Shown here piece after piece: positions 1 to 64,000 of a stretch of DNA of 64,000 nt. Made by a program: the position numbers and the translations under genes. Positions within the stretch are counted from its first letter, which is position 1, and each line of letters starts with the position of its first letter. The notes under the pieces were generated by a model, which had not been told where the DNA came from, did no database searches, and worked only from the letters and a program-made list of their open reading frames with translations. Source of the stretch: Paludisphaera borealis (GTDB taxonomy: Bacteria > Planctomycetota > Planctomycetia > Isosphaerales > Isosphaeraceae); NCBI RefSeq assembly GCF_001956985.1, contig NZ_CP019082.1, forward strand, positions 5,580,001-5,644,000. Reading direction: 5' to 3'.

Positions 1-2
1 GT

Positions 3-1421
3 CCGAGGTGGACGGGGGCCGCGGTACTTACCGCGCTGCTCCTCGCGCTGGCGATCTTTCGGTGGACGAATTGGCGAGTTGAGACTGCCGACCACCCGCC
101 CGGCCTTTCCTCGACGCTGCAATCCAAAGGCGTCGAGGCCGACGACGTATTGGCGATCGTATTGAAGCTCGACGAGGTGCAGTGGGAGGCGATGAGCGAG
201 CCCGGCTTGAACGAGGGTGCCGTTCTGTCGTCGGGGCGATTCTCGATTCGCTCTGGTCACGCGGTCCTCTCCTTCTTGAACGGCGTGACGTTGACGCTCG
301 AGGGACCTGCAGACATTGATCTGGTGTCGATCGACAGGGTCTACTGCCGCCGGGGCAAATTGCGAGCCAGGGTGCCCGAAAGCGCCAAGGGGTTCGTCGT
401 CGTCTCCGCCGGATCGGCCGTGATCGATCTCGGCACCGAATTCGCGCTCAACGTCGAGGCCGACGGCAAATCCAAGGTCAGGGTCTTCGAAGGCGAGGCG
501 GAAGCCGGAGTGATCGGCCCGAAGGGCTATCCTCGCCGCATTCAACGCATCGAGAAGAGCAAGGAATTCGAGCTCGATCCCGGCGCCGGAAGGATTGCGG
601 AGGCGGTCGCGGATGTCGAGGGCTTCGCCACCCCTCCGAAACTGATGGCCCCTGGATTGCGATTGGATCCGACTTACCCCTCGGCGGTGCTTCGGTCGAA
701 GCCCAAGAGCTATTGGCGATTTCAAGCCTTGGTCGACGGCGGCGTTCCAAACGAAGTCGTGGGCGAAAGGCCCCTCGTCGTTCACGGCCCGATCACCGTG
801 TCGGGAGGCTCCCAGGGCGACGGATACGCCGTTTTCAAGGCCGGCCATCCGGAGCAGTTCCTGTCCACCGTCGGCCTCTGGAGGTTCGACAGCGAGCCGG
901 GGTGCGCGGTAGAACTCTGGTTCATGGCCGACCAGATCCGCCATGCCTCGCTCTTTGGACTTCGCCCGACGACGGAGGACCTCGCGCAGGCGAGTCAGAA
1001 GCGATATGTTCACGCCTTGCTCCTTGAGCTCACCGCGTATGAACGCTATTCCTTGAACAAACCGGCGTCGATCCGCTTCTTGCGACGGTGGCCGCTCAAC
1101 GACAACGTGGGGACCGACCTCTTCTCCGACAAGCTCTACATTCCTTGGCGCTGGCATCATGTCGTCGCGCAAACGAACGGCGCGAGCATGGACCTCTACG
1201 TCGACGGGGTGAAGAGCCATTCCGCCCCCGTGGAAGGAGGGCCCTCCAATCTGCTTTGCGAGTTGGCCGTAGGGCGGCTCACGTCGGAGCCCTCGGCGCC
1301 GAAGGGCAGCCGATCGTTCGTCGGCCGGCTGGACGAACTGGCCGTCTACGATCGGCCGCTGACTTCCCAGGAGATTCGTCTCCATTACGAATTGGCCAAA
1401 CCCGAACTCCCCGCGGAATGA
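3..1421 (+). CDS. Membrane-anchored FecR-domain protein with LamG domain (5' end outside window)
   Basis: The reading frame is open to the left edge, so the gene starts outside the window. A hydrophobic run at about 24-59 (AVLTALLLALAIF) looks like a single membrane helix, which places the rest outside the cytoplasm. A FecR-type beta-rich domain follows (about nt 220-520, with VVVSAGSAVIDLGTEFALNV). A concanavalin-like LamG fold lies at about nt 700-1400 (SYWRF, WHHVVAQTNG, DLYVDGV, GRLDELAVYDRPLT). In planctomycetes this combination usually sits next to an ECF sigma factor gene and DUF1559 genes and probably senses or binds surface glycans. The DUF1559 neighbour is present and the sigma gene would be off-window. 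The TTG at 150 lies after the helix and is unlikely to be the true start. The family call is firm; the ligand is unknown. Confidence 0.85.
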   Translation, partial: PRWTGAAVLTALLLALAIFRWTNWRVETADHPPGLSSTLQSKGVEADDVLAIVLKLDEVQWEAMSEPGLNEGAVLSSGRFSIRSGHAVLSFLNGVTLTLEGPADIDLVSIDRVYCRRGKLRARVPESAKGFVVVSAGSAVIDLGTEFALNVEADGKSKVRVFEGEAEAGVIGPKGYPRRIQRIEKSKEFELDPGAGRIAEAVADVEGFATPPKLMAPGLRLDPTYPSAVLRSKPKSYWRFQALVDGGVPNEVVGERPLVVHGPITVSGGSQGDGYAVFKAGHPEQFLSTVGLWRFDSEPGCAVELWFMADQIRHASLFGLRPTTEDLAQASQKRYVHALLLELTAYERYSLNKPASIRFLRRWPLNDNVGTDLFSDKLYIPWRWHHVVAQTNGASMDLYVDGVKSHSAPVEGGPSNLLCELAVGRLTSEPSAPKGSRSFVGRLDELAVYDRPLTSQEIRLHYELAKPELPAE

Positions 1422-1604
1422 ACGGGGCGAGCCTCCAACTCCGTCGTCGATGCGAATCCTCCGAATCAATTCGGTGGCAATGGTGTGCGAGTTATAGGTT
1501 TATGTTCATGATGCCGCCGGTCAGTTCGGAATCAGCGGTGGTGTCCGAAACGCTGGTGGAAGCGGGAGCCCTCGAAGGGCTCCATGCCGGGAGGAGATTT
1601 ATCG

Positions 1605-1859
1605 ATGAGTCGTCTTCAAGCACTCGCGACGGGCTTCGCCTTGGTGGGTTTGGTTGGTGTCTTCCAGGGTTGTGGAGGCTCGAGCGACGGGCAGGTGTCT
1701 CCCGAGTTCAGGAAGGCCGACCTGAGATCGCAGGATGCGATGAAGGAGTTCATGCAGAACAACAAGAAGGCCAAACCCAAGACCAAGCCGAAATCGACGT
1801 CCCACCTCACTCCGCCTGGCGGGGCGTCGTCGGCCGACTCCATCGGAAGGAACGCGTGA
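1605..1859 (+). CDS. Small putative lipoprotein
   Basis: The protein is 84 residues. A signal peptide ends in a lipobox-like LVGVFQGCGGSS, so lipidation at that Cys is likely. The remainder is short, charged and Lys-rich (KKAKPKTKPKS) with no recognisable fold. The ATG at 1605 is preferred to the one at 1584 because a GGGAGGAG ribosome site (1589-1596) sits eight bases before it and the signal sequence begins there. It lies between the FecR/LamG gene and the DUF1559 gene on the same strand. Small lipoproteins of this kind often accompany DUF1559 genes in planctomycetes. Function unknown. Confidence 0.75.
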   Translation: MSRLQALATGFALVGLVGVFQGCGGSSDGQVSPEFRKADLRSQDAMKEFMQNNKKAKPKTKPKSTSHLTPPGGASSADSIGRNA

Positions 1860-2054
1860 CGTCGGCGTCTCGGTCGATGCGTGCCATTCGCTGTAAAAAT
1901 GCTCGTAATATGATTGGTTGATGTTGCGACTCGATCCGGCCGGTCCGGAGCTCCGCGTTTCATTCTCCTGACCTTCATTCAGGATTCGTTGTTGCAGAGG
2001 GTTTCGGCGGGGCGGTTGCGACCGTCTCAGGCTTCATCCATTCGGAGAGCTTTC

Positions 2055-3110
2055 ATGTCACGAAATCGACGCGGTTTTACGTTGATCGAATTGCTCGTGG
2101 TCATCGCCATCATCGCGGTCCTCATCGCGCTGTTGCTCCCCGCTGTTCAGGCGGCTCGCGAGGCGGCCCGACACGCACAGTGCGTCAACAACCTGAAACA
2201 GCTCGGGCTCGCCCTGCACAACTACCACCAGGCCGTCGGCGCCTTCCCCATGATGAACAGCGCCGCTTACTCGAACGTACCGCCGAACAACGACAATTTC
2301 ACGACCTGGGGCGTGTTCGGCGCGCACGCGTTTCTGCTGCCCTACCTGGAGCAGTCTCCCGTCTACAACGCCTGCAACTTCGACTTCGGCTCCTATCCTC
2401 GGGGATCGGTGAATTCCGACATGACCTGGACCAACATCACGGTTTGGAACACCAAGGTCTCCTCTTTCATCTGCCCTTCGGACGGCCTCGCCGGCCAGGA
2501 CAACATCTGTAGCTACCAGGGCAATTGCGGCACCGGAACCGACGCCTGGGTATCCCAGAATTCCAACGGGATCTTCTGCCAGAATAAGACCTATGGCCTC
2601 GCCAGCGTGAGCGACGGCACCTCCAACACGATTGCCGCAACCGAGGCGTTGGTCGGCGCCGAAGGGACGCAAAAATACCGCTGGTACAAAGCCGGCTTCA
2701 ATTCCAGCCTGACCGGCGACCCGACCATGATGGTCAGAGACGCCCGCCAGAATCTGGCCGGAATCATGGCGATCGCCGCCCAATGCCAGGCGACGATCAA
2801 GACCCCGAGCCTCTTCTCCAACAAAGGGTATCGCTGGCAGGTCGGAGCCCCCGGCTTCACCATGACCAACATCATCATCACTCCCAACTCGTCGCAGTTC
2901 ACGTTTTCGACTTGCCGCTGGGATTGCAACGAGAACTGCGGCGTTGATTTCGGCCAGCTCCAGACGCCTTCGAGCAACCACGCAGGAGGGGTGAACGTCG
3001 CGTTCGCCGACGGTTCGGTCCGGTTCGTGAAAGACAGCATCAGCCAATCGACCTGGATGTCCCTCGGCAGCCGCGACGGCGGGGAGATCGTCTCTGCGGA
3101 CAGCTACTGA
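2055..3110 (+). CDS. DUF1559 domain protein with type IV pilin-like N-terminus
   Basis: The protein is 351 residues. It begins with a prepilin-type cleavage/methylation motif (RRGFTLIELLVVIAIIAVL) that continues into a hydrophobic helix. The DUF1559 body follows, with the family hallmark ARHAQCVNNLKQLGLALHNYH and a C-terminal H-x9-DG-type motif (HAGGVNVAFADGSVRF). The ATG at 2055 is chosen because the pilin motif starts there and a GGAGAG site lies six bases upstream; the 47 residues upstream in frame do not look coding. The family is greatly expanded in planctomycetes. Members are thought to be exported and assembled like pseudopilins, but the role of individual paralogues is not known. Confidence 0.93.
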   Translation: MSRNRRGFTLIELLVVIAIIAVLIALLLPAVQAAREAARHAQCVNNLKQLGLALHNYHQAVGAFPMMNSAAYSNVPPNNDNFTTWGVFGAHAFLLPYLEQSPVYNACNFDFGSYPRGSVNSDMTWTNITVWNTKVSSFICPSDGLAGQDNICSYQGNCGTGTDAWVSQNSNGIFCQNKTYGLASVSDGTSNTIAATEALVGAEGTQKYRWYKAGFNSSLTGDPTMMVRDARQNLAGIMAIAAQCQATIKTPSLFSNKGYRWQVGAPGFTMTNIIITPNSSQFTFSTCRWDCNENCGVDFGQLQTPSSNHAGGVNVAFADGSVRFVKDSISQSTWMSLGSRDGGEIVSADSY

Positions 3111-3127
3111 GCCTCTCGAATCGGACG

Positions 3128-3146
3128 GCACCCGCCGAACGGGTGC
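3128..3146 (+). terminator. Short hairpin after DUF1559 gene
   Basis: A perfect 7-bp stem (GCACCCG/CGGGTGC) with a 5-base loop lies 18 bases after the DUF1559 stop. There is no T tract, so it is only a weak terminator candidate. Confidence 0.35.
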
Positions 3147-3331
3147 GGAACGGGGACCGGCCGACGCCCGATCCTGGATTCTCGATGGTCTCCGGGTAGT
3201 CGGTTGCGAATAGGGGCCGGCCGCCGCACAATGAGGGCGTCCTGCCTCTTGGTCTTGGCCGAGGGGCGTCGCGGACCGCCGGCCCGGGCGCAACGGTCCG
3301 GTTTCTCCGTCGCTTTCGGAGGGTTGATCTG

Positions 3332-4669
3332 ATGGGTTCCGACGCGAAGACGCCTCGTCGCGAGTTTCTCCGAAGGACCGGCGCGGCGGCGGCGGCCGGG
3401 ATGGCCTTTCCGACGATCGTGACCGGCCGGGCGCTCGGCGGGACCGGTACGGCGGCGGCGAGCGAGCGGATTCGGCTCGGGTTCATCGGCGTCGGCAACC
3501 AGGGGACGAACAACCTCAAGGACTTCCTGAAGCTTAAGGACGCCGAGGTCGTCGCGGTCTGCGACGTCGACAAGGACCGCCTGGCCAAGGCGGCGAAGCT
3601 CGCGGAGCAGGGGGGGCGGAAGGTCGCGGCCCTCGGCGATTACCGCCGGCTGCTCGACGACAAGACGATCGACGCCGTGGTCGTCACCACGCCCGACCAC
3701 TGGCACGCCCTGGCCACCACCGACGCCTGCGTCGCTGGCAAGGACGTCTATTGCGAGAAGCCGCTGAGCCTGACCGTGTCCGAGGGGAGGACGATGGTCG
3801 ACGTCGCCCGCGACGCCAAACGGATCGTTCAGACCGGCAGTCAGCAGCGCTCCGACGACAAGTTCCGGCTCGCCTGCGAGTTGGTTCGCTCGGGCCGGCT
3901 CGGCAAGATCAAGCAGGTCAAGATCCACCTGCCCAAGGTCAACTTCGACGGTCCGGCCATGCCCGACGGCTCGCCGCCGCCCGAGCTCGACTACAACACC
4001 TGGCTCGGCCCCGCGCCCGATCGGCCGTACAACGCCAAGCACGTCCACTACCTGTTCCGGTTCTTCTGGGACTATTCCGGCGGCCAGATGACGAACTTCG
4101 GCGCTCACCACCTCGACATCGCCCAGTGGGGACTGGGACGCGACGACAGCGGGCCGGTCGCGATCGAGGCGAGGGCGACGTTCAACAAGGACGGCTGGTT
4201 CGAGGTCTCCGAGACTAGCCACATCGTTTACACCTACGACGACGGGATCAAGATCCTCTGCTCGCAGGGGACTGACGGCGGCCCTAACGTCCTGTTCGAG
4301 GGCGAGAAGGGCTCGATCGCCGTGTCGCGCGGCAAGATCAGCTCGACGCCCGACGAGATCCTCAAGGAGCCGCTCGCCAAGGGGGACGTCCACCTCTACG
4401 TGAGCAAAGACCACCACCAGAACTGGCTCGACTGTATCAAGTCGCGCGAGCTGCCGATCTGCGACGTCGCCATCGGCCACCGCTCGGCGACGGTCTGCCA
4501 CCTCGGCAACATTGCGATCCGGACCGGCCGGAAGCTCGTCTGGGACCCCGCCGCCGAGACGATCGTCGGCGACCCCGAGGCCGCCAAGATGCTCTCCCGC
4601 CCCTACCGCGCCCCCTGGCGCTTGCCCGAGTCGCCCTCCGCCAAGGCGGGCGCCCCGGCCCGCGCGTGA
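3332..4669 (+). CDS. Gfo/Idh/MocA-family oxidoreductase with Tat signal
   Basis: The protein is 445 residues. The N-terminus RREFLRRTGAAAAAGMAFPTIV is a twin-arginine export signal, so the folded, probably NAD(P)-loaded enzyme should act in the periplasm. A Rossmann fold follows (GFIGVGNQGTNNL), with the family motif CEKPLS at about residue 150 and DHWHALAT before it. The C-terminal half is the alpha/beta substrate domain (GGQMTNFGAHHLDIAQWGLG). GGAGGG (3318-3323) precedes the ATG by eight bases. Tat-exported members are abundant in planctomycetes and act on sugars or sugar derivatives; the substrate cannot be read from sequence. The next gene is a secreted quinoprotein dehydrogenase, which fits a periplasmic sugar-oxidation role. 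Confidence 0.92.
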   Translation: MGSDAKTPRREFLRRTGAAAAAGMAFPTIVTGRALGGTGTAAASERIRLGFIGVGNQGTNNLKDFLKLKDAEVVAVCDVDKDRLAKAAKLAEQGGRKVAALGDYRRLLDDKTIDAVVVTTPDHWHALATTDACVAGKDVYCEKPLSLTVSEGRTMVDVARDAKRIVQTGSQQRSDDKFRLACELVRSGRLGKIKQVKIHLPKVNFDGPAMPDGSPPPELDYNTWLGPAPDRPYNAKHVHYLFRFFWDYSGGQMTNFGAHHLDIAQWGLGRDDSGPVAIEARATFNKDGWFEVSETSHIVYTYDDGIKILCSQGTDGGPNVLFEGEKGSIAVSRGKISSTPDEILKEPLAKGDVHLYVSKDHHQNWLDCIKSRELPICDVAIGHRSATVCHLGNIAIRTGRKLVWDPAAETIVGDPEAAKMLSRPYRAPWRLPESPSAKAGAPARA

Positions 4670-4745
4670 TCGTCGACTCGGGTCGAGTCGAACGGAAATG
4701 GAATTGGAGGCGCCCCGTCCGCGGCGTCGTCTCGGGAGTTTCGTG

Positions 4746-6650
4746 ATGCGTTCATGTGTCGCCAGCGTCGTTTGCGTGCTCGTGTTTTCAGGTCATGTCG
4801 CGGGGCAGTCCGGGCGGACCGTCGACTGGCCGGGCGTGGGGAACGACCCCGGCTGCGCGCGGTATTCGGACCTGGATCAGATCAACCGGGCGAACGTAAC
4901 GCGCTTGAAGCCGGCCTGGACGTACCACACGGGGGAACTCAAGGGCCGCGCCGGCAAGACGATCGAATGCACGCCGCTGGTGGTCGACGGCGTGATGTAC
5001 GTCACGACCGGCTATCTCCGCGTGGTGGCCCTCGACGCGGCGACTGGCAAGGAGATCTGGCAATTCGATCCGCTCAAGGACCATCCGTTCCCGCACGGGC
5101 CGATGTCCGGCGGCGTCAACCGGGGCTGCGCCTACTGGTCCGACGGCCAGCCCGGGGGCGCGCGGCGCATCCTTCACGGCACGTCGGACGGGCGGCTGTT
5201 CTCGCTCGACGCCAAGACCGGCAAGCTCGACCCGAAGTTCGCCGACGGCGGCATCCGCGACCTCCACGCCGCGCTTGAGCCCAAATTCGCGTCGCTCGGC
5301 TACGGGCCGACGTCGGCCCCGGCGGTCTGGAAGGACGTGGTGATCGTCGGCTTCGCGTGCGGCGAGGGGCCGGGCATCGCCGCGCCGGGGGACGTCCGGG
5401 CGTTCGACGTCCGCACGGGCAAGGAACTCTGGCAATTTCGCACCGTGCCCCGCCCGGGTGATGTCGGCGCCGAGACGTGGGAAGGCGAGTCGTGGAAGGA
5501 TCGCGGCGCTGCGAACGCCTGGGGAGGATTCAGCGTCGACATCGAGCGCGGGCTGGTCTTCGCCGGGCTCGGCTCGGCGGCGTTCGATTTCTACGGCGGC
5601 GACCGCCACGGCGACAACCTGTTCGCCAACTGCACCATCGCTCTCGACGCCCGGACCGGCAAGCGCGTCTGGCACTTCCAGACGTTGCGCCATGATATGT
5701 GGGATCACGACCTGCCGGTCTATCCGAATCTGGTCACCGTCACGCACGACGGCAAGAAGATCGACGCCGTCGCGCAGGTGACGAAGACGGGTTACGTCTT
5801 CTTGTTCGACCGCAAGACCGGCAAGCCGCTGTTCGAGGTCGAGCAGCGCAAGGTCCCCGCCTCGGACGTGCCCGGCGAGCAGGCGGCGACGACGCAGCCG
5901 ATCCCGGTCAAGCCGCCGCCGTTCGCGGTCCAGTCGTTCGACGAGTCGAACGTCACCGACATCGGCGAGTCCAACCGGGCGTCGGTTCTCGCCCGCCTCC
6001 GCGAGGTCCGCGGCGGCCCGGCGTTCAACCCTCCCAGCCTGCGTGGGACGGTCGTGATCCCCGGCTATCACGGCGGCGCCAACTGGTCGGGCGCGTCGTT
6101 CGATCCGACCTCCGGCCTGCTCTTCGTCAACTCCAACAACGTCCCCAACATCATCACGCTCGTGGAATCCAAGAAGGGCGACGTGCCGAGGTTCGGCCCT
6201 TACGGGCACTCGGGCTACGTCCAGTTCCTCGACCACGAGGGCTACCCCGCGATGAAGCCTCCCTGGGGCGTGCTGACGGCGATCAACCTGAATACCGGCG
6301 AATTCGCCTGGCAAGTCCCGCTTGGCGAACACCCCGAACTGACCGCCCGAGGCGTGCCCCGGACCGGAACCGAGACCTTCGGCGGCTCGATCGTCACGGC
6401 CGGCGGACTCGTCTTCATCGCCGGCACGAAGGACGAACGTCTCCACGCCTTCGACAAGCAGACCGGTAAGCTGCTCTGGGAACACCCGCTGCCCGCCGGC
6501 GGATACGCCACCCCATCGACTTATCAGGTCAACGGCCGCCAATACGTCGTGATCGCCGCCGGCGGCGCCGGCAAGCTCAACACGAAAGCCGGTGACGCCT
6601 TCGTGGCGTTCGCGTTGGAAGGGGGCGACGGGGACAGCGCGAAGCCTTGA
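4746..6650 (+). CDS. Secreted PQQ-dependent (quinoprotein) dehydrogenase
   Basis: The protein is 634 residues. A signal peptide (MRSCVASVVCVLVFSGHVAGQ) precedes a PQQ-type beta-propeller. Repeated blades of the form ALDAATGKEIW, SLDAKTGKLD, ALDARTGKRVWHFQ and AFDKQTGKLLWEHPL are typical of the quinoprotein glucose/alcohol dehydrogenase superfamily. The opening (DWPGVGNDPGCARYSDLDQINRAN) matches the membrane glucose dehydrogenase class without its N-terminal membrane anchor. The ATG at 4746 is preferred to the in-frame one at 4698 because the signal peptide begins there and GGGAG (4734-4738) is well spaced. It would oxidise a sugar or alcohol in the periplasm and pass electrons to the respiratory chain. 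No pqq biosynthesis genes are in the window. Confidence 0.9.
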   Translation: MRSCVASVVCVLVFSGHVAGQSGRTVDWPGVGNDPGCARYSDLDQINRANVTRLKPAWTYHTGELKGRAGKTIECTPLVVDGVMYVTTGYLRVVALDAATGKEIWQFDPLKDHPFPHGPMSGGVNRGCAYWSDGQPGGARRILHGTSDGRLFSLDAKTGKLDPKFADGGIRDLHAALEPKFASLGYGPTSAPAVWKDVVIVGFACGEGPGIAAPGDVRAFDVRTGKELWQFRTVPRPGDVGAETWEGESWKDRGAANAWGGFSVDIERGLVFAGLGSAAFDFYGGDRHGDNLFANCTIALDARTGKRVWHFQTLRHDMWDHDLPVYPNLVTVTHDGKKIDAVAQVTKTGYVFLFDRKTGKPLFEVEQRKVPASDVPGEQAATTQPIPVKPPPFAVQSFDESNVTDIGESNRASVLARLREVRGGPAFNPPSLRGTVVIPGYHGGANWSGASFDPTSGLLFVNSNNVPNIITLVESKKGDVPRFGPYGHSGYVQFLDHEGYPAMKPPWGVLTAINLNTGEFAWQVPLGEHPELTARGVPRTGTETFGGSIVTAGGLVFIAGTKDERLHAFDKQTGKLLWEHPLPAGGYATPSTYQVNGRQYVVIAAGGAGKLNTKAGDAFVAFALEGGDGDSAKP

Positions 6651-6724
6651 GCCGAACTTCCCCTCGGGCATGCCGCCCCGGAGATCGGGTCGTCAAGGGG
6701 ACGGCCCCTCCTGGACGATGGTAC

Positions 6725-6952
6725 GACCGACCACGGAGGACAGGAGGGACACGGAGGGGGGGCAGGTCAAAACCTTACTGAAATCCCTCTCCCGTCCGCT
6801 CCGTATTCTCCGTGGTGGATTGTGTTGGAATTTGACGGGACCGACCACGGAGGACAGGAGGGACACGGAGGCGGGGCAGGTCGAACCTTGCTGAATTCCC
6901 CCTCCCGTCCGCTCCGTATTCTCCGTGGTGGATTGTGTTGGACGTTTGACGG
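6725..6952. repeat. Two tandem 114-bp units with internal inverted repeats
   Basis: Unit 1 (6725-6838) and unit 2 (6839-6952) are nearly identical. Each begins with GACCGACCACGGAGGACAGG and contains the opposed segment CTCCGTATTCTCCGTGGTGG, so each can fold on itself through CCACGGAG/CTCCGTGG. The array fills most of the gene-free stretch 6651-6955 and ends directly against the stop of the GxxExxY gene. The CCACGGAGGAC motif recurs at 43941 in another intergenic element. I see no open frame of interest in it. Confidence 0.85.
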
Positions 6953-6955
6953 GAC

Positions 6956-7327
6956 TCAGACGACCAGGCGAGAGATGCCGTCTCGCAGATGGACGACGTT
7001 GAAGTTGAGCAGCAAGCCGACTCGAACGCCGCTCAATTTCAAGTAGGAAATCAGTTGGGCCTTATGGATCGGCGCAATCTCGTTCACCGCCTTGACTTCG
7101 ACGATGATGACACCGGCGACCATCATGTCGATTCGATACCCGGCGTCGATTCGGACAAGTTCGTAGACCACCGGCAGCGGAACTTGCGTCTCGACGTTCA
7201 GGCCTCTGCTCCGCAACTCGTGAGCGAGGCATGCTTCATAAGCACTCTCCATCAAGCCGGGTCCCAAAATGGAGTGGACCTTCATCGCCGCATCGATAAC
7301 GGCTCCGCTGGTCTCTTCATGAAGCAT
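6956..7327 (-). CDS. GxxExxY protein (PD-(D/E)XK nuclease-like)
   Basis: The protein is 123 residues from the ATG at 7327. GGAGGAG lies just upstream (on the minus strand), and upstream in-frame sequence belongs to a repeat. The family signature is visible as GLMESAYEACLAHEL. The middle has D-x(n)-E-x-K spacing (GYRIDMMVAG followed by VIIVEVKAV), which fits a small PD-(D/E)XK nuclease fold. The function of this family is not established. The gene is flanked by tandem repeats on its 3' side and by a repeat end (7365-7405) on its 5' side that is shared with a gene-less element at 43901-44090. This suggests it travels with, or acts on, that repeat family. Confidence 0.88.
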   Translation of the reverse strand: MLHEETSGAVIDAAMKVHSILGPGLMESAYEACLAHELRSRGLNVETQVPLPVVYELVRIDAGYRIDMMVAGVIIVEVKAVNEIAPIHKAQLISYLKLSGVRVGLLLNFNVVHLRDGISRLVV

Positions 7328-7364
7328 GTTCTCCTCCACGCAACGTCCCCTCCGCGTGAGTCGC

Positions 7365-7405
7365 GGTGAATTCCCTTGAATCCACAATAGGACGTTGTTC
7401 GTGGA
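7365..7405 (-). repeat. Repeat end shared with the 43.9-kb element
   Basis: Read on the minus strand, these 41 bases match 43902-43942 on the plus strand at 33 of 41 positions without gaps. The match starts at TCCACGAACA and ends at TTCAAGG-AATTCACC. In the second copy the same terminus forms a terminal inverted repeat. Confidence 0.75.
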
Positions 7406-7413
7406 GGGGCGTC

Positions 7414-9435
7414 TCACTTGCTGAACCAGTAGATTCCCTGGCCATTGATGGTGGTGGTCAGGAAGTAGACCTCGCCTTTTTCGTCCTCGCTGAACGACAT
7501 CACGTTCAGGCCGCGCGACGGGATCGGGCGGTTCTCGACGACGCGGCCTTTCGCTTCGTCGTAGCGCAAGGCCCAGAGGCGGCCGCTGACGTAGTCGGCG
7601 TAGAGGTACGCGCCGTCCAGCTCGGGCAGACGAGGGCCGCGATAGACGGTGCCGCCGGTGATCGACTTGCCCGTGTCGTGGTGGTAGTACTCCCAGATCG
7701 GTTCGATCAGGTCGGGCTGGGGCCCGACGCCCTTCCTTCCGAACGGGTGGAAGCCCTCGCGGCGGTTCCAGCCGTAGTTGCCCCCCTTGGTGATGATGTC
7801 GATCTCTTCCCAGAGGTTCTGGCCGACTTCACCCGCCCAGAGCCAGCCGGTCTTGCGGTCGAAGGCCATCCGCCAGATGTTGCGGATGCCGTAAGCCCAG
7901 ATCTCGGGCCGGGCGTCGCTCTGGTCGACGAAGGGATTGTCCTTGGGGATCGCGTAGTTCTTGCCCCCCTCGCTGTGGTCGACGTCGATGCGGAGGACCT
8001 TGCCGAGCAGGGTGTTGAGATTCTGGCCGTTCTCGTGGGGGTCGTTGCCCGCGCCGCCGTCGCCGTGCGTGACGTAGAGGTAGCCGTCCGGCCCGAAGAC
8101 GACCGTGCCGCCGTCGTGATTCCAGTACGGCTTTTCGTAGCGGAGGATCTCAACCTCGGAGTTCGGGTCGGCCTGATTGGGGTCGTCCTTGCGGACCTGG
8201 AACCGCGTGACGACGTTCGTCAGCTTGGCTTTCCGGGTCGTGTAGAAGACGTAAAAGTAGCCGTTCTCCTTGAATCGAGGGTGGAACGTGAGGCCCAGGA
8301 AGCCTTCCTCGTTGGTGTTGTCGTTGTAGGAGACGCGGTCCTGGATGTCGAGGAAGATGGTGGTCTGGGTCGCCTTCTGGTCATTGGGGAAGGTGTGGAT
8401 CACGCCGTGCTGCGTGGCGACGAAGAGGCGGTTCGAGCCGTCGTTGGCATGTGTCAGCACGATCGGCCGCAGGGTGTTGACCCGGCCGTCCTCGGTCTCG
8501 CCCTTCCAGCCGGCCCATTGCAAGTTCGGGAATGCGACCTCGGTCTTCAACGCGAGCGGTTCCTCGTTGACCTCGGCGCCGGGGACGGAGATCGCCACCG
8601 AGACGACCGAGCCGCCCCCCATGTCGGGGATCAGGAGCCGCTTGGCGGTGGGATCGACCGTGAGGTCAGCCGCGCTCTTCAGGCCTTCGACCAGAAGCAC
8701 GGGCTTGGTTCCGGGACGCGCGATCGCGAACACGCGTCCGCCCTTGTAGTCGCTGATGAACAGCCGGCCGAACTGGTCCCATGCGAGACCGTCGACTGTT
8801 CCGAGGTCGTCGGCGACCTTCTCGACCGAGCTGTTGGCCAGCTTGATGCGGTAAAGCGCCCCCGTGCCGAAATCGCCCAGCAGCAGATGCGACGCTCCAT
8901 CGAGGAGCAGGCCGTTCGGCGTGTGCAGTGCGGGGAGCCCCTTCTTGTCCAGGACCAGGCTCACGCCCCCCTTCGGCGAGATCTGGAAGACCGCGCCTTC
9001 GCCCCCCTTGAGGTCGCCCGAGTCGCTGACGAAGAGCGTGCCGCTCTCGACGTCGACGGCCAGGTCGTTGAGGAATTTCGGCGGCGTGGGGAACGCCGAG
9101 GCAGGCGCGAAGACTTCCGACTTGCCCTGGCCGTCGATTCTCAAGACGCGGGTCTTGTCGGCTACGAACAGCCATTGCTGATGAGCGACAAGCCCCTTCG
9201 GGTCGTCGAGACCCGAGACGAACGGCACGGCCTTGCCTTGGTCGATCTTCAGCACGGCGCCGTCGCCGTCGCGGCCGAATTCGCCGACGACCGAGACGAA
9301 GACCTGCCCCTGACCGTTCACGACCACCGATTCGGGGTTGGTCAGGCCCGTGACCACGGCCTTCGGCTGCGTCTGAGCCCCGGCCTGAGAGACCGCGCCG
9401 CATACCGCCAAAGCCAGAACAATCGATCGCCTCAT
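7414..9435 (-). CDS. Secreted two-propeller protein: SMP-30-like plus PQQ sugar dehydrogenase (GSDH) domain
   Basis: The protein is 673 residues. A signal peptide (MRRSIVLALAVCGAVSQAGAQ) is followed by an NHL/SMP-30-like six-bladed propeller (about 25-285; LTNPESVVVNGQGQVFVS, NGLLLDG, DGLAWDQFGRLFISD). A glucose/sorbosone dehydrogenase domain follows (about 300-670), with GFLGLTFHPRF, YVTHGDGGAGNDPH, EIWAYGIRNIWRMAFD, WAGEVGQNLWEEI and GGTVYRGP. The latter family uses PQQ for soluble aldose oxidation. The fusion suggests one domain oxidises the sugar and the other handles the lactone or binds the substrate, but this is inference. GGAGT lies upstream of the ATG. It lies head-to-tail after the GxxExxY gene region and may be monocistronic. 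Confidence 0.88.
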   Translation of the reverse strand: MRRSIVLALAVCGAVSQAGAQTQPKAVVTGLTNPESVVVNGQGQVFVSVVGEFGRDGDGAVLKIDQGKAVPFVSGLDDPKGLVAHQQWLFVADKTRVLRIDGQGKSEVFAPASAFPTPPKFLNDLAVDVESGTLFVSDSGDLKGGEGAVFQISPKGGVSLVLDKKGLPALHTPNGLLLDGASHLLLGDFGTGALYRIKLANSSVEKVADDLGTVDGLAWDQFGRLFISDYKGGRVFAIARPGTKPVLLVEGLKSAADLTVDPTAKRLLIPDMGGGSVVSVAISVPGAEVNEEPLALKTEVAFPNLQWAGWKGETEDGRVNTLRPIVLTHANDGSNRLFVATQHGVIHTFPNDQKATQTTIFLDIQDRVSYNDNTNEEGFLGLTFHPRFKENGYFYVFYTTRKAKLTNVVTRFQVRKDDPNQADPNSEVEILRYEKPYWNHDGGTVVFGPDGYLYVTHGDGGAGNDPHENGQNLNTLLGKVLRIDVDHSEGGKNYAIPKDNPFVDQSDARPEIWAYGIRNIWRMAFDRKTGWLWAGEVGQNLWEEIDIITKGGNYGWNRREGFHPFGRKGVGPQPDLIEPIWEYYHHDTGKSITGGTVYRGPRLPELDGAYLYADYVSGRLWALRYDEAKGRVVENRPIPSRGLNVMSFSEDEKGEVYFLTTTINGQGIYWFSK

Positions 9436-9910
9436 CGCGCAAACTCCTGGGACTTGGTTCCTGTCCGATCGCCGCGGAAACGCCGCCTCGATCGGGTCCG
9501 AGGAGTCCGTTATACCCGTACGCCGCGAGGGGCCACAATCCAGCCGCGGCCTGATACGATGCTGGCGCGCCGGCGACCGTTCGCTATGGACTCAGTGCGT
9601 ATCTCCGATCACATCCGACGCCAACGCCACGTCCTCCAGGCGAAGTGCTCAGTGTCCGACTGTTATTCCGATCCCTCGGAATACAAACCATCATGACGCC
9701 GTGGGGACATCCGGCCTCATGAAAATGGGGGATCGCGGTCGGCCAGATCCGGATACAAGCCCGAAGCGCCAGCGAGTGAATTTTCGGTCGGCCATTCGGA
9801 TCGATTCACTCGCTGGCGCTTCGGGCTCGTAATGGGGCGGGCCCTCGGCTCTCACGGGCTATTTTCAGAGCAGCAAGTGGATGTTTCGGGTAGCCGGTTC
9901 CGAACGCGAT
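9436..9910. other. Intergenic region between quinoprotein gene and aat
   Basis: No convincing gene. The stretch next to the quinoprotein gene probably holds its promoter, but I find no clear -35/-10 pair. It contains the strong 28-bp inverted repeat described separately and a smaller perfect 7-bp hairpin (ATTCCGA/TCGGAAT) near 9666-9683. Confidence 0.5.
9754..9831. repeat. REP-like element: 28-bp inverted repeat with 22-base loop
   Basis: The left arm (9754-9781) and right arm (9804-9831) are complementary at 27 of 28 positions. The core AAGCCCGAAGCGCCAGCGAG is of a type I associate with planctomycete intergenic hairpins. It lies downstream of aat, where it could stop or stabilise that transcript. 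No T tract follows on either strand. Confidence 0.8.
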
Positions 9911-10663
9911 CTATCCGTTGCGTTTCCGCGACAGCAGCCGGCTGGAGGCGTAGCTGAAGATCGAGCCGTTGCGGCGGCCATTGCCGTTGGCGTGTGTGAC
10001 GGCTTGGGGATCGTCCTGGAGGCCGCTGGCCAGGTGCATCAGGAACTCGTCGCGAGGGATTTCGCGGGCGCCGAGGCGGAGGAGGTGTTCGCTTTTGACC
10101 TGGCAATCGATGAGGCCGACGCCGTCGGCTTCGAGGCGCTCGACGAGGGCGACGAGGGCGGCCTTGGAGGCGTCGGTCTCGGTGTGGAACATCGACTCGC
10201 CGCAGAAGCAGCGGCCGACCAGGACGCCGTAGACGCCGCCGACGAGCGCGCCGTCGCGCCAGGCTTCCATGCAGTGCGCGTGGCCGAGCTTGTGAAGGCG
10301 GATGTAGGCCGCCTGCATCTCGGTGGTGATCCAGGTGCCGTCCTCATGCTCCCGAGGCGTCTCGGCGCAGGCGCGGATGACCTGGGCGAAGGACGTGTCG
10401 TAGCGGATCTCGAACCGGTCCGACCGAAGCGTTCGGCGGAGCCTGCGCGAGACCCGCAGCTCGCTCGGAAACAGGACCAGGCGAGGGTCCGGCGACCACC
10501 AGAGGATCGGCCCGCCGTTCTCGTACCAGGGGAAGACCCCGTGGCGGTAGGCAGCCAGGAGTCGCCCGGCCGAGAGGTCGCCGCCGATCGCCAGCAGGCC
10601 CTCCGGCTCGGCCAGATGGGGGGGCGGGAAGATTGGGTCGGGACCCAGCCGAAAGAGCGCCAT
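9911..10663 (-). CDS. aat: Leucyl/phenylalanyl-tRNA--protein transferase
   Basis: The protein is 250 residues, the usual size. It transfers Leu or Phe from tRNA to the N-terminus of proteins beginning with Arg or Lys, creating an N-degron for ClpS/ClpAP. Family motifs are in order: FPPPHLAEPEGLLAIGGDLS, YRHGVFPWYENGGPILWWSPDPR, HEDGTWITTEMQAAYIRLH, GHAHCMEAW, GGVYGVLVGRCFCGESMFH, ASKAAL and LIDCQ. The assignment is firm. It is the first of three minus-strand genes (gltX, pfkB-type, aat), but spacers of 93 bp or more suggest separate transcripts. Confidence 0.97.
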   Translation of the reverse strand: MALFRLGPDPIFPPPHLAEPEGLLAIGGDLSAGRLLAAYRHGVFPWYENGGPILWWSPDPRLVLFPSELRVSRRLRRTLRSDRFEIRYDTSFAQVIRACAETPREHEDGTWITTEMQAAYIRLHKLGHAHCMEAWRDGALVGGVYGVLVGRCFCGESMFHTETDASKAALVALVERLEADGVGLIDCQVKSEHLLRLGAREIPRDEFLMHLASGLQDDPQAVTHANGNGRRNGSIFSYASSRLLSRKRNG

Positions 10664-10756
10664 TCCAGCCTACTCTCGATTGTCGAAGCCCGTCGCGGCC
10701 CCGCGCCTTCGCAAAGCGCGGGGTCGCGACGGGAAGGCCGAAGGTCGACGGCCGGC

Positions 10757-11731
10757 TCACGCCTTGCCGCGACCGTTGCTCAACGCCTCGATCTCTTCGT
10801 TCGAACCGTAGTTCGACCGGTAGCGAGCGAGGAACTCGTCGAGCGAGTACGCGTGTTCCTGGGTTCCAGGATGCTCGATGGCGTACACCGCCGTCAAGGA
10901 GGCCATGCGGCCGACGACCGGCCAGGAGAAGCCGCGGCTCATGCCGGCGACGAACCCGGAGCGGAACGCGTCGCCCGCGCCGGTGGGGTCGAGCACCTTC
11001 TCCGGCTTGGCCGAGGGGATCTCGTATTCCTTGCCGTCGACCGTGATGAGCGCGCCCTTTTCGCCCAGCGTCATGACGGTGATCGGCACGCTGCCGCGGA
11101 GTTCGGATTCGGAAACGCCGAGCTTCTCGGCCATCATGCCGAACTCGTAGTCGTTGCCGGCGAGGATCTTGGCGCCCTTGCAACCTTCCTGAAGCCCGAC
11201 CTTGTCCATCCGGGGGAGTTGCATCGACGGGTCGTAGAGGTAAGGAACCCCCGCCAGGGTGCATTCAGCCGCGTAGCGGGCCATCGCCGCGGGATCGTTG
11301 GGGGCGATGACGACCAGGTCGGAGGTCGTCGCGCCCAGGTCCTTGGGCGAGACGGTCGAGGCCTTGGACATCGCGCCCGGGTAGAAGGCGGTGATCTGGT
11401 TGTCGGCGAGGTCGGTGTTGATGAAGCACGACGCCGTGTGCTCGTTGGCGATCACGCGGACCCCCGAGGAGTCGACCCCACGCTTTTCGAGCCCCTGGCG
11501 GTAGTCTTCGAAGTCTTCGCCGACCGTGCCCACGAGCACCGGCTTCTCGCCCAGGAGCGCCAGGTTGTAGGCGATGTTGGCGCCGGTGCCGCCGCGACGG
11601 CGGGTCAGCGAGTCGACCAGGAACGACACGCTCAGCACGTGCATCTTGTCGGCGAGGATGTGGTCTTTGAACTTGCCGGGGAAGACCATGATGTAGTCGT
11701 ACGCGATCGAACCGGTCACGAAGATGCGCAT
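10757..11731 (-). CDS. PfkB-family (ribokinase/adenosine kinase-like) sugar kinase
   Basis: The protein is 324 residues. It has the ribokinase fold with both family signatures: GGTGANIAYNLALLG near residue 47 and the ATP/catalytic motif DPTGAGDAFRSGF near 245, where the Asp of GAGD is the catalytic base. The opening GSIAYDYIMVFPGKF and overall length resemble bacterial proteins annotated as adenosine kinase, but substrate choice (adenosine, ribose, fructose derivative) cannot be settled. GAGGAG precedes the ATG on the minus strand. A hairpin repeat pair separates it from gltX upstream. Confidence 0.9.
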   Translation of the reverse strand: MRIFVTGSIAYDYIMVFPGKFKDHILADKMHVLSVSFLVDSLTRRRGGTGANIAYNLALLGEKPVLVGTVGEDFEDYRQGLEKRGVDSSGVRVIANEHTASCFINTDLADNQITAFYPGAMSKASTVSPKDLGATTSDLVVIAPNDPAAMARYAAECTLAGVPYLYDPSMQLPRMDKVGLQEGCKGAKILAGNDYEFGMMAEKLGVSESELRGSVPITVMTLGEKGALITVDGKEYEIPSAKPEKVLDPTGAGDAFRSGFVAGMSRGFSWPVVGRMASLTAVYAIEHPGTQEHAYSLDEFLARYRSNYGSNEEIEALSNGRGKA

Positions 11732-11788
11732 TATAAGAAAACTCCTCGTCAGCCGAAGCTCGGCCGCCCTTGTCCCATGGCGCGCGTC

Positions 11789-11807
11789 CCGGGGTCAAAG
11801 ACCCCGG
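11789..11807. repeat. Perfect hairpin CCGGGGTC-AAA-GACCCCGG
   Basis: An 8-bp perfect stem with a 3-base loop lies in the gltX to PfkB-kinase spacer and is followed by GCTACAACAAA. It may end the gltX transcript. It is paired with a second hairpin 30 bases away (11837-11862). Confidence 0.7.
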
Positions 11808-11836
11808 CTACAACAAAACCTACGCGCCGGTCTGAT

Positions 11837-11862
11837 TTGTAGCCGGTCTCTGTGAGGCCGGT
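11837..11862. repeat. REP-like hairpin, copy 1 (TTGTAGCCGG...GAGGCCGGT)
   Basis: This 26-base sequence matches 33470-33495 at 24 of 26 positions, and both can form an ACCGGC-type hairpin. It lies 13 bases after the gltX stop (minus strand). The two copies sit more than 20 kb apart in unrelated spacers, which marks a dispersed family. Confidence 0.75.
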
Positions 11863-11875
11863 CCAACCGCTTTAC

Positions 11876-13363
11876 TCAATTGCTCTGTTCGAGCATCGCC
11901 AACGTCTGGCGGATGCGGGCTCGACACGTCTCGCGGCCCAGCAGGAAGAGGCAGTCGTAGAGGCCCGGTCCGACGCCCTGGCCGGTGGTCGCCACGCGCA
12001 GCGGGTTGACGACGTCGCCCATCTTCCGGCCGGATTTTTCGGCGAACTCGTGGACGGCCGCCTCAAGCGTCGCCAGGTCGAAGGGCTCGACCGCGCCGAG
12101 CAGCGCGTCGAGCTCGCCGAGCATTTCGGGAACGCCCGGCTTGCGGAGCCGCTTCTTGACGGCATCGGCCTCGTAGGTCAGCTCGGGCGTGAAGAAGAAC
12201 CGGCCGAGCTTGACGACGTCGGCGAACGTCTTGAGCCGATCGCCCAGGGCGAGGATCACGGCTTCGACGTAGGCTCTCTTGGCGTCGGCAAGCGGCTGTT
12301 CGACGAGCCCCTCGGCGGCCAGAAACGGGACCACCCCGGCGATCTTCTCTTCGAGGGGAAGCTCCTTCATCCACTCGCCCTCGATCCAGAACAGCTTGTC
12401 CGGGTCGTGGCTGGCGGGGGAGCTGTTGACCCGATCGAGCGAAAATTTCTCGATCAACTCGGGGCGCGTGAACAGCTCTTGCGTGCCGTCGAAGCTCCAT
12501 CCCAGGCGGGCCAGGTAGTTGAGCAGGGCGTCGGGTAGGTAACCCTTCTCGATGTACTGGTGCAGGTAGACCAGGACGCCGCGCTTGGCGTAATCCTCCG
12601 TCTTCCGCTTCGACATCTTCTCCTTCGAACCCGGCTCGGCCACGTACGGGACGTGGGCGAACGCCGGCGGCGTCGCGCCGAGCGCTTCGAGGATCAGAAG
12701 CTGCGGGAAGGTGTTCGACAGGTGCTCCTCGGCGCGGACGATGTGGGTGATCTCCATGTCCACGTCGTCGACGACGCTCGCGAAGTTGTAGAGCGGCGCG
12801 CCGCCGGGGCGGACGATGACGAAGTCGCCGATCTCGTCGGTCGAGAACGTCACCTCGCCCTTGATCAGGTCGTTCAACACCAGGACGCGGCCGAGCGGGA
12901 CCTCGAACCGCAGCGCGTACGGGCGGCCCTCGGACTCGAACCGGGCGACGTCGTCGGGCGAATGGTTGATCCGGCGGAAGCGATACGGCCGTTTTTCGCG
13001 CTTCGAGGCGTCGCGCTCGACGTTCCGCTCGGTTTCGGTGCTATAGTCGCGATAGACGCGGCCCGAGGCGATCAGCTTGTCGACGGCCGCCTGGTAGCGG
13101 TCGGCGCGCTGCGACTGGTAGTAGGGGCCGTGGGGGCCGCCGGCCTCGGGGCCCTCGTCCCAGTCCATGCCCATCCATCGGAAGCCGTCGAGGATGCGCT
13201 GGACCGCGTCGTCGACGTGCCGCTCTTGGTCGGTGTCGTCGATCCGAAGGATGAACTGACCGCCGTGATGACGGGCCAACAGCCAATTGAAGAGCGCCGT
13301 CCGCACTCCCCCGATGTGCAGGAAACCGGTGGGACTGGGCGCGAATCGGGTGCGTACGCTCAT
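11876..13363 (-). CDS. gltX: Glutamate--tRNA ligase
   Basis: The protein is 495 residues, normal for a bacterial class I GluRS. It charges tRNA-Glu (and possibly tRNA-Gln where GatCAB operates). The N-terminal signature RFAPSPTGFLHIGGVRTALFNW contains the HIGH-type motif as HIGG, and the KMSKS-type loop appears as EKMSKRKT near residue 257. The C-terminal anticodon-binding domain is complete. The ATG at 13363 is directly before the conserved start. The family call is certain; discrimination between Glu and dual Glu/Gln charging is not visible. Confidence 0.97.
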   Translation of the reverse strand: MSVRTRFAPSPTGFLHIGGVRTALFNWLLARHHGGQFILRIDDTDQERHVDDAVQRILDGFRWMGMDWDEGPEAGGPHGPYYQSQRADRYQAAVDKLIASGRVYRDYSTETERNVERDASKREKRPYRFRRINHSPDDVARFESEGRPYALRFEVPLGRVLVLNDLIKGEVTFSTDEIGDFVIVRPGGAPLYNFASVVDDVDMEITHIVRAEEHLSNTFPQLLILEALGATPPAFAHVPYVAEPGSKEKMSKRKTEDYAKRGVLVYLHQYIEKGYLPDALLNYLARLGWSFDGTQELFTRPELIEKFSLDRVNSSPASHDPDKLFWIEGEWMKELPLEEKIAGVVPFLAAEGLVEQPLADAKRAYVEAVILALGDRLKTFADVVKLGRFFFTPELTYEADAVKKRLRKPGVPEMLGELDALLGAVEPFDLATLEAAVHEFAEKSGRKMGDVVNPLRVATTGQGVGPGLYDCLFLLGRETCRARIRQTLAMLEQSN

Positions 13364-13658
13364 GGACCTCGATCGATGGGAGTGGTGGAACGCGGGGACG
13401 GCGGCCGCGCGACGCCCAGGGGCGAGTCGGCGGGGCTCGAACCGTCGAGCCGACGCGATCGGGCGGTCGCGGCGGCACTCCTTCAGCCCACCAGCGATCG
13501 CTCGAACAGCTTGGGAACGAACGAATTGGGTCCACGATAGGGTCTTTGGCGGCGGCTGTCAACGGGAGGACGACCGTCGAGGGGCGCGACCTCCGACGGG
13601 AAAGGCTTGGCCCCGTCGGGACCTCCGTGTCCGCGACGAGACAGGACGGTGGCGGGCG

Positions 13659-14054
13659 TCATTCGACGTCGTCGTCGAGCGACGGCTTTTCGTAACCGAG
13701 GCCGCGGAGCACTTCGAGCACCTCGCTCCAGGTGGGGAACATCCGGCCGCTCTGCTGCTTGTAAGCGTTCATCGCGAGCATGAACTCCATCTCGGCCTGC
13801 GAGTAGTCGCGCTCGCAGGTGGTCGGGTCGACGAACCGCCTTCGTCCGCTGACCTGTCGGGCCATCGCCGCCCGGGTGGCTTGCTCGGTCGCCCGCCGAT
13901 TCGACCATTCGGGAGTCGTCGCCTGGCCGCTGGCCGTCGTCGTCGTCGTCGTCGTCGTCGTAGCTCGCGTGGGTGCCAATGTCTGATACATTCCCTGTTG
14001 CTCCTCAAACCGCCGGTTTCGATGCTCGAACGCCTCGAGCGGCGATGACTTCAT
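13659..14054 (-). CDS. Small unknown planctomycete-type protein with poly-Thr tract
   Basis: The protein is 131 residues. It contains a run of nine threonines encoded by an ACG/ACC-type microsatellite (about 13936-13963), which could vary in length. The C-terminal half ([42 protein letters not shown]) looks like a conserved helical domain and is the reason to believe the gene is real. No signal peptide or membrane segment is present. It stands alone between gltX and a divergent kinase gene. I do not recognise a characterised family. Confidence 0.75.
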
Positions 14055-14547
14055 CCTGCCCCTGATGCCTTTCCCAATCGCGTGGCTCGTCGATGTTTCC
14101 AGCCTGAGACGCGACTTAAAAAGACTCCACGTTAAGCAACCTAAGCCTTGCCAGTGACATGATGCATGTCAGACTCATTATTTTCTCTGAATAACGGCGA
14201 GTTCGAGAGCCTCGCCCGCCGTCGCCGGAATCGGGGCGACGCTCGCAACACCTTGCCAGACAAGGCGATCGATCCATTCGAGAGGGGCTCGGAAAATCGC
14301 GTGAGTCGGAATGACACGTGTCACGTGGGAGGTGTTCGAGCGTAAACTGAAATTACGGAAGAACTCGAAAGCGCGGCGTCGCCAGGGGCGAGGCTGGGGA
14401 CGAGGCGTTCGTCGAGATTCCTCGGCGAAGGACGCCTGTTTTCATGCCCAGGGTCTTCGCGTCGCGCCGGCCACTTCGGCGGTTGTTGGATCTTGCGTCG
14501 TCATCTCGCGGTCCCCCTTCTTGGCTTGGGTCAGGATACGCAACCCC
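14055..14547. other. Intergenic region between two divergent genes
   Basis: Holds the promoters of the small unknown gene (leftward) and the kinase-receiver gene (rightward). I see no clear -35/-10 pair. A 7-bp-arm palindrome lies at 14155-14171. The frame of the kinase gene stays open upstream of 14548, but that part is Arg-rich and not family-like. Confidence 0.5.
14155..14171. promoter_or_regulatory. Palindrome TGACATG-atg-CATGTCA (possible operator)
   Basis: Perfect 7-base arms with a 3-base centre lie in a locally AT-rich stretch of a divergent spacer. It has the shape of a site for a dimeric regulator. The role is inferred only from form and position. Confidence 0.4.
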
Positions 14548-16095
14548 ATGACCGAACTTGATATCGACACGCTGGTGGATCAGCTCACGCTCATTGGACT
14601 AATCAGTCGCGATCAATATCGCGAGGCGCGCGCCGATGCGGCCGACAGCTCGGCCGAGGCCTTTCTCCGCGTGCTCATGCGCAAAGGGTGGTTGACGAGC
14701 TGGCAGCTTGAGCGGCTCAAGAAGGGGGACACCGGGAATTTCTTCTTCGGCAATTACCGGACCCTGTTCCACCTGGCGGAGGGGACGTTCGCTCGGGTTT
14801 ACCGGGGCGAACGCGTCGACACCGGCGAGCCCGTGGCGATCAAGGTGCTTCGCCAGCGGTTCGCCCAGATGCCCGACGCCGTAAGGCGGTTTCAGAAGGA
14901 GGCCGAGGCCGGGATGCGGCTGCGGCATGAGAACATCGTCCTGATCACCGACGCCGGCCTGCACGACAGTCGCCCTTATATGGCGATGGAATACGTCGAG
15001 GGCATGAACCTGCGCGAGTTCCTTCGGCTTCGGATGCGGCTCAAGGGGCCGCAGGCTCTGCCGCTCATGATCGGCCTGGCCGAAGGGTTGAAATACTCGC
15101 ACGAGCAAGGGGTCACCCACCGCGACCTCAAGGCGACGAACATCCTGATCTCGAATTCGGGCGTGGCCAAGCTCGTCGACTTCGGCCTGGCCACGATCGA
15201 GGGGGACGACGCCAAGGGGATGCACAGCCAGCGCACCGTCGACTATTCGGCCCTCGAGCGCACCTGTGGCAGCCCCAAGGGCGATCCGCGGTCCGACATC
15301 TTCTTCCTCGGCTGCGTCTTCTATCACATGCTGACGGGCCAGGTCGCGCTCGCCGATTCCGAGAGCACGGACCCGCTCAAGAAGATGCTCAAGCGCTCGT
15401 TCGGCGTCATCAAGCCGATCAGCGAGCACAGCTACCCGCCTGCCGAAGGGTTGAGCCGGATCATCGAGCGGATGATGAAGGTCGACGTCAAGGCGCGGTA
15501 TCAGACGATGGAGGGCGTCGTCGACGACCTCAAGCACTTCCGCGATTCGGTGGCCGGAGGGGGCACGCACGCTCCGGCGGGGCACGTCGAAGGGAGCCTG
15601 GAAGAGGCCCTGGCACTCGATCCCTCGATCTTCCAGGCGCCTGTGGAGGCGCCAGAGTCCGAAGGGGAGCAGGCGGCCGAGATCAAGCCCGTCGCCTTGA
15701 AGAACATCCTCTGCGTCGAGGCTCAGTCGGAGATCCAGGACGCCATGCGGAAGACCCTCTCGCGAATGGGATACCGCGTGATGATCGTCGCCGACCCCGA
15801 GCGCGCCGCCGAACGCTACAGCGAGTCCCCCTCCGACGCCTTGATCTTCGACGTCGACGGCCTGGGCCCCGGCTCTCTCGACTCGCTCGCCGCCATGCGC
15901 GCGAAGGCCGAGGAAGACGGCCTGCCGTTCCTCGCCCTGGTCCTCCTCGGCCCTCGTCAGGACGTCCTCAAGGAGAAGCTGCCGGCGGCGGAACGGATGA
16001 TCGTGCTTTCCAAGCCCCTCAAGCTCAGACAGGTTCAAGACGCGATCGCCGAGCTGCTTCCCGTCGCGTCGGCGACGGAGACGTCGGCGAGCTGA
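14548..16095 (+). CDS. Ser/Thr protein kinase with C-terminal receiver domain
   Basis: The protein is 515 residues from the ATG at 14548. Residues 1-60 form the helical leader common to planctomycete kinases (GWLTSWQLERLKKGD). The kinase domain (about 68-345) has the ATP loop EGTFARVY, Lys99 in VAIKVL, the catalytic loop HRDLKATN (191-198) and DFG at 211-213, so it should be active. The C-terminal part (about 390-510) folds like a response-regulator receiver: IFDVDG carries a candidate phospho-Asp and SKPLKL the conserved Lys. The usual N-terminal acidic pair is replaced by CVEAQ. The kinase followed by receiver order suggests crosstalk between Ser/Thr and two-component signalling. No membrane segment is present. 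Confidence 0.9.
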   Translation: MTELDIDTLVDQLTLIGLISRDQYREARADAADSSAEAFLRVLMRKGWLTSWQLERLKKGDTGNFFFGNYRTLFHLAEGTFARVYRGERVDTGEPVAIKVLRQRFAQMPDAVRRFQKEAEAGMRLRHENIVLITDAGLHDSRPYMAMEYVEGMNLREFLRLRMRLKGPQALPLMIGLAEGLKYSHEQGVTHRDLKATNILISNSGVAKLVDFGLATIEGDDAKGMHSQRTVDYSALERTCGSPKGDPRSDIFFLGCVFYHMLTGQVALADSESTDPLKKMLKRSFGVIKPISEHSYPPAEGLSRIIERMMKVDVKARYQTMEGVVDDLKHFRDSVAGGGTHAPAGHVEGSLEEALALDPSIFQAPVEAPESEGEQAAEIKPVALKNILCVEAQSEIQDAMRKTLSRMGYRVMIVADPERAAERYSESPSDALIFDVDGLGPGSLDSLAAMRAKAEEDGLPFLALVLLGPRQDVLKEKLPAAERMIVLSKPLKLRQVQDAIAELLPVASATETSAS

Positions 16096-16104
16096 CGATC
16101 GCCC

Positions 16105-16485
16105 TCACGACTTCGGTTTCGGATCGTCCGGCGGCTCGGTCGGGTTCGTCAGGGGAGTGGCCAGGCGGCTGAGGAGGCGTCCCCATTTCCGGGGCGTCTT
16201 CGACCGTCCGAACTCGCCGAGCCGGGGCTCGAACTGGTTCCACGTCAAGACCGTCAAGCAGGTCGATTCCTGGATGATCGCGACCACCACGCGGCTCTGG
16301 TGCAGCCCCAGCAGGGCGATCGCGCCGTTGGCCGGGTTGCGGCCCAACCGGCGCGTCCGCCCCAGCACCCGCTGCAGCCCCTCCTCGGCCTGCTCGGGCT
16401 CGACGCCGAACCGCTCGATGAACCGCTCCACCGCGTGCCGCGAGAGCCGGACCGAGCTATAGTCGCGTTGACCCGGAGGGAGCAC
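16105..16485 (-). CDS. Small unknown protein
   Basis: The protein is about 126 residues from a GTG at 16485, with GAGGA upstream on the minus strand. The frame continues open into the neighbouring gene, but that part is an antisense-like shadow. The core SSVRLSRHAVERFIERFGV and HQSRVVVAIIQESTCLTVLTWNQ has the helix then beta-hairpin pattern seen in small DUF4258/RelE-like folds, but similarity is too weak to name a family. It lies directly after the C45-family gene on the same strand and may be translated with it. It ends nine bases from the convergent kinase gene. Confidence 0.6.
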   Translation of the reverse strand: MLPPGQRDYSSVRLSRHAVERFIERFGVEPEQAEEGLQRVLGRTRRLGRNPANGAIALLGLHQSRVVVAIIQESTCLTVLTWNQFEPRLGEFGRSKTPRKWGRLLSRLATPLTNPTEPPDDPKPKS

Positions 16486-16538
16486 GTCGACCGTCCTCGG
16501 CCCGGATGGGGTCCTCGAACACCTGAGATCGCCCCGCC

Positions 16539-17744
16539 TCAGCGCGAGGCGGCGGTTTGCTTGACCTCGATCGGCAGCGACGGGGCCGAGGCGTCGGCCT
16601 GGTGCTGGAGCAGGTCGGGGAGCTGGAACGCGTGGTACGGCTGCTCGGCGGCCGGATTGCCGTCCTTGTCGGCGTTGGCGACCCAGAACCGGCCGGTGGT
16701 GGTCTCGAACAGGACGCTGTGCAGGTTCGACTTCATGGCGACCGGCCGGTCCATGAGGTGGCGGGCCGATTCGGCGTCGAACTGGCCGAGGCCGGCTTTC
16801 ACGCGTCGGGCGAGTTCCTTGTAGCGGTCGCCGGCCGAGAGGACCACGGCGTCTTTCACGCCTTCGGGCAGTTTCGGGTGGCTCTCGCCCATCGCGATCA
16901 CGGTGAAGACGTTCCACGACGCCTCCATCCCCACGGCCTTGCCGTCCTTGCCGTCGGCGATCACGAAGTAGTATTCGCAGGTCCGGGGATGGTCGCGGAA
17001 GATCGCGACGGCCTGATCGAGCGTCTCGGCCTCTTCGAGCACCATGCGTACGAGGAACGCCATGGGGACGCCGTCCCAGTGGCCGAGCCCCTTGCCCCCC
17101 ATCTCGCCGATCGAGACCTTCTTGGCGTTCATCCCCGTGACCGATCCCACGAACCCCGCGTAGGTCACGTTCACGAACGGGATCTTGCCGGTCGGTTCGG
17201 CGACGGTCAGGACGGCGTGCTCTTGAAGCCGCCAGTCGCAGCCGTAATCGAGGATGCGGCCGTGGTACAGCGTGCCGTCCTTGGTGGCCGAACCGCTCAG
17301 GGCGAATCCCGAACAGTGGAACAGCTCGGGGATGAAATTGGCGACGATGATATCCTGCACATTCATCCCCGCGCCGTCGGCGACGCCCTGCATCTCCTCA
17401 AAGAACCGGGCGGGAATGTGCTTTTTCTGCGACGCGGCGATGCCGCCGATCGCCCGCTTGGGATCGAGCAGGTTGAGGCCGGCGATATCGACCTTCATCT
17501 CCTTGCCCTTGACGTCGAACAGGTAGCGGACGTTCTCGCGGATGTCGTCGCGAAGCAACGCGCCTTGCTGATACCCCATCTCATAGGCCGTGCCCTTGAT
17601 GTGCAAGACCCGATAGCCGTCGACCTCTTCGAGAAACCCCGCCCCGCATCGGGCGATGGTCTTGGTCTCGGCGCGCGCCGGCAAAGGGACTGCCGAGAAG
17701 ACGATGAGAGCCAGGACCGCTAGACGCGACGACCGATGGAACAT
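16539..17744 (-). CDS. Secreted C45-family autoproteolytic acyltransferase/hydrolase
   Basis: The protein is 401 residues. A signal peptide ([25 protein letters not shown]) comes first. The Ntn-hydrolase core follows, with [11 protein letters not shown] and the nucleophile region [16 protein letters not shown], where Cys144 would become the new N-terminal nucleophile after self-cleavage. [10 protein letters not shown] and [15 protein letters not shown] complete the pattern. Relatives include acyl-CoA:6-aminopenicillanate acyltransferase and ceramidase-like amidases. The natural substrate in planctomycetes is unknown. The protein probably acts in the periplasm on an amide bond. No antibiotic gene cluster surrounds it. 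Confidence 0.88.
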
Positions 17745-18008
17745 GACGACCCGTCCTTTTTTACGAACCGAGACGATGTGTGGAGGCGCGGCCGCTCGAC
17801 TCTACTCGACCGGCCGCTCGATTCCAATGCGAGACGCTCGAAAACCACAACTATCGAGCCGAGCGGCGGGGGGAGACGTTTTCCTTCTATTCATCCGAAA
17901 GTTTGGCACAAGTTGGATCGGAACGGTCATGGTATTCTCAGGATCGGCCTGACGACCGTCGGCCGCGGGTCGAGGTCCGCGACCCTCACTTCACCGAGGC
18001 GCACCGCC

Positions 18009-20546
18009 ATGCTTTCCGAACTCTTCGTCATCCTCGCCGTCTTCCTGATCTCCTGGCAGATCTGGCTCTTGCGCCAGCAGTCGGAGATGCTCGAAAGCCT
18101 GGAACGCCGGCTTGGCAGTCTCAGGAACGACCTCCTGGAGACGCGCCGCGAGTTGCTGAGCCTTTGGACGCGGAAGGCGGTTACGGAGAAGATCGAGCCG
18201 TCCGAGCCGATCGCGGCGGAAGCAACCGCTCCGGCCGAGCCCAGGGTGGAAGTTGGGTGGGCGGCTCCGCCGATCCATCCGAAGCCGTCGGCCTCGCCTC
18301 GGGACGGCTGGATACTCGAGCCCGGCTCCACGCTCGTCGACCCGGTCCTGGCCGAGCCTACGGCCGTCGAGAAGCCGGTCGGCTCGCGTCCAGCGCCGCG
18401 GCCGTCGGCTCCTCTTCCTCCTCCTCGCGAGCCGAGCCGGTTCGAGACCGCCGCCAAGGAGATCCTGGCGAAGATCGGCAACTGGATCGTTGTCGGCGAG
18501 GAGCATCGGCCGGCCGGCTATTCGATGGAGTTCGCGGTCGCCAGCACGTGGCTGCTGCGGCTGGGGGTCGTGGTCCTGGTGACGGGCGTCGGCTTCTTCC
18601 TCAAGTATTCGATCGACCACGGCTGGATCGCCCCGGCCGTCCGCGTGGCGCTGTCGATGCTCGCCGGCGCAGGTCTGATCGTGGCCGGTGTCCGCATTCT
18701 GGGCACGCTCTATCATCTGCTCGGCCACGCGCTCATCGGCGGGGGGATCGCCACGCTTTATTTCAGCGTCTACGCCGCGGCCGAATTCCACCATCTCATC
18801 GGTCCGCTTCCGGCGTTCGTACTCATGGCCCTCGTCACTGTGACCGCCGGCGCACTGGCCGTCCGGTTCGACTCGCTCTTGATCGCCGTCCTGGGGATCG
18901 TCGGCGGTTATGGCACGCCGATCATCCTTTCTTCGGAACAGACGAACTTCAGCGGGCTTTTCTCCTACATCCTGCTCCTCGGCTGCGGCGTCTTCTTCAT
19001 CAGCTTCAAGAAGAACTGGCACCTGCTCAATTACCTGGCCTTCGTCTTCACCTACGGCCTGTTCTTCGGGGCCATGACGGACTACGACCCGTCCCATTTC
19101 TGGGAGGCGATGCTCTTCCTGATCGGCGTTTTCGTCCTTTACTCGACGACCCTGTTCCTCTTCAACATCGTCCAGCGAACCCGGAGCACGCTCCTGGAGC
19201 TGATCGGGCTGTTGCTCAACGCCGGCGTCTTCTTCGCGTCGAGTTATTACCTCGTCCGCGACGTCTACGGCCAGCGGGCGGTCGCCGTGGTCACATTGGG
19301 GCTGGCGGCCTTTTACGTCGCCCACGTCTATTACTTCCTGGCGCGTCGGATCGCTGATCGCGAGCTGATGCACGGCTTCATGAGCCTGGCGATCTTCTTC
19401 CTGGGCGTGACCGTTCCCTTGATTCTCTCGTGGCAGTGGATCACCGTCTGTTGGGCTGTTCAGGCTCTCGTGATGCTCTGGCTCGCCGACAAGGTCCAGA
19501 GCGAGTTCATCCGCCGCGCGGCCTTCGTGATGTACGCGATCGTGCTGTACCGCTTCGGCCTGATCGACCTGCCCTACCAGTACGGCATGAGGGCCCCGGC
19601 GACGGCCGGGGCGACCCTGGGCGTTTACTTCGCCCACCTCCTTCAGCGCCTGGTCGTTTTTGGGGTTCCGATCGGGTCGGTGGCGGGCGCGTACTTCCTG
19701 CTCCAGTCGCCGAGTTCTGCTTCGGCCTTGACCGTCGACCCGGCCAACAATCTGCCGGAGCGCGTCCGATCGCCTTGGGCCGTCCGCGGCTCGGTCATTC
19801 TGGCGGCCGGCATGGCCTTCTTGTTCCTGCATCTGGAGATCGCTCGTACGCTGGGCGACCTCTTCCCGGCCGCGAAGATGACGACGCTCACCTTTTTGTG
19901 GCTGGCGATGTGCTGGGTCCTCATCCGCGAGCGCCGGGGCGAGTTCGCCAGGCCGATCGGGATCGTCCTGTCGCTGTTCGTCGCCGGCGTGCTGCTCAAG
20001 CTGTTCGTTTTCGATCTGCCTGCGTGGAACGTCAGCGAAGATCTGGTCTACGGAGGCGCCTACTCGCCGCTGGACGCCGTCATGCGGCTGTTCGACTTCG
20101 GTGCGCTCATCGCATTCTTCATGCTCGCGGCTCCTCGGGTTCGCCACATCCCGGACGCTCCCTCGCTGTCGAGCGTGGCCGCCGGGCTGGCGATCGGCCT
20201 GCTGTTCGTCTTCCTGACGTTGGAGCTGAACACGTTCCTGAACCAGTTCGTGCCGACGCTGAGGGCCGGAGGGATCTCGATCCTCTGGACGGTCTTCGCA
20301 CTCGGTCTGATCGTCGGGGGAATCCAGAAGCAAGTGCGCGAGCTTCGATACGTCGGGCTTGGGCTCTTCACCGTGGTGGGCTTCAAGGTCTTCCTCTCCG
20401 ACCTGGCCACCCTCGACCAGTTCTATCGGATCATCGCCTTCATCCTGCTGGGGATTTTGATCCTCTTCGCCGCCTTCCTCTATCTCAGGTCGCGGGCGGA
20501 GTTCGCCAAGACGCCTGTGGCGAACGACCAGGGGGCCCTGCCATGA
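18009..20546 (+). CDS. DUF2339 polytopic membrane protein
   Basis: The protein is 845 residues from the ATG at 18009. It starts with one membrane helix and a short coiled coil ([25 protein letters not shown]), then a Pro-rich linker, then about 20 hydrophobic segments to the C-terminus. The motif [47 protein letters not shown], where the first membrane segment of the core starts, is characteristic of DUF2339. The stop overlaps the next start as ATGA (20543-20546), so it is translationally coupled to a DUF3999 gene, a pairing seen in many bacteria. Function is unknown; a cell-envelope role is likely. Confidence 0.9.
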
Positions 20547-21916
20547 TCGGACGAATCACGTTGCTGCTCTGCGTCGGCCTCGCGACCACCGCGACGGCGG
20601 CCGACGACGAATCACGACTCCGGTTCCAGAAAGACGTCGTCCGCGGCGCGGCGGCTGAGGACGAGATCCTGGCCGTCCCGCTCGACGACGACATCTACGC
20701 CGCCAGCCGCGACGGTTGTCCCGACATCCGGATCGTCGACGACCGCAACGCCGAGGTCCCGTTCGTGATCGAGAATATCGGACAGACGCGAACCTTCGTG
20801 AGCCGCGAGGCCTGTCTCGCCAAGCTCGTCTCGCTGCGCGTCGAGGAGGGCAAGGCCCTGGAGGTCGTCGTCGCGCTCGACGAACACGCGCCGGCCGCAG
20901 ACGGCGCGACCGTCCGCACCCCGCTCACCGATTTCGAGCGCCGGGTTCGGGTCTACGGTGATCGCGACGGCGCGTGGGTCCTGCTGAAGAATGACGGCCG
21001 GATCTTCGATTACGCGCGGTTCATGGACGTCCGCAACCTGGAAGTCGCGTTTCCGACCAACGGCTTTCGTCGGTTCAAGTTCGTCGTCGAGCAGGAACTC
21101 GACGAGCGCGAGTCGCCGTTTCGCGAGCTGATCCGCAACCGGGGCCAGGGCGGGGACGTCGAAGTCGCGTCGATCCTCCGTCGCCCGTTTCGCATCGACC
21201 GGATCGAGCTGTGGAAGACCGTCGAAAGACCGGGCGTCGCCGAGGAGGAAACGTTTCCTTACCCGGTCGTGAGCTTCCATGTCGAGACCGTCGCCAAGGA
21301 GAAGGTGACGCAGGTGGACGTCGTGACCGGCCGCCAGCCCCTCACCGGCCTTCGTCTCCGCACGTCGAGCCGGAACTTCAGCCGGCCCGCCCGGGTGCTG
21401 GTTCCGGCCGATCGCATCGGCCGCGAGGAATGGGTCGAGATCGGTCGCGGGACGCTCGCGCTGTTCGCGTTTGGGGACTTTCGTCGCGAGGACACGAGGA
21501 TCGATTTCGCCGAGCGCCGGGCCGACCGCTACCGGCTCGTCATCGAGAACGCCGACAATCCGCCGCTCGACGTGACGGGCGTTGAAGGGGAGGGCAAGGG
21601 GCGTCGGCTCGTCTTCCTCGCCGATGCGGGCCGGACCTACCGCGTCGCGTACGGCTCCGACACGCTCGACGCGCCCCAGTACGACGCTGCGACCGTCCTG
21701 GCGGCGATCGGCCGAGACCGTCAACCCGCCCCGGCGACGCTCGGCCCGCAGGTTCCAAACCCCCGATACCGTGCGTCGGCCGACCACCGGTCGCGGTTCG
21801 ATGGTTCCGCGCTCTTGTGGCTTGCGATCATCTTCATGGTCGCCGTTCTCGCCTGGGCGCTCCTCCGCGCCGGCCAGCGGCTGAAGAAGCTCCCGGCGGA
21901 CGACCTCGGCGGCTAG
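20543..21916 (+). CDS. DUF3999 family secreted/membrane-anchored protein
   Basis: The protein is 457 residues. A signal peptide ([21 protein letters not shown]) is followed by a long beta-rich extracytoplasmic part. A single C-terminal helix ([22 protein letters not shown]) has a short cytoplasmic tail. The length, topology and coupling to DUF2339 by a 4-base overlap identify DUF3999. The two proteins probably form an inner-membrane complex of unknown job. The gene converges with guaA, with only 22 bases between stops. Confidence 0.85.
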
Positions 21917-21938
21917 CGGAGCCGTAGGCGAAGCTCGG

Positions 21939-23501
21939 TCACTCCCACTCGATGGTTCCCGGCGGCTTGCTGGTGACGTCGTAGACGACCCGGTTGACGC
22001 CTTTGACCGAATTGATGATCCGGGTGGAGGACCGCGCGAGGACCTCGTGAGGCAGGCGCGACCAGTCGGCGGTCATGAAGTCTTCGGTCTCGACGGCGCG
22101 GATGGCGATCACGTTCTCATAAGTCCGTGCGTCGCCCATGACGCCGACCGATTGGACCGGCAGCAGGACGGCGAACGCCTGCGCGATCTGGCGTTCGAGG
22201 CCCGCCTGCCGCAGCTCGTCGAGGAAGATCGCGTCGGCCTGTCGGAGGACCTCCAGGCGAGGGGCGGTCACCTCGCCCAGGCAGCGGACGGCCAGGCCGG
22301 GGCCGGGGAACGGATGTCGCCAGACGAGCGAGTCAGGGAGGCCGAGTTCGAGGCCCAGGCGGCGGACCTCGTCCTTGAACAGGTCGCGAAGCGGCTCGAT
22401 CAGCTCGAAGCCGAGTTCCGCGGGCAGGCCGCCGACGTTGTGGTGGATCTTGATCGTGGCGGTCGGCCCGTCGGGCTCGCCGCCGCTCTCGATGACGTCG
22501 GGGTAGAGCGTCCCCTGCGCCAGGAAGTGGGCGCCGGGGATCGACCGGGCCTCCTCGCGGAACACGTCGATGAACGTGTGGCCGATCCGCAGCCGCTTCT
22601 CTTGCGGGTCGGTCACCCCTTCGAGGGCCTTCAGGAACTGCGTGGAGGCGTCGATCACGCGCAGCTCGGCCTCGCTGTGCGACCGGAAGACGTTCTCGAC
22701 GTCGGCCCGTTCGCCCCCCCGGAGCAGCCCGGTGTCGACGAAGACGCAGACGACGCGGGGGCCGAGCGCCCGGGCCAGCAGGGCCGCGCAGACCGCCGAG
22801 TCGACGCCCCCCGAGAGGCCGCAGACCACCCGCTGATCGGGCCCGACCTGGCGACCGACCTGCTCGACGGCGCGCTCGATGAACGCTTCCATCGTCCACG
22901 AGCGCGGGTTCGCGCAGATCCGGTCGAGGAAGTTGCCCAGGATCAGCGAGCCGTAGGGCGTGTGCGAGACCTCGGGATGGAATTGCAGGCCGTAAAACGG
23001 CATCGTCCGGTGCTTGGCCGCGGCGATCGGGCAGGTCGAGGTGGCGGCCAGGGGAAGGAAGTCGGCGCCGGCGTCGAGGATCTGGTCGCCGTGGCTCATC
23101 CAGACGACCGTGTCGCGGGGGACGTCGTGGAACAGCGGCTCGGCCGGGTCGAGGACGTGGCAGTCGGTCCGGCCGAACTCGCGAGCCGGCGGCGCTTCGA
23201 CCTTGCCCCCGAGCGCCTGGACCGCCAGTTGCATCCCGTAGCAGATGCCCAGCACCGGCACGCCCAGGTGGAAGAGGCCCGGATCACATTGCGGAGCGCC
23301 GGGCTCGTACACGCTCTTGGGACCGCCCGAGAGGATGATCGCCAGCGGGTTCAATTCGCGGACGCGCTCCGCCGTGATGTCGTGACGGACGATCCGGGCG
23401 AACGCGTGCCGCTCGCGGACGCGCCGGGCGATCAGTTGGACGTACTGCGCGCCGAAGTCGAGAACCAGAACCGGGCGGGCCGAAAGAGCAGAAGGATCCA
23501 T
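21939..23501 (-). CDS. guaA: GMP synthase (glutamine-hydrolysing)
   Basis: The protein is 520 residues, standard for the fused enzyme. It converts XMP to GMP with ATP and glutamine. The N-terminal class I amidotransferase has the nucleophile Cys87 in GICYGMQ and the catalytic HPE in [10 protein letters not shown]. The ATP pyrophosphatase domain has the P-loop SGGVDSAV near residue 229. The dimerisation domain ends with the family C-terminus [18 protein letters not shown]. All catalytic elements are intact. GGAAGGAA precedes the start on the minus strand. Confidence 0.98.
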
Positions 23502-23664
23502 GAACGCTCGCGTTCCTTCCGGAAGGAATCAAGGATCGCGACGGCCCTCGTTGCGAGTCCCGTCGACCAAATCGTCATTCTAGCAAGATGGGAAATCCCC
23601 GAGAACCCGCGATGAAGCGGTTTTCGAATCGAATGATTCCGGAGATTCCGATCGTAATGCGTTT

Positions 23665-23703
23665 GCCCACCCCGCCGACGCGGGGCGCGTCGGCGGGGTG
23701 GGC
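23665..23703 (-). terminator. Strong GC hairpin, probable terminator of the HExxH-protein gene
   Basis: Arms 23665-23681 and 23687-23703 are perfectly complementary over 17 bp with a 5-base loop. The hairpin lies 41 bases past the stop of the leftward gene at 23745 and before guaA. No T tract follows on the minus strand, so termination is likely but not certain. Confidence 0.6.
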
Positions 23704-23744
23704 TGTCTGGAGCCTGGAGCGAGGGGGAGGTTCGACGCGGCGAA

Positions 23745-26177
23745 TCAGCGCGCCGCGAGGTTCTGGACGGCGTTCGGGTGCAGCTTCTGGTAGCCTCCGA
23801 TGAGGCTCCATCGCCACAAGCCCGCGGGGCCGAAGTCGATGTACAACCAGCCGTCGGCTGCGGCGGCGAGCTTTCCGGGGGGGGCGGTGTTCAACTGCCG
23901 GAAGCCGTCCTGGGCCGACCACCGCCAGAGGCCGAACGAGCCGAAGTCGACGGCGAGCGAACCGTCGGGCGCGGCGGTCATCCCCTTCGGAGCGGCCGCG
24001 ATCAGTTGCTGGAAGCCGGTGCGCTGAGTCCACCGCCAGAGGCCGAACGACCCGAAGTCGACGAACACCGAGCCGTCGTAGTTCGAGCCGTTCTGCGCGA
24101 TCGCGATCCTTTCGGGATTGGCGGCGATCAGTTGCTGGAACCCTCCGCCAGCGGTCCAGCGCCAGAGGCCGAACGATCCGAAATCGACGTAGAGCGAGCC
24201 GTCCGGCGCGGCGGCGATCCCTTCGGGATCAGCGGCGATCAGTTGCTGAAGACCGGCGCCGTTCCAGAGCCACAGTCCATAGGGGCCGAAATCGAGGAAC
24301 AGCGACGTCCCCACGCCGGCCGCCATCCCTTCCGGATTAGCCGCGCTGATCAACTGATACCCGGCGCTCTGGGTCCACCGCCACACGCCCGCGGAGCCGA
24401 AGTCGATGTAAAGCGAGCCGTCCGTGCCGACCACCATCCCTTCCGGATCGGACGTGCTCAATTGCTGGTACCCGTACTCGGCGCTCCAGGCCCACAAGCC
24501 GGCGGGGCCGAAATCAAGGTAGACCGGATGGGGGCCGAGCTGGATGGGAGGCGCCGTGTCGGTGATGCTCAGCGTGTAGTCACTGCCGCCGACGCGGTCG
24601 AACGAGCTCGAGTACTCGGAGCCGATCACGGTGGATCCACCCAACGAGATGGTGAGTTCGTCCGGTTTCACTTGGTCGGCGCCGACCCAACTCGACGCCA
24701 AGACGAAGTAGGGGCCGGAGGCCGGGGCCGTGAAACTGGTCTGGCCGTAGCGCGACGACCCGTCCGAACCCGCGATCTTTCGCCCCGAGGCGTCATAGAT
24801 CGAGACCATCGTCGACCCGCTCAACCCACCTCCGGCGGGGAGTTCCGCCTTGATCGAGTAGGTGTGCCCAGCCTGCGCGTCGATGCGGTAGTAGTCGGCG
24901 TCGCCGCCCGCCAGCGTCGTCTGCTTCACATACCGACCCGCGCTGAAGGCGATCGGCGTCGAGGCGCTTTTGATGTTGTTCGGCTCTTCGTCGGCTCGTC
25001 CCGTCAGCGTGGCTTCAAGATAGAAGGCCGTCGACGAGGGCGTCGCGGTGGAGGGAGTCGTGAAGCTGTATTCGCGCTGGTCGTACGTGCCGACCCCCAC
25101 CCAGTAGGTTCCTCCGTTGGCGAAGGTGTACGTGAAGTCCTCCTTGCCTCCCCCGATGTTGTCGTCCTCACTGGCGATCTGCTGGCCGGCGGCGTTGAAG
25201 ATCTTCAGGTAGCTGTCCACGCCCCGTTCGCTCGCGGACGTCCCATCCCGGGTGAGAAGTCGCAGTCGATCGCCGGCCAGGACGTCGACCTGCATCATGT
25301 AGACCCCCTGCGACGGGATGACCTTGACGACGGTCTTGCCGTCGCCGTCTCCCCCGGTGAAGAGGCTCCAATTCTTGAAGAAGCCGGCGGGCGACCGGAC
25401 GTCCCAGCCGATGTCTTTCAGGATGCCCCACTCCAGGCTCCGGAGGTCTTCGCGCGTGCCGTTGAGCGTCGCGGCGTTCATGACCGAGGTCACCGAGTTC
25501 GCGATGTGGGCGCCGTTCATAGGCACGGGGGAGTTGTGGTAGGCGGCCTTGGCGTTGGGCCCGACGAACGTCGAATTTTGGAGGTAACGAGAGAAAGTCG
25601 GTTGGTTGGGCATCATCCCGAGGACGTGCAGGAACTCATGCCGCGCGACCGACACGAAGTCGGTCTGGCTCCCCGTCAGTCCGGCCGTGGTCGCGCCGAA
25701 GAACCAGTTGGTGCTGCCGTCGTTGTCGAACTTGATGTAACCGATGTTGGGCGCGTAGTCGTTGGCCCCCTGGCCTCGCATGGCGTTGTTGGCGCTCTCG
25801 AACCAGACTCCCGACCCTTGCCCCACCGTCGAACCGCTCAGCGCGTCGCCGAACGGGTAGAGCTTGATCGTATTGGCGGGCACGGACGTGGTGACCTGCC
25901 GCGACCCGCCCGACGTCGAGATCGTGTACGTGTACGACGATACGGCGGCGAGCGTGTCTCCCAGCCGCGATGCGATGGCGTTGAGGGTGCTCTCCAGCAG
26001 CGCCCTGCGATCGGACGTGAAGAAGCCGGAGGAATCGAGCGAATAATCGAGCTGGAGACTCACGGCCATAAGTCGTCGATCCTCGAGAAGCTCGCAGCCG
26101 AGCGGTCGCCGACGGACGCGCCGGGCCGACGGAACCTTCGTTACGAGCCGCCTCAGCCGGTTCGCCAACTTCATCAC
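23745..26177 (-). CDS. Secreted HExxH metalloprotease-like protein with PPC-like domains and seven propeller-type repeats
   Basis: The protein is 810 residues. The N-terminus carries CELLEDRRLM (about 28-37), the LExRxL(L/M) motif found in many large exported planctomycete proteins. A zinc-binding HEFLHVLG motif is at 180-187, but the third metzincin ligand position (HExxHxxGxxH/D) is occupied by Pro190. Two beta-sandwich segments resembling bacterial pre-peptidase C-terminal domains follow (about 270-390 and 398-540; GGTYWVGVGTYD, ADYYRIDAQAGHTYSI). The last 260 residues (551-810) are seven repeats of 34-42 residues built on DFG..GLWRW and PEG, matching a seven-bladed propeller. A good promoter and a palindrome lie upstream. 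The substrate is unknown. Confidence 0.8.
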   Translation of the reverse strand: MMKLANRLRRLVTKVPSARRVRRRPLGCELLEDRRLMAVSLQLDYSLDSSGFFTSDRRALLESTLNAIASRLGDTLAAVSSYTYTISTSGGSRQVTTSVPANTIKLYPFGDALSGSTVGQGSGVWFESANNAMRGQGANDYAPNIGYIKFDNDGSTNWFFGATTAGLTGSQTDFVSVARHEFLHVLGMMPNQPTFSRYLQNSTFVGPNAKAAYHNSPVPMNGAHIANSVTSVMNAATLNGTREDLRSLEWGILKDIGWDVRSPAGFFKNWSLFTGGDGDGKTVVKVIPSQGVYMMQVDVLAGDRLRLLTRDGTSASERGVDSYLKIFNAAGQQIASEDDNIGGGKEDFTYTFANGGTYWVGVGTYDQREYSFTTPSTATPSSTAFYLEATLTGRADEEPNNIKSASTPIAFSAGRYVKQTTLAGGDADYYRIDAQAGHTYSIKAELPAGGGLSGSTMVSIYDASGRKIAGSDGSSRYGQTSFTAPASGPYFVLASSWVGADQVKPDELTISLGGSTVIGSEYSSSFDRVGGSDYTLSITDTAPPIQLGPHPVYLDFGPAGLWAWSAEYGYQQLSTSDPEGMVVGTDGSLYIDFGSAGVWRWTQSAGYQLISAANPEGMAAGVGTSLFLDFGPYGLWLWNGAGLQQLIAADPEGIAAAPDGSLYVDFGSFGLWRWTAGGGFQQLIAANPERIAIAQNGSNYDGSVFVDFGSFGLWRWTQRTGFQQLIAAAPKGMTAAPDGSLAVDFGSFGLWRWSAQDGFRQLNTAPPGKLAAAADGWLYIDFGPAGLWRWSLIGGYQKLHPNAVQNLAAR

Positions 26178-26283
26178 GATGCAGTCTCCCAGGGTGGATC
26201 GATTTGGGAGGAGGTTCGTCGAACGGACCGAGCCCGAAACCGCGGATTCCGCCGGGCCGTCACGGCGACGTCGCCGTCCTTTT

Positions 26284-26299
26284 ATGAATAACTATTCAT
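26284..26299. promoter_or_regulatory. Palindrome ATGAATA-ac-TATTCAT (possible operator)
   Basis: Perfect 7-base arms with a 2-base centre lie in an AT-rich patch of a GC-rich genome. The site is about 40 bases downstream of the predicted minus-strand transcription start, where a bound dimer could block elongation. The role is inferred from shape and position only. Confidence 0.45.
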
Positions 26300-26345
26300 G
26301 GTCTGCGGACGCATTCACAGCCGCCATCGCGCATGCACGATCGCG

Positions 26346-26375
26346 AATATAATCGCATCAAATCAAGATTGTCAA
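26346..26375 (-). promoter_or_regulatory. Sigma70-type promoter for the HExxH-protein gene
   Basis: On the minus strand there is a perfect -35 TTGACA (26370-26375), an 18-base spacer and TATATT (26346-26351, five of six matches). Start of transcription would be near 26339, giving a leader of about 160 bases. Confidence 0.65.
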
Positions 26376-26483
26376 CAGCCGGCCGCCGGTCGGGGGGGGG
26401 CCGTCGGCTTGACAGCCGTCGACCCATGGGGGCAGACTGAACCTGAATCAGCAGGGCTGGAAATTCGGAGAGGAGACAGAGCG

Positions 26484-26927
26484 ATGACATCGGCATCCGG
26501 CGGCGTGGGGCCCGTCCCGTCACCCATCAAACCCTACGCACCGGCCGTCGCGATCTCACAGTACGAGTTTCGCGAGTCGGAGAACGCGGTCGTCGGCCAC
26601 CTGGGCTCGAAGATGAGCTTCGTCGGTCTGTTCATGCTGGGGATCGGGCTCTGTTTCGTCGTCTCGGCGATCATCCGCTGGCAGCGTCGCGAGGAGATCG
26701 AGGTCGGCCTTCTTTTTCTGACCCTCTTGTTCATGGTCTTCGGAATCTGGACCCACCGCGCCGGCCGCGAGTTCCACAAGGTCGCGAGCACCGAAGGGAG
26801 CGACGTCGGCCACCTCATGCTCGCCTTGACCAACCTGCTGCGGTTGTACTCGCTCGTCTACCTGATCTTCTTCATCGCCCTCATCTTCGCGTTCATCGAA
26901 CTGACCGCCGAGAGCCTCGGCGGCTAG
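26484..26927 (+). CDS. Small integral membrane protein, unknown
   Basis: The protein is 147 residues. The cytoplasmic-looking N-terminus of about 45 residues precedes two close hydrophobic helices (SFVGLFMLGIGLCFVVSAII and VGLLFLTLLFMVFGIW). A third lies near the C-terminus (YSLVYLIFFIALIFAFIEL). GGAGAGGAG lies eight bases before the ATG at 26484, which fixes the start. No enzymatic motif is seen. It converges with proC. I do not recognise a named family. Confidence 0.75.
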   Translation: MTSASGGVGPVPSPIKPYAPAVAISQYEFRESENAVVGHLGSKMSFVGLFMLGIGLCFVVSAIIRWQRREEIEVGLLFLTLLFMVFGIWTHRAGREFHKVASTEGSDVGHLMLALTNLLRLYSLVYLIFFIALIFAFIELTAESLGG

Positions 26928-26966
26928 CTGCGTCGTGAAGCACCATTGGGTATGATGCGAACCGGC

Positions 26967-27833
26967 TCATTGGGGCGCGACGGCCGCGAGTTCGGCGGAG
27001 CGGTGGGCGGCCGCCTGGACGGCGTCGATGAGGGCGCCGCGGACGCCGGCGCGTTCGAGGGCGTGGAGGCCGGCGATGGTCGTGCCGCCGGGGCTCGTCA
27101 CCTGGTCCTTGAGAGCGCCGGGGTGGAGGTTGGTTTCGAGGACCATCCGGGCGCTGCCGAGAACCGTCTGCGCGGCGAGCATCGTGGCGACGTCGCGGGG
27201 GAGGCCGGCGCGGACGCCGCCGTCGGACAGCGCTTCGATGATCATGTAAACGAACGCCGGGCCGCTCCCCGACAGGCCGGTCACGGCGTCGAGCTGCGAT
27301 TCGGGCACGCGGACCGCGCGGCCGACCGAATCGAGGAACGCCTGCACGACCGCCGCATCGTCGCTCGTCGCGTTCGGCCCCAGCGCGTAGGCCGAGGCGC
27401 CCTCGCCCAGCAGCGCCGGGGTGTTGGGCATCACCCGGACCACCCGTCGCCCGGCGCCCAGGGCATCGCTGATCGTCGCGATCGATACGCCCGCCGCGAT
27501 CGAGACCACGAGGTGGTCGGGCGTGACGACGGCCGCCAGCTCGCGGAGGACCTGCCCCATGCTCTGCGGCTTGACGGCCAGAACCAGGACGTCGCTCCGC
27601 TCGACCATGGCGAAGTTCGACGCCGCCGCCGTGATCCCGGTCTCCCGGGCCAGCTCGTCGCGGGTGCTCGCGAGCGGGTCGCTGGTCGAGACTAGGTCGG
27701 CCGTCGTCACACCCGCTCGGATCATCCCCCGGATCAGGGCCGAGGCCATCTTGCCCGCTCCGATGAACCCCCATCGGCGGCTCGGGGCGGAGTCGCGGTC
27801 GGAACGAGACGGCGCTGTCGTCGACGTGCTCAT
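26967..27833 (-). CDS. proC: Pyrroline-5-carboxylate reductase
   Basis: The protein is 288 residues. It reduces 1-pyrroline-5-carboxylate to proline with NAD(P)H. The Rossmann motif GFIGAGKMASALIRG, the VLAVKPQ strand, the RVMPNTPALLGEG segment and the C-terminal substrate domain GLSGSGPAFVYMIIEALSDGGVRAGLPR with TSPGGTTIAGL are all present. It is the last gene of obgE-coaX-proC, only 13 bases after coaX, so cotranscription is very likely. Confidence 0.97.
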   Translation of the reverse strand: MSTSTTAPSRSDRDSAPSRRWGFIGAGKMASALIRGMIRAGVTTADLVSTSDPLASTRDELARETGITAAASNFAMVERSDVLVLAVKPQSMGQVLRELAAVVTPDHLVVSIAAGVSIATISDALGAGRRVVRVMPNTPALLGEGASAYALGPNATSDDAAVVQAFLDSVGRAVRVPESQLDAVTGLSGSGPAFVYMIIEALSDGGVRAGLPRDVATMLAAQTVLGSARMVLETNLHPGALKDQVTSPGGTTIAGLHALERAGVRGALIDAVQAAAHRSAELAAVAPQ

Positions 27834-27846
27834 GGTCTGGCTCGAA

Positions 27847-28614
27847 TCAAAGGTCGTGGGACGGGTCGAAGGCTGCGTGGACGAGGCCCTGAAGGACGAG
27901 GTCCGGGACCACCCGGGCGGAGGGGCCTTCGACGGCCGGGGCCAGGAGCGCGGCGTCGCCGCCGGTCCAGACGACCAGGGGATCGGCGCTCAGGTCGGTC
28001 CGCTGGCGGGCGATCAGTTCGCGAACGGCACCGACAGTGCCCCAGAAGACGCCCGCTTCGAGTGAGGGTTCGGTCGATCGTCCCCACGAGGGGGCGGTCG
28101 CGTCGGGCGAGACCAGCGGGAGCTGGGCCGTGAAGGCGTGCAGGGCGCGGGCGCAGAGGCCCAGGCCCATGGCGATCGCCCCTCCTTGCCAGACGCCCGC
28201 GGCGGTGATCCGCTCGACGGTGATCGCGGTTCCGCACGAGACCACGAGCGCCGGCTTGCCCGTCCCCAGCAGCCGCGACGCCGCCAAGACCGCGAACGCC
28301 CGGTCCGAGCCGCCGGTGTCGGCCCCCTCGACGTCCTTGTCGACCGGGACCTCGGCGGCGGTCAGGAACCACCGCACGCACTGGGGGCGTCGCTCGTTCA
28401 AGAACTCTTCCAGCCGGCGGGCCAGGGGAGGGTTCACCGTCGAGACGGCCCAGGCCGAGCCTTCCGGCTCGTCATGATGCCAGTCGTCCCAGACGACGGC
28501 CCACGCGCCTGGATCGTCAAGCGGCAGGGAGACCGAGGCGCCGAGCATTCCGTCGGCGCCGAGCCGGGCCCATTTGAGCCGCGAGTTGCCAATGTCGGCG
28601 ACGACGCGCAACAT
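27847..28614 (-). CDS. coaX: Type III pantothenate kinase
   Basis: The protein is 255 residues. It phosphorylates pantothenate in the first step of CoA synthesis and belongs to the ASKHA fold. DIGNSRLKWARLG near the start is the phosphate-binding motif, GSDRAFAVLAASRLL the pantothenate-site region, and VVSCGTAITVERI the second nucleotide motif. Its start lies two bases from the obgE stop, and proC follows 13 bases after its own stop, so it is the middle gene of a tight operon. Confidence 0.93.
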   Translation of the reverse strand: MLRVVADIGNSRLKWARLGADGMLGASVSLPLDDPGAWAVVWDDWHHDEPEGSAWAVSTVNPPLARRLEEFLNERRPQCVRWFLTAAEVPVDKDVEGADTGGSDRAFAVLAASRLLGTGKPALVVSCGTAITVERITAAGVWQGGAIAMGLGLCARALHAFTAQLPLVSPDATAPSWGRSTEPSLEAGVFWGTVGAVRELIARQRTDLSADPLVVWTGGDAALLAPAVEGPSARVVPDLVLQGLVHAAFDPSHDL

Positions 28615-28616
28615 GG

Positions 28617-29744
28617 TTATTCGCCCGCGACCGGAGTGCTTTCGACCGGAGCATTCTCATTCTCGACCGGGGCGGCTGCGACCGAAGGTTTCTTACCCGG
28701 AAGAATCTTGACCGGAGGAGCCTCGGCCGGCGGACTCTCGACGTCTTCGGGCTTGGACCGGTTCTTGAGCCCCTCGCGGATGGCGTTCAGCAGAATGGGG
28801 ATGCCCTTGCCGCTGACCGCCGAGATCGCCAGCACTTCGCGGCCGAGTTCGGCGGCGATCCGGTCGCGGGCCTCGTCGGCCCCGGTGAGGTCCATCTTGG
28901 TGACGACGACCAGCTCGGGACGTTCGGCCAGGGCGGGGCTGTACTGTTCCAGCTCCTTGCGGATCATCCGGTAATTGTGGACCGGGTCCGACTCGTCGAC
29001 CGGCATGGCTTCGACCAGATGGACCAGAAGCCCCGTGCGCTCGACGTGGCGGAGGAACTCGTGCCCGAGGCCGAGCCCGGTGTGGGCTCCTTCGATCAGG
29101 CCGGGGATGTCGGCGACGACGAACGCGTTCTCGGGGTCGATGACGACGCTGCCGAGGTTGGGGTACTTGGTCGTGAACGGGTAGTCGGCGATCTCGGGAT
29201 GAGCCCGGGAGATCCGCGACAGGAGGGTCGATTTGCCGGCGTTGGGAAGGCCGATCAGGCCGACGTCGGCGATGACCTTCAGTTCGAGGACGATGCACCG
29301 CTCTTCGCCGGGAAGCCCCTTCTCGTGCTGCCGAGGAGCGCGGTTGGTGGACGACTTGAAGTGGGTGTTGCCGTGCCCGCCGCGTCCGCCCTGGGCGACG
29401 ATCACGGTATCGCCGGGCTCCTTGAGGTCGCGGAGGACGTGGCCGCGGTCGCGGTCGCGCAGGATGGTCCCCGGCGGGACCTCGATCACGAGGTCTTGCC
29501 CCGTGCGGCCGAATTTGTCGGAGCCTTCGCCGTGCTCGCCGCGTTCGGCCTTCCAGTGCCGTTGTCGCGACATGTGCGCGAGGTTCGTGTGGTTGGCGGA
29601 CGCGCGGATCACGACGCTGCCGCCGTTGCCGCCGTCGCCCCCGTTGGGGCCGCCCCGAGGCACGTACTTTTCACGGCGGAAGCTCATGCAGCCGTTGCCG
29701 CCGTCTCCGGCCTTCACGTAAATGGTCGCACGATCCGCAAACAT
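28617..29744 (-). CDS. obgE: Obg-family GTPase
   Basis: The protein is 375 residues. It acts in 50S ribosome assembly and stress control. The glycine-rich Obg domain (GGDGGNGGSVVIRA, GRGGHGNTHFKSSTNRAPRQ) is followed by a G domain with G1 GLPNAGKST, switch/G3 DIPGLIEGAHTGLGLGHEFLRH and G4 TKMD. The C-terminal 50 residues are a Pro/Ala/Val/Glu-rich tail (ESPPAEAPPVKILPGKK) in place of a folded OCT domain. It lies downstream of rpmA on the same strand, with a hairpin in the spacer. Confidence 0.96.
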   Translation of the reverse strand: MFADRATIYVKAGDGGNGCMSFRREKYVPRGGPNGGDGGNGGSVVIRASANHTNLAHMSRQRHWKAERGEHGEGSDKFGRTGQDLVIEVPPGTILRDRDRGHVLRDLKEPGDTVIVAQGGRGGHGNTHFKSSTNRAPRQHEKGLPGEERCIVLELKVIADVGLIGLPNAGKSTLLSRISRAHPEIADYPFTTKYPNLGSVVIDPENAFVVADIPGLIEGAHTGLGLGHEFLRHVERTGLLVHLVEAMPVDESDPVHNYRMIRKELEQYSPALAERPELVVVTKMDLTGADEARDRIAAELGREVLAISAVSGKGIPILLNAIREGLKNRSKPEDVESPPAEAPPVKILPGKKPSVAAAPVENENAPVESTPVAGE

Positions 29745-29809
29745 GAGAAAATGAGTCCAGACGGGGATTAGGGCCCGTCGCGGCCTGTCGACGAAAGACG
29801 TAAGTAAAA

Positions 29810-29873
29810 GGGAGAGCGAGCCTCCCGCCGAGTCGCGTCACATGGAGCGATTCGCAGGGAGGCTCGCCCTCCT
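29810..29873. repeat. Hairpin between rpmA and obgE
   Basis: Arms 29810-29826 and 29857-29873 are complementary at 15 of 17 positions around GCGAGCCTCCC/GGGAGGCTCGC. It may attenuate rpmA read-through into obgE, or it may be another dispersed REP-like sequence. Confidence 0.6.
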
Positions 29874-29916
29874 CATCATGGAAATCTCGATGCCCGGGCG
29901 AGCGCGGCTGCTCAGC

Positions 29917-30189
29917 TCAGTTCGAGGCGGCGGCGACAGCGACTTCCAGCGGCATTACGTTGATCCGGCGGCCTTCCTGGTCGAACTTGACCTTGCCGTC
30001 GATCAGCGAAAAAATCGTCCAGTCGCGACCGACGCCGACGTTCTTGCCGGGCCTCCAGCGCGTTCCCCGCTGCCGGCAGATGATGCTTCCCGGCTTGGCC
30101 GTCTGGCCGCCGTACAGCTTGATGCCCAGCATCTGGGGATTCGAGTCCCGACCGTTGCGGCTCGATCCCTGCCCTTTTTTGTGAGCCAT
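29917..30189 (-). CDS. rpmA: 50S ribosomal protein L27
   Basis: The protein is 90 residues. [29 protein letters not shown] is the conserved L27 N-terminus that reaches the peptidyl transferase centre, and it has no cleavable extension. Downstream on the same strand come obgE, coaX and proC. The usual partner rplU is not upstream; queC begins divergently instead. Confidence 0.97.
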
Positions 30190-30323
30190 TGCGCGATCAA
30201 CCTTCTACGCTACGTGACAAAAACCAGGAACGAATCGTCGGGCGCGGCCGCCGCGACCACGGACAGGCGAGGACGAGTCCGGCGCGTCGCGCAATGCGAA
30301 ACGCGACGATTCCCCGCCGATCA

Positions 30324-30332
30324 TGTTAGAAT
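30324..30332 (+). promoter_or_regulatory. Extended -10 promoter candidate for queC
   Basis: TGTTAGAAT combines the TG of an extended -10 with TAGAAT (five of six matches). No good -35 is visible. The transcript would start near 30339, about 80 bases before the queC start codon. Confidence 0.45.
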
Positions 30333-30417
30333 AGCCGAGCGATCGGGCGGCCGACAAGTCCGGTTTGACGCCTCGCTTGGTCGGATTCCCCCTACTCGAC
30401 GGAAAGGGTCGCTCACC

Positions 30418-31122
30418 GTGATCGAGGGACATCAGAACCGCCCGGCCGTGGTCTTGCTCAGTGGGGGGCTCGACTCGGCGACCACGCTGGCCGAGGCCAA
30501 GGCGGCGGGCTTCACGCCGTACGCGCTGTCGGTCGCCTACGGTCAGCGGCACGCCGTCGAGATCGAGGCCGCCCGCCGCGTCGCTCGGTCGATGGGCGTC
30601 GCCCGCCACGTCGAACTGACGATCGACCTTCGGGCCTTCGGCGGCAGCGCTCTGACGGCCGAGATCGAGGTCCCGAAGGATCGCTCGGCCGACGCGATGG
30701 CCGAGGGGATACCGATCACCTACGTCCCGGCCCGCAATACGGTCTTTCTCTCGCTGGCCCTGGCGTGGGCCGAGACGCTGGGGGCGTACGACCTGTTCGT
30801 TGGCGTGAACTGCGTCGATTATTCGGGTTATCCCGATTGTCGGCCCGAGTTCCTGCAGGGCTTCGAATACCTGGCCGACCTGGCGACGAGAGCGGGGGTC
30901 GAGGGCCGGGGGCGGTATCGGGTCCACGCGCCGCTGTTGACGATGACCAAGAATGAGATCATCCGCAGGGGAATCGAGCTGGGGGTTGATTACGGGCTGA
31001 CTCACAGTTGCTACGACCCGACGCCTGAAGGGCTGTCGTGCGGCCGTTGCGATTCGTGCCGGCTGCGCCTGGCGGCGTTCGAGAGTTTGGGGCTGACCGA
31101 CCCGATCGCCTACGCCGGCTGA
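30418..31122 (+). CDS. queC: 7-cyano-7-deazaguanine synthase
   Basis: The protein is 234 residues, starting at a GTG with GGAAAGG eleven bases upstream. It converts 7-carboxy-7-deazaguanine to preQ0 with ammonia and ATP in queuosine synthesis. The PP-loop SGGLDSATT is at the start. The zinc ligands are four cysteines in [19 protein letters not shown]. The frame is open upstream for about 190 codons but is not family-like. The other queuosine genes are not in the window. Confidence 0.95.
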
Positions 31123-31165
31123 CGCGGGGCGTCGCCGGCGTAGGCGAGGCGTGGGTCGTCGGGGT

Positions 31166-32020
31166 TCACCAGTAGACCCAGTCGTACGGAGGATCGCCGG
31201 CTTCGATCTCCTTTTCGGAGATGTTCCGCTCGTCGCCACGACGGATGAAGTCGAGACGGAGCGTCTTGTACCGGACGATCGGCTTTTCGCCGCTGGGGTT
31301 GGCGATTTCCTTGTAGCCGTCGGACAGCCCGCGGACGTAGATGCTGAACCGGTCGGCCTTGGTGTCCCAGTTGTCCCAGGTCGCCACTCCGAAGACGGCG
31401 TCGTCGACACCCTTTTTGGTGCTCGGCGGGACGACCCCCATGATGTTGACGGCGCCCCGGACGGCGATCGTGGGGTCTTCCCGCGCCTGGATCAGCGGGA
31501 CGGCCTGCGGGATGACCACGTCCTCGAATCGCTGACCCGAACTGTTGACCATGATGAACTGGGGGACGAACGTCCGTGGGGTGCCGGTCCGATTCACGAC
31601 CTTGTAGTAGAGGTAGTGAACGTTGCGACGACCCTTGCCGGGAATCTCGACCGTGAGGATTCGGACCGGCTTGTAGGCGAAGTCGAGGGCCCAGATGCCT
31701 TCTTTATCCTTGGGCAGGGGCTTGGTGTTGATCGACGTGAAGCCGAAGGCGTGTCGGTCGTGCCGCCAGGGAATCGTCGGCAGCGCGGGGACCAATTGCG
31801 GTGCGATGTCGGGCTTGGGGCGGGGCAGCTCAGCCGCCGCCTGCTGGGGGGCTTCCTCCGGCGCGGAGGCGTCGTTATCGTTCTTGGGGGCGGCCGCTTG
31901 CGCGGCGTCGGCCTTATCGGGGTCGTCTTGCCCTCCCAGGCAAACGCTTGGCACGACGAGCGCGATAAGCATGGGAGAGAGCACAAGTGTTAGCGCTGTC
32001 CGCTTTGCGAGGATCCACAC
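31166..32020 (-). CDS. Secreted protein of unknown function
   Basis: The protein is 284 residues. The N-terminus (RTALTLVLSPMLIALVVPSVCLGG) is a signal peptide with a possible lipobox-like Cys (PSVCLGG). A Pro/Ala/Asp-rich linker of about 45 residues follows. A folded domain comes next, with HAFGFTSINTKPLPKDKEGIWALDFAYKPVRILTVEIPGKGRRNVHYLYYKVVNRTG and ending DPPYDWVYW. The second half has beta-rich, immunoglobulin-like character. Similar proteins are, to my knowledge, common in planctomycetes but uncharacterised. It converges with queC and diverges from a secreted protease gene. Confidence 0.75.
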   Translation of the reverse strand: MWILAKRTALTLVLSPMLIALVVPSVCLGGQDDPDKADAAQAAAPKNDNDASAPEEAPQQAAAELPRPKPDIAPQLVPALPTIPWRHDRHAFGFTSINTKPLPKDKEGIWALDFAYKPVRILTVEIPGKGRRNVHYLYYKVVNRTGTPRTFVPQFIMVNSSGQRFEDVVIPQAVPLIQAREDPTIAVRGAVNIMGVVPPSTKKGVDDAVFGVATWDNWDTKADRFSIYVRGLSDGYKEIANPSGEKPIVRYKTLRLDFIRRGDERNISEKEIEAGDPPYDWVYW

Positions 32021-32332
32021 GGGACGACCTCCCCAGGTCAGGTAACCGAGGCGTATGAGGATGACTGTAGGACGAGGAAAATCGCGATTCAGAGGTGACC
32101 GTCGGGGCTGTGATCGGCCAAAAAGTAGCCCGAAGCCGCAAAGTCCGTCAAGTCGTCTTCAAGTTTACCCAATGTTTTAGCAAACTAAGGAAGAGCTTAG
32201 GGTTTCCGGCGGGCGATTTCCGGCGACCGACCCTTTCGCCAGGGTTGCAACGGTTGCATGGGATTTTACAATGGGGCTGCGCGGGCTCCATTCTCCCTCT
32301 TTTTGGATTTCACCGAAAGGGCTTCTCCGCCA
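32021..32332. other. Divergent promoter region
   Basis: Lies between the leftward secreted unknown gene and the rightward trypsin-like protease gene. The plus-strand promoter is listed separately. For the leftward gene only a weak pair (TTGACG with a TACTTT-like -10 near 32110-32150) is visible. No gene is seen. Confidence 0.5.
32245..32272 (+). promoter_or_regulatory. Promoter for the trypsin-like protease gene
   Basis: TTGCAA (32245-32250), a 16-base spacer and TACAAT (32267-32272, five of six matches). Transcription would start near 32279. This excludes the in-frame ATG at 32258 and supports the ATG at 32333. Confidence 0.5.
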
Positions 32333-33388
32333 ATGCTTGGGCATCGTGCGATCGGGGCGGCGAGTCTTCTATGCTTGGCGGTCGGCACCGCGTACGCCGG
32401 CGTCTTCGAGACCTTGGTCTTGAAAGACGGTCAGCGGGTGACCGGCGACGTCGTGGCTGAGAAGCCGAATGCGCTTTACGTGGACCTGGGCTACGACCTG
32501 CTGCGGATACCTCGAGACCAGATCGCGCGGCGCGCGAAGGTCGATGAGGCGGCCGCCGGCCCGGTCGCGGCGGCGGTGGGCGTCGACGCCGACCCGTCGG
32601 GGTTCTACTCGACGGGCGTCCTGAAGCCGTCGGCGGTGAAAGAGGTGGTGGCGAAGTTCGGTGAGGCGGTGGTTTCGATCGAGACTCCTTCGGGCAAGGG
32701 CTCGGGGTTCTTGATCAACGATTCCGGGTTCGCGATCACCAACGCCCACGTGATCGAGGGGGAGACCCGGATCTCGGCGATCCTCTATCAGAACATCCCC
32801 GGCGGCGGCCTGGCCCGGCGGCGGATCGACGACGTCGAGATCGTGGCGCTCAACCCGTTCTTCGACCTGGCCCTGATCAAGCTGCCGTTGCCCGCCGACC
32901 TGAAACCCAACCACGTGGTCCTGGGTAATGGAGAAGACGTCAACACCGGCGACTCGGTCTTCGCGGTCGGCAACCCGCTCGGGCTCGAGCGGACGGTGAC
33001 CCAGGGGATCGTCAGCAGCCGGAGTCGGAACCTGGAGGGGCAGCTCTACCTGCAGACGGACACCGCGATCAACCCGGGGAACTCCGGGGGGCCGCTGTTC
33101 AACCAGCGGGGAGAGGTGATCGGCGTGACCAGCCGCGGGGCGCGGGCCGACATGGCCGACAACCTCGGGTTCGCCATTCCGGTCGCCTACGTCAAGGATT
33201 TCCTGCGTCATCGTGAAGCCTTTTCGTACGACAAGACCAACCCCAACAGCGGCTACCGCTACCTCGATCCGCCGCGTCGCATGCGGCGGGAGAAACCCGA
33301 GGGGCTGTCGTCGGCTCAGGCCCACGCCGCCGCCGCCGTCAAGGACAAGGCCCAGACCGACGCCACCGGCTCAGGTCCGAAATCCTGA
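32333..33388 (+). CDS. Exported trypsin-like (HtrA-type, PDZ-less) serine protease
   Basis: The protein is 351 residues with a signal peptide (IGAASLLCLAVGTAYAG). A short N-terminal strand-rich region (LVLKDGQRVTGDVVAEKPNALYVDL) is followed by the S1C protease domain with an intact triad: His139 in TNAHVIEG, Asp178 in FFDLALIK and Ser251 in INPGNSGGPLF. No PDZ domain follows; the C-terminus is an Arg/Pro/Ala-rich tail. This suggests periplasmic or surface quality control without PDZ-based substrate recognition. The protease call is firm; the partner is unknown. Confidence 0.92.
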   Translation: MLGHRAIGAASLLCLAVGTAYAGVFETLVLKDGQRVTGDVVAEKPNALYVDLGYDLLRIPRDQIARRAKVDEAAAGPVAAAVGVDADPSGFYSTGVLKPSAVKEVVAKFGEAVVSIETPSGKGSGFLINDSGFAITNAHVIEGETRISAILYQNIPGGGLARRRIDDVEIVALNPFFDLALIKLPLPADLKPNHVVLGNGEDVNTGDSVFAVGNPLGLERTVTQGIVSSRSRNLEGQLYLQTDTAINPGNSGGPLFNQRGEVIGVTSRGARADMADNLGFAIPVAYVKDFLRHREAFSYDKTNPNSGYRYLDPPRRMRREKPEGLSSAQAHAAAAVKDKAQTDATGSGPKS

Positions 33389-33469
33389 GGACGTCCGGTG
33401 CGGCCCCCTCGACGCGCCGCCTCCGGTCGTGACAATCGAGCACCAGGACCTTTCGCGGAATTCAGCATT

Positions 33470-33495
33470 TGTAGCCGGCCTCCGTGAGGCCGGTT
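33470..33495. repeat. REP-like hairpin, copy 2 (TTGTAGCCGG...GAGGCCGGT)
   Basis: Matches the copy at 11837-11862 at 24 of 26 positions. It lies between the protease gene and the next gene on the same strand and can form a CCGGCCTC-type hairpin. Confidence 0.75.
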
Positions 33496-33643
33496 CGGAT
33501 TTGAAGAAGGCTCGTCGGTCACCGCCGGCGATGCGCCAAGCTTGGAGCCTGGCGCGCAGGGGCCGACGGCCGGGATAGGGTCGTCGGCAGGTCGATTCTC
33601 CTCGGTCGGTGAACCGTGGCGTGCTAGGAATGGAGTGACAGCG

Positions 33644-35467
33644 ATGCCTAAGGCCAAGCGGGCGATTCTTCGCCTGGCCCTCGTCGGATGGCTCGGACTT
33701 TCGGGTCTCGTGGGACTGCAAGCGAACCTCGCTCAGGCCGCGGCGCCTCCGGAGCAAGTGCTCCCCGATTCGACCATCTTCTTCGTCAAGATCGCCGACG
33801 CCGTCAAGTTCCGCGAGGCGTTCCGCCAGAGCCAGTACGGACAGCTCTGGAACGATCCCGCGCTGGGGCCCCTCCGCGCCGATCTCAGTGAAAAGCTCAA
33901 GTCCACCAGCGACGCGCTGAAGGACAAGGTGGGCGTGACGCTTTTGGAACTCCTCGAGCTGCCCCAGGGCGCCATCGCGATCGCCGCGGTCGCCCAGGAC
34001 GACCCGGTGGTTCCCGTGTCGGTGGCGATCATCGCCGACGCCGGCAAGAACGCCGACAAGATGGCCGAGGTCTTGAACCGCAGCAACAAGCAGGCGGAGC
34101 AGAACGGCGCGAAGGTCAGCACCGAGACCTTCCAGAACTTCCCGCTTCACGTGATCCAGGCCCCCGAGCCGAAGGAGAAGGGCGACGACGACAAGCCGGC
34201 CGTCCCGCCTCCGCCGATGGTCTGGACCAACGCGGGCGGCGTCTTCTACATCGGCAGCAGCGTGAACAGCGTCAAGGACCTGGTTTCCCACGCGGAAGGC
34301 CGGGGCTCGCAGTCGCTGGGCTCGGGCGAAGCCTACATCAAGACCCAGGCCAAGATCGGGGCCGATTCGGCCCACGCCGTCTGGTTCATCGACCTCGCCA
34401 AGCTCGTCAAGATCGTCACCAAGGCCGGCTCCAAGGGGGCCGAGGCGCAGGCGCAGCAGATCGAGTTCCTGGTCCAGGAGCTGGGTCTCAACGGCCTCAA
34501 GTCGGCCGGCGGCAGCCTCACGCTCAACACCGGCAATTACACGAGCCTGACCAAGACCTTCTTCCTCGCCCCCGCTCCGATCCAGGGGCTGCTTAAGCTG
34601 TTCTCGTTCCCGCCGGTCGCGCTCAAGCCCGAGCCCTGGGTGCCGGCGACCGTGGCCAGCTACCAGTCGTTCAGTTGGGACCTCGACAACGCCTTCAACG
34701 CCATCAACGACCTGGTCAACAAGTTCCAGCCTGGCATGCTCAACGTCCTTGAGCAGCAGCTCGTCGGGCCCGAAGGCGGCGAGCCGCTGAGCTTCCAGAA
34801 GGACCTGTTCGGCCCCCTGGGCGACCGGATCACCATGATCAGCGACTTCAAGAAGCCGATCAAGGAGGACAGCCAGCGGGTCGTCGTGGCGATCAGCCTC
34901 GAAGACGCCAAGGCGTTCCAGAACACCCTGAACCGGGTCATCGACATCGCCCACGCCGCCCCCAAGAAGCGTGATTTCCAGGGGACGACCATCCTTGACT
35001 TCGAGCTGCCCAACCTTCCCAACCAGGGAGGCGTCCAGCCGCAGATCAAGGGCCCCGTCAGCGTGGCCGTCGCCAAGGACACCGTTTATCTGACCACCGA
35101 CGCCACGCTTCTGGAGCAGGTTCTCCGCCCCGGCGTCGTGCCGTTGGCCGAGAGCTCGGCCTTCCAGACCGTGTCCAAGGAGTTCCCCGAGAAGATCAGC
35201 GGCCTGACCTTCGTCCGTCCCGACGAGCAGGCTCGGCTGTCTTACGACATGCTCAAGAGCGGCCAGTTCGAGAAGGCGATCCAGCAGGCGATGGCGGCCA
35301 GCCGCCAGGGCCGCGACGTGCCCGAGATCCCCAAGCTGATCGACCCCGCCAAGCTGCCGGATTTCGACGTCTTCGCCAAGTACCTGACCCTCGGCGGCAG
35401 CTACAGCGTCATGGATGAGGACGGTTTCACCCAGACCGGCTTCAGCCTCCGTAAAGCCAACCCCTGA
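33644..35467 (+). CDS. Large secreted protein, DUF3352-like
   Basis: The protein is 607 residues. The signal peptide is MPKAKRAILRLALVGWLGLSGLVGLQANLAQA. The rest is a mixed alpha/beta exported protein with opening LPDSTIFFVKIADAVKFREAF and repeated elements such as VVVAISLEDAKAFQNTLNRVI and VSVAVAKDTVYLTTDATLLEQVL. This layout recalls DUF3352-type proteins, but I cannot confirm the family. GGAGTGACAGCG leads into the ATG at 33644. Codon use is strongly biased to a few codons (AAG, CTG, GCC), which hints at high expression. Function unknown. Confidence 0.78.
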   Translation: MPKAKRAILRLALVGWLGLSGLVGLQANLAQAAAPPEQVLPDSTIFFVKIADAVKFREAFRQSQYGQLWNDPALGPLRADLSEKLKSTSDALKDKVGVTLLELLELPQGAIAIAAVAQDDPVVPVSVAIIADAGKNADKMAEVLNRSNKQAEQNGAKVSTETFQNFPLHVIQAPEPKEKGDDDKPAVPPPPMVWTNAGGVFYIGSSVNSVKDLVSHAEGRGSQSLGSGEAYIKTQAKIGADSAHAVWFIDLAKLVKIVTKAGSKGAEAQAQQIEFLVQELGLNGLKSAGGSLTLNTGNYTSLTKTFFLAPAPIQGLLKLFSFPPVALKPEPWVPATVASYQSFSWDLDNAFNAINDLVNKFQPGMLNVLEQQLVGPEGGEPLSFQKDLFGPLGDRITMISDFKKPIKEDSQRVVVAISLEDAKAFQNTLNRVIDIAHAAPKKRDFQGTTILDFELPNLPNQGGVQPQIKGPVSVAVAKDTVYLTTDATLLEQVLRPGVVPLAESSAFQTVSKEFPEKISGLTFVRPDEQARLSYDMLKSGQFEKAIQQAMAASRQGRDVPEIPKLIDPAKLPDFDVFAKYLTLGGSYSVMDEDGFTQTGFSLRKANP

Positions 35468-35578
35468 TCCCGGCCTCCAGGCCGATCGCCGGCCCACCGG
35501 TTGAACCTCGCGGCGAGCCAGACGTCTGGCTCGCCGCTTCACTTTCCGCTGAAGCGGCTGGCCCGCCTTCCTCGCACC

Positions 35579-38416
35579 ATGGACGTCGGCCCCATGCCCA
35601 CGCCGCGTTCCGAATCCTGGATCCGCCTCCGAGGCGCCCGGACCCACAACCTCAGGGCGATCGACCTCGACCTGCCACTGGGCCGCCTGATCGCGGTCAC
35701 CGGGGTCAGCGGCGCGGGTAAGAGTTCGCTGGCGTTCGACACCCTCTACGCCGAGGGCCAGCGGCGGTACGTCGAGACCTTCTCGGCCTACGCCCGGCAG
35801 TTCCTCGAACCCCTCGAAAAGCCCGACGCCGACCGGATCGAGAGCATCCCGCCAGCCATCGCGCTGGCCGCTCGCGAGTCGCGGCCTTCGGGCCGGAGCA
35901 CCGTAGGGACGATCACCGAACTCCACGACTACCTCGGCCTTCTCTTCACCCGTCACGGCCGAGTCGTCTGCCGGACCTGCGGCGAGCCCGTCGTCCCGGC
36001 TACCCCCCGCTCGGTTTCCCAGGCGATCGAGACGTTGCCCGCCGGCCACCGCTACGAGGTCGTCTATCCGGTCGAGATCCTCGCCGAGACCGACGTCGAA
36101 GCCCTCGGCCGCGGCCTGCTCGAACAGGGCCTCACGCGCGTCCGGCTCGGCGACCGCCTGATCGACCTGACGACCGAGAGCCTCAATGTCGGTCGGACCG
36201 AGGCGACCCCCGCCGTCCAGATCGAGGTCGTCGTCGACCGCCTGACGCGCGGCAAGGACTCGATCCGCCGCCGGCTCGATTCGATCGAGACGGCCTTCAC
36301 GAAGGGACTCGGACGGTGTCGGATCGTGACCGGGTCCGACTCGTGGACGTTCGTCCGCGGTTGGCGATGCAGCCGATGCGGGACCGACCACCTTGAACCC
36401 CAGCCGAACCTGTTCCGCTACACCAGCCCGCTTGGCGCGTGCCCTCGTTGCGAGGGGCTGGGGAGCGTCGTCGACCTCGACATGGCCAAGATCGTCCCCG
36501 ACCCCTCGAAATCGCTCCGCGAAGGGGCCGTGGCCGCCTGGAACACGCCCGCGCACCGGGGGCTCCGCGATCAGTTGATCGTCGAGGGGCCGGCGCTCGG
36601 CCTGCCGGTCAGCGTCCCGTTCCAGAACCTCGACGCCGAGCAAGTCCGCATCCTCGTCGAGGGCGTTCCGGCCGCCGGGTTTCCGGGTCTGGCGGGGTTC
36701 TTCGAGCGGCTCGACCGCAAGTCGTACAAGGTCGCGGTCCGGGTCTTCCTCAGCCGTTGGCGGCGGTATCGGACGTGTCCCGACTGCCAGGGCGCGCGGC
36801 TCCGTCCCGAGGCGCTCGCCGTCCGGATCGAGGGGACGAACATCGCCGAGTTCTCGGCCCTCTCGGTCGGCCGCGCCCGCGAGCTGCTGGAGTCGTGGGG
36901 CGGACTCGACGACGCCGGAATGGGCCGTCTTCGAGCCCCGATCGCCGCGCGGCTCGACTACCTGACGCGGATCGGCGTCGGCTACCTGACGCTCGACCGG
37001 CCGTCGCGGACGATCTCGGCCGGCGAGCTGCGGCGGGTGACGATGGTCAAGACGCTGGGCTCGGGCCTGGTCGGGACGCTCTACGTCCTCGACGAGCCGA
37101 CCATCGGCCTGCACGCCCACGACGTCGGCCGGCTGGTCGGCGTGCTCCAAGCGCTTCGCGACGAGGGTAACACCCTGGTCGTCGTCGACCACGAGGCCGA
37201 CGTCGTCCGCGCGTCCGATCACGTCGTCGACCTCGGCCCGGGCGCGGGCGACGCCGGGGGACGGGTGCTCTACTCCGGTCCCGTCGCGGGCCTGGACGCG
37301 GTCGAGGGCTCGGCCACCAGCGACTTCCTCGCCGGCCGCAGGCGGATCGAGGTCCCCAAGAACCGTCGGAAGCCGTCGCGCGGGGTTTTGACCCTCAAGG
37401 GGGCCTCGGGACACAACCTGAAGGACGTCGACGCGGCTTTCCCGCTCGGCGTCCTCTGCGTCGTCACTGGGGTCAGCGGCGCGGGGAAGAGCACGTTGGT
37501 CGAGGAGACGCTCTACCCGGCCCTTCGAAAACGGCTCGCCGACGAGATCCTCCCGGTCGCCCCGTTCGTCGATCTGACGGGGACGGGCGACCTTGCGGAA
37601 GCCGTGTTTCTCGACCAGTCGCCGATCGGCCGATCGGGGCGGTCGAACCCGGTGACGTACTTGAAGGCGTTCGACGAGATCCGTCGGACGTTCGCCGCGA
37701 CCCACGACGCCAAGCTCCGCAACTACGGGGCCGGGACGTTCAGCTTCAACATCGAGGGCGGCCGGTGCTCGGCCTGCAAGGGGGACGGCTTCCGGCGTAT
37801 CGACATGCAATTTCTCCCCGATGTGATGGTCCGCTGCCCCGACTGCAAGGGGACCCGGTATCGTCCCGAGGTGCTCGAAATCACGTATCGCGGCAAGAAC
37901 ATCGCCGAGGTCCTGGATCTGACCGGCCGCGAGGCGTTCGCCTTCTTCCGCAACCGCCCGAAGATCCAGTCGCGGCTGCGGCCGCTGCTGGACATCGGGC
38001 TCGATTATCTGCGGCTCGGCCAGCCGGCCGCGATGCTCTCCGGCGGCGAGGCACAGAGGCTCAAGCTGGCGGCGTTCCTCGGCAGCTCGACCGCCGCCCT
38101 CAACCGCGCGGGGAACGTCGCGCACACGCTGTTCATCCTCGACGAGCCGACCGCCGGCCTCCACCCGTCCGACATGATCCGGCTGATCGAGGCCCTCAAC
38201 AGCCTGGTCGATCGAGGCCATTCGGTGCTGGTCGTCGAGCACAGCCCGGAGATCATGATCTCGGCCGACTGGATCATCGACCTCGGCCCCGAGGCGGGCG
38301 ACGACGGCGGCCGGATCGTCGCCGAGGGCACGCCCGAGGACGTCGCCAAGGCCGGCACGCTCACCGGCGTCGTCGTCGCGAAGGCCCTGGCTCAAGCATC
38401 TGAAGGCGGGTCGTGA
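35579..38416 (+). CDS. uvrA: UvrA-family ABC ATPase (excinuclease subunit A or paralogue)
   Basis: The protein is 945 residues. It has two ABC ATPase modules with Walker A GVSGAGKSSL and GVSGAGKSTL. The zinc-binding CxxC pairs of both signature domains are intact (CSRCG...CPRC and CSACK...CPDC). The second module has a normal signature LSGGEAQRLKLAAFLG. The first has TISAGELRRVTMVKTLG, in which the signature Gly is replaced and the Gln-Arg is lost. UvrA normally scans for bulky DNA damage with UvrB. The altered first signature makes this either a lineage variant or a second UvrA with a modified ATPase cycle. No uvrB or uvrC is nearby. Confidence 0.9.
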   Translation: MDVGPMPTPRSESWIRLRGARTHNLRAIDLDLPLGRLIAVTGVSGAGKSSLAFDTLYAEGQRRYVETFSAYARQFLEPLEKPDADRIESIPPAIALAARESRPSGRSTVGTITELHDYLGLLFTRHGRVVCRTCGEPVVPATPRSVSQAIETLPAGHRYEVVYPVEILAETDVEALGRGLLEQGLTRVRLGDRLIDLTTESLNVGRTEATPAVQIEVVVDRLTRGKDSIRRRLDSIETAFTKGLGRCRIVTGSDSWTFVRGWRCSRCGTDHLEPQPNLFRYTSPLGACPRCEGLGSVVDLDMAKIVPDPSKSLREGAVAAWNTPAHRGLRDQLIVEGPALGLPVSVPFQNLDAEQVRILVEGVPAAGFPGLAGFFERLDRKSYKVAVRVFLSRWRRYRTCPDCQGARLRPEALAVRIEGTNIAEFSALSVGRARELLESWGGLDDAGMGRLRAPIAARLDYLTRIGVGYLTLDRPSRTISAGELRRVTMVKTLGSGLVGTLYVLDEPTIGLHAHDVGRLVGVLQALRDEGNTLVVVDHEADVVRASDHVVDLGPGAGDAGGRVLYSGPVAGLDAVEGSATSDFLAGRRRIEVPKNRRKPSRGVLTLKGASGHNLKDVDAAFPLGVLCVVTGVSGAGKSTLVEETLYPALRKRLADEILPVAPFVDLTGTGDLAEAVFLDQSPIGRSGRSNPVTYLKAFDEIRRTFAATHDAKLRNYGAGTFSFNIEGGRCSACKGDGFRRIDMQFLPDVMVRCPDCKGTRYRPEVLEITYRGKNIAEVLDLTGREAFAFFRNRPKIQSRLRPLLDIGLDYLRLGQPAAMLSGGEAQRLKLAAFLGSSTAALNRAGNVAHTLFILDEPTAGLHPSDMIRLIEALNSLVDRGHSVLVVEHSPEIMISADWIIDLGPEAGDDGGRIVAEGTPEDVAKAGTLTGVVVAKALAQASEGGS

Positions 38417-38501
38417 ACCTGTCTTGATGGGTCTGCGTCCTTTGGATCGTGCGAACACGACGAGTGCGAAGCGAAAGCGTCTCGAAACGGAGGCTCGGAC
38501 G

Positions 38502-39971
38502 ATGGCCAAGACCGGAGGCTACGAGGGACCGCTGGAGCAGGTGGCTCCTTGCCAGTGGCGGATTCCCAAGACGTATCGCGCCGATATGCGGGTCGACGGC
38601 CTGATCTTCGCCGACGACGCGCTGATCGGTCAGATCAAGAAGGACCAGGGTCCTGAGCAGGTGGTCAACGTGGCGACGCTGCCGGGCATCCAGAAGGCCA
38701 GCCTGGCCATGCCCGACATCCACTGGGGGTACGGCTTCTGCATCGGGGGCGTCGCTGCGACCGACCCGGAGCAGGGGGGCGTGATCTCGCCGGGAGGGGT
38801 CGGTTACGACATCAACTGCGGCGTCCGCCTGCTGCGGACCAACCTCGAATGGGCGGACATTAAAGACCGCATCCGGCCGCTCGTCGACCAGCTTTTCCGC
38901 GACATCCCCACCGGCGTAGGCCAGCGCGGGGCGTTCTCGTTCAGCAAGCCCGAGCTGATCAGGCTGCTGGGCGAGGGGGTCTCGTTCGTCGTCGACAAGG
39001 GCTACGGCGTCGCCCGCGACATCGAGTTCGCCGAGGCCGGCGGGCGGCTCGACGGCGCCGACCCCGGGCGGGTCAGCGAGCGGGCCATCCTCCGCGGCGC
39101 CGACCAGTGCGGCACGTTGGGCTCGGGGAACCACTTCCTGGAAGTCCAGGTGGTCGACCGGATCGTCGACGCGACGGCCGCAGAGGTGATGGGCCTGCGC
39201 GAGGGGCAGGTAACCGTCCTGATCCACTCGGGCTCGCGCGGGCTGGGCTACCAGGTCTGCGACGACTACCTGGGCGTCTTCAAGAACGCGCCGAAGAAGT
39301 ATGGATTCGAGCTTCCTGACTGGCAGCTCGCCTGCGCGCCGGTTCGGAGCCCCGAGGGGCAGGACTACCTGGGAGCGATGCGGGCCGCCGCCAACTACGC
39401 CTGGTGCAACCGCCAGTTGCTGACGCACCAGGCTCGCGAAGTCTTCGCCCGGATCTTCGGCAAGCCATGGGAGGCGCTCGGGATGGACCTGGTCTATGAC
39501 GTAGCGCACAACATCGCCAAGTTCGAGGACCACGACGTCGGGGGCGGGGTCCAGAAGCAGGTCTGCGTCCACCGCAAGGGGGCCACGCGGGCGTTCCCTC
39601 CGGGGCATCCCGAGATCCCCGAAGCGTACGCCCAGGTGGGCCAGCCCGTCATCATCCCCGGCAGCATGGGGACGGCGAGCTGGGTGCTGGCCGGCCAGCC
39701 GGGGAGCATGATCCACTCGTTCGGCACGAGCTGTCACGGGGCCGGCCGGATGATGAGCCGGACCGCCGCGATCCGCCTGGCCGAGGGGCGCCGAATTGAT
39801 AAAGAACTCGACGCCATCGGCATCATCGCCCGGGCGCGTGGACACAAGGGACTCGCCGAGGAGCAGCCGGCGGCCTATAAGGACGTCGACCTCGTCGTCG
39901 ACGTCGTCGACAAGGTCGGCATCTCCAAGAAAGTCGCCCGCCTGCGGCCCGTCGGCGTCATCAAGGGTTAA
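38502..39971 (+). CDS. rtcB: RNA-splicing ligase RtcB
   Basis: The protein is 489 residues from the ATG at 38502, with ACGGAGG nine bases before it. It joins 2',3'-cyclic phosphate (or 3'-phosphate) and 5'-OH RNA ends using GTP and Mn2+. Metal and guanylate residues sit in GYDINCGVRLL, GSGNHFLEVQ, HSGSRGLGYQVCDDY, YDVAHNIAKFE, HRKGATRAFPPG and GTSCHGAGRMMSR; the His of CHGAGR is the guanylylation candidate. RNA repair of damaged tRNA is the usual bacterial role. No archease or RtcA gene is adjacent. Confidence 0.97.
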   Translation: MAKTGGYEGPLEQVAPCQWRIPKTYRADMRVDGLIFADDALIGQIKKDQGPEQVVNVATLPGIQKASLAMPDIHWGYGFCIGGVAATDPEQGGVISPGGVGYDINCGVRLLRTNLEWADIKDRIRPLVDQLFRDIPTGVGQRGAFSFSKPELIRLLGEGVSFVVDKGYGVARDIEFAEAGGRLDGADPGRVSERAILRGADQCGTLGSGNHFLEVQVVDRIVDATAAEVMGLREGQVTVLIHSGSRGLGYQVCDDYLGVFKNAPKKYGFELPDWQLACAPVRSPEGQDYLGAMRAAANYAWCNRQLLTHQAREVFARIFGKPWEALGMDLVYDVAHNIAKFEDHDVGGGVQKQVCVHRKGATRAFPPGHPEIPEAYAQVGQPVIIPGSMGTASWVLAGQPGSMIHSFGTSCHGAGRMMSRTAAIRLAEGRRIDKELDAIGIIARARGHKGLAEEQPAAYKDVDLVVDVVDKVGISKKVARLRPVGVIKG

Positions 39972-39984
39972 AATATGAGAACCA

Positions 39985-40021
39985 GCCGACGCGCCGGGAG
40001 GATGCTCTCCGGCGCGTCGGC
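39985..40021 (+). terminator. Hairpin terminator after rtcB
   Basis: A perfect 13-bp stem (GCCGACGCGCCGG at 39985-39997 with 40009-40021) and an 11-base loop lie 14 bases after the rtcB stop. The T tract is poor, so termination may be partial. Confidence 0.6.
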
Positions 40022-40113
40022 CGTGTTGCTTGGTGCGGCCTCTACCCGTACATTACTTCAGGAAGACGCTGATCGTCGAAATCCTTTGATGTCATCGGGG
40101 CGGAGTATTGGGC

Positions 40114-40317
40114 ATGACCATCCTGATCGTTTATTACCTGGACGGACAGTGGTTTGGGGAGGTCGTGGACTGGAAGCGGTCGGGGAGCGGATCGTACCGT
40201 GAGCTGACCCGGGTCGTGCTCCCCCAGTCGAAGGCCGAGATCGAGAAGTACGCCGCCGAGAACAACTACAAGATCGAGTGGCGCGGCGCTGGCCTTCGAG
40301 AGCCGACCTCCGCCTGA
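40114..40317 (+). CDS. Small unknown protein (67 aa)
   Basis: GGAG lies eight bases before the ATG at 40114. The sequence (MTILIVYYLDGQWFGEVVDWKRSG, then SKAEIEKYAAENNYKIEWRG) has regular beta/alpha alternation and normal codon use. The TTG six bases upstream is a less likely start. No known family recognised; probably a small cytoplasmic protein. Confidence 0.6.
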   Translation: MTILIVYYLDGQWFGEVVDWKRSGSGSYRELTRVVLPQSKAEIEKYAAENNYKIEWRGAGLREPTSA

Positions 40318-40347
40318 GCCGAATTCGCTGGAGCACGGGGCTGAGAC

Positions 40348-40731
40348 TCAGCTTCCCAGCGGCCGGCGTCGCCAGACGATCTGGCAGCGGTTGCCTTCGG
40401 GGTCGTGGAAGAAGGCGGTCTTCATGGCGTCGTCGTCGACGGCCGTATCGGTCTCGAAGGTCAGCCCGAGCGCCTCAAGCTCGGTCCGCTTGGCGTCGAC
40501 GTCGTCGACCCAGAACGCGACGTGGCACACCCACCGCTGGTTGGCGTTCGCCTGGCCTTCGGGCCGGGCGATGATCTCGATCGCGCCCCCGTGGTCGTCG
40601 GCGAGGAAGTAGCCGGCGGGGGGCTCGCCGGGGCCGACCAGGACGACCCGCAGGCCCATCGTCTGGACGTAGAAGTCCTTGAGAGCCCCGGCGTTCTGGG
40701 CGTAGATCGCGAAGTGTTCGAGACGCGCCAT
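40348..40731 (-). CDS. VOC (glyoxalase/bleomycin resistance-type) superfamily protein
   Basis: The protein is 127 residues, one vicinal-oxygen-chelate unit of two beta-alpha-beta-beta-beta modules. RLEHFAIYAQNAGALKDFYVQTMGLRVVL is the first module. CHVAFWVDDVDAKRTELEALG and AFFHDPEGNRCQIVW form the second, which carries His and Glu-type metal positions. It could be an isomerase, dioxygenase or lyase; single-unit members cannot be assigned by sequence alone. It lies nine bases after the EVE-domain gene on the same strand, so cotranscription is likely. Confidence 0.88.
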   Translation of the reverse strand: MARLEHFAIYAQNAGALKDFYVQTMGLRVVLVGPGEPPAGYFLADDHGGAIEIIARPEGQANANQRWVCHVAFWVDDVDAKRTELEALGLTFETDTAVDDDAMKTAFFHDPEGNRCQIVWRRRPLGS

Positions 40732-40740
40732 GTTCGCTCC

Positions 40741-41229
40741 TCAGCCTTTCCGACTCTTGGTCGCCTTGCCCCCCGCGAGGGACAGGATCGTCTTCCATTC
40801 CGCATCCGAGACCGGCTGAACCGACAACCGGCTCCCCTTGCGAAGCAGCTCCATGCCGGCCAGCTCGGGAACCGTCTTGAGCCTGGGCAGGTCCAGCGGC
40901 GGGTCGATCGGCCTCACGGCCTTGATCGACACCTGGAACCACGTCGGCTTGGCGGGGTCGCTCTTGGGGTCGTGGTAGTCCGTCCCCGGGTCGAAGGCCG
41001 TCGGGTCGGGGTGGCCCGCCTTTACCACCTCGGCGATCCCGACGATCGCCGCCGGGGTGACGCTGGAGTGGTAGAACAAGACGCCGTCGCCGACCTGGAT
41101 CGCGTCGCGGAGGAAATTCCGAGCCTGGAAGTTCCGCACCCCGCTCCAGCCCGTCGTTTTATCGGCCTCGCCCATCAAGTCGGCGAACGAGTACGAGTCG
41201 GGCTCCGACTTGAACAACCAGTACGCCAT
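40741..41229 (-). CDS. EVE domain protein
   Basis: The protein is 162 residues. WLFKSEPDSYSFADL at the start, WSGVRNFQARNFLRDAIQVGDGVLFYHSS and IVGIAEVVKAGHPDPTAF are classical EVE motifs. EVE is a PUA-like domain that binds modified bases (5-methyl- or hydroxymethylcytosine) in DNA or RNA in characterised relatives. A small-molecule or RNA-modification role is plausible here. No restriction or methylation genes lie nearby. It is followed by a VOC-family gene. Confidence 0.93.
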   Translation of the reverse strand: MAYWLFKSEPDSYSFADLMGEADKTTGWSGVRNFQARNFLRDAIQVGDGVLFYHSSVTPAAIVGIAEVVKAGHPDPTAFDPGTDYHDPKSDPAKPTWFQVSIKAVRPIDPPLDLPRLKTVPELAGMELLRKGSRLSVQPVSDAEWKTILSLAGGKATKSRKG

Positions 41230-41981
41230 GCGTATCCCTTGCTGTCGTTGTAACCAGGGTCTTCGTTGCCGCCCGGCCTCCCAATGAACCCGGAGACCCG
41301 CCCCGAGTCAATCCAGATGCCGCCCGGCGATTGGGTTCGATCGTCGCGTTTTCGTGACGCCGATTCGTCGCTCGCCGATGAGGTGCTCCCCGTCGCGACC
41401 CTCAAGACGATTGGGTTCGATCGTCGCGGTTTCCCGACGCCGATTCGTCGCCGGCCGCCAGGAAACCCGCCATCGCGGCTTTCGGGGCGATTGGGTTCGA
41501 TCGTCGCGTTTTCGATTCGCCGCTCGTGTTCACTGCCGCTTCGGGAGATTGCTGTAACATTTTTGTGTGGAAAGACTTTAGATTCGGGTTGTTGTCGTCG
41601 CTGAGGCCCTTTCGAGCCTTCGCAATTTGGGTTCGATCGCTCCGTTTTTCGATTCCGTGCGGCCCGTCCACGGCCCGATCCGAAGCTTGCAAGACCCGGC
41701 GGGGCGCCTTGGCCGATTGGGTTCGCTCGTCGCGTTTTCGAAGGGCCGCCTCGTCGCCGGCCACCAGGAAATCCAACCTCGCGGTCGACCGGGCGATTGG
41801 GTTCGATCGTCCCGTTTTCGCTTCGAGTTGGGGCTCTATGAAGCCGAGTCCTGACCTTCGCCTCGATCGACGAACGGACCATCGATCATCCGAGTTGTCA
41901 AAGATCCGCGCGCACCATCGCTACGTCTATGGAGAGTATGGATTCCAGCCGCGATTCTGTTTAGGAAAACTGGGGCGGGAA
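41230..41981. other. Gene-free stretch filled by a repeat array
   Basis: The 752-bp spacer between the EVE gene (leftward) and the polytopic membrane protein gene (leftward) holds no convincing gene. All three frames on each strand read through as repetitive Arg/Ser/Asn/Pro-rich sequence, which reflects the repeats. The repeat array occupies 41328-41820. Around 41555-41590 is an AT-rich patch (TGTAACATTTTTGTGTGG) interrupting it. Confidence 0.7.
41328..41820. repeat. Six 27-bp cores, mostly at 80-bp spacing
   Basis: The core is CGATTGGGTTCGATCGTCGCG followed by TTTTCG. Copies start at 41328, 41408, 41488, 41623 (29 bp, diverged), 41714 and 41794. Steps are 80, 80, 135, 91 and 80 bp. Intervening sequence also shares blocks: GACGCCGATTCGTCG follows cores 1 and 2, and TCGTCGCCGGCC(G/A)CCAGGAAA follows cores 2 and 5. 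This is therefore a decayed tandem array of about 80-bp units rather than scattered motifs. No flanking cas or transposase genes. Confidence 0.85.
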
Positions 41982-43847
41982 TCAATGATTCGAGAGCTCT
42001 TTGTCGGTCGTGCGGTCGGTGTGCCCAACGGGGGAGAGCAGCGCCTTCCAGTCGATCTGGATTTCAATGTCCTGACCCACGGCCGGAGGTGTGAACGGTT
42101 CGAAGCCGTCACCTTGGAAGCAGAGCCAGAGTAGTGACGGCGATTCGAGCGGGACGTCGAACCGGAACGTCGCCTCGGCCGGGCGGCCGTCGGCGGTCAG
42201 GTCGGTGATCGTGACGATCATGCCCGTCAGCCTTACCTGATCCCCGAGTGCGAACGGGCGGCGCTCGCTCCGGAAAACCTGATCGAGCGGCCATCGGAGA
42301 TACCCCTTTTGGGGCCTGATCGCGAGCGTCCGCTCGTCGAGGCGATGGATGGTTACGGAAGGCATCGCCGGCGCGAGGACCCACGTGTGTCGGGGCACGG
42401 AGAGCCCACTCTGCTCGCGTCGAAGGATCAGGTAGGTGGCGTTCACGGCGCTCGGGGCGTTCACGATGACGACGGTTCGATCCTCCAACGACGGCCCCAG
42501 CGGCATTTGGACGTAGAAACGCGCCTCGACCCACCTGGGGCCCACCGGGTTCGCGGCCCGGAACGGAAGTGAGATCGGGGCGAAGATCGCATGGACCACC
42601 ACGAGGAACCACGCCAGCGCCCTCGCCGTGACCCGCCACGATGCGCTGGAAGGCCCGCCGACGGCGCCGCCGAACACGAACGCCAGGTATTGGGCCAAAA
42701 GGCCCGATGCGCCGATGCCGACGAACGTGAGCAACCGGTCCATCGGGGCCGTGGCGCAGACCGGGATCGAGGCGAAGAGCATGCCGGCGGCCCAGTAGCA
42801 GGCGACCCGATCGCGGCGGAGCAGCGGAGCCTCCGCAAAGGCGAGCAGGGCGAGGAAGGCCGACGCGAGCCACCACAAGCCCGCGAACATCGACGGCCGC
42901 AGCACGGTGGCGAGGTCAGCCTGGATCGGACTCCACTGGCCGAGCAACAGGATCGGCAGGCGGGTCGAGACCGCCGTCGCGAATCGCCCGGCGTCGGTCA
43001 GCGGGTCGATGTAGAGGCCCATATCGTGGACGCCGTAACCCCACGACGCCCGGAGAACCGCCCACGCGATGACCGCCACGACATACGGCCACAAGGCCAG
43101 ACCACCTCGCCACCGCCCCCGAGGATCGACGAACAGCGCGTAGGAAGCCAGGTAGGCGCACGTCCCGATCCCTTCCTCCTTCGAGAACAGGGCGGCCAGG
43201 AGCAACATGGGGGCCAGAAGCGCCGCCGGGCGCGAGCCGTCGCGCCTCCAGCGGTCGTGGGCGATCAAGGCCGAGACACCGAACGTCGCCGCGACGAGCA
43301 CGTTGCGGTTAGCCAGCCATCCCACGGTCGTGCCGCGCGTGTCGTCGAGTGCGAACAGCAACGCCGCGACCCCCGCGACCCAGGCCGGACCGAGCATCCG
43401 CCGGTAGAAGGCCGCCGCGACCGTCACGGCGGCACCGAGCCAGAGCAGGCTGTGAGCGTGCATGAGCGCCGCGGAGTTTGGCCAGAGTGCGTAATCAAGC
43501 CGATGCGTCAGGACGGTCAGCGCTTGCAGAAACTCGCCCTTGATGCTTGGGTCGGTCCACCACGGAAAGAGCCCGACGTCCATGACGCGGCCGGTCCGAA
43601 CCGGGTCGCCCCGGAAAAATCGGAACATCTCCGAAGGAGGGCCGAGAAGGTCCCGCAACTGCGAGTTCCCGAGCAGAACCGTCCGATGATAGTAGTCGTC
43701 GAGCATCCAGCCGACGCCAAGCGCAGGCAGCGAGAGGAAGACGGCCAGCACGGCCGCGATGATCGGCAGGCGACGATTCTCAAGCAACCTTCCGGTCGAC
43801 GTCGCCAGCCTTGGAATCATCCTGCGCGACGGTTCTCCGCTCGACAT
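41982..43847 (-). CDS. Polytopic membrane protein, GT-C glycosyltransferase-like
   Basis: The protein is 621 residues with about 10-11 membrane segments, from LPIIAAVLAVFLSLPALGVGWML onward. Directly after the first helix comes DDYYHRTVL, an acidic Asp-Asp/Glu-type loop in the position of the catalytic first periplasmic loop of GT-C transferases. The last about 190 residues are a soluble beta-rich domain (VIVNAPSAVNATYL, RLTGMIVTITDLTADGRPAEATFRFDVPL). It may use polyprenyl-phosphate sugars at the membrane, but no family name is secure. It is preceded upstream by the 190-bp inverted-repeat element. Confidence 0.7.
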   Translation of the reverse strand: MSSGEPSRRMIPRLATSTGRLLENRRLPIIAAVLAVFLSLPALGVGWMLDDYYHRTVLLGNSQLRDLLGPPSEMFRFFRGDPVRTGRVMDVGLFPWWTDPSIKGEFLQALTVLTHRLDYALWPNSAALMHAHSLLWLGAAVTVAAAFYRRMLGPAWVAGVAALLFALDDTRGTTVGWLANRNVLVAATFGVSALIAHDRWRRDGSRPAALLAPMLLLAALFSKEEGIGTCAYLASYALFVDPRGRWRGGLALWPYVVAVIAWAVLRASWGYGVHDMGLYIDPLTDAGRFATAVSTRLPILLLGQWSPIQADLATVLRPSMFAGLWWLASAFLALLAFAEAPLLRRDRVACYWAAGMLFASIPVCATAPMDRLLTFVGIGASGLLAQYLAFVFGGAVGGPSSASWRVTARALAWFLVVVHAIFAPISLPFRAANPVGPRWVEARFYVQMPLGPSLEDRTVVIVNAPSAVNATYLILRREQSGLSVPRHTWVLAPAMPSVTIHRLDERTLAIRPQKGYLRWPLDQVFRSERRPFALGDQVRLTGMIVTITDLTADGRPAEATFRFDVPLESPSLLWLCFQGDGFEPFTPPAVGQDIEIQIDWKALLSPVGHTDRTTDKELSNH

Positions 43848-44153
43848 CGCACGGACTCCGCCGGTTGGTGGTACGTCAGCTTGTTACGATACATGGGGTC
43901 GTCCACGAACAGCGGCCAACTGCTGGTTCAAGGAAATTCACCACGGAGGACGCGGAGAATAATACGGAGGGGGACGCGACCTGGTTGATCGTTTCCCAGA
44001 TCCTCCCCGTTCCCCTCCAAGTCCTCCGTGGCAGATGTCTTCGGTCTCACGTTTCGACTCAACTCTTCGAGTTGGACGTTGTTCGTGGACAGTCCCAGAT
44101 GTCATGGCGGCGTCCCAATTATGCCAGGTATGTCGGATCGAGGCGGGATTTCG
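43848..44153. other. Divergent spacer holding the 190-bp element
   Basis: Lies between the leftward membrane protein gene and the rightward MnmE-like gene. Most of it (43901-44090) is the repeat element listed separately. The start of the MnmE-like gene is therefore separated from older upstream DNA by this element. No clear promoter is seen. Confidence 0.6.
43901..44090. mobile_element. 190-bp gene-less element with terminal inverted repeats
   Basis: The ends 43901-43921 and 44070-44090 are inverted copies of each other at 19 of 21 positions, starting GTCCACGAACA. Just inside are a second opposed pair, CCACGGAGGACGCGGAG (43941 onward) and CTCCAAGTCCTCCGTGG (about 44016-44032). A small perfect hairpin CAACTC/GAGTTG lies near the right end. 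The left 41 bases match the end of the GxxExxY locus (7365-7405) at 33 of 41. It contains no transposase. It looks like a non-autonomous repeat related to that locus. Confidence 0.7.
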
Positions 44154-45365
44154 ATGAGCGAAGCGGCGGCGAGTCGGCCATCCGTCTGCGTCCTCACACC
44201 GCGTGGGCGGGGGGCGATCGGGGTGGTGCGGGTCTGGGGAGAGGGGGCGTTGGCGGCTGCGAGCGCGGTGTTCCGGCCGGCGCGGGGGGAGGGGCTCGGA
44301 ACCACTCCGCGGCGGCGGCCGAGGTTGGGGAGGATCGGCTCGGGGCTCGGTGACGAGGTCGTGGCGGTGGTCCTCGACGGTGAGCCGCCGGAGGTGGAGA
44401 TCCAGTGCCACGGCGGACCGGCGGCGGTCGACCTGGTGGTCGAGACGCTCACGAACGCCGGGGGGCGGCTGGTCGAACCAGGGGCGTTCGCCGAGCACGC
44501 GGCGGGGAGCCCGATCCGGGCGGCGGCCCTGGAGGATCTGGCGAGGGCCTCGACCTTGCGCACGGCCGAAATCCTGCTCGAACAGGCGCAGGGGGCGCTC
44601 GACGCGGAACTCGACCGGTTGATCGCGGTAATCGAAGCGGATCGCGGCCGGGGGCTGGCCGAGCTGGATCGGCTGATCGAGCGCGGGCGCGTCGGAGTTC
44701 GGCTCATCGCGGGTTGGCGAGTCGTGATCGCGGGTCGGCCCAACGTCGGCAAGAGCCGGCTTCTGAACGCACTCGCGGGCTATCAGCGGGCGATCGTGGA
44801 CGCCACGCCTGGGACGACCCGCGACGTCGTGACCGTGTCGGCGGCCTTCGACGGCTGGCCGGTCGAGCTGGTCGACACGGCCGGGGTGCGGGGGACCGAC
44901 GACCTGATCGAGCAATCGGGGATCGAACGGGCGCTTCGAGAGCATCGGCGGGCCGACCTGCTCCTCAAGGTGTTCGACCGGTCGCAGCCGCTCGAAGTGG
45001 AGGACCGACGGCTTTTGGCCGCCGACGGCGACGCGCTGGTGATCGTCAACAAGGCCGACCTGCCGGCTGCGTGGACGCCCGAAACCGCGTGGATGGATGC
45101 GTTTGCGGTCGTGGCCGTATCCGCCGAGCGCGGCGACGGCCTGGACGAACTGGGACGAGAGATCGCCCGGCGACTGGTTCCGAATCCGCCCGAGCCGGGC
45201 GCGGGCTTGCCGTTTCGGACCGAGCAAGTGGAGGCGCTGCGCGCCGCCCGCGCGTCGTTCGCCGTCGGGAACGAACGCGCGGCGTTGCAAACATTGCGAT
45301 CGTTGGCTCAGGTCTCGACGTCGGGGGCTTCGGGGATGCGCTGGAGGTCGGACCCCTTGCGGTAG
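44154..45365 (+). CDS. mnmE: MnmE/TrmE-like tRNA modification GTPase lacking the usual C-terminus
   Basis: The protein is 403 residues against about 450 for the family. The N-terminal tetrahydrofolate-binding domain (LTPRGRGAIGVVRVWG, EIQCHGGPAAVDLVVE, PGAFAEHA) and helical domain precede a G domain with G1 GRPNVGKSR, G2 TPGTTRD, G3 DTAG and G4 NKAD. It ends in GNERAALQTLRSLAQVSTSG and lacks the terminal segment with the conserved CIGK-type motif, whose Cys is essential for cmnm5U formation in characterised enzymes. The final 58 bases overlap a convergent kinase gene. ATG 44154 is chosen; 44121 and 44130 are alternatives. It may be a degraded or repurposed paralogue. Confidence 0.8.
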   Translation: MSEAAASRPSVCVLTPRGRGAIGVVRVWGEGALAAASAVFRPARGEGLGTTPRRRPRLGRIGSGLGDEVVAVVLDGEPPEVEIQCHGGPAAVDLVVETLTNAGGRLVEPGAFAEHAAGSPIRAAALEDLARASTLRTAEILLEQAQGALDAELDRLIAVIEADRGRGLAELDRLIERGRVGVRLIAGWRVVIAGRPNVGKSRLLNALAGYQRAIVDATPGTTRDVVTVSAAFDGWPVELVDTAGVRGTDDLIEQSGIERALREHRRADLLLKVFDRSQPLEVEDRRLLAADGDALVIVNKADLPAAWTPETAWMDAFAVVAVSAERGDGLDELGREIARRLVPNPPEPGAGLPFRTEQVEALRAARASFAVGNERAALQTLRSLAQVSTSGASGMRWRSDPLR

Positions 45366-48300
45366 AGCGGGCTCTGGGGTGAGAGACGGAGGTCGTCCTT
45401 CGACATCGAGCCGGCCGATTCCGTCGGCGGAAGCTTGTTGAGGAACTGCACTTCGAGCACGGGCGATTCGTCCTTGCGGACGAAGTTGTTCCAGTCGGTG
45501 CGGTCGTAGATCCGGGGGCGGATTCCGGTTTGGGCGACTTCGTCGCGGCGGTAGGCCGTGATCTGATGGTAACCGACGTTGTCGCCGGTCCATCGGATGC
45601 GGTCGCGGAGGCTTTCCATGGACTCGCGGCCGTCGACCCGGAACAGCGGTCCGGCGGCCGAGCCGGTGCTGAGGACCGAGTTCTCGGCCTGGACCTCGGC
45701 GAGGTGCAATTCCGGCTCGTCGGGCGAGCTTTCCAGGTGAACCAGGCCTCCCTTGGCCATCGCCGAGACGCGGTCGAGCTTCAGGGTGAGCGAAGGCGTC
45801 TGGCGGGTGGCCTGGGTGCAGCCCAACGCGTGCAGCAGGCTGCCGTCGGTGGCGACTAGCACGTTGCGCAGCTCGCAGTCGAGTCGCCGGTCCGAGGCCA
45901 CCGTGAAGCCGTCGCCGATGGACCGCAGGAAGCTGTCGTGGATGCGCACGACCGCCGGTTTGTTGGAATCGGTCGGGAGGGCGTCGTTCGACGTCCGGCC
46001 GGGCAGGACGGCGACGACGGCGAGGCTCGAAGCCGGTCCCGAGAGCGTGACCGTGCAGTCGGTCAGCGTCAGGCTCGCGCCCGCGACCAGGCCGACGGCC
46101 GCGATCCGGCTCATCGCCTCGGGATCGGCGTCCTGAACCAGGACGTCGAGCCCCTGAAGGTGGAGCTTGCCCCCTTGCACGTTCAGGAGGGTCGTCCAGT
46201 TCGACGCCGTCCGCGCGGCGAACAGAGGCGGGCGGAAGCGGATTCGGGGGCGGTGGCCGCCGGCCTCGGCCTCGATCCGCCACTCGGCGCCGCCGTTGAA
46301 CTCCACGGGCGAGAGCTCGAGGTCGGCCCCCGCCGCGATTCGCAAAACGCCCCCCTTGGTTCCGTGGCGGGCGAGCACGTTGACGAACTGCTCGGCGCTG
46401 CGGATCACGTCCTCGTCGGAGTTGACCGTCCGCCTCGTGGTCGCTCGTCCCGACGCCTCGTCCGTTTCCGCCGGCTTCGGCTCGCCGGCGTTCGCAAGCG
46501 GGGCTTTGGGGGACGTGACGGCGACCTCGGGCTCGCGGTTCGATGCGGCCGTGGCGGGTTCGGCGGGGTCATCGGTCGGGGTGGTGGTCATCGGCGGCAG
46601 CGCGGGGATGCCGGTCGCTTCGTTCGTCCGGGCCGCGACGGTCGTCGTCGGGATCGGCATGGGCATCGGCATCGGCGCGAGCGGCGTGTCGGCGTCGAGT
46701 TTCAGGGGAGGGCCCACGACCTTGCTCGGCTCCGGGGCGCTCGGTACGGTCTTGGCAGGCTCGAACGCGGGCTGGGCGGCGATCGTCTCCTTCGCCGCGG
46801 CGTCCGGTCGGGGGCTGGTGGAATCGACGAGCGTGGCGCCAAAGGGACCTCGGCTCGCCCCGCGACGGCCCGACTGGCTGGAGGCTGGCGCGAGTTGAAA
46901 GGCGCGCGTCGGGTTATCGACGCCATAGGCCAGATCCTGGGCGGGGTCGGACGATTCCCAGACCAGCGAACGGGCCGGAACGCTCTTCACCTCGCGCTGC
47001 TCGGACTGGTTCTCTCGCCAGTGCTCGAAGTCGCGGACGTTCTCCGCGGCGTCCTCCTGGCCGGCGACGGTCAGGAACGCGTTGAGCTTGCCGTAGAGGT
47101 TCGATCGGCCGCTCCAGTCGAGGTTACGGGGGGTGTCGACCTGGATCAGGCTTCCCAGAGCGCCGCCGACCGCGCCAGGGGCGATCACCGAGTCGTCGAC
47201 CCGAAACGTGGCGAGCGAGCCGTCGATCTGGAACACGGGCGCGGGGCCGGTCATGAAGCTCGAGCGCTGGATCAAGACGTCGCAGGCCGGCGGCGCGGCG
47301 GCGCGGCCGTTGTTGAGCCAGATCGAGGTCCCGCCGGGGCCGAACGTGCAGTCGCTGAACCGAAGATCGGCCGGCCCCTCGCACTCAAAGGCGACGGCGC
47401 CGGGGTCGAAATGGCACTGGTCGGCGAAGATGAAGGGGGGACGGCCGCCGTCGGCCGAGCCGGCCTTGAGCACGCGGCCGAGGACGGCCGGGAGCCCGAC
47501 GGTCGCGGCTTCGAGGCCGTCGTCGCGACGGAACGTGCAGCCCTCCAGCTTCAGCTCCGCGTCTTCGACCAGGATGGCCGCCGCGCGGCCGGCGGGCGGT
47601 TCGCTCTCGACTTCGATGATCAGCCCCTTGAGCGCGACGCGCCCGCCGGCGAAGGCGAGCAAGGCCGGGGCGGGTTGGTCGGCCCCCCGGGCGTCGGCCG
47701 CGAACTTGAGAACCGGCCGTTTGCCGGACTCGGCGCGGATGGTCACGTCGCGGTTGAGCAGGGTCGGGTTCGCGCGCGGGCCGCCGAGCCGCCCGCCCAG
47801 CAAGTAGGGGCCGTCGTCGGTGAGAGTGACGACTGACTTGCGAGGCGCCGACGCGATCACCGACGCCAGGTCGTCGGCCGGTCGGACGCTGATGCTCCGG
47901 GCCGCGGCGTCGACCCCGACCGCGGCCGGCCGATCCGCGGCGTCGGGAGCGATCCGGGCGGCCGCGGCGTTCAGCGCCGTCTGAGGGCGCGGGGGGGCGG
48001 TCGCGCCGAACTCGCCCAGCGGCGAGGACGACGTGGAGTCGGCCAGCTCTCGGCCCCACCAGAGCAGCCCGGCCGCCAGCAGCACGAAGCCCGCCGTGGG
48101 GACGAGGAAGACCAGGTGCCGTTCCCACGACGGCCGGCGCGGCTTGGACATCCAGGCGGGCGCGTCGACGTGCGACAACGTCAGCCCCGACTGGCCGGCG
48201 ACGGTCAGCAGGTCGCGGACGAGCTGCTCCGGCGACTGGTAGCGGCGGTCGCGGTCCTTGGCCATCAGCTTGGTCAACACCCGCGCCAGATCGGCCGGCA

Positions 48301-49201
48301 CCGCCGGGTTCAGCGCCCGGACGTCCGGCGGCGGCTCCTCCTGGTGCTGAAGCAGCTTCTGGAGGACGGTTCCCCCGGGGAACGGCGGCTGGCCGCTGAG
48401 CATGTGAAAAAGCGTGCATCCGAGCGAATACAGGTCGCTGCGGACGTCGACGTCGCGCGGGTCGCGCGCCTGCTCGGGGCTGATGTAGTCGAACGTGCCC
48501 AGGGTCATCCCGGTCTGGGTCAGCCCGACGTCGGTCTGCCGCTCGAATCGACGCGCCAGCCCCATGTCGACGAGCTTCGCCCGGCCCTGCGGAGTGAGGA
48601 TGATGTTCGACGGCTTGATGTCGCGGTGGACCACCCCGCGATTCGTCGCGTGGACAAGCGCCTCGGAGATCTGAAGCGTGACGTCCACCGCCTCGTTCAA
48701 CGGCAGCGGGCCGTTGTCGTCGACCTTCCGGCGAATCGTGACGCCTTCGATATATTCAAATACGATGTAGTGATAGATCCCGTCCTGGCCTAGGCTGTAC
48801 ACCCGCGCGATGTTCTCGTGGTCGAGCTGCGCGGCGGACCGGCCCTCTTGATAGAACCGCTGGACGACCTCGGGGTCGTCGGTCTGGTCGGGGGGGAGGA
48901 GCTTGAGCGCGACCTGGCGGTCGAGTTTCGCGTCGTGGGCGCGGAACACGGCGCCCATGCCGCCCGCCCCGATGGCTTCTTCGAGCACGAAGGTGTCGAT
49001 GACCTGGCCGGGCTGGGGCAGGGGGATCGAGACCGCCGCACGGCCGAGCACCGGGACGCGCCGCGACGTGCTGCTCGACCCGCGCACGATGGTCGGAGGA
49101 TCCACCGTCGGCCCCGACTCGCCGCGCGCGGCCGGAGAACCATCTTGCGAGCCGGAGCCCTCAGGACGTTCGCGCCCGCTGTTCGATTCGGGGATCTGCA
49201 T
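45308..49201 (-). CDS. Transmembrane Ser/Thr protein kinase with beta-helix-like extracellular part
   Basis: The protein is 1297 residues from the ATG at 49201. An N-terminal disordered region is followed by a PknB-type kinase domain (about 65-330) with GAGGMGAVFRAHD, VALKLL, HRDIKPSNI and DMGLA, all consistent with activity. One membrane helix (HLVFLVPTAGFVLLAAGLLWWG, about 365) leads to about 900 extracytoplasmic residues. Two stretches there (about 440-720 and 940-1230) repeat short patterns such as GGRVALKGLIIEVES, AELKLEGCTFRRD and KLHLQGLDVLVQDAD, typical of right-handed parallel beta-helices. A Pro/Thr-rich linker separates them. It probably senses polysaccharide at the surface. A strong promoter lies upstream. 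Confidence 0.87.
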   Translation of the reverse strand: MQIPESNSGRERPEGSGSQDGSPAARGESGPTVDPPTIVRGSSSTSRRVPVLGRAAVSIPLPQPGQVIDTFVLEEAIGAGGMGAVFRAHDAKLDRQVALKLLPPDQTDDPEVVQRFYQEGRSAAQLDHENIARVYSLGQDGIYHYIVFEYIEGVTIRRKVDDNGPLPLNEAVDVTLQISEALVHATNRGVVHRDIKPSNIILTPQGRAKLVDMGLARRFERQTDVGLTQTGMTLGTFDYISPEQARDPRDVDVRSDLYSLGCTLFHMLSGQPPFPGGTVLQKLLQHQEEPPPDVRALNPAVPADLARVLTKLMAKDRDRRYQSPEQLVRDLLTVAGQSGLTLSHVDAPAWMSKPRRPSWERHLVFLVPTAGFVLLAAGLLWWGRELADSTSSSPLGEFGATAPPRPQTALNAAAARIAPDAADRPAAVGVDAAARSISVRPADDLASVIASAPRKSVVTLTDDGPYLLGGRLGGPRANPTLLNRDVTIRAESGKRPVLKFAADARGADQPAPALLAFAGGRVALKGLIIEVESEPPAGRAAAILVEDAELKLEGCTFRRDDGLEAATVGLPAVLGRVLKAGSADGGRPPFIFADQCHFDPGAVAFECEGPADLRFSDCTFGPGGTSIWLNNGRAAAPPACDVLIQRSSFMTGPAPVFQIDGSLATFRVDDSVIAPGAVGGALGSLIQVDTPRNLDWSGRSNLYGKLNAFLTVAGQEDAAENVRDFEHWRENQSEQREVKSVPARSLVWESSDPAQDLAYGVDNPTRAFQLAPASSQSGRRGASRGPFGATLVDSTSPRPDAAAKETIAAQPAFEPAKTVPSAPEPSKVVGPPLKLDADTPLAPMPMPMPIPTTTVAARTNEATGIPALPPMTTTPTDDPAEPATAASNREPEVAVTSPKAPLANAGEPKPAETDEASGRATTRRTVNSDEDVIRSAEQFVNVLARHGTKGGVLRIAAGADLELSPVEFNGGAEWRIEAEAGGHRPRIRFRPPLFAARTASNWTTLLNVQGGKLHLQGLDVLVQDADPEAMSRIAAVGLVAGASLTLTDCTVTLSGPASSLAVVAVLPGRTSNDALPTDSNKPAVVRIHDSFLRSIGDGFTVASDRRLDCELRNVLVATDGSLLHALGCTQATRQTPSLTLKLDRVSAMAKGGLVHLESSPDEPELHLAEVQAENSVLSTGSAAGPLFRVDGRESMESLRDRIRWTGDNVGYHQITAYRRDEVAQTGIRPRIYDRTDWNNFVRKDESPVLEVQFLNKLPPTESAGSMSKDDLRLSPQSPLYRKGSDLQRIPEAPDVET

Positions 49202-49631
49202 GAAATCGTGCTCGTTCCAAGGGGCTCGTCCCCACACAAGACTTCCGTGCGCCGCCAGAGACTTTTGAGATTCGGATCGAGGGAGACATGAGACCCAATA
49301 CGTGCATGCAATGGCACGGGCCTATGAAGATACTATAGTCCCACGGACCTGCCGTGTCAATCATAAATGCTTGGGTTTGATCGCTAAGTCCAAGCGGTTC
49401 AACAACCTTGGGCTTGAGCGAGCGAGCCGCGCGGGGGTTCGCTCATCCTCCGGCCCGGTCGAAGCCGATCCTTTCTTCGACCGGGGCGATGGTCAATGGC
49501 GATCCGGGGGGAAACCGACTCAAGCCGGAAATCCCGTTCGTCCGATACTCTTATTGGAATCGTCAAGCCCGATCGTCTCACGGCAACGCGTGAGGCCGGG
49601 TCGAGCCTATCGAAGCGCCAGGAGGCTGCGC
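49202..49631. other. Divergent promoter region
   Basis: Between the leftward large kinase gene and the rightward cyclophilin gene. It contains the minus-strand promoter listed separately. For the rightward gene AGGAGG (49620-49625) is a good ribosome site but no clear promoter is visible. No gene seen. Confidence 0.55.
49332..49360 (-). promoter_or_regulatory. Sigma70-type promoter for the large kinase gene
   Basis: On the minus strand: TTGACA (49355-49360), a 17-base spacer and TATAGT (49332-49337). This is a nearly ideal pair. The transcript would start near 49325, with a leader of about 125 bases. Confidence 0.7.
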
Positions 49632-51128
49632 ATGTGGGACCGTATTCTTCGAAAGAGCCTGTTCCTCGCGATCTCGCAAGCGAGTGGAGCAGGGCGTCGC
49701 GTCGCACAGCGATCCAAGCGCCGGCCCATCCTCGAGGGGCTTGAAGAGCGCCAGTTGATGACGGCCTCGCTCGCCCCGATCGGCGACGTTTCGGTCCCCG
49801 CGGCCCAGGGCTATCAGCTCACGCTCGACGGCAGCGGGACCACCAGCCCCAAGCAGACGTTCACCGCCACGTCCGACAACGCGGACATCAAGGTGAACGT
49901 CGCCCAGGGGCAGTTCTGGACGATCAACGTCACCCACCTGGCGTCCACCACCGCCGGCGACGTCACGTTCATCAATCAGCCGATGACGTTCCAGTTCTTT
50001 CCCGGTCTGACTCCGAACACCGTCGACCGCATCACCAACTTCACCAATACCGGTTATTACACCGACACCGGAAAATACTTCCCGCGCATCCTCTCGGGAT
50101 TCGTGGCTCAGGGCGGATCGAACAGCCCGACCAGCACGTCGTCGTCGAGCGGCACGCCGGGGATCAACACCGAGATCTCCCAGCAGCTCGCCTTCAACAG
50201 CGTCGGCCAGCTCGCCATGGCCAACTCCGGCACCGCCGGTTCGAGCGACGCCCAGTTCTTCATCACGTTCGGCCCGCAGCCGGCCCTCAACTACAATTAC
50301 ACCATCTTCGGCCAGCAGGTGTCCGGCTTCAACACTCTGACCGACATGTCGAACGTGACAGTCCACTCGAACGGCGCTTCACCGCCCGAGGTCTCCGTCC
50401 CCGACAACCCGGTCACGATCAACTCGGCGACGCTGTCGGACTCGAATCCCAACGGCGTTCTGCTGATCGACACGACGTCGGCCCATCCGGGCGAGAAGGC
50501 CAACATCACGGTCACCGCGACCGACCCGAGCGACGGCACCACGTCGACCCAGACCTTCGTGGTCTACACCCCGGCCGTCACCGGCGCGGTCCGGCAGATC
50601 GGCGACGTCCTGATCGCCACTCCCGTTCCCGGGACCTGGAAGCAATTGAAGACGACGACCAACACGATCGAGGTCAACCAGGTCGCGGCCCCGACGATCC
50701 CCCCCAGCGAGAAGGTCCAGGTCGTCGTCAACGGCGTGCTCGACTCGATCCAGCCCGCGGCGGACTCCCTCTCGCAGATCGTCGCCTACGGCTCCAAGGC
50801 TAGTGACAAGATCACGGTCTCGAACGATATCACGATCCCCGCGACGATCGACGGCGGCCGCGGCGGCAAGAACGTCGTCACCGGCGGCGGCGGCTACACG
50901 CTCGCCCACGGCTGGTTCGGGCGCTCGACCCTGGTGGCGGGCAGCGGTTATAACAAGCTGATCGGCCGTCAGGGGCAAGTCCGGTTCCGAGCCAACAAGG
51001 CGACCGCGCTGGCCTTCACCGGCCGGGCTCGCGGCCGCGCCTCGAACGGCCAGCCGCTCAAGCCCGGTGGAACCTACTACCGGTTCATCAACAACCACCT
51101 GGTTCCGGTCCTCAAGATCAACAGCTAA
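49632..51128 (+). CDS. Exported cyclophilin-type peptidyl-prolyl isomerase with LExRxLM motif
   Basis: The protein is 498 residues. The N-terminus has ILEGLEERQLM (33-43), the planctomycete LExRxL(L/M) export/surface motif, and no classical signal peptide. The middle is a cyclophilin fold: FVAQGGSNSP, QLAMANSGTAGSSDAQFFITFG, YTIFGQQVSGFNTL. It should catalyse proline cis-trans isomerisation outside the cytoplasm. The rest is beta-rich with haemolysin-type/Ig-like character (VVNGVLDSIQPAADSLSQIVAYGSKASDKITV). AGGAGG six bases before the ATG fixes the start. A large secreted cyclophilin with this anchor motif is probably a surface folding helper. Confidence 0.88.
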   Translation: MWDRILRKSLFLAISQASGAGRRVAQRSKRRPILEGLEERQLMTASLAPIGDVSVPAAQGYQLTLDGSGTTSPKQTFTATSDNADIKVNVAQGQFWTINVTHLASTTAGDVTFINQPMTFQFFPGLTPNTVDRITNFTNTGYYTDTGKYFPRILSGFVAQGGSNSPTSTSSSSGTPGINTEISQQLAFNSVGQLAMANSGTAGSSDAQFFITFGPQPALNYNYTIFGQQVSGFNTLTDMSNVTVHSNGASPPEVSVPDNPVTINSATLSDSNPNGVLLIDTTSAHPGEKANITVTATDPSDGTTSTQTFVVYTPAVTGAVRQIGDVLIATPVPGTWKQLKTTTNTIEVNQVAAPTIPPSEKVQVVVNGVLDSIQPAADSLSQIVAYGSKASDKITVSNDITIPATIDGGRGGKNVVTGGGGYTLAHGWFGRSTLVAGSGYNKLIGRQGQVRFRANKATALAFTGRARGRASNGQPLKPGGTYYRFINNHLVPVLKINS

Positions 51129-51185
51129 CCTGGGACGGACCGAGACGACCGCGCACGCCGAGCCGATTCGAGCCGAGCGACTTCC

Positions 51186-53735
51186 ATGATTCCGCTGCCC
51201 ATCGATCCCAGCTTGCCTCGCATCCTCGATTGTCTCCGAGAGGGGCGGGGGGTGGTGCTGACCGCCGCCCCGGGGTCGGGGAAGACGACGCGCGTGCCCG
51301 CCGCGCTCGTCCGCTCGGGCCTGCTGGGGGCCGACAACCCGTCGGTGATCGTCCTTCAGCCGCGACGGGTCGCCACGCGGGCCGCCGCGGCCCGGATCGC
51401 CGACGAGCAAGGTTGGACGCTCGGCCGCGAGGTCGGATACCAGATCCGGTTCGAGCGCCGGGCGTCGGCCTCGTCCCGGCTTCTGATCGAGACCGAGGGC
51501 GTCCTCACCCGCCAGATCCTGGCCGACCCGTTCCTCGAATCGGTGGGGGCGGTCGTTCTCGACGAATTCCACGAGCGGAGCCTCCACACCGATCTGGCCC
51601 TCAGCCTGCTCCGTGAAGTCAGACGCGAGGTCCGGCCCGACCTTCGCATCATCGTGATGTCGGCCACGCTCGACGCCGAGCCCGTCGCCCGGTTCCTCGA
51701 CGCGCCCATCGTCGAAGTTCCCGGCCGCGCCTTCCCCGTCGCGATCGAATACCGCGAGGCCGACCAGCCTACCAATCCCGAAACCATCGCGAGCGCCGTC
51801 GCCTCGGCCCTCGCCGATCGCTCCGACGACGGCCACATCCTCGTTTTCCTGCCGGGGACGGCGGAGATCCGCCGCGCCTGCAAGGAACTCGAACCGGTCG
51901 CCGCCCGGGCGGGCGCCCTGGTGTTGCCGCTTCACGGTTCGCTGCCGGCCGACGAGCAAGACCTGGCGCTTCGGCCCTCCGATCGTCGCAAGATCATCGT
52001 GGCGACGAACATCGCCGAGACCTCGCTGACGATCGACGGCGTGACCACCGTGATCGACGCCGGCCTCGCCCGCGTCGCCCATCACGATCCTCAGCGCGGT
52101 CTGGACCGGCTCGACCTCGAACGGATCAGCCAGGCCTCGGCCGCCCAGCGCGCCGGGCGGGCGGGTCGGACCCGCCCCGGGCGCTGCATCCGGCTCTGGT
52201 CGGAACGCCGGCAAGCCACGCTCGCCCCGTTCGACGCGGCCGAGATCCACCGCGTCGACCTCGGCTCGACGGTCCTGACGCTCCATTCGTGGGGCGTGCG
52301 CGAGCCCGAGCATTTCGGCTGGTACGAGCCGCCGTCGAAGGATCGGATCGAGGCCGCCGAAACCCTGCTCGGCCGGCTCGGCGCCCTCGACCCCGTCGCC
52401 CGGTCGATCACGCCGCTGGGGAAGCGGATCCTCGCCTTGCCCGTGCATCCCCGACTCGCCCGATTGCTGCTGGCCGCCGCCGGCGAAGGGGTGCTCCATG
52501 AGGGAGCAGCCCTCGCCGCGTTGCTCTCGGAGAAGGACATCGCCGACCGCCGCCCTGGCGGCGGCCGTCGCGGGCTGTCCGACGTCCTGCCTCGCCTCGA
52601 CCTGCTCGCCGAGGCCGAATCCGCGCGGTTTTCGCCGTCGCTGCGCGTCCGGGGGATCGATCCTTCGGCCGCTCGTCAAGTTGCGCGGATCCAGGACGAT
52701 CTGGTTCGTCTGGGAGCGAGGCTTGAAGGCCCGGCGCGACGAGCCGACCTCGACGAGGACGACCGCGAGGAAGCGCTGTTGAAGCTGCTGATTCTGGCGT
52801 ACCCCGACCGCGTGGCGCGGCGGCGCGGCTCAGAGGAGACGGGCGTCATGGTCGGCGGGCGCGGGGTCCGCCTGGCGCGGGAGTCGGTCGTCCGCGAGGG
52901 CGAGTTGTTCCTGGCCCTCGATCCCCGCGAGGAGCGCCGGCGCGGGACGCTCGAATTGCAGGTGTCGATCGCCAGCTCGGTGCGGCTGGAATGGCTGGAG
53001 GAGCTGGTTCCGCAATCGGTTCGTCGGGTGCGCCGCACGCAGTACGACGCCGACCGCGAGCGCGTCGTCGCCGTCAATCAGCTCTGGTATGAGGATCTGT
53101 TGCTCCGCGAGGACGCCGCTCCGCCGGCCGATGCGCGGGAGGCGTCGGCGGCCCTGCTCGACGCTTTACGCCCCCGCGCCGGCGCGATTTTCCGCGATGA
53201 CGCAACGGCGGCGGCCTGGCTCGCCCGCTACGATTTCGTCCGCCTGGCCGTCCCCGAACTCGAATGGCCCGAGATCACTGAAGAGATGTTCGCCGAACAA
53301 CTCGAATTCCTCTGCCAGGGCAAGTCGCGCGCCTCCGAAGTCGAGAAGGCCGCCAAGGTTCCCTACCTGGAAGCGACGCTCGCCCCCGCGCAGGTCCGCG
53401 AGTTGTCCCAGAGCGCGCCCGAATCCCTGACGATCCCCAGCGGCCGGCATGTGCGGCTGACTTACGAGCCCGGCCGAACGCCCGTGCTCTCGGTGCGTCT
53501 GCAAGAGTTGTTCGGCTGGATCGACGCCCCGCGCCTGGCTCGCGGCCGCGTTCCGCTGCTGATCGAGCTGCTCGGCCCGAACCATCGCCCGGTCCAGGTG
53601 ACGTCGGACCTCAAGAGCTTCTGGACGAACACTTATCACCAGGTCCGCAAGGACCTCCGCAACCGCTACCCCAAACACGCCTGGCCCGAAGACCCGCTCA
53701 CGGCCCGCGCCGTCGTGCGGCCTCATCGTTCCTGA
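51186..53735 (+). CDS. hrpB: ATP-dependent helicase HrpB
   Basis: The protein is 849 residues. It is a DExH-type helicase with Walker A APGSGKTT near residue 31 and the Walker B DEFHERS. RRVATRAAA, SATLDAEP, TNIAETSLTIDGV and QRAGRAGRTRPG are helicase motifs Ib, III, V and VI. The HrpB-specific C-terminal domain follows (SFWTNTYHQVRKDLRNRYPKHAWPEDP). The complete length supports function as an RNA/DNA helicase of uncertain cellular role. It stands alone on the plus strand. Confidence 0.95.
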   Translation: MIPLPIDPSLPRILDCLREGRGVVLTAAPGSGKTTRVPAALVRSGLLGADNPSVIVLQPRRVATRAAAARIADEQGWTLGREVGYQIRFERRASASSRLLIETEGVLTRQILADPFLESVGAVVLDEFHERSLHTDLALSLLREVRREVRPDLRIIVMSATLDAEPVARFLDAPIVEVPGRAFPVAIEYREADQPTNPETIASAVASALADRSDDGHILVFLPGTAEIRRACKELEPVAARAGALVLPLHGSLPADEQDLALRPSDRRKIIVATNIAETSLTIDGVTTVIDAGLARVAHHDPQRGLDRLDLERISQASAAQRAGRAGRTRPGRCIRLWSERRQATLAPFDAAEIHRVDLGSTVLTLHSWGVREPEHFGWYEPPSKDRIEAAETLLGRLGALDPVARSITPLGKRILALPVHPRLARLLLAAAGEGVLHEGAALAALLSEKDIADRRPGGGRRGLSDVLPRLDLLAEAESARFSPSLRVRGIDPSAARQVARIQDDLVRLGARLEGPARRADLDEDDREEALLKLLILAYPDRVARRRGSEETGVMVGGRGVRLARESVVREGELFLALDPREERRRGTLELQVSIASSVRLEWLEELVPQSVRRVRRTQYDADRERVVAVNQLWYEDLLLREDAAPPADAREASAALLDALRPRAGAIFRDDATAAAWLARYDFVRLAVPELEWPEITEEMFAEQLEFLCQGKSRASEVEKAAKVPYLEATLAPAQVRELSQSAPESLTIPSGRHVRLTYEPGRTPVLSVRLQELFGWIDAPRLARGRVPLLIELLGPNHRPVQVTSDLKSFWTNTYHQVRKDLRNRYPKHAWPEDPLTARAVVRPHRS

Positions 53736-54050
53736 AGCGGGCGCCGCCGCTTTTCGGCCCGATCTCCGGTCCCCCTGGACAGATGCGTCGGGAGCGTGGT
53801 CCAATAAAGGTCGGAACCTTCTCACCCCGCCTTTTGGTCGCGATGAAGCAATAAGCTGAGTTAAAGACGGATAGAAAAAAGACTGTATTGATGGGTTAAG
53901 GGTGTCACGGGTCGTACTCGCCCCGTGCCCCGAGCGCCTCGGACGTTACGCACGGGTTCGGACTACCGAACCGCGTGGCACCCAGATGTCAGCATGGGTT
54001 TGGAGAAGTTATTGCTTCGCGAAGACCTAGCCTTGGAGTCGCCTGCCGCC
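53736..54050. other. Spacer before the cytochrome protein gene
   Basis: About 315 bases between two plus-strand genes. It includes an AT-rich patch (about 53845-53900, with GGATAGAAAAAAGACTGTATTGATG) that may hold the promoter of the next gene, but no reliable -35/-10 pair is visible. The downstream reading frame is open from 53925, but a signal peptide starts only at 54051. Confidence 0.5.
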
Positions 54051-57000
54051 ATGCCTCGATCCCGCTTCGCCTCGGCCGTCGCGTTCAGCCTGGCTTTCGC
54101 GGCCGCGCTGTCGTTTTTCTCCTCCGCTGCTTCGGCTCAGGCGCCGGCCGCCAAGCCGCCTTACGAGCCCGAGATCAAGCCGGCCTCCGACGAGGGCAAG
54201 AAGGCGATCGCGCGGTTCCGCGTGCCGGCGGGCCTGAAGGTCGAGCTGTTCGCGGCCGAGCCGCTGCTGGCGAATCCGGTCGCCTTCTGGGCCGACGATC
54301 GGGGACGGTTTTACGTCGCCGAGACGTTCCGCCACGGCGACGGCGTGACCGACAACCGTTCACATGTGAACTGGATCGACGACGACCTGGCCTGCCGGAC
54401 GGTCGCCGACCGCGTCGCGATGTACCGGAAATTCCTCTCGCCCGAAGAGTTCGCCGGGTACTCCGTCGCGCACGACCGGCTTCGACGGATCGAGGATCGC
54501 GACGGCGACGGCGCGGCCGACGCGGCGACCGTCTTCGCCGACGGGTTCAACAACCCGGCCGTCGGCATCGGCGCGGGCGTGCTGGCGCGGGGCGACGACG
54601 TCTATTTCGCCTGCATCCCCGATCTCTGGCTGCTCCGCGACGCCAACGGCGACGGCGTGGCCGACGAGCGGTCGACTCTCCATACCGGATACGGCGTCCA
54701 CGTCGGCTTTCTCGGCCACGACCTCCACGGCCTGACGTTCGGCCCCGACGGAAAGCTCTATTCCAGCATCGGCGACCGCGGCTTCAACGTGCAGGTCGAC
54801 GGCCGAGGGTTGGTTCAGCTCGACAGCGGCTCGATCCTGCGATGCAACCCCGACGGCAGCGAGCTTGAGGTCGTCGCGATCGGGCTTCGCAACCCGCAAG
54901 AGCTGGCGTTCGACCCCCGCGGCGATCTGTTCACGGTCGATAACAACTCCGACAGCGGCGACAAAGCCCGGCTGGTCCATCTGGTCGAAGGGGGTGACAG
55001 CGGCTGGCGGATCGGCTACCAGTTCATCGAGAAGCCGACCAGCCGAGGCCCGTGGAACGAAGAGAAACTTTGGGTCCCCGGCGAGGCTGAAAAGTCGGCG
55101 TCGATCCTCCCGCCTCTCGCGAACCTCAGCGACGGCCCGTCTGGCCTGACCCGCAACCCCGGCGTGACCGCCCTGCCCGATCGGTACAAGGACCACTTCT
55201 TCCTGGCCGACTTCCGCGGCAGCGGCACATCGAGCGGCATCCGCGCGTTCAGCGTCAAGCCGAAGGGCGCCTCGTTCGAGCTGGCCGAATCGGAGGAATT
55301 CCTCTGGGGCGTCGAGGTTACCGACGTCGACTTCGCGCCGGACGGCTCCTTGTATTTCTCCGACTGGGTCGAGGGCTGGGAGAAGACGGGCAAGGGGAGG
55401 CTCTACCGCGTGTTCGATCCCGCCCTCAAGGGGGACGCGAAGGTCGCCGAGGTCCGCACGATTCTGGCCGACGGGTTCGATAAGCGAAGCCCCGACGAGC
55501 TGGCCGGACTGCTCGCCCACGCCGACATGCGCGTCCGTCAGAAAGCCCAGTTCGCCCTCGCGGCCAAGGGCGCCGGCGCGATTCAACCGTTGACCCAGGC
55601 GGCCCGCCAGAGCAAGGCGCCGCTCGCCCGGCTGCACGCGATCTGGGGACTCGGCCAGGTCGGCCGCCGCGAAGCGTCGGTTCACGGCGCGCTCGCGGAC
55701 TTGCTGACCGACGCCGACGCCGAGGTCCGCGCGCAGGCGGCGAAGACGTTGGGCGACGATCGGGCCGCGTCGGCGGGGGACCGGCTGGTTCCGCTGCTGG
55801 CCGACGCCACCCCGCGCGTCCGGTTCTTCGCCGCGATCGCGCTGGGACGGATGGGGCGTCGCGAGGCGGCCGGCCCGCTGGTCGATATGGCCCGTAAGGA
55901 CGGCGACGACGCCTACCTGCGCCACGCCGCCGTCATGGGCCTTATCGGCGCGGGCGACCTTGAGACCCTCGCCCGGGCCGCGAAGGACGACTCGGCGAAC
56001 GTCCGGTTGGCCTCGCTCCTCGCTTACCGGCGACTCGGCCGGGCCGAGGTCGCGATGTTCCTCGGCGACAAAGACGCCCGACTGGTTCTTGAGGCGGCCC
56101 GGGCGATCCACGACCAGCCGATCGCCGCCGCATTCCCCGCACTCGCCGCTCTGGCAGGGCGCAAGGATCTGCCGAGCCCGATCTGGCGGCGCGTCGTCGC
56201 GGCCAACTCTCGGGTCGGCGGAACGGACGGCGCGAACGCCCTCGCTGCGATCGCCGCGCGTCAGGACGTACCCGAGTCCGTCCGTGTAGAGGCGATCGAC
56301 GCCTTGAGGAACTGGGCCAAGCCCTCCGGCCGCGACGCCGTGGTCGGCCTCTGGCGGCCGATCGCGGACCGTCCCGCGGTGGCGGCCGCCGCCGCGTTGA
56401 AGCCGGTGCTCGACGGACTCCTGAAAGACGCTTCCTCGGTCGTCCAGAAGGCGGCGACCCGCGCGGCCGGCTCCCTGGCCGACAAGGCCGACGCGGAGGC
56501 TCTCAGGAAGGTCCTCGCCGACGTCAAGAAGCCGGCCGAGGTCCGCGTCGAGGTCCTCCGGGCGCTCAACCAGCTCGGCGACGCCCAGCTTGCCGACCTG
56601 GCCCGCCACGCCGTCGACTCCCCCGAGACGAGCCTTCGCGCCGAAGGGCTCCGCGTCCTGGCCAAGGTTCGTCCCAAGGAGGCGATCCCGGCCCTGGAGC
56701 GCGCCCTCGATTCGGGCGTCTCGGCCGAGCAGCAAGCGGCCCTGGCGACGCTCGGCGACCTGGCCGACCCAACGGCCGACGTCGTGCTCGCCCGCTGGCT
56801 CGACCTCCTGGCGGCCGGCAAGGTTGCCCCGGAAGTCCAGCTCGACGTGATCGAAGCCGCGGCGAGGCGGCCTTCCTCCGAGGTCAAGGACCGACTCGGG
56901 CGGATCGAGGCCGGACGACCGAAAGACGACCCGGTGGCCGCGTTCCGCGAGGCGCTGGCCGGCGGCGACCCGGATCGAGGACGGCGGATCTTCTTTGAAA

Positions 57001-57422
57001 AGGCCGAGGTTCAGTGCGTCCGCTGCCACAAGGTCGGCGGCCAGGGGGGCGACGTCGGCCCCGACCTCTCCGGCGTCGGCGGCCGGCAGCCCCGCGAGTA
57101 CCTCCTCGAATCGATCGTCGCCCCGGACCGCAAGATCGCCGAGGGCTTCGAAACCCTGGTCGTCGCCACCGCCGACGGCCAGGTCCAGGCCGGCATCCTC
57201 AAGTCGGAGGCCGGCGACGCCCTCAAGCTCATGACCCCCGAAGGGAAACTCGTCACGATCTCCAAGGACGACGTCGAGGAACGTAAGCGAGGCGCATCCG
57301 CGATGCCCGCCGACCTGACCAAGTCCCTTTCCCGCTCCGAGGTCCGCGACCTCGTCGCCTACCTCGCCAACCAGAAGCCCGGTTCCGGCGACACCCCCGA
57401 GTCCCGACCCGAAGGCCGCTGA
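54051..57422 (+). CDS. PVC-type multidomain cytochrome c protein (propeller, HEAT repeats, CxxCH)
   Basis: The protein is 1123 residues from the ATG at 54051. A signal peptide (RFASAVAFSLAFAAALSFFSSAASAQ) is followed by a PVC-class membrane-bound dehydrogenase propeller (about 35-470; KVELFAAEPLLANPVAFWAD, DLHGLTFGPDGKLYSSIGDRG, SLYFSDWVEGW). HEAT-like repeats follow (about 480-930). A C-terminal haem domain has one CVRCH site (Cys989, Cys992, His993) and the family ending GPDLSGVGGRQPREYLLESIVAPDRKI. Such proteins are expanded in planctomycetes and are thought to oxidise sugars at the surface and pass electrons through the haem. The partner is unknown. It is not in an operon. Confidence 0.93.
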   Translation: MPRSRFASAVAFSLAFAAALSFFSSAASAQAPAAKPPYEPEIKPASDEGKKAIARFRVPAGLKVELFAAEPLLANPVAFWADDRGRFYVAETFRHGDGVTDNRSHVNWIDDDLACRTVADRVAMYRKFLSPEEFAGYSVAHDRLRRIEDRDGDGAADAATVFADGFNNPAVGIGAGVLARGDDVYFACIPDLWLLRDANGDGVADERSTLHTGYGVHVGFLGHDLHGLTFGPDGKLYSSIGDRGFNVQVDGRGLVQLDSGSILRCNPDGSELEVVAIGLRNPQELAFDPRGDLFTVDNNSDSGDKARLVHLVEGGDSGWRIGYQFIEKPTSRGPWNEEKLWVPGEAEKSASILPPLANLSDGPSGLTRNPGVTALPDRYKDHFFLADFRGSGTSSGIRAFSVKPKGASFELAESEEFLWGVEVTDVDFAPDGSLYFSDWVEGWEKTGKGRLYRVFDPALKGDAKVAEVRTILADGFDKRSPDELAGLLAHADMRVRQKAQFALAAKGAGAIQPLTQAARQSKAPLARLHAIWGLGQVGRREASVHGALADLLTDADAEVRAQAAKTLGDDRAASAGDRLVPLLADATPRVRFFAAIALGRMGRREAAGPLVDMARKDGDDAYLRHAAVMGLIGAGDLETLARAAKDDSANVRLASLLAYRRLGRAEVAMFLGDKDARLVLEAARAIHDQPIAAAFPALAALAGRKDLPSPIWRRVVAANSRVGGTDGANALAAIAARQDVPESVRVEAIDALRNWAKPSGRDAVVGLWRPIADRPAVAAAAALKPVLDGLLKDASSVVQKAATRAAGSLADKADAEALRKVLADVKKPAEVRVEVLRALNQLGDAQLADLARHAVDSPETSLRAEGLRVLAKVRPKEAIPALERALDSGVSAEQQAALATLGDLADPTADVVLARWLDLLAAGKVAPEVQLDVIEAAARRPSSEVKDRLGRIEAGRPKDDPVAAFREALAGGDPDRGRRIFFEKAEVQCVRCHKVGGQGGDVGPDLSGVGGRQPREYLLESIVAPDRKIAEGFETLVVATADGQVQAGILKSEAGDALKLMTPEGKLVTISKDDVEERKRGASAMPADLTKSLSRSEVRDLVAYLANQKPGSGDTPESRPEGR

Positions 57423-57450
57423 CCCGCGAGTTCAGCGAATGGGGCAGGAC

Positions 57451-57496
57451 AAAAAAAACCGCCGCCCCGCCGAATGATCTCGGCGGGGCGGCGGTT
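57451..57496 (-). terminator. Intrinsic terminator downstream of tRNA-Val
   Basis: Perfect 17-bp stem (57457-57473 with 57480-57496), 6-base loop, followed on the minus strand by eight T residues including the stem end. It would end the leftward transcript carrying tRNA-Val. On the plus strand it lacks a T tract but may still end the cytochrome gene transcript. Confidence 0.88.
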
Positions 57497-57540
57497 GTGT
57501 CGGCGGGATGGAAAGTTCAAGCTAGGCTTGAACCTTCTTA

Positions 57541-57614
57541 TGGGCGATACAGGATTCGAACCTGTGACCTCCTGCGTGTCGAGCAGGCGCTCTAGCCAAC
57601 TGAGCTAATCGCCC
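57541..57614 (-). tRNA. tRNA-Val(GAC)
   Basis: 74 bases with all four arms. Acceptor GGGCGAT pairs with ATCGCCC, D stem GCTC/GAGC, anticodon stem CCTGC/GCAGG, T stem ACAGG/CCTGT with loop TTCGAAT. The anticodon loop TCGACAC places GAC at positions 34-36, hence valine. Position 33 is C rather than the nearly universal U. CCA is not encoded. It lies 117 bases after frr on the same strand and ahead of a strong terminator, so it may be read from the rpsB operon. Confidence 0.92.
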
Positions 57615-57731
57615 GGGGAGTGTTGCGGAGCTTATCGCCCCGGGGAAGTTAACTATAGAACTCATTGGCCGGCGGGTCAAGAGGCTTGAGGGCGATCGAG
57701 CCGGAATTCCGTCGGAAGGGCGGTTCGACGG

Positions 57732-58292
57732 TCAGGATTCCAGGACTTCGGCCGACTTCTTGTCGGCGAGGTCGTTGACCTTGCTCTCGAACTTCTTGGT
57801 CAGGTTCTGGATCTCTTCCTTACAGGTGGCCAGGTCGTCCTCGGTGAGGATCTTGTCGGTCTGCTCCTGGTCGCCCTGCTTGTTGGCGTCGCGGCGGATG
57901 TTGCGGATCGAGATGCGGGCCTCTTCGGCGAGGTCCTTGACCCGGCCGACCAGCTTCTTGCGCTGCTCGACGGAGAGCGGGGGGACGTTGAGCCGGACGG
58001 CCTTGCCGTCGGAGTTCGGCGTCAGGCCGATGTCGCTGGTCTGGATCGCCTTGACGATGTCGCCGATCACCGAGGGGTCGAAGGGGCGGATCAGGATCTG
58101 CTGGGGCTCGGGGGTGCTCAGGTTGGCGAGCTGCTTCAGCGGCGTGGACGAGCCGTAGTAGTCGACGCGGATCGACTCGATGAGTCCGACGTTGGCCCGG
58201 CCCGTGCGGATTCCGCGGAGCTGGTCGGTCAACAGCGTGACGCTCTTCTCCATCCGGTCTTCGGCTTCCAGCGCGATTTCTTCGATGCTCAT
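57732..58292 (-). CDS. frr: Ribosome recycling factor
   Basis: The protein is 186 residues, the family length. It splits post-termination ribosomes together with EF-G. RTGRANVGLIESIRVDYYGSSTPLKQLANLSTPEPQQILIRPFD and the three-helix body (SVEQRKKLVGRVKDLAEEARISIRNIRRDANK) are canonical. It is the last protein gene of rpsB-tsf-pyrH-frr, 157 bases after pyrH. Confidence 0.98.
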   Translation of the reverse strand: MSIEEIALEAEDRMEKSVTLLTDQLRGIRTGRANVGLIESIRVDYYGSSTPLKQLANLSTPEPQQILIRPFDPSVIGDIVKAIQTSDIGLTPNSDGKAVRLNVPPLSVEQRKKLVGRVKDLAEEARISIRNIRRDANKQGDQEQTDKILTEDDLATCKEEIQNLTKKFESKVNDLADKKSAEVLES

Positions 58293-58449
58293 CTTACGGC
58301 TCCCTGGCTCGACAAGGTCCCTTCCCGGGGGGGCTTCTCTCCACCCGCGGGCTCGGGGCGTTTGCGCGATTATGTTACCAACGTCGCGACCGCCCGGAAC
58401 AGTCCCCGAGGCGGTCGTTGGAAAGATCGTTTCGGCGCCGTCGTCTCTC

Positions 58450-59223
58450 TCACGCGGAGCCGGGCGTCGGGCGTGGGCGGGATTTGGCGGCGACCCACGT
58501 GCCGATCGGCTCGCCGGCGACCGCGCGCTCGATGTTGCCTTCCCGCTTGAAGTTGAACACGAGGATCGGCAGGGCGCTTTCGAAACACATGCCGATGGCG
58601 GTCATGTCCATGACCTTCAGCTCGTCGCGGAGCACCTGGTCGTAGGTGAGCTGCTGGTAGAGCATGGCGTGGGGGTTCTTCTCGGGGTCGGCCGAGTAAA
58701 CGCCGTCGACGCGGGTGGCCTTGAGCAGCACCTCGACGCCGAGTTCCTTGCCGCGGAGCGCGGCGGCGGTGTCGGTCGTGACGAACGGGCTGCCCGTCCC
58801 GGTGGCGAGGACGACGATCCGGCCGCGTTCGAGGTGCGAGAGCGCCCGGCGGCGGATGAACGGCTCGGCGATCTCGTCCATGCGGATCGTGGTCATGAGC
58901 CGGGTCTCGCAGCCGACGCTCTCCAGGGCGTCCTGAAGGGCGAGGCCGTTGATGACGGTCGCGGTCATGCCCATGTAGTGGGCGGTCGCTTCCTTGATGA
59001 CGTCGGAGCCGCGGCTGAGCTGGGCGCCGCGGAGGATGTTGCCTCCCCCGACGACGATGGCGAGCTGGACGCCGCGGGCCGCGACCCGCGACACCTGGCG
59101 GGCGATCCGGCTGACCTCGTCGACGCTGATGCCTCCCTCGCCGGGCCGGCAGAAGCTTTCGCCGGAGAGCTTCAAGAGGACGCGGCGGAACGCCGGGGTG
59201 GAGGTCGAGTCGGTGGAATCCAT
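58450..59223 (-). CDS. pyrH: Uridylate kinase
   Basis: The protein is 257 residues from the ATG at 59223. AAGGA sits seven bases before this codon, whereas the ATG at 59229 has almost no spacing. It phosphorylates UMP to UDP as a hexamer of the amino-acid-kinase fold. [58 protein letters not shown] and [16 protein letters not shown] mark the ATP and UMP sites. The Ser/Thr-rich first dozen residues are an unusual N-terminal extension. Confidence 0.97.
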
Positions 59224-59333
59224 GACCATTTCCTTGTGCGGGTCCGGGTGGCGTCTAGGCTCGCAACGGGTTGGCGGAGGGAGGCGCCGGCTCGGTCGTC
59301 TCCGAGGCCGGCGCTTCCAGGGGAAGACCTACG

Positions 59334-59930
59334 TCAACGTTCCTCGCCCACGACGAAGCGGGCGAATCGGGCCACCGAGATGTTCTCGCCGGTGCGGGAG
59401 TTGACGCCCATGATGACGTCGCGGACGCTCTTGCTGTCGTCGCGGATGAACGGCTGATCGAGCAGGACCGACTCGGCGTACCACGAGTCGAGCTTGCCGA
59501 CGGCGATCTTCTCCTGGATGTTCTGGGGCTTGTCGCCCACCTGGCTCATGAAGATCCGCTTCTGCTCCTCGACCACGTCGGCGGGCACGTCTTCCCGCCT
59601 GACGTACTTCGGGTTGGTGGCCATGATGTGCAGCGCGAGGTCTTTGGCGAGTTGCTTGAACTCGTCGTTGCGGGCGACGAAGTCGGTCTCGCAATTGAGT
59701 TCGACGAGCACGCCCGACTTGGCGTCGTGGTGGATGTAGACCTCGACGCGGCCGGCCGTGGCGGCCCTGCCGGCGCGCAGTTCGGCCTGCTTGAGCCCTC
59801 GCTCCTTGGCCAGGGTTTCGGCCTTGGCCAGGTCGCCGTCGGCTTCGGTCAGGAGCTTCTTGCACTCCATCAGGCCCAGCCCGGTCTTCTTGCGGAACTC
59901 GTTGACAGCCTGAGCCGTGATCGCGGCCAT
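59334..59930 (-). CDS. tsf: Elongation factor Ts
   Basis: The protein is 198 residues, the short form with one dimerisation-type core. It recycles EF-Tu by GDP release. The N-terminal UBA-like module (VNEFRKKTGLGLMECKKLLTEADGDLAKAETLAKERG) and the EF-Tu-contacting motif NCETDFVARNDEF are intact. It ends in NSRTGENISVARFARFVVGEE. It follows rpsB by 226 bases and precedes pyrH by 110. Confidence 0.98.
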   Translation of the reverse strand: MAAITAQAVNEFRKKTGLGLMECKKLLTEADGDLAKAETLAKERGLKQAELRAGRAATAGRVEVYIHHDAKSGVLVELNCETDFVARNDEFKQLAKDLALHIMATNPKYVRREDVPADVVEEQKRIFMSQVGDKPQNIQEKIAVGKLDSWYAESVLLDQPFIRDDSKSVRDVIMGVNSRTGENISVARFARFVVGEER

Positions 59931-60156
59931 CAGAAATTCTCCTCTTCAGACTTTGTGAGTTAGAGCGATGCGCTGCTGTTTTGGTTGAAGGCTTCGAGCG
60001 GGTCGAGAGCCGTCGGAACCGGCCGGGGCGGCGCGCGAAGATGGTTCCGGCCTGCGCCGGCATGGGTCGAGGGCGTCGCCGGCGGCCAGTGGGGAACGGC
60101 CGAAACCCCGAGGTCTTCGAAGCTTCGGCCGCTCGCGATTCACCGCGTTCTCGTGC

Positions 60157-61110
60157 TCAGACGGTTTCCGAGGCCGGCGTCGGCGCGGCGGTCTCGGCCG
60201 GCGCGGGCGCTTCGACGGCGGGGGCGGCCGGCGCTTCGGCAGCCGGAGCTTCGACGGCTGCAGCTTCCGAAGCGGGCGCTTCCGCGACGGGGGCCGGAGC
60301 GGCGGGCGCGGCCGGAGCCGGGGCGGCGGCCGGGGCGCGATCAGCGAACCGGATGCCGTCGCCGCGTCCCGGGATGCGGCGGCCGCCGCGTCCCTGCTCG
60401 CGTTCGGGGGCCGGGGGCGGCTCGGGCGGGGCCGAGGCCTTGCCCACGATGATGGCGTCGGTCAGCCGCTTCATCAGCAACTCGATCGACCGCATGCTGT
60501 CGTCGTTGCTGGGGATCGGCAGGTCGACCAGGTCCGGGTCGCAGTCGGTGTCGAGCATCGCGACGACCTTGATGCCCAGCTTGCGGGCTTCGGCCACCGC
60601 GATGTGCTCGCGGCGCGGGTCAATGACCAGCAGGGCTTCGGGAAGCCGGGTCATGCTGCGGATGCCGCTGAGGTTGCGCTCGATCTTGCGGCGCTCGCGG
60701 CCCAGCGTGGAGATCATCTTCTTGGAGTAGCTCGAGGCCTGTTCGCCGTCGAGAATCTGCTCCAACTCCTCAAGCCGCTGAAGCCGGCTGCGGATCGTCC
60801 GGAAATTGGTGAGGGTTCCGCCCAGCCAACGCTCGGTGACGTAGGGCATTCCGCTCCGCGTGCATTCCTCGACGATCGTCTCGGAAGCCTGCCGCTTGGT
60901 GCCGACGAACAGGATCAATCCGTTCGTTGAGGCGATCTTGTTGAAATACTTGGTCGCGCGGAGCAGGCCGCGCACGGTCTCTTTCAAATCGATGATGTGA
61001 ATCAGGTTGCGCTTGCCGTAGATGTACGGCTTCATCTTCGGGTTCCAGCGACTGGCGCGATGGCCGAAGTGTACGCCGGCGTCGATCAGATCCTTGACGA
61101 CCAGAGCCAT
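60157..61110 (-). CDS. rpsB: 30S ribosomal protein S2 with Ala/Pro-rich tail
   Basis: The protein is 317 residues from the ATG at 61110, where the S2 sequence begins ([32 protein letters not shown]) and GAAGGGTGG precedes. The canonical core ends near residue 235 ([27 protein letters not shown]). About 80 residues follow, rich in Ala, Pro, Glu and Arg ([21 protein letters not shown]), presumably disordered and on the ribosome surface. It is the first gene of the rpsB-tsf-pyrH-frr operon. Confidence 0.97.
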
Positions 61111-61411
61111 GAATCCACCCTTCTCGAATCCTAGTTCCATCCGACCGCGATCCCTGGAGCGATGCGCCCAGGGCGGTCTTGCGAGAGTAGCAGGGATCGT
61201 AATTACGTCACAATCCTCGACGCGGCACCGGTTTGCGTGGATTTCACCAGCTCGCCGCGAAGCTTCGCAGTGAGCGCACACGCTCGCCAATCCAGGCGAA
61301 AACTCAGCCTCGACCCGCCGCGCCGATCCCTTTCTCAAGGGGGAGTATCAGTTTATCGGCTAATACGTACTCCGTCAAATCCGTCCGCCTTCGCTTGCAC
61401 GACGGAGGAGT
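61111..61411. other. rpsB leader region
   Basis: About 300 bases upstream of rpsB on the minus strand. The promoter is listed separately and gives a leader of roughly 230 bases. This is long enough for translational feedback by S2, as known in other bacteria. I could not identify a specific S2-binding fold by eye. Confidence 0.5.
61350..61378 (-). promoter_or_regulatory. Promoter of the rpsB operon
   Basis: On the minus strand: TTGACG (61373-61378, five of six matches), a 17-base spacer and TAAACT (61350-61355, four of six). It lies just after the stop of the upstream gene. Transcription would begin near 61343. Confidence 0.6.
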
Positions 61412-62266
61412 CTACTGGCTGACATGACAGCCTCGTTCCCTGACTTCCCATCCACTATCGGCACGAGCCAGTTCGTACGTCCAGCTCACGGAATGACCGC
61501 CGCCGTACCCGCCGGAGATGAAGAGGAACGCCTTGCGACCGTCGCGGGAGAATCCGGGAAGCGTCACCCAGGCATACCCACACGACGTGGGATGGAGCTT
61601 ATGGAAGTAATCACGGAAGGCCATGTCTGCATCCACCGACTCTTGGAAGAGTCGATCCGGGTCGTCGTAACTGACCTTCAGGCTTCCGCCGACGCCGATC
61701 CCCGCGATCAGAATCGGTCCGCCCGAGTTGCGCCGGTTCAGGTCGTCCCACGCGTCATCCGACTCGTCCCCATCCGAATCGCTCGACCAAGAGTACGTCG
61801 TCTCGCCGACGACGATCTCCGGGCAAGGCGCGCCGCCGGCCGTCCAGAATTCGATCGCATTTTCAGGATTTTTGGGGTCCATCAGGTCGGCCAGCGCGGC
61901 CTCCAGGACGGCGCGGTCCCGATCGCGGTCCCAGGGGTAGGGCAAGGGCAAGTCATGCGGGGCGTCCTCCCAGGGGTGAGTCGCCAGCTGCTGATACTGC
62001 CTCTTCAAGCGACCATGACGGTCGGCCTCCTCGGCTTCCCTCCGGATCTCGCCCGGAATTGCTTCGGCACCGAAACTTCTGTCCTCGGAGGTCCGCAAGC
62101 GATGCTCCTCACTCCGGTGTTTTGCTTCCAGCCACGCCTGGTTCTCGGCCTGCTCTCGGTAATGGAAGGCCCTCTGGAGCATCATCGCGGTCCACGTCGA
62201 TACGGCGAAAGCGGCCACCGCGAACAATAGCCAACGCACGCTGATCTGCACGCGGGGTAGCTTCAT
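61412..62266 (-). CDS. Unknown protein with N-terminal membrane anchor
   Basis: The protein is 284 residues. One helix near the start (VRWLLFAVAAFAVSTWTAMML) is followed by a charged coiled-coil-like region (YREQAENQAWLEAKHRSEEHRLRTSEDRSF). A folded C-terminal domain is rich in Gly, Asp and Trp (GGAPCPEIVVGETTYSWSSDSDGDE, RDGRKAFLFISGGYGGGHSVSWTYELARADSGWEV). It belongs to the type of short anchored planctomycete proteins that begin RVQISVRWLL. Function unknown. It lies on the same strand as the rpsB operon but ends before that operon's promoter. Confidence 0.75.
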   Translation of the reverse strand: MKLPRVQISVRWLLFAVAAFAVSTWTAMMLQRAFHYREQAENQAWLEAKHRSEEHRLRTSEDRSFGAEAIPGEIRREAEEADRHGRLKRQYQQLATHPWEDAPHDLPLPYPWDRDRDRAVLEAALADLMDPKNPENAIEFWTAGGAPCPEIVVGETTYSWSSDSDGDESDDAWDDLNRRNSGGPILIAGIGVGGSLKVSYDDPDRLFQESVDADMAFRDYFHKLHPTSCGYAWVTLPGFSRDGRKAFLFISGGYGGGHSVSWTYELARADSGWEVRERGCHVSQ

Positions 62267-62344
62267 CGCGCTATCTCACCTTGAGTGTGCCGGAGAAACG
62301 ACGACGGATGCGACGTTCAGGATACGGAGAGAGTCGGGCTGGCG

Positions 62345-64000
62345 TCAGTAAATTCCGTGGAATGGGCCGCCGGGCGCGGCGAGGCGGTCGACGCGGGCTT
62401 CGATCTCGGGGTCGTCGACGAGGGGGGGGGCGTGGTGCGGCTTGATCCGGGCGTCGATGACCAAGGGCCCGTTGCACCCCCAATGCTTGTCGTGAACGAA
62501 CGTGTCGATCCCGTCGACGTCGGCGGCCGGGTTCGACCGGGTGAAGACGACCCAGAGGAAGTTCGACACGCTCCGCGCGGTGAATTCGCTGTCGTCGACG
62601 ATCACGATCAGCGGGAACCGTCGGATCGGATCGTCGGGGCCGAAGAAGCCGGTGAATCCGTCGAGCCGGCGAGTTCCCTCGTCGTACTTCGGGCCGGAGA
62701 CGGCGATCACGCCGGGCCGTACAAGCCTCGGCTCGCTGAAGCCGTCGGGGAGTCGCAATCCGGACGGCAGCTCGCGGGGAAGCTCCCTGCGCTTCGGCCC
62801 GGCGGCGGCCATCACGACCTTCGACCCCTGGTTCAAGCCGTGGCCGGAATAATCGAGGGTGTCGATCGTCGTCCGGGTCTGGAAGTGAAGATCGGCGCTC
62901 CAGTCGATGCGTTCCAGCAAGTGCTGGAGAAACGCGGGGATGTCGTGGACGTCCAGATCCGGGTCGTCCTCGCGGGCGACGATCAGCAAGTACTTCGCCA
63001 GCGAGAGCTGCCCCTGGCCGAGGATCGCGTTGGCGACGGTCAAGATTTCTTGCGGCCTCCGAACGGCCGCGTAGGGGACGTAGCGCTCACTGGCGATCGC
63101 CAGCAGCAGCGGGTGGACGCCGGCTGCGTCGACGGCGTGGATCGCGTGGACGCCCGGCAGCACGGTCGGGATGATCGGCCCGGTCAGGTCGTGGATCAGC
63201 TCGCCGAACGTCGTATCTTCCTGGGGAGGGCGGCCGACCGTTGTGAACGGCCAGATCGCCCCGGCGCGGTGGTAGACACGCTCGACGCGGAGCACGGGGA
63301 AGTCGTGGGCGAGGCTGTAATAGCCCAGGTGATCGCCGAACGGCCCCTCGGGCTTGCGGGCGTGCGGGTCGATCGTGCCGGCGATCACGAAATCGGCCTC
63401 GGCCGGCATCGGCAGGCAACCCTCGGGCGCGACCATCGCGACGCGGCGTCCGCCGAGCGCTCCGGCGAAGGCCAATTCCGGCATTCCCTCGGGCAACGGC
63501 ATGACGGCGGCGAGAGTCAGGGCGGGGGGGCCGCCGACGAACACGTTGACACGCAGCGGCTCGCCGCGCCGGATCGCCGCCGCGTGGTGGACGCCGATCC
63601 CCCGGTGGATCTGGTAATGAAGGCCGACCTCGCGGTTCGTCTCATAGGCGTTTCCCGAGAGCTGGACGCGGTACATCCCCAGGTTCGATCGTGCCAGGCC
63701 GGGGCGGTCGGGATCTTCGCTGTACACGAGGGGGAGCGTGATGAACGGACCGCCGTCGAGTGGCCATGACGTGAGGGCCGGGAGCTTGTCGATCGTCGTC
63801 TGATGGTCGAGGATCGGCCCGCGACGGACCACCTTGGGCAAGAGCGTCCAGAGCGTGCGCGGCAGGCGATAATAGCGCCAGGGGCGTCGGGCCGCGACGG
63901 ACGGATCGACCTTGAGATCGACGAGCCGGCGGACGTCATCGAGGGTGTCGCGAAACAGGAATCGGGCGCGTTCGATAGTCCCGAACAGGTTGCCGACCAT
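62345..64000 (-). CDS. UbiD-family decarboxylase (5' end outside window)
   Basis: 551 residues are visible. The last base of the window falls in MVGNLFGT, which in UbiD proteins sits about 60 residues inside, so the true start lies beyond the right edge. UbiD enzymes use prenylated FMN for reversible decarboxylation of aromatic or unsaturated acids. Family landmarks are NVFVGGPPALTLAAVMPLPEGM, EADFVIAGTIDPHARKPEGPFGDHLGYYS, TTVGRPPQEDTTFGELIHDLTGPII and SNFLWVVFTRSNPAADV. Length and motifs match the prFMN-dependent catalytic family. The substrate (4-hydroxybenzoate for ubiquinone or another acid) cannot be told. A UbiX gene is not visible. Confidence 0.93.
   Translation of the reverse strand: MVGNLFGTIERARFLFRDTLDDVRRLVDLKVDPSVAARRPWRYYRLPRTLWTLLPKVVRRGPILDHQTTIDKLPALTSWPLDGGPFITLPLVYSEDPDRPGLARSNLGMYRVQLSGNAYETNREVGLHYQIHRGIGVHHAAAIRRGEPLRVNVFVGGPPALTLAAVMPLPEGMPELAFAGALGGRRVAMVAPEGCLPMPAEADFVIAGTIDPHARKPEGPFGDHLGYYSLAHDFPVLRVERVYHRAGAIWPFTTVGRPPQEDTTFGELIHDLTGPIIPTVLPGVHAIHAVDAAGVHPLLLAIASERYVPYAAVRRPQEILTVANAILGQGQLSLAKYLLIVAREDDPDLDVHDIPAFLQHLLERIDWSADLHFQTRTTIDTLDYSGHGLNQGSKVVMAAAGPKRRELPRELPSGLRLPDGFSEPRLVRPGVIAVSGPKYDEGTRRLDGFTGFFGPDDPIRRFPLIVIVDDSEFTARSVSNFLWVVFTRSNPAADVDGIDTFVHDKHWGCNGPLVIDARIKPHHAPPLVDDPEIEARVDRLAAPGGPFHGIY

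Follow-up and report, generated by a model that had tools for sequence, protein, structure and literature searches.

The palindromic feature near 43.9 kb of the window, by which we mean the whole 64,000-nucleotide stretch of Paludisphaera borealis DNA analysed here, is probably a non-autonomous derivative, shortened by internal deletion, of a small mobile element that in its complete state contains a GxxExxY gene. GxxExxY proteins make up a widespread nuclease family for which, to our knowledge, no function has been established. The best reading of the evidence is an autonomous/non-autonomous pair of the REPIN-RAYT kind, run by an unrelated nuclease of the PD-(D/E)XK type. The full element would consist of outer inverted ends that differ from lineage to lineage, an inner pair of inverted arms, each with about three iterons of 7-9 nt, and one GxxExxY gene inside.

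An earlier note had described a 190-bp element with inverted ends at 43901-44090. This description holds, as the 21-bp ends pair at 19 of 21 positions as inverted copies, with the limits better set at 43894-44097 (Table 1). The terminal inverted repeat is 28 bp long with 82% identity, and the inner inverted pair has 73% identity. The end repeat scores 18.0, compared with 14.0 for the best of 2000 shuffles, and single-strand folding gives z values of -5.1 and -5.9 for the plus and minus strands, respectively; Rfam returned no matches up to E 1 for positions 43501-44500 of the window. The left 41 bases had been said to match the end of the GxxExxY locus at 33/41, and the match itself stands, on the minus strand at 7366-7406, with the ungapped identity corrected to 32/41. 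This is the top non-self match of those bases across the 64 kb, the runner-up reaching 25/41. The CCACGGAGGA blocks reported as common to both loci are likewise present, at 43941, 6731 and 6845. With its many copies in the genome (below) and its strong folding, the 43.9-kb element is far above chance.

Table 1. Positions of the palindromic element and of the GxxExxY gene locus within the window.
Feature	Position	Strand	Basis
Downstream hairpin 2 (hairpin 1 duplicated in tandem)	6731..6815	none	inverted repeat
Downstream hairpin 1 (CCACGGAGGACAGGAGGGACACGGAGG ... CTCCGTATTCTCCGTGG)	6845..6928	none	inverted repeat
GxxExxY (TIGR04256 / PF13366) PD-(D/E)XK nuclease gene	6956..7327	-	profile match, model
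Degenerate upstream inner arm (TTCACCGCGACTCACGCGGAGG)	7349..7373	-	sequence comparison
Outer end of the gene-bearing copy	7366..7406	-	32/41 to left end of 43.9-kb element
Palindromic element without gene, member of a dispersed family	43894..44097	none	repeats, genome matches, folding
Left terminal inverted repeat	43894..43921	+	family consensus GGGGCCGTCCACGAACAACGTCCAACT
Left inner iteron arm (CCACGGAGGACGCGGAG...)	43941..43970	+	inner inverted pair
Right inner iteron arm (...TCCTCCGTGG)	44002..44031	-	inner inverted pair
Right terminal inverted repeat	44070..44097	-	pairs with left repeat

The GxxExxY gene of the window has its likely start at ATG 7327, which by eye follows GGAGGAG, within a longest ORF running from GTG 7417, and the outer end of this copy lies 7 bp past the end of the adjoining ORF 7414-9435. 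Three GxxExxY loci occur in the genome: the intact copy of the window, one interrupted and one frameshifted. The second copy (L120) is split, at about 2510-4300 of its own locus, by an insertion of ~1.8 kb that resembles a transposon, with inverted GGACAAAA...TTTTGTCC ends. Whole hairpins are duplicated in tandem in more than one place: next to the window gene (6731-6928) there are two units at a distance of 114 bp, and at G000:C1:3888197-3888704 (L010, L016, L022 and L029) there are four of ~116 bp.

Gene-less relatives of the 43.9-kb element are numerous in the same genome. A BLAST search with a 231-bp element query, scoring 40 of the 61 first-look candidates, gave at least 41 matches in at least 29 places, the window copy included, and 14 aligned full-length copies share the consensus GGGGCCGTCCACGAACAACGTCCAACT ... 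TTCACCACGGAGGACGCGGAG ... CTCCGCGTCCTCCGTGGTGAA ... AGTTGGAnGTTGTTCGTGGACGGCCCC. When 40 genomes were searched with at most 20 candidates scored in each, the P. borealis genome again gave at least 30 matches at that setting, and the only match elsewhere was a marginal one of 27 bp in G004. The family is thus dispersed and lineage-restricted. No GxxExxY gene was found in five genus mates; the neighbours of both window loci are kept only singly in G001-G005, and gene order differs in the genus mates. Four of 26 gene-less copies (L005, L017, L025 and L030) hold 63-72 nt of the 3' part of the GxxExxY gene, each of these matches beating all 100 shuffles (26 of 30 loci were used, leaving out three further members of a tandem array and one locus at a place already represented). 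Thus, at least some gene-less copies derive from gene-bearing ones by internal deletion. A further candidate remnant, in L001, is marginal (21.5 against a shuffle maximum of 20.0) and lies outside the element, and we do not place it with the four. The target duplications that the earlier note had suggested looking for did not appear in 16 full-length copies of this genome, where the mean match across the edges is 3.0, compared with 2.6 for swapped edges, and only 1/16 reaches 5 bp or more. Two copies in another genome, G014, seem by eye to be flanked by a duplication of ~8 bp and others there do not; these are left uncounted.

Across phyla, GxxExxY genes are mostly flanked by inverted arms. 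We aligned the 300 bp upstream of each gene to the reverse complement of the 300 bp downstream, and scored a pass where the alignment exceeded the maximum of 100 shuffles. The test was passed by 56/67 planctomycete loci (72 less five duplicates) and by 61/78 loci of a multi-phylum set made up of the best 80 of at least 570 confirmed, two of the 80 having been dropped for short flanks; 11/67 and 17/78 failed. Distant flanks of the same two sets passed in 1/58 and 1/64 cases, and ribosomal protein L21 genes in 2/27 (30 of 58 matches taken, three of the 30 lost for incomplete flanks). The gene locus of the window (L031) does not pass, with an arm score of 11.0 below its threshold of 19.5, and neither does L120; the arms of both are degraded, in L031 the upstream one.

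The arms are short tandem iterons, most commonly ACC-ACRGAG-n-CACRGAG-n-CACRGAG, with variants such as CGCAGAG, CACGAAG, CGCCAAG, CACGGAT and CACGAAA. Three sense iterons matching the pattern used for the count stand upstream in 30/67 planctomycete and 50/78 multi-phylum loci, three inverted ones downstream in 24/67 and 48/78, and three on both sides in 21/67 and 38/78, against 0/27 of the L21 loci. Swapping upstream and downstream partners between loci still gives passes in 20/100 planctomycete and 34/100 multi-phylum pairings, because the loci share a consensus, and this is a reason for caution. Arm similarity between loci tracks protein identity (Mantel r 0.283, 0/2000 permutations, 110 loci, with kinship ignored). 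We do not count the similarity of arms within a locus (0.604 versus 0.102), which arises partly by construction, the alignment itself having cut out the arms. Arm type is not set by the genome, since G028 encodes four different GxxExxY proteins with three arm types, CACGGAA, CACAGAG and, twice, CACGGAT. The earlier note would have taken flanks of other GxxExxY genes without the CCACGGAG and CCACGAACA motifs as a refutation; read literally, many flanks are indeed without these exact motifs, and it is the inverted-arm architecture that carries over. CCACGGAG, one form among several of a variable iteron, was found in 5/29 planctomycete GxxExxY loci and rejected as a common motif, and the CCACGAACA end is specific to the lineage of the window. 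What GxxExxY loci have in common, the architecture and not the exact letters, came to light only when upstream flanks were compared with inverted downstream ones.

It could still be that the palindromes are MITEs moved by another transposase, with GxxExxY merely captured between repeats as a passenger. The family in P. borealis does have MITE-like terminal inverted repeats, and the link between nuclease and movement rests on association. Against this, the arm-GxxExxY-arm arrangement recurs across phyla, with arms that vary along with the protein, and target duplication was undetected in the P. borealis family. Moreover, both arms of many multi-phylum loci fall inside the roughly 100 bp next to the gene, which leaves no space for another gene. 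We therefore regard the passenger model as unlikely.

Copies tend toward positions close behind stop codons. Genes were called by a simple script rather than taken from annotation, and the orientation counts cover the units for which both neighbours were called: 41/80 multi-phylum units, 42/67 planctomycete units and 21/27 groups of gene-less palindromes from Thioalkalivibrio (27 groups from 25 fetched regions, one region being without a group). Among the gene-bearing multi-phylum units, 32/41 lie in the order stop, unit, start, co-oriented with both neighbours, and 4/41 in the reverse order; the planctomycete counts are 23/42 and 5, with 11 between convergent genes. The gene-less Thioalkalivibrio palindromes have convergent neighbours in 13/21 cases, and a stop codon lies within 40 bp of the edge in 15/27 compared with a start codon in 2/27. 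In P. borealis, the distance from an edge to a stop codon is 0-7 bp for 5/16 full-length copies, and by eye all three gene-bearing loci begin directly after a stop triplet. A homing endonuclease within an intron or intein was considered and set aside, as the examined units sit between genes and not inside one.

Empty orthologous sites, which the earlier note had proposed as a check, do exist. One Thioalkalivibrio site carries the unit in seven genomes and is without it in eight, the interval between two conserved genes being 406-761 bp in the carriers and 13-94 bp in the others. The empty site of G073 reads TGA-TACAGGCCCTTCA-ATG, whereas Thioalkalivibrio sp. ALJ16 (G059, locus L137) has an extra 545 bp right after the TGA, followed by the same 13 bp with one change. 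By eye, the arm types at this site (L328-L334) differ among species, with CACAGAG in G059 and G070, CACGAAG in G066, G068 and G088, and AGGAAG-like iterons in G065 and G074. At a second site ~10 kb away, arm clusters are present in G065, G068 and G070, and the interval is about 43-55 bp in five genomes lacking GxxExxY; G074 and G088 carry other inserts there and were left uncounted. Gain and precise loss would both fit these patterns. GxxExxY occurs in 9/30 Thioalkalivibrio genomes, with one match each. Dispersed gene-less arms of the L137 type, with 10 candidates scored per genome, were found in 7/7 carriers of the gene at this site and in 0/23 other genomes (Fisher 4.9e-7), the genomes being related and not 30 independent trials; two of the 23 arm-negative genomes carry a different GxxExxY. 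Copies of the gene can also be closely similar in unrelated surroundings: G014 has several that are 85-95% alike, with sharp ends (GGCTCCTC...GAAGAGCC, by eye) and unrelated flanks. Separately, GxxExxY loci match across 3-4 kb between species of one genus (L117/L118 and L079/L116, in G013 and G030), which indicates that some copies are inherited in place; one of these pairs has broken or partial genes.

These observations bear on a regulatory or structural explanation, in which GxxExxY binds the arms, or the arms act as hairpin terminators selected by the host at gene ends, and the copies form a regulon or a set of bidirectional terminators that are now immobile. Such a role would suit the strong folding of the palindromes, their position at gene ends, often between convergent genes, and the closeness of the arms to the gene. 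Against it stand orthologous sites with and without the unit, gene remnants within gene-less copies, closely similar gene copies in unrelated flanks (G014), and a family restricted to one lineage, all of which point to mobility. We find this explanation somewhat harder to sustain than the passenger model and hold it to be improbable, while secondary use of the copies as terminators is compatible with the REPIN-RAYT-like reading too.

The window protein scores 142.1 bits against TIGR04256 (cut-off 35) and 141.6 bits against PF13366 (cut-off 22), and PDDEXK_3 and GxxExxY are its sole Pfam and NCBIfam matches, which rules against its being a RAYT, that is, an HUH tyrosine transposase. In an alignment of 77 sequences, from which four loci with stops were omitted, D70 and K82 never vary, and E80, Q94 and Y98 are each conserved in at least 90%, which is the pattern of RecB/Cas4-type PD-(D/E)XK nucleases. 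A structure model of the protein (pLDDT 96.1) has as its top structural match SSO0001, a Cas4 (4ic1; Z 9.9, rmsd 3.3, 98 residues; matches with Z under 8 were disregarded). As modelled, the protein has the PD-(D/E)XK fold together with the D...ExK motif. No solved relative was found by sequence at E <= 1, and a Foldseek search of the PDB gave no matches at E <= 0.001. The protein matched 0 of 50,697 phage records and 8/72,556 plasmid records, and we accordingly discard spread via phages or plasmids. A defence library gave weak matches only (Cas4, E 0.003). A GxxExxY protein is also listed for the algal virus genome CpV-BQ1 in the part of PMC12085832 available to us, and PF13366 is mentioned in excerpts of PMC9756366. 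In the open-access literature, including the available text of PMC4853749, PMC3733652, PMC4679880 and PMC3116915, we found no link between GxxExxY and repeats, and four arm strings that we searched for were absent from the open-access literature.

A toxin-antitoxin or defence role, in which repeat RNA restrains the nuclease as in type III systems and copies spread by addiction selection, draws on the small nuclease gene adjoining short tandem repeats, and is very improbable in view of the weak defence-library matches, the inverted arms on both sides, the numerous gene-less copies and the near absence of the protein from phage and plasmid records.

All three of these models are less likely than the autonomous/non-autonomous pair that the earlier note had suggested, which is supported by the number of gene-less copies, the remnants in 4/26 of them, the arms that flank the gene and the Thioalkalivibrio site occupied in seven genomes and empty in eight. 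From the association between gene and arms we infer that the nuclease drives the movement. It would bind the iterons of its own element, probably when these form a hairpin by extrusion or in single-stranded DNA, and cut at the foot of the palindrome; host replication or repair would then insert a copy just after some other gene ends, where harm is least. Gene-bearing copies would be expressed by read-through from the upstream gene, and gene-less copies would depend on the nuclease acting in trans, the relation proposed for REPINs and RAYTs.

There thus seems to be a link between the GxxExxY family and a type of repeat that is widespread in bacteria. Repeats of the CACAGAG/CACGGAG type recur in unrelated bacterial genomes, and tying them to GxxExxY would supply a role. 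If the reading is true, genome parasitism of the REPIN kind arose more than once, here with an enzyme unrelated to HUH transposases. The suggested target rule is a position close behind stop codons, for which Thioalkalivibrio offers sites with and without the unit.

Genes of a second family show a comparable layout. TIGR02436 loci (four-helix-bundle, 23S-IVP-like; L201-L230) have inverted iteron arms, with 19/24 passing the arm test (30 of 44 matches taken, six of the 30 lost for incomplete flanks), and their heptamers include AGTTTTC, GTAGGCA, AGCGGTC and GGGTAGC. Most of these arms directly adjoin the stop codon upstream, and the order stop, unit, start holds in 15/17. At about 5520-6030 of L354 (G070), a palindrome without gene includes a long stretch of (ACCCGCT)n, the iteron type that also surrounds the TIGR02436 gene L203; elements of the GxxExxY and TIGR02436 types may insert into one another. 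The arrays of the heptamer TAACTGA in Beggiatoaceae, as presented in excerpts of PMC4679880, also resemble TIGR02436 iterons. We give an even chance to the broader proposal of a wide class of mobile elements in bacteria, each with one small gene between inverted arms of tandem 7-9-nt iterons, placed close behind stops and leaving many gene-less palindromic offspring. Such a class would be headed by at least two unrelated proteins, GxxExxY (CACRGAG-type iterons) and TIGR02436 (AGTTTTC, GTAGGCA, AGCGGGT), each recognising an iteron of its own, and a large share of the short repeats still unexplained in bacterial genomes would descend from this class.

Several known systems resemble the GxxExxY elements in part. 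The Beggiatoaceae repeats are likewise 7-nt tandem iterons, intergenic and tolerated at gene ends, but the heptamer is another one, and the available text of PMC4679880 does not name a repeat-binding protein. In type III toxin-antitoxin systems the repeats are arranged differently, GxxExxY arms standing on both sides of the gene. The intervening sequences of 23S rRNA genes with an S23/four-helix-bundle protein, as outlined in excerpts of PMC4990558, are also small selfish units with an ORF, and dispersed TIGR02436 genes share the arm-gene-arm layout and abut stops too; however, the protein family and the iterons are others, and GxxExxY units lie between protein genes. MITEs of insertion sequences are similarly short, with terminal inverted repeats, and are internal-deletion derivatives of a gene-bearing copy. 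They differ in that no transposase is known here, the related gene-bearing copies carrying GxxExxY, and in that a fixed-length target-site duplication was undetected in the P. borealis family. TIRYTs and TIRtrons, in the part of PMC3733652 at hand, also have a gene flanked by inverted repeats able to form a repeat family, with tyrosine transposases in place of a PD-(D/E)XK nuclease.

The closest likeness is to REPIN-RAYT systems (REPtrons), such as that of Pseudomonas fluorescens SBW25 as described in excerpts of PMC3116915: a single gene for an enzyme is flanked by inverted palindromic repeats, palindromes without the gene are numerous in the genome, and the gene is single-copy, as it is in the seven Thioalkalivibrio carriers. 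Two features of a REPtron, inverted repeats around an enzyme gene and gene-less copies elsewhere in the genome, were both found here. However, the enzyme is a PD-(D/E)XK nuclease rather than an HUH tyrosine transposase, tandem iterons take the place of GTAG-tagged REPs in the arms, the copies lie close behind stop codons, and gene-bearing copies can be multicopy, as in G014. Because the logic is that of REPINs and RAYTs, as far as the available portions of PMC3116915 and PMC3733652 set it out, and the enzyme is unrelated, the GxxExxY element would work like a REPtron without being a member of that group.
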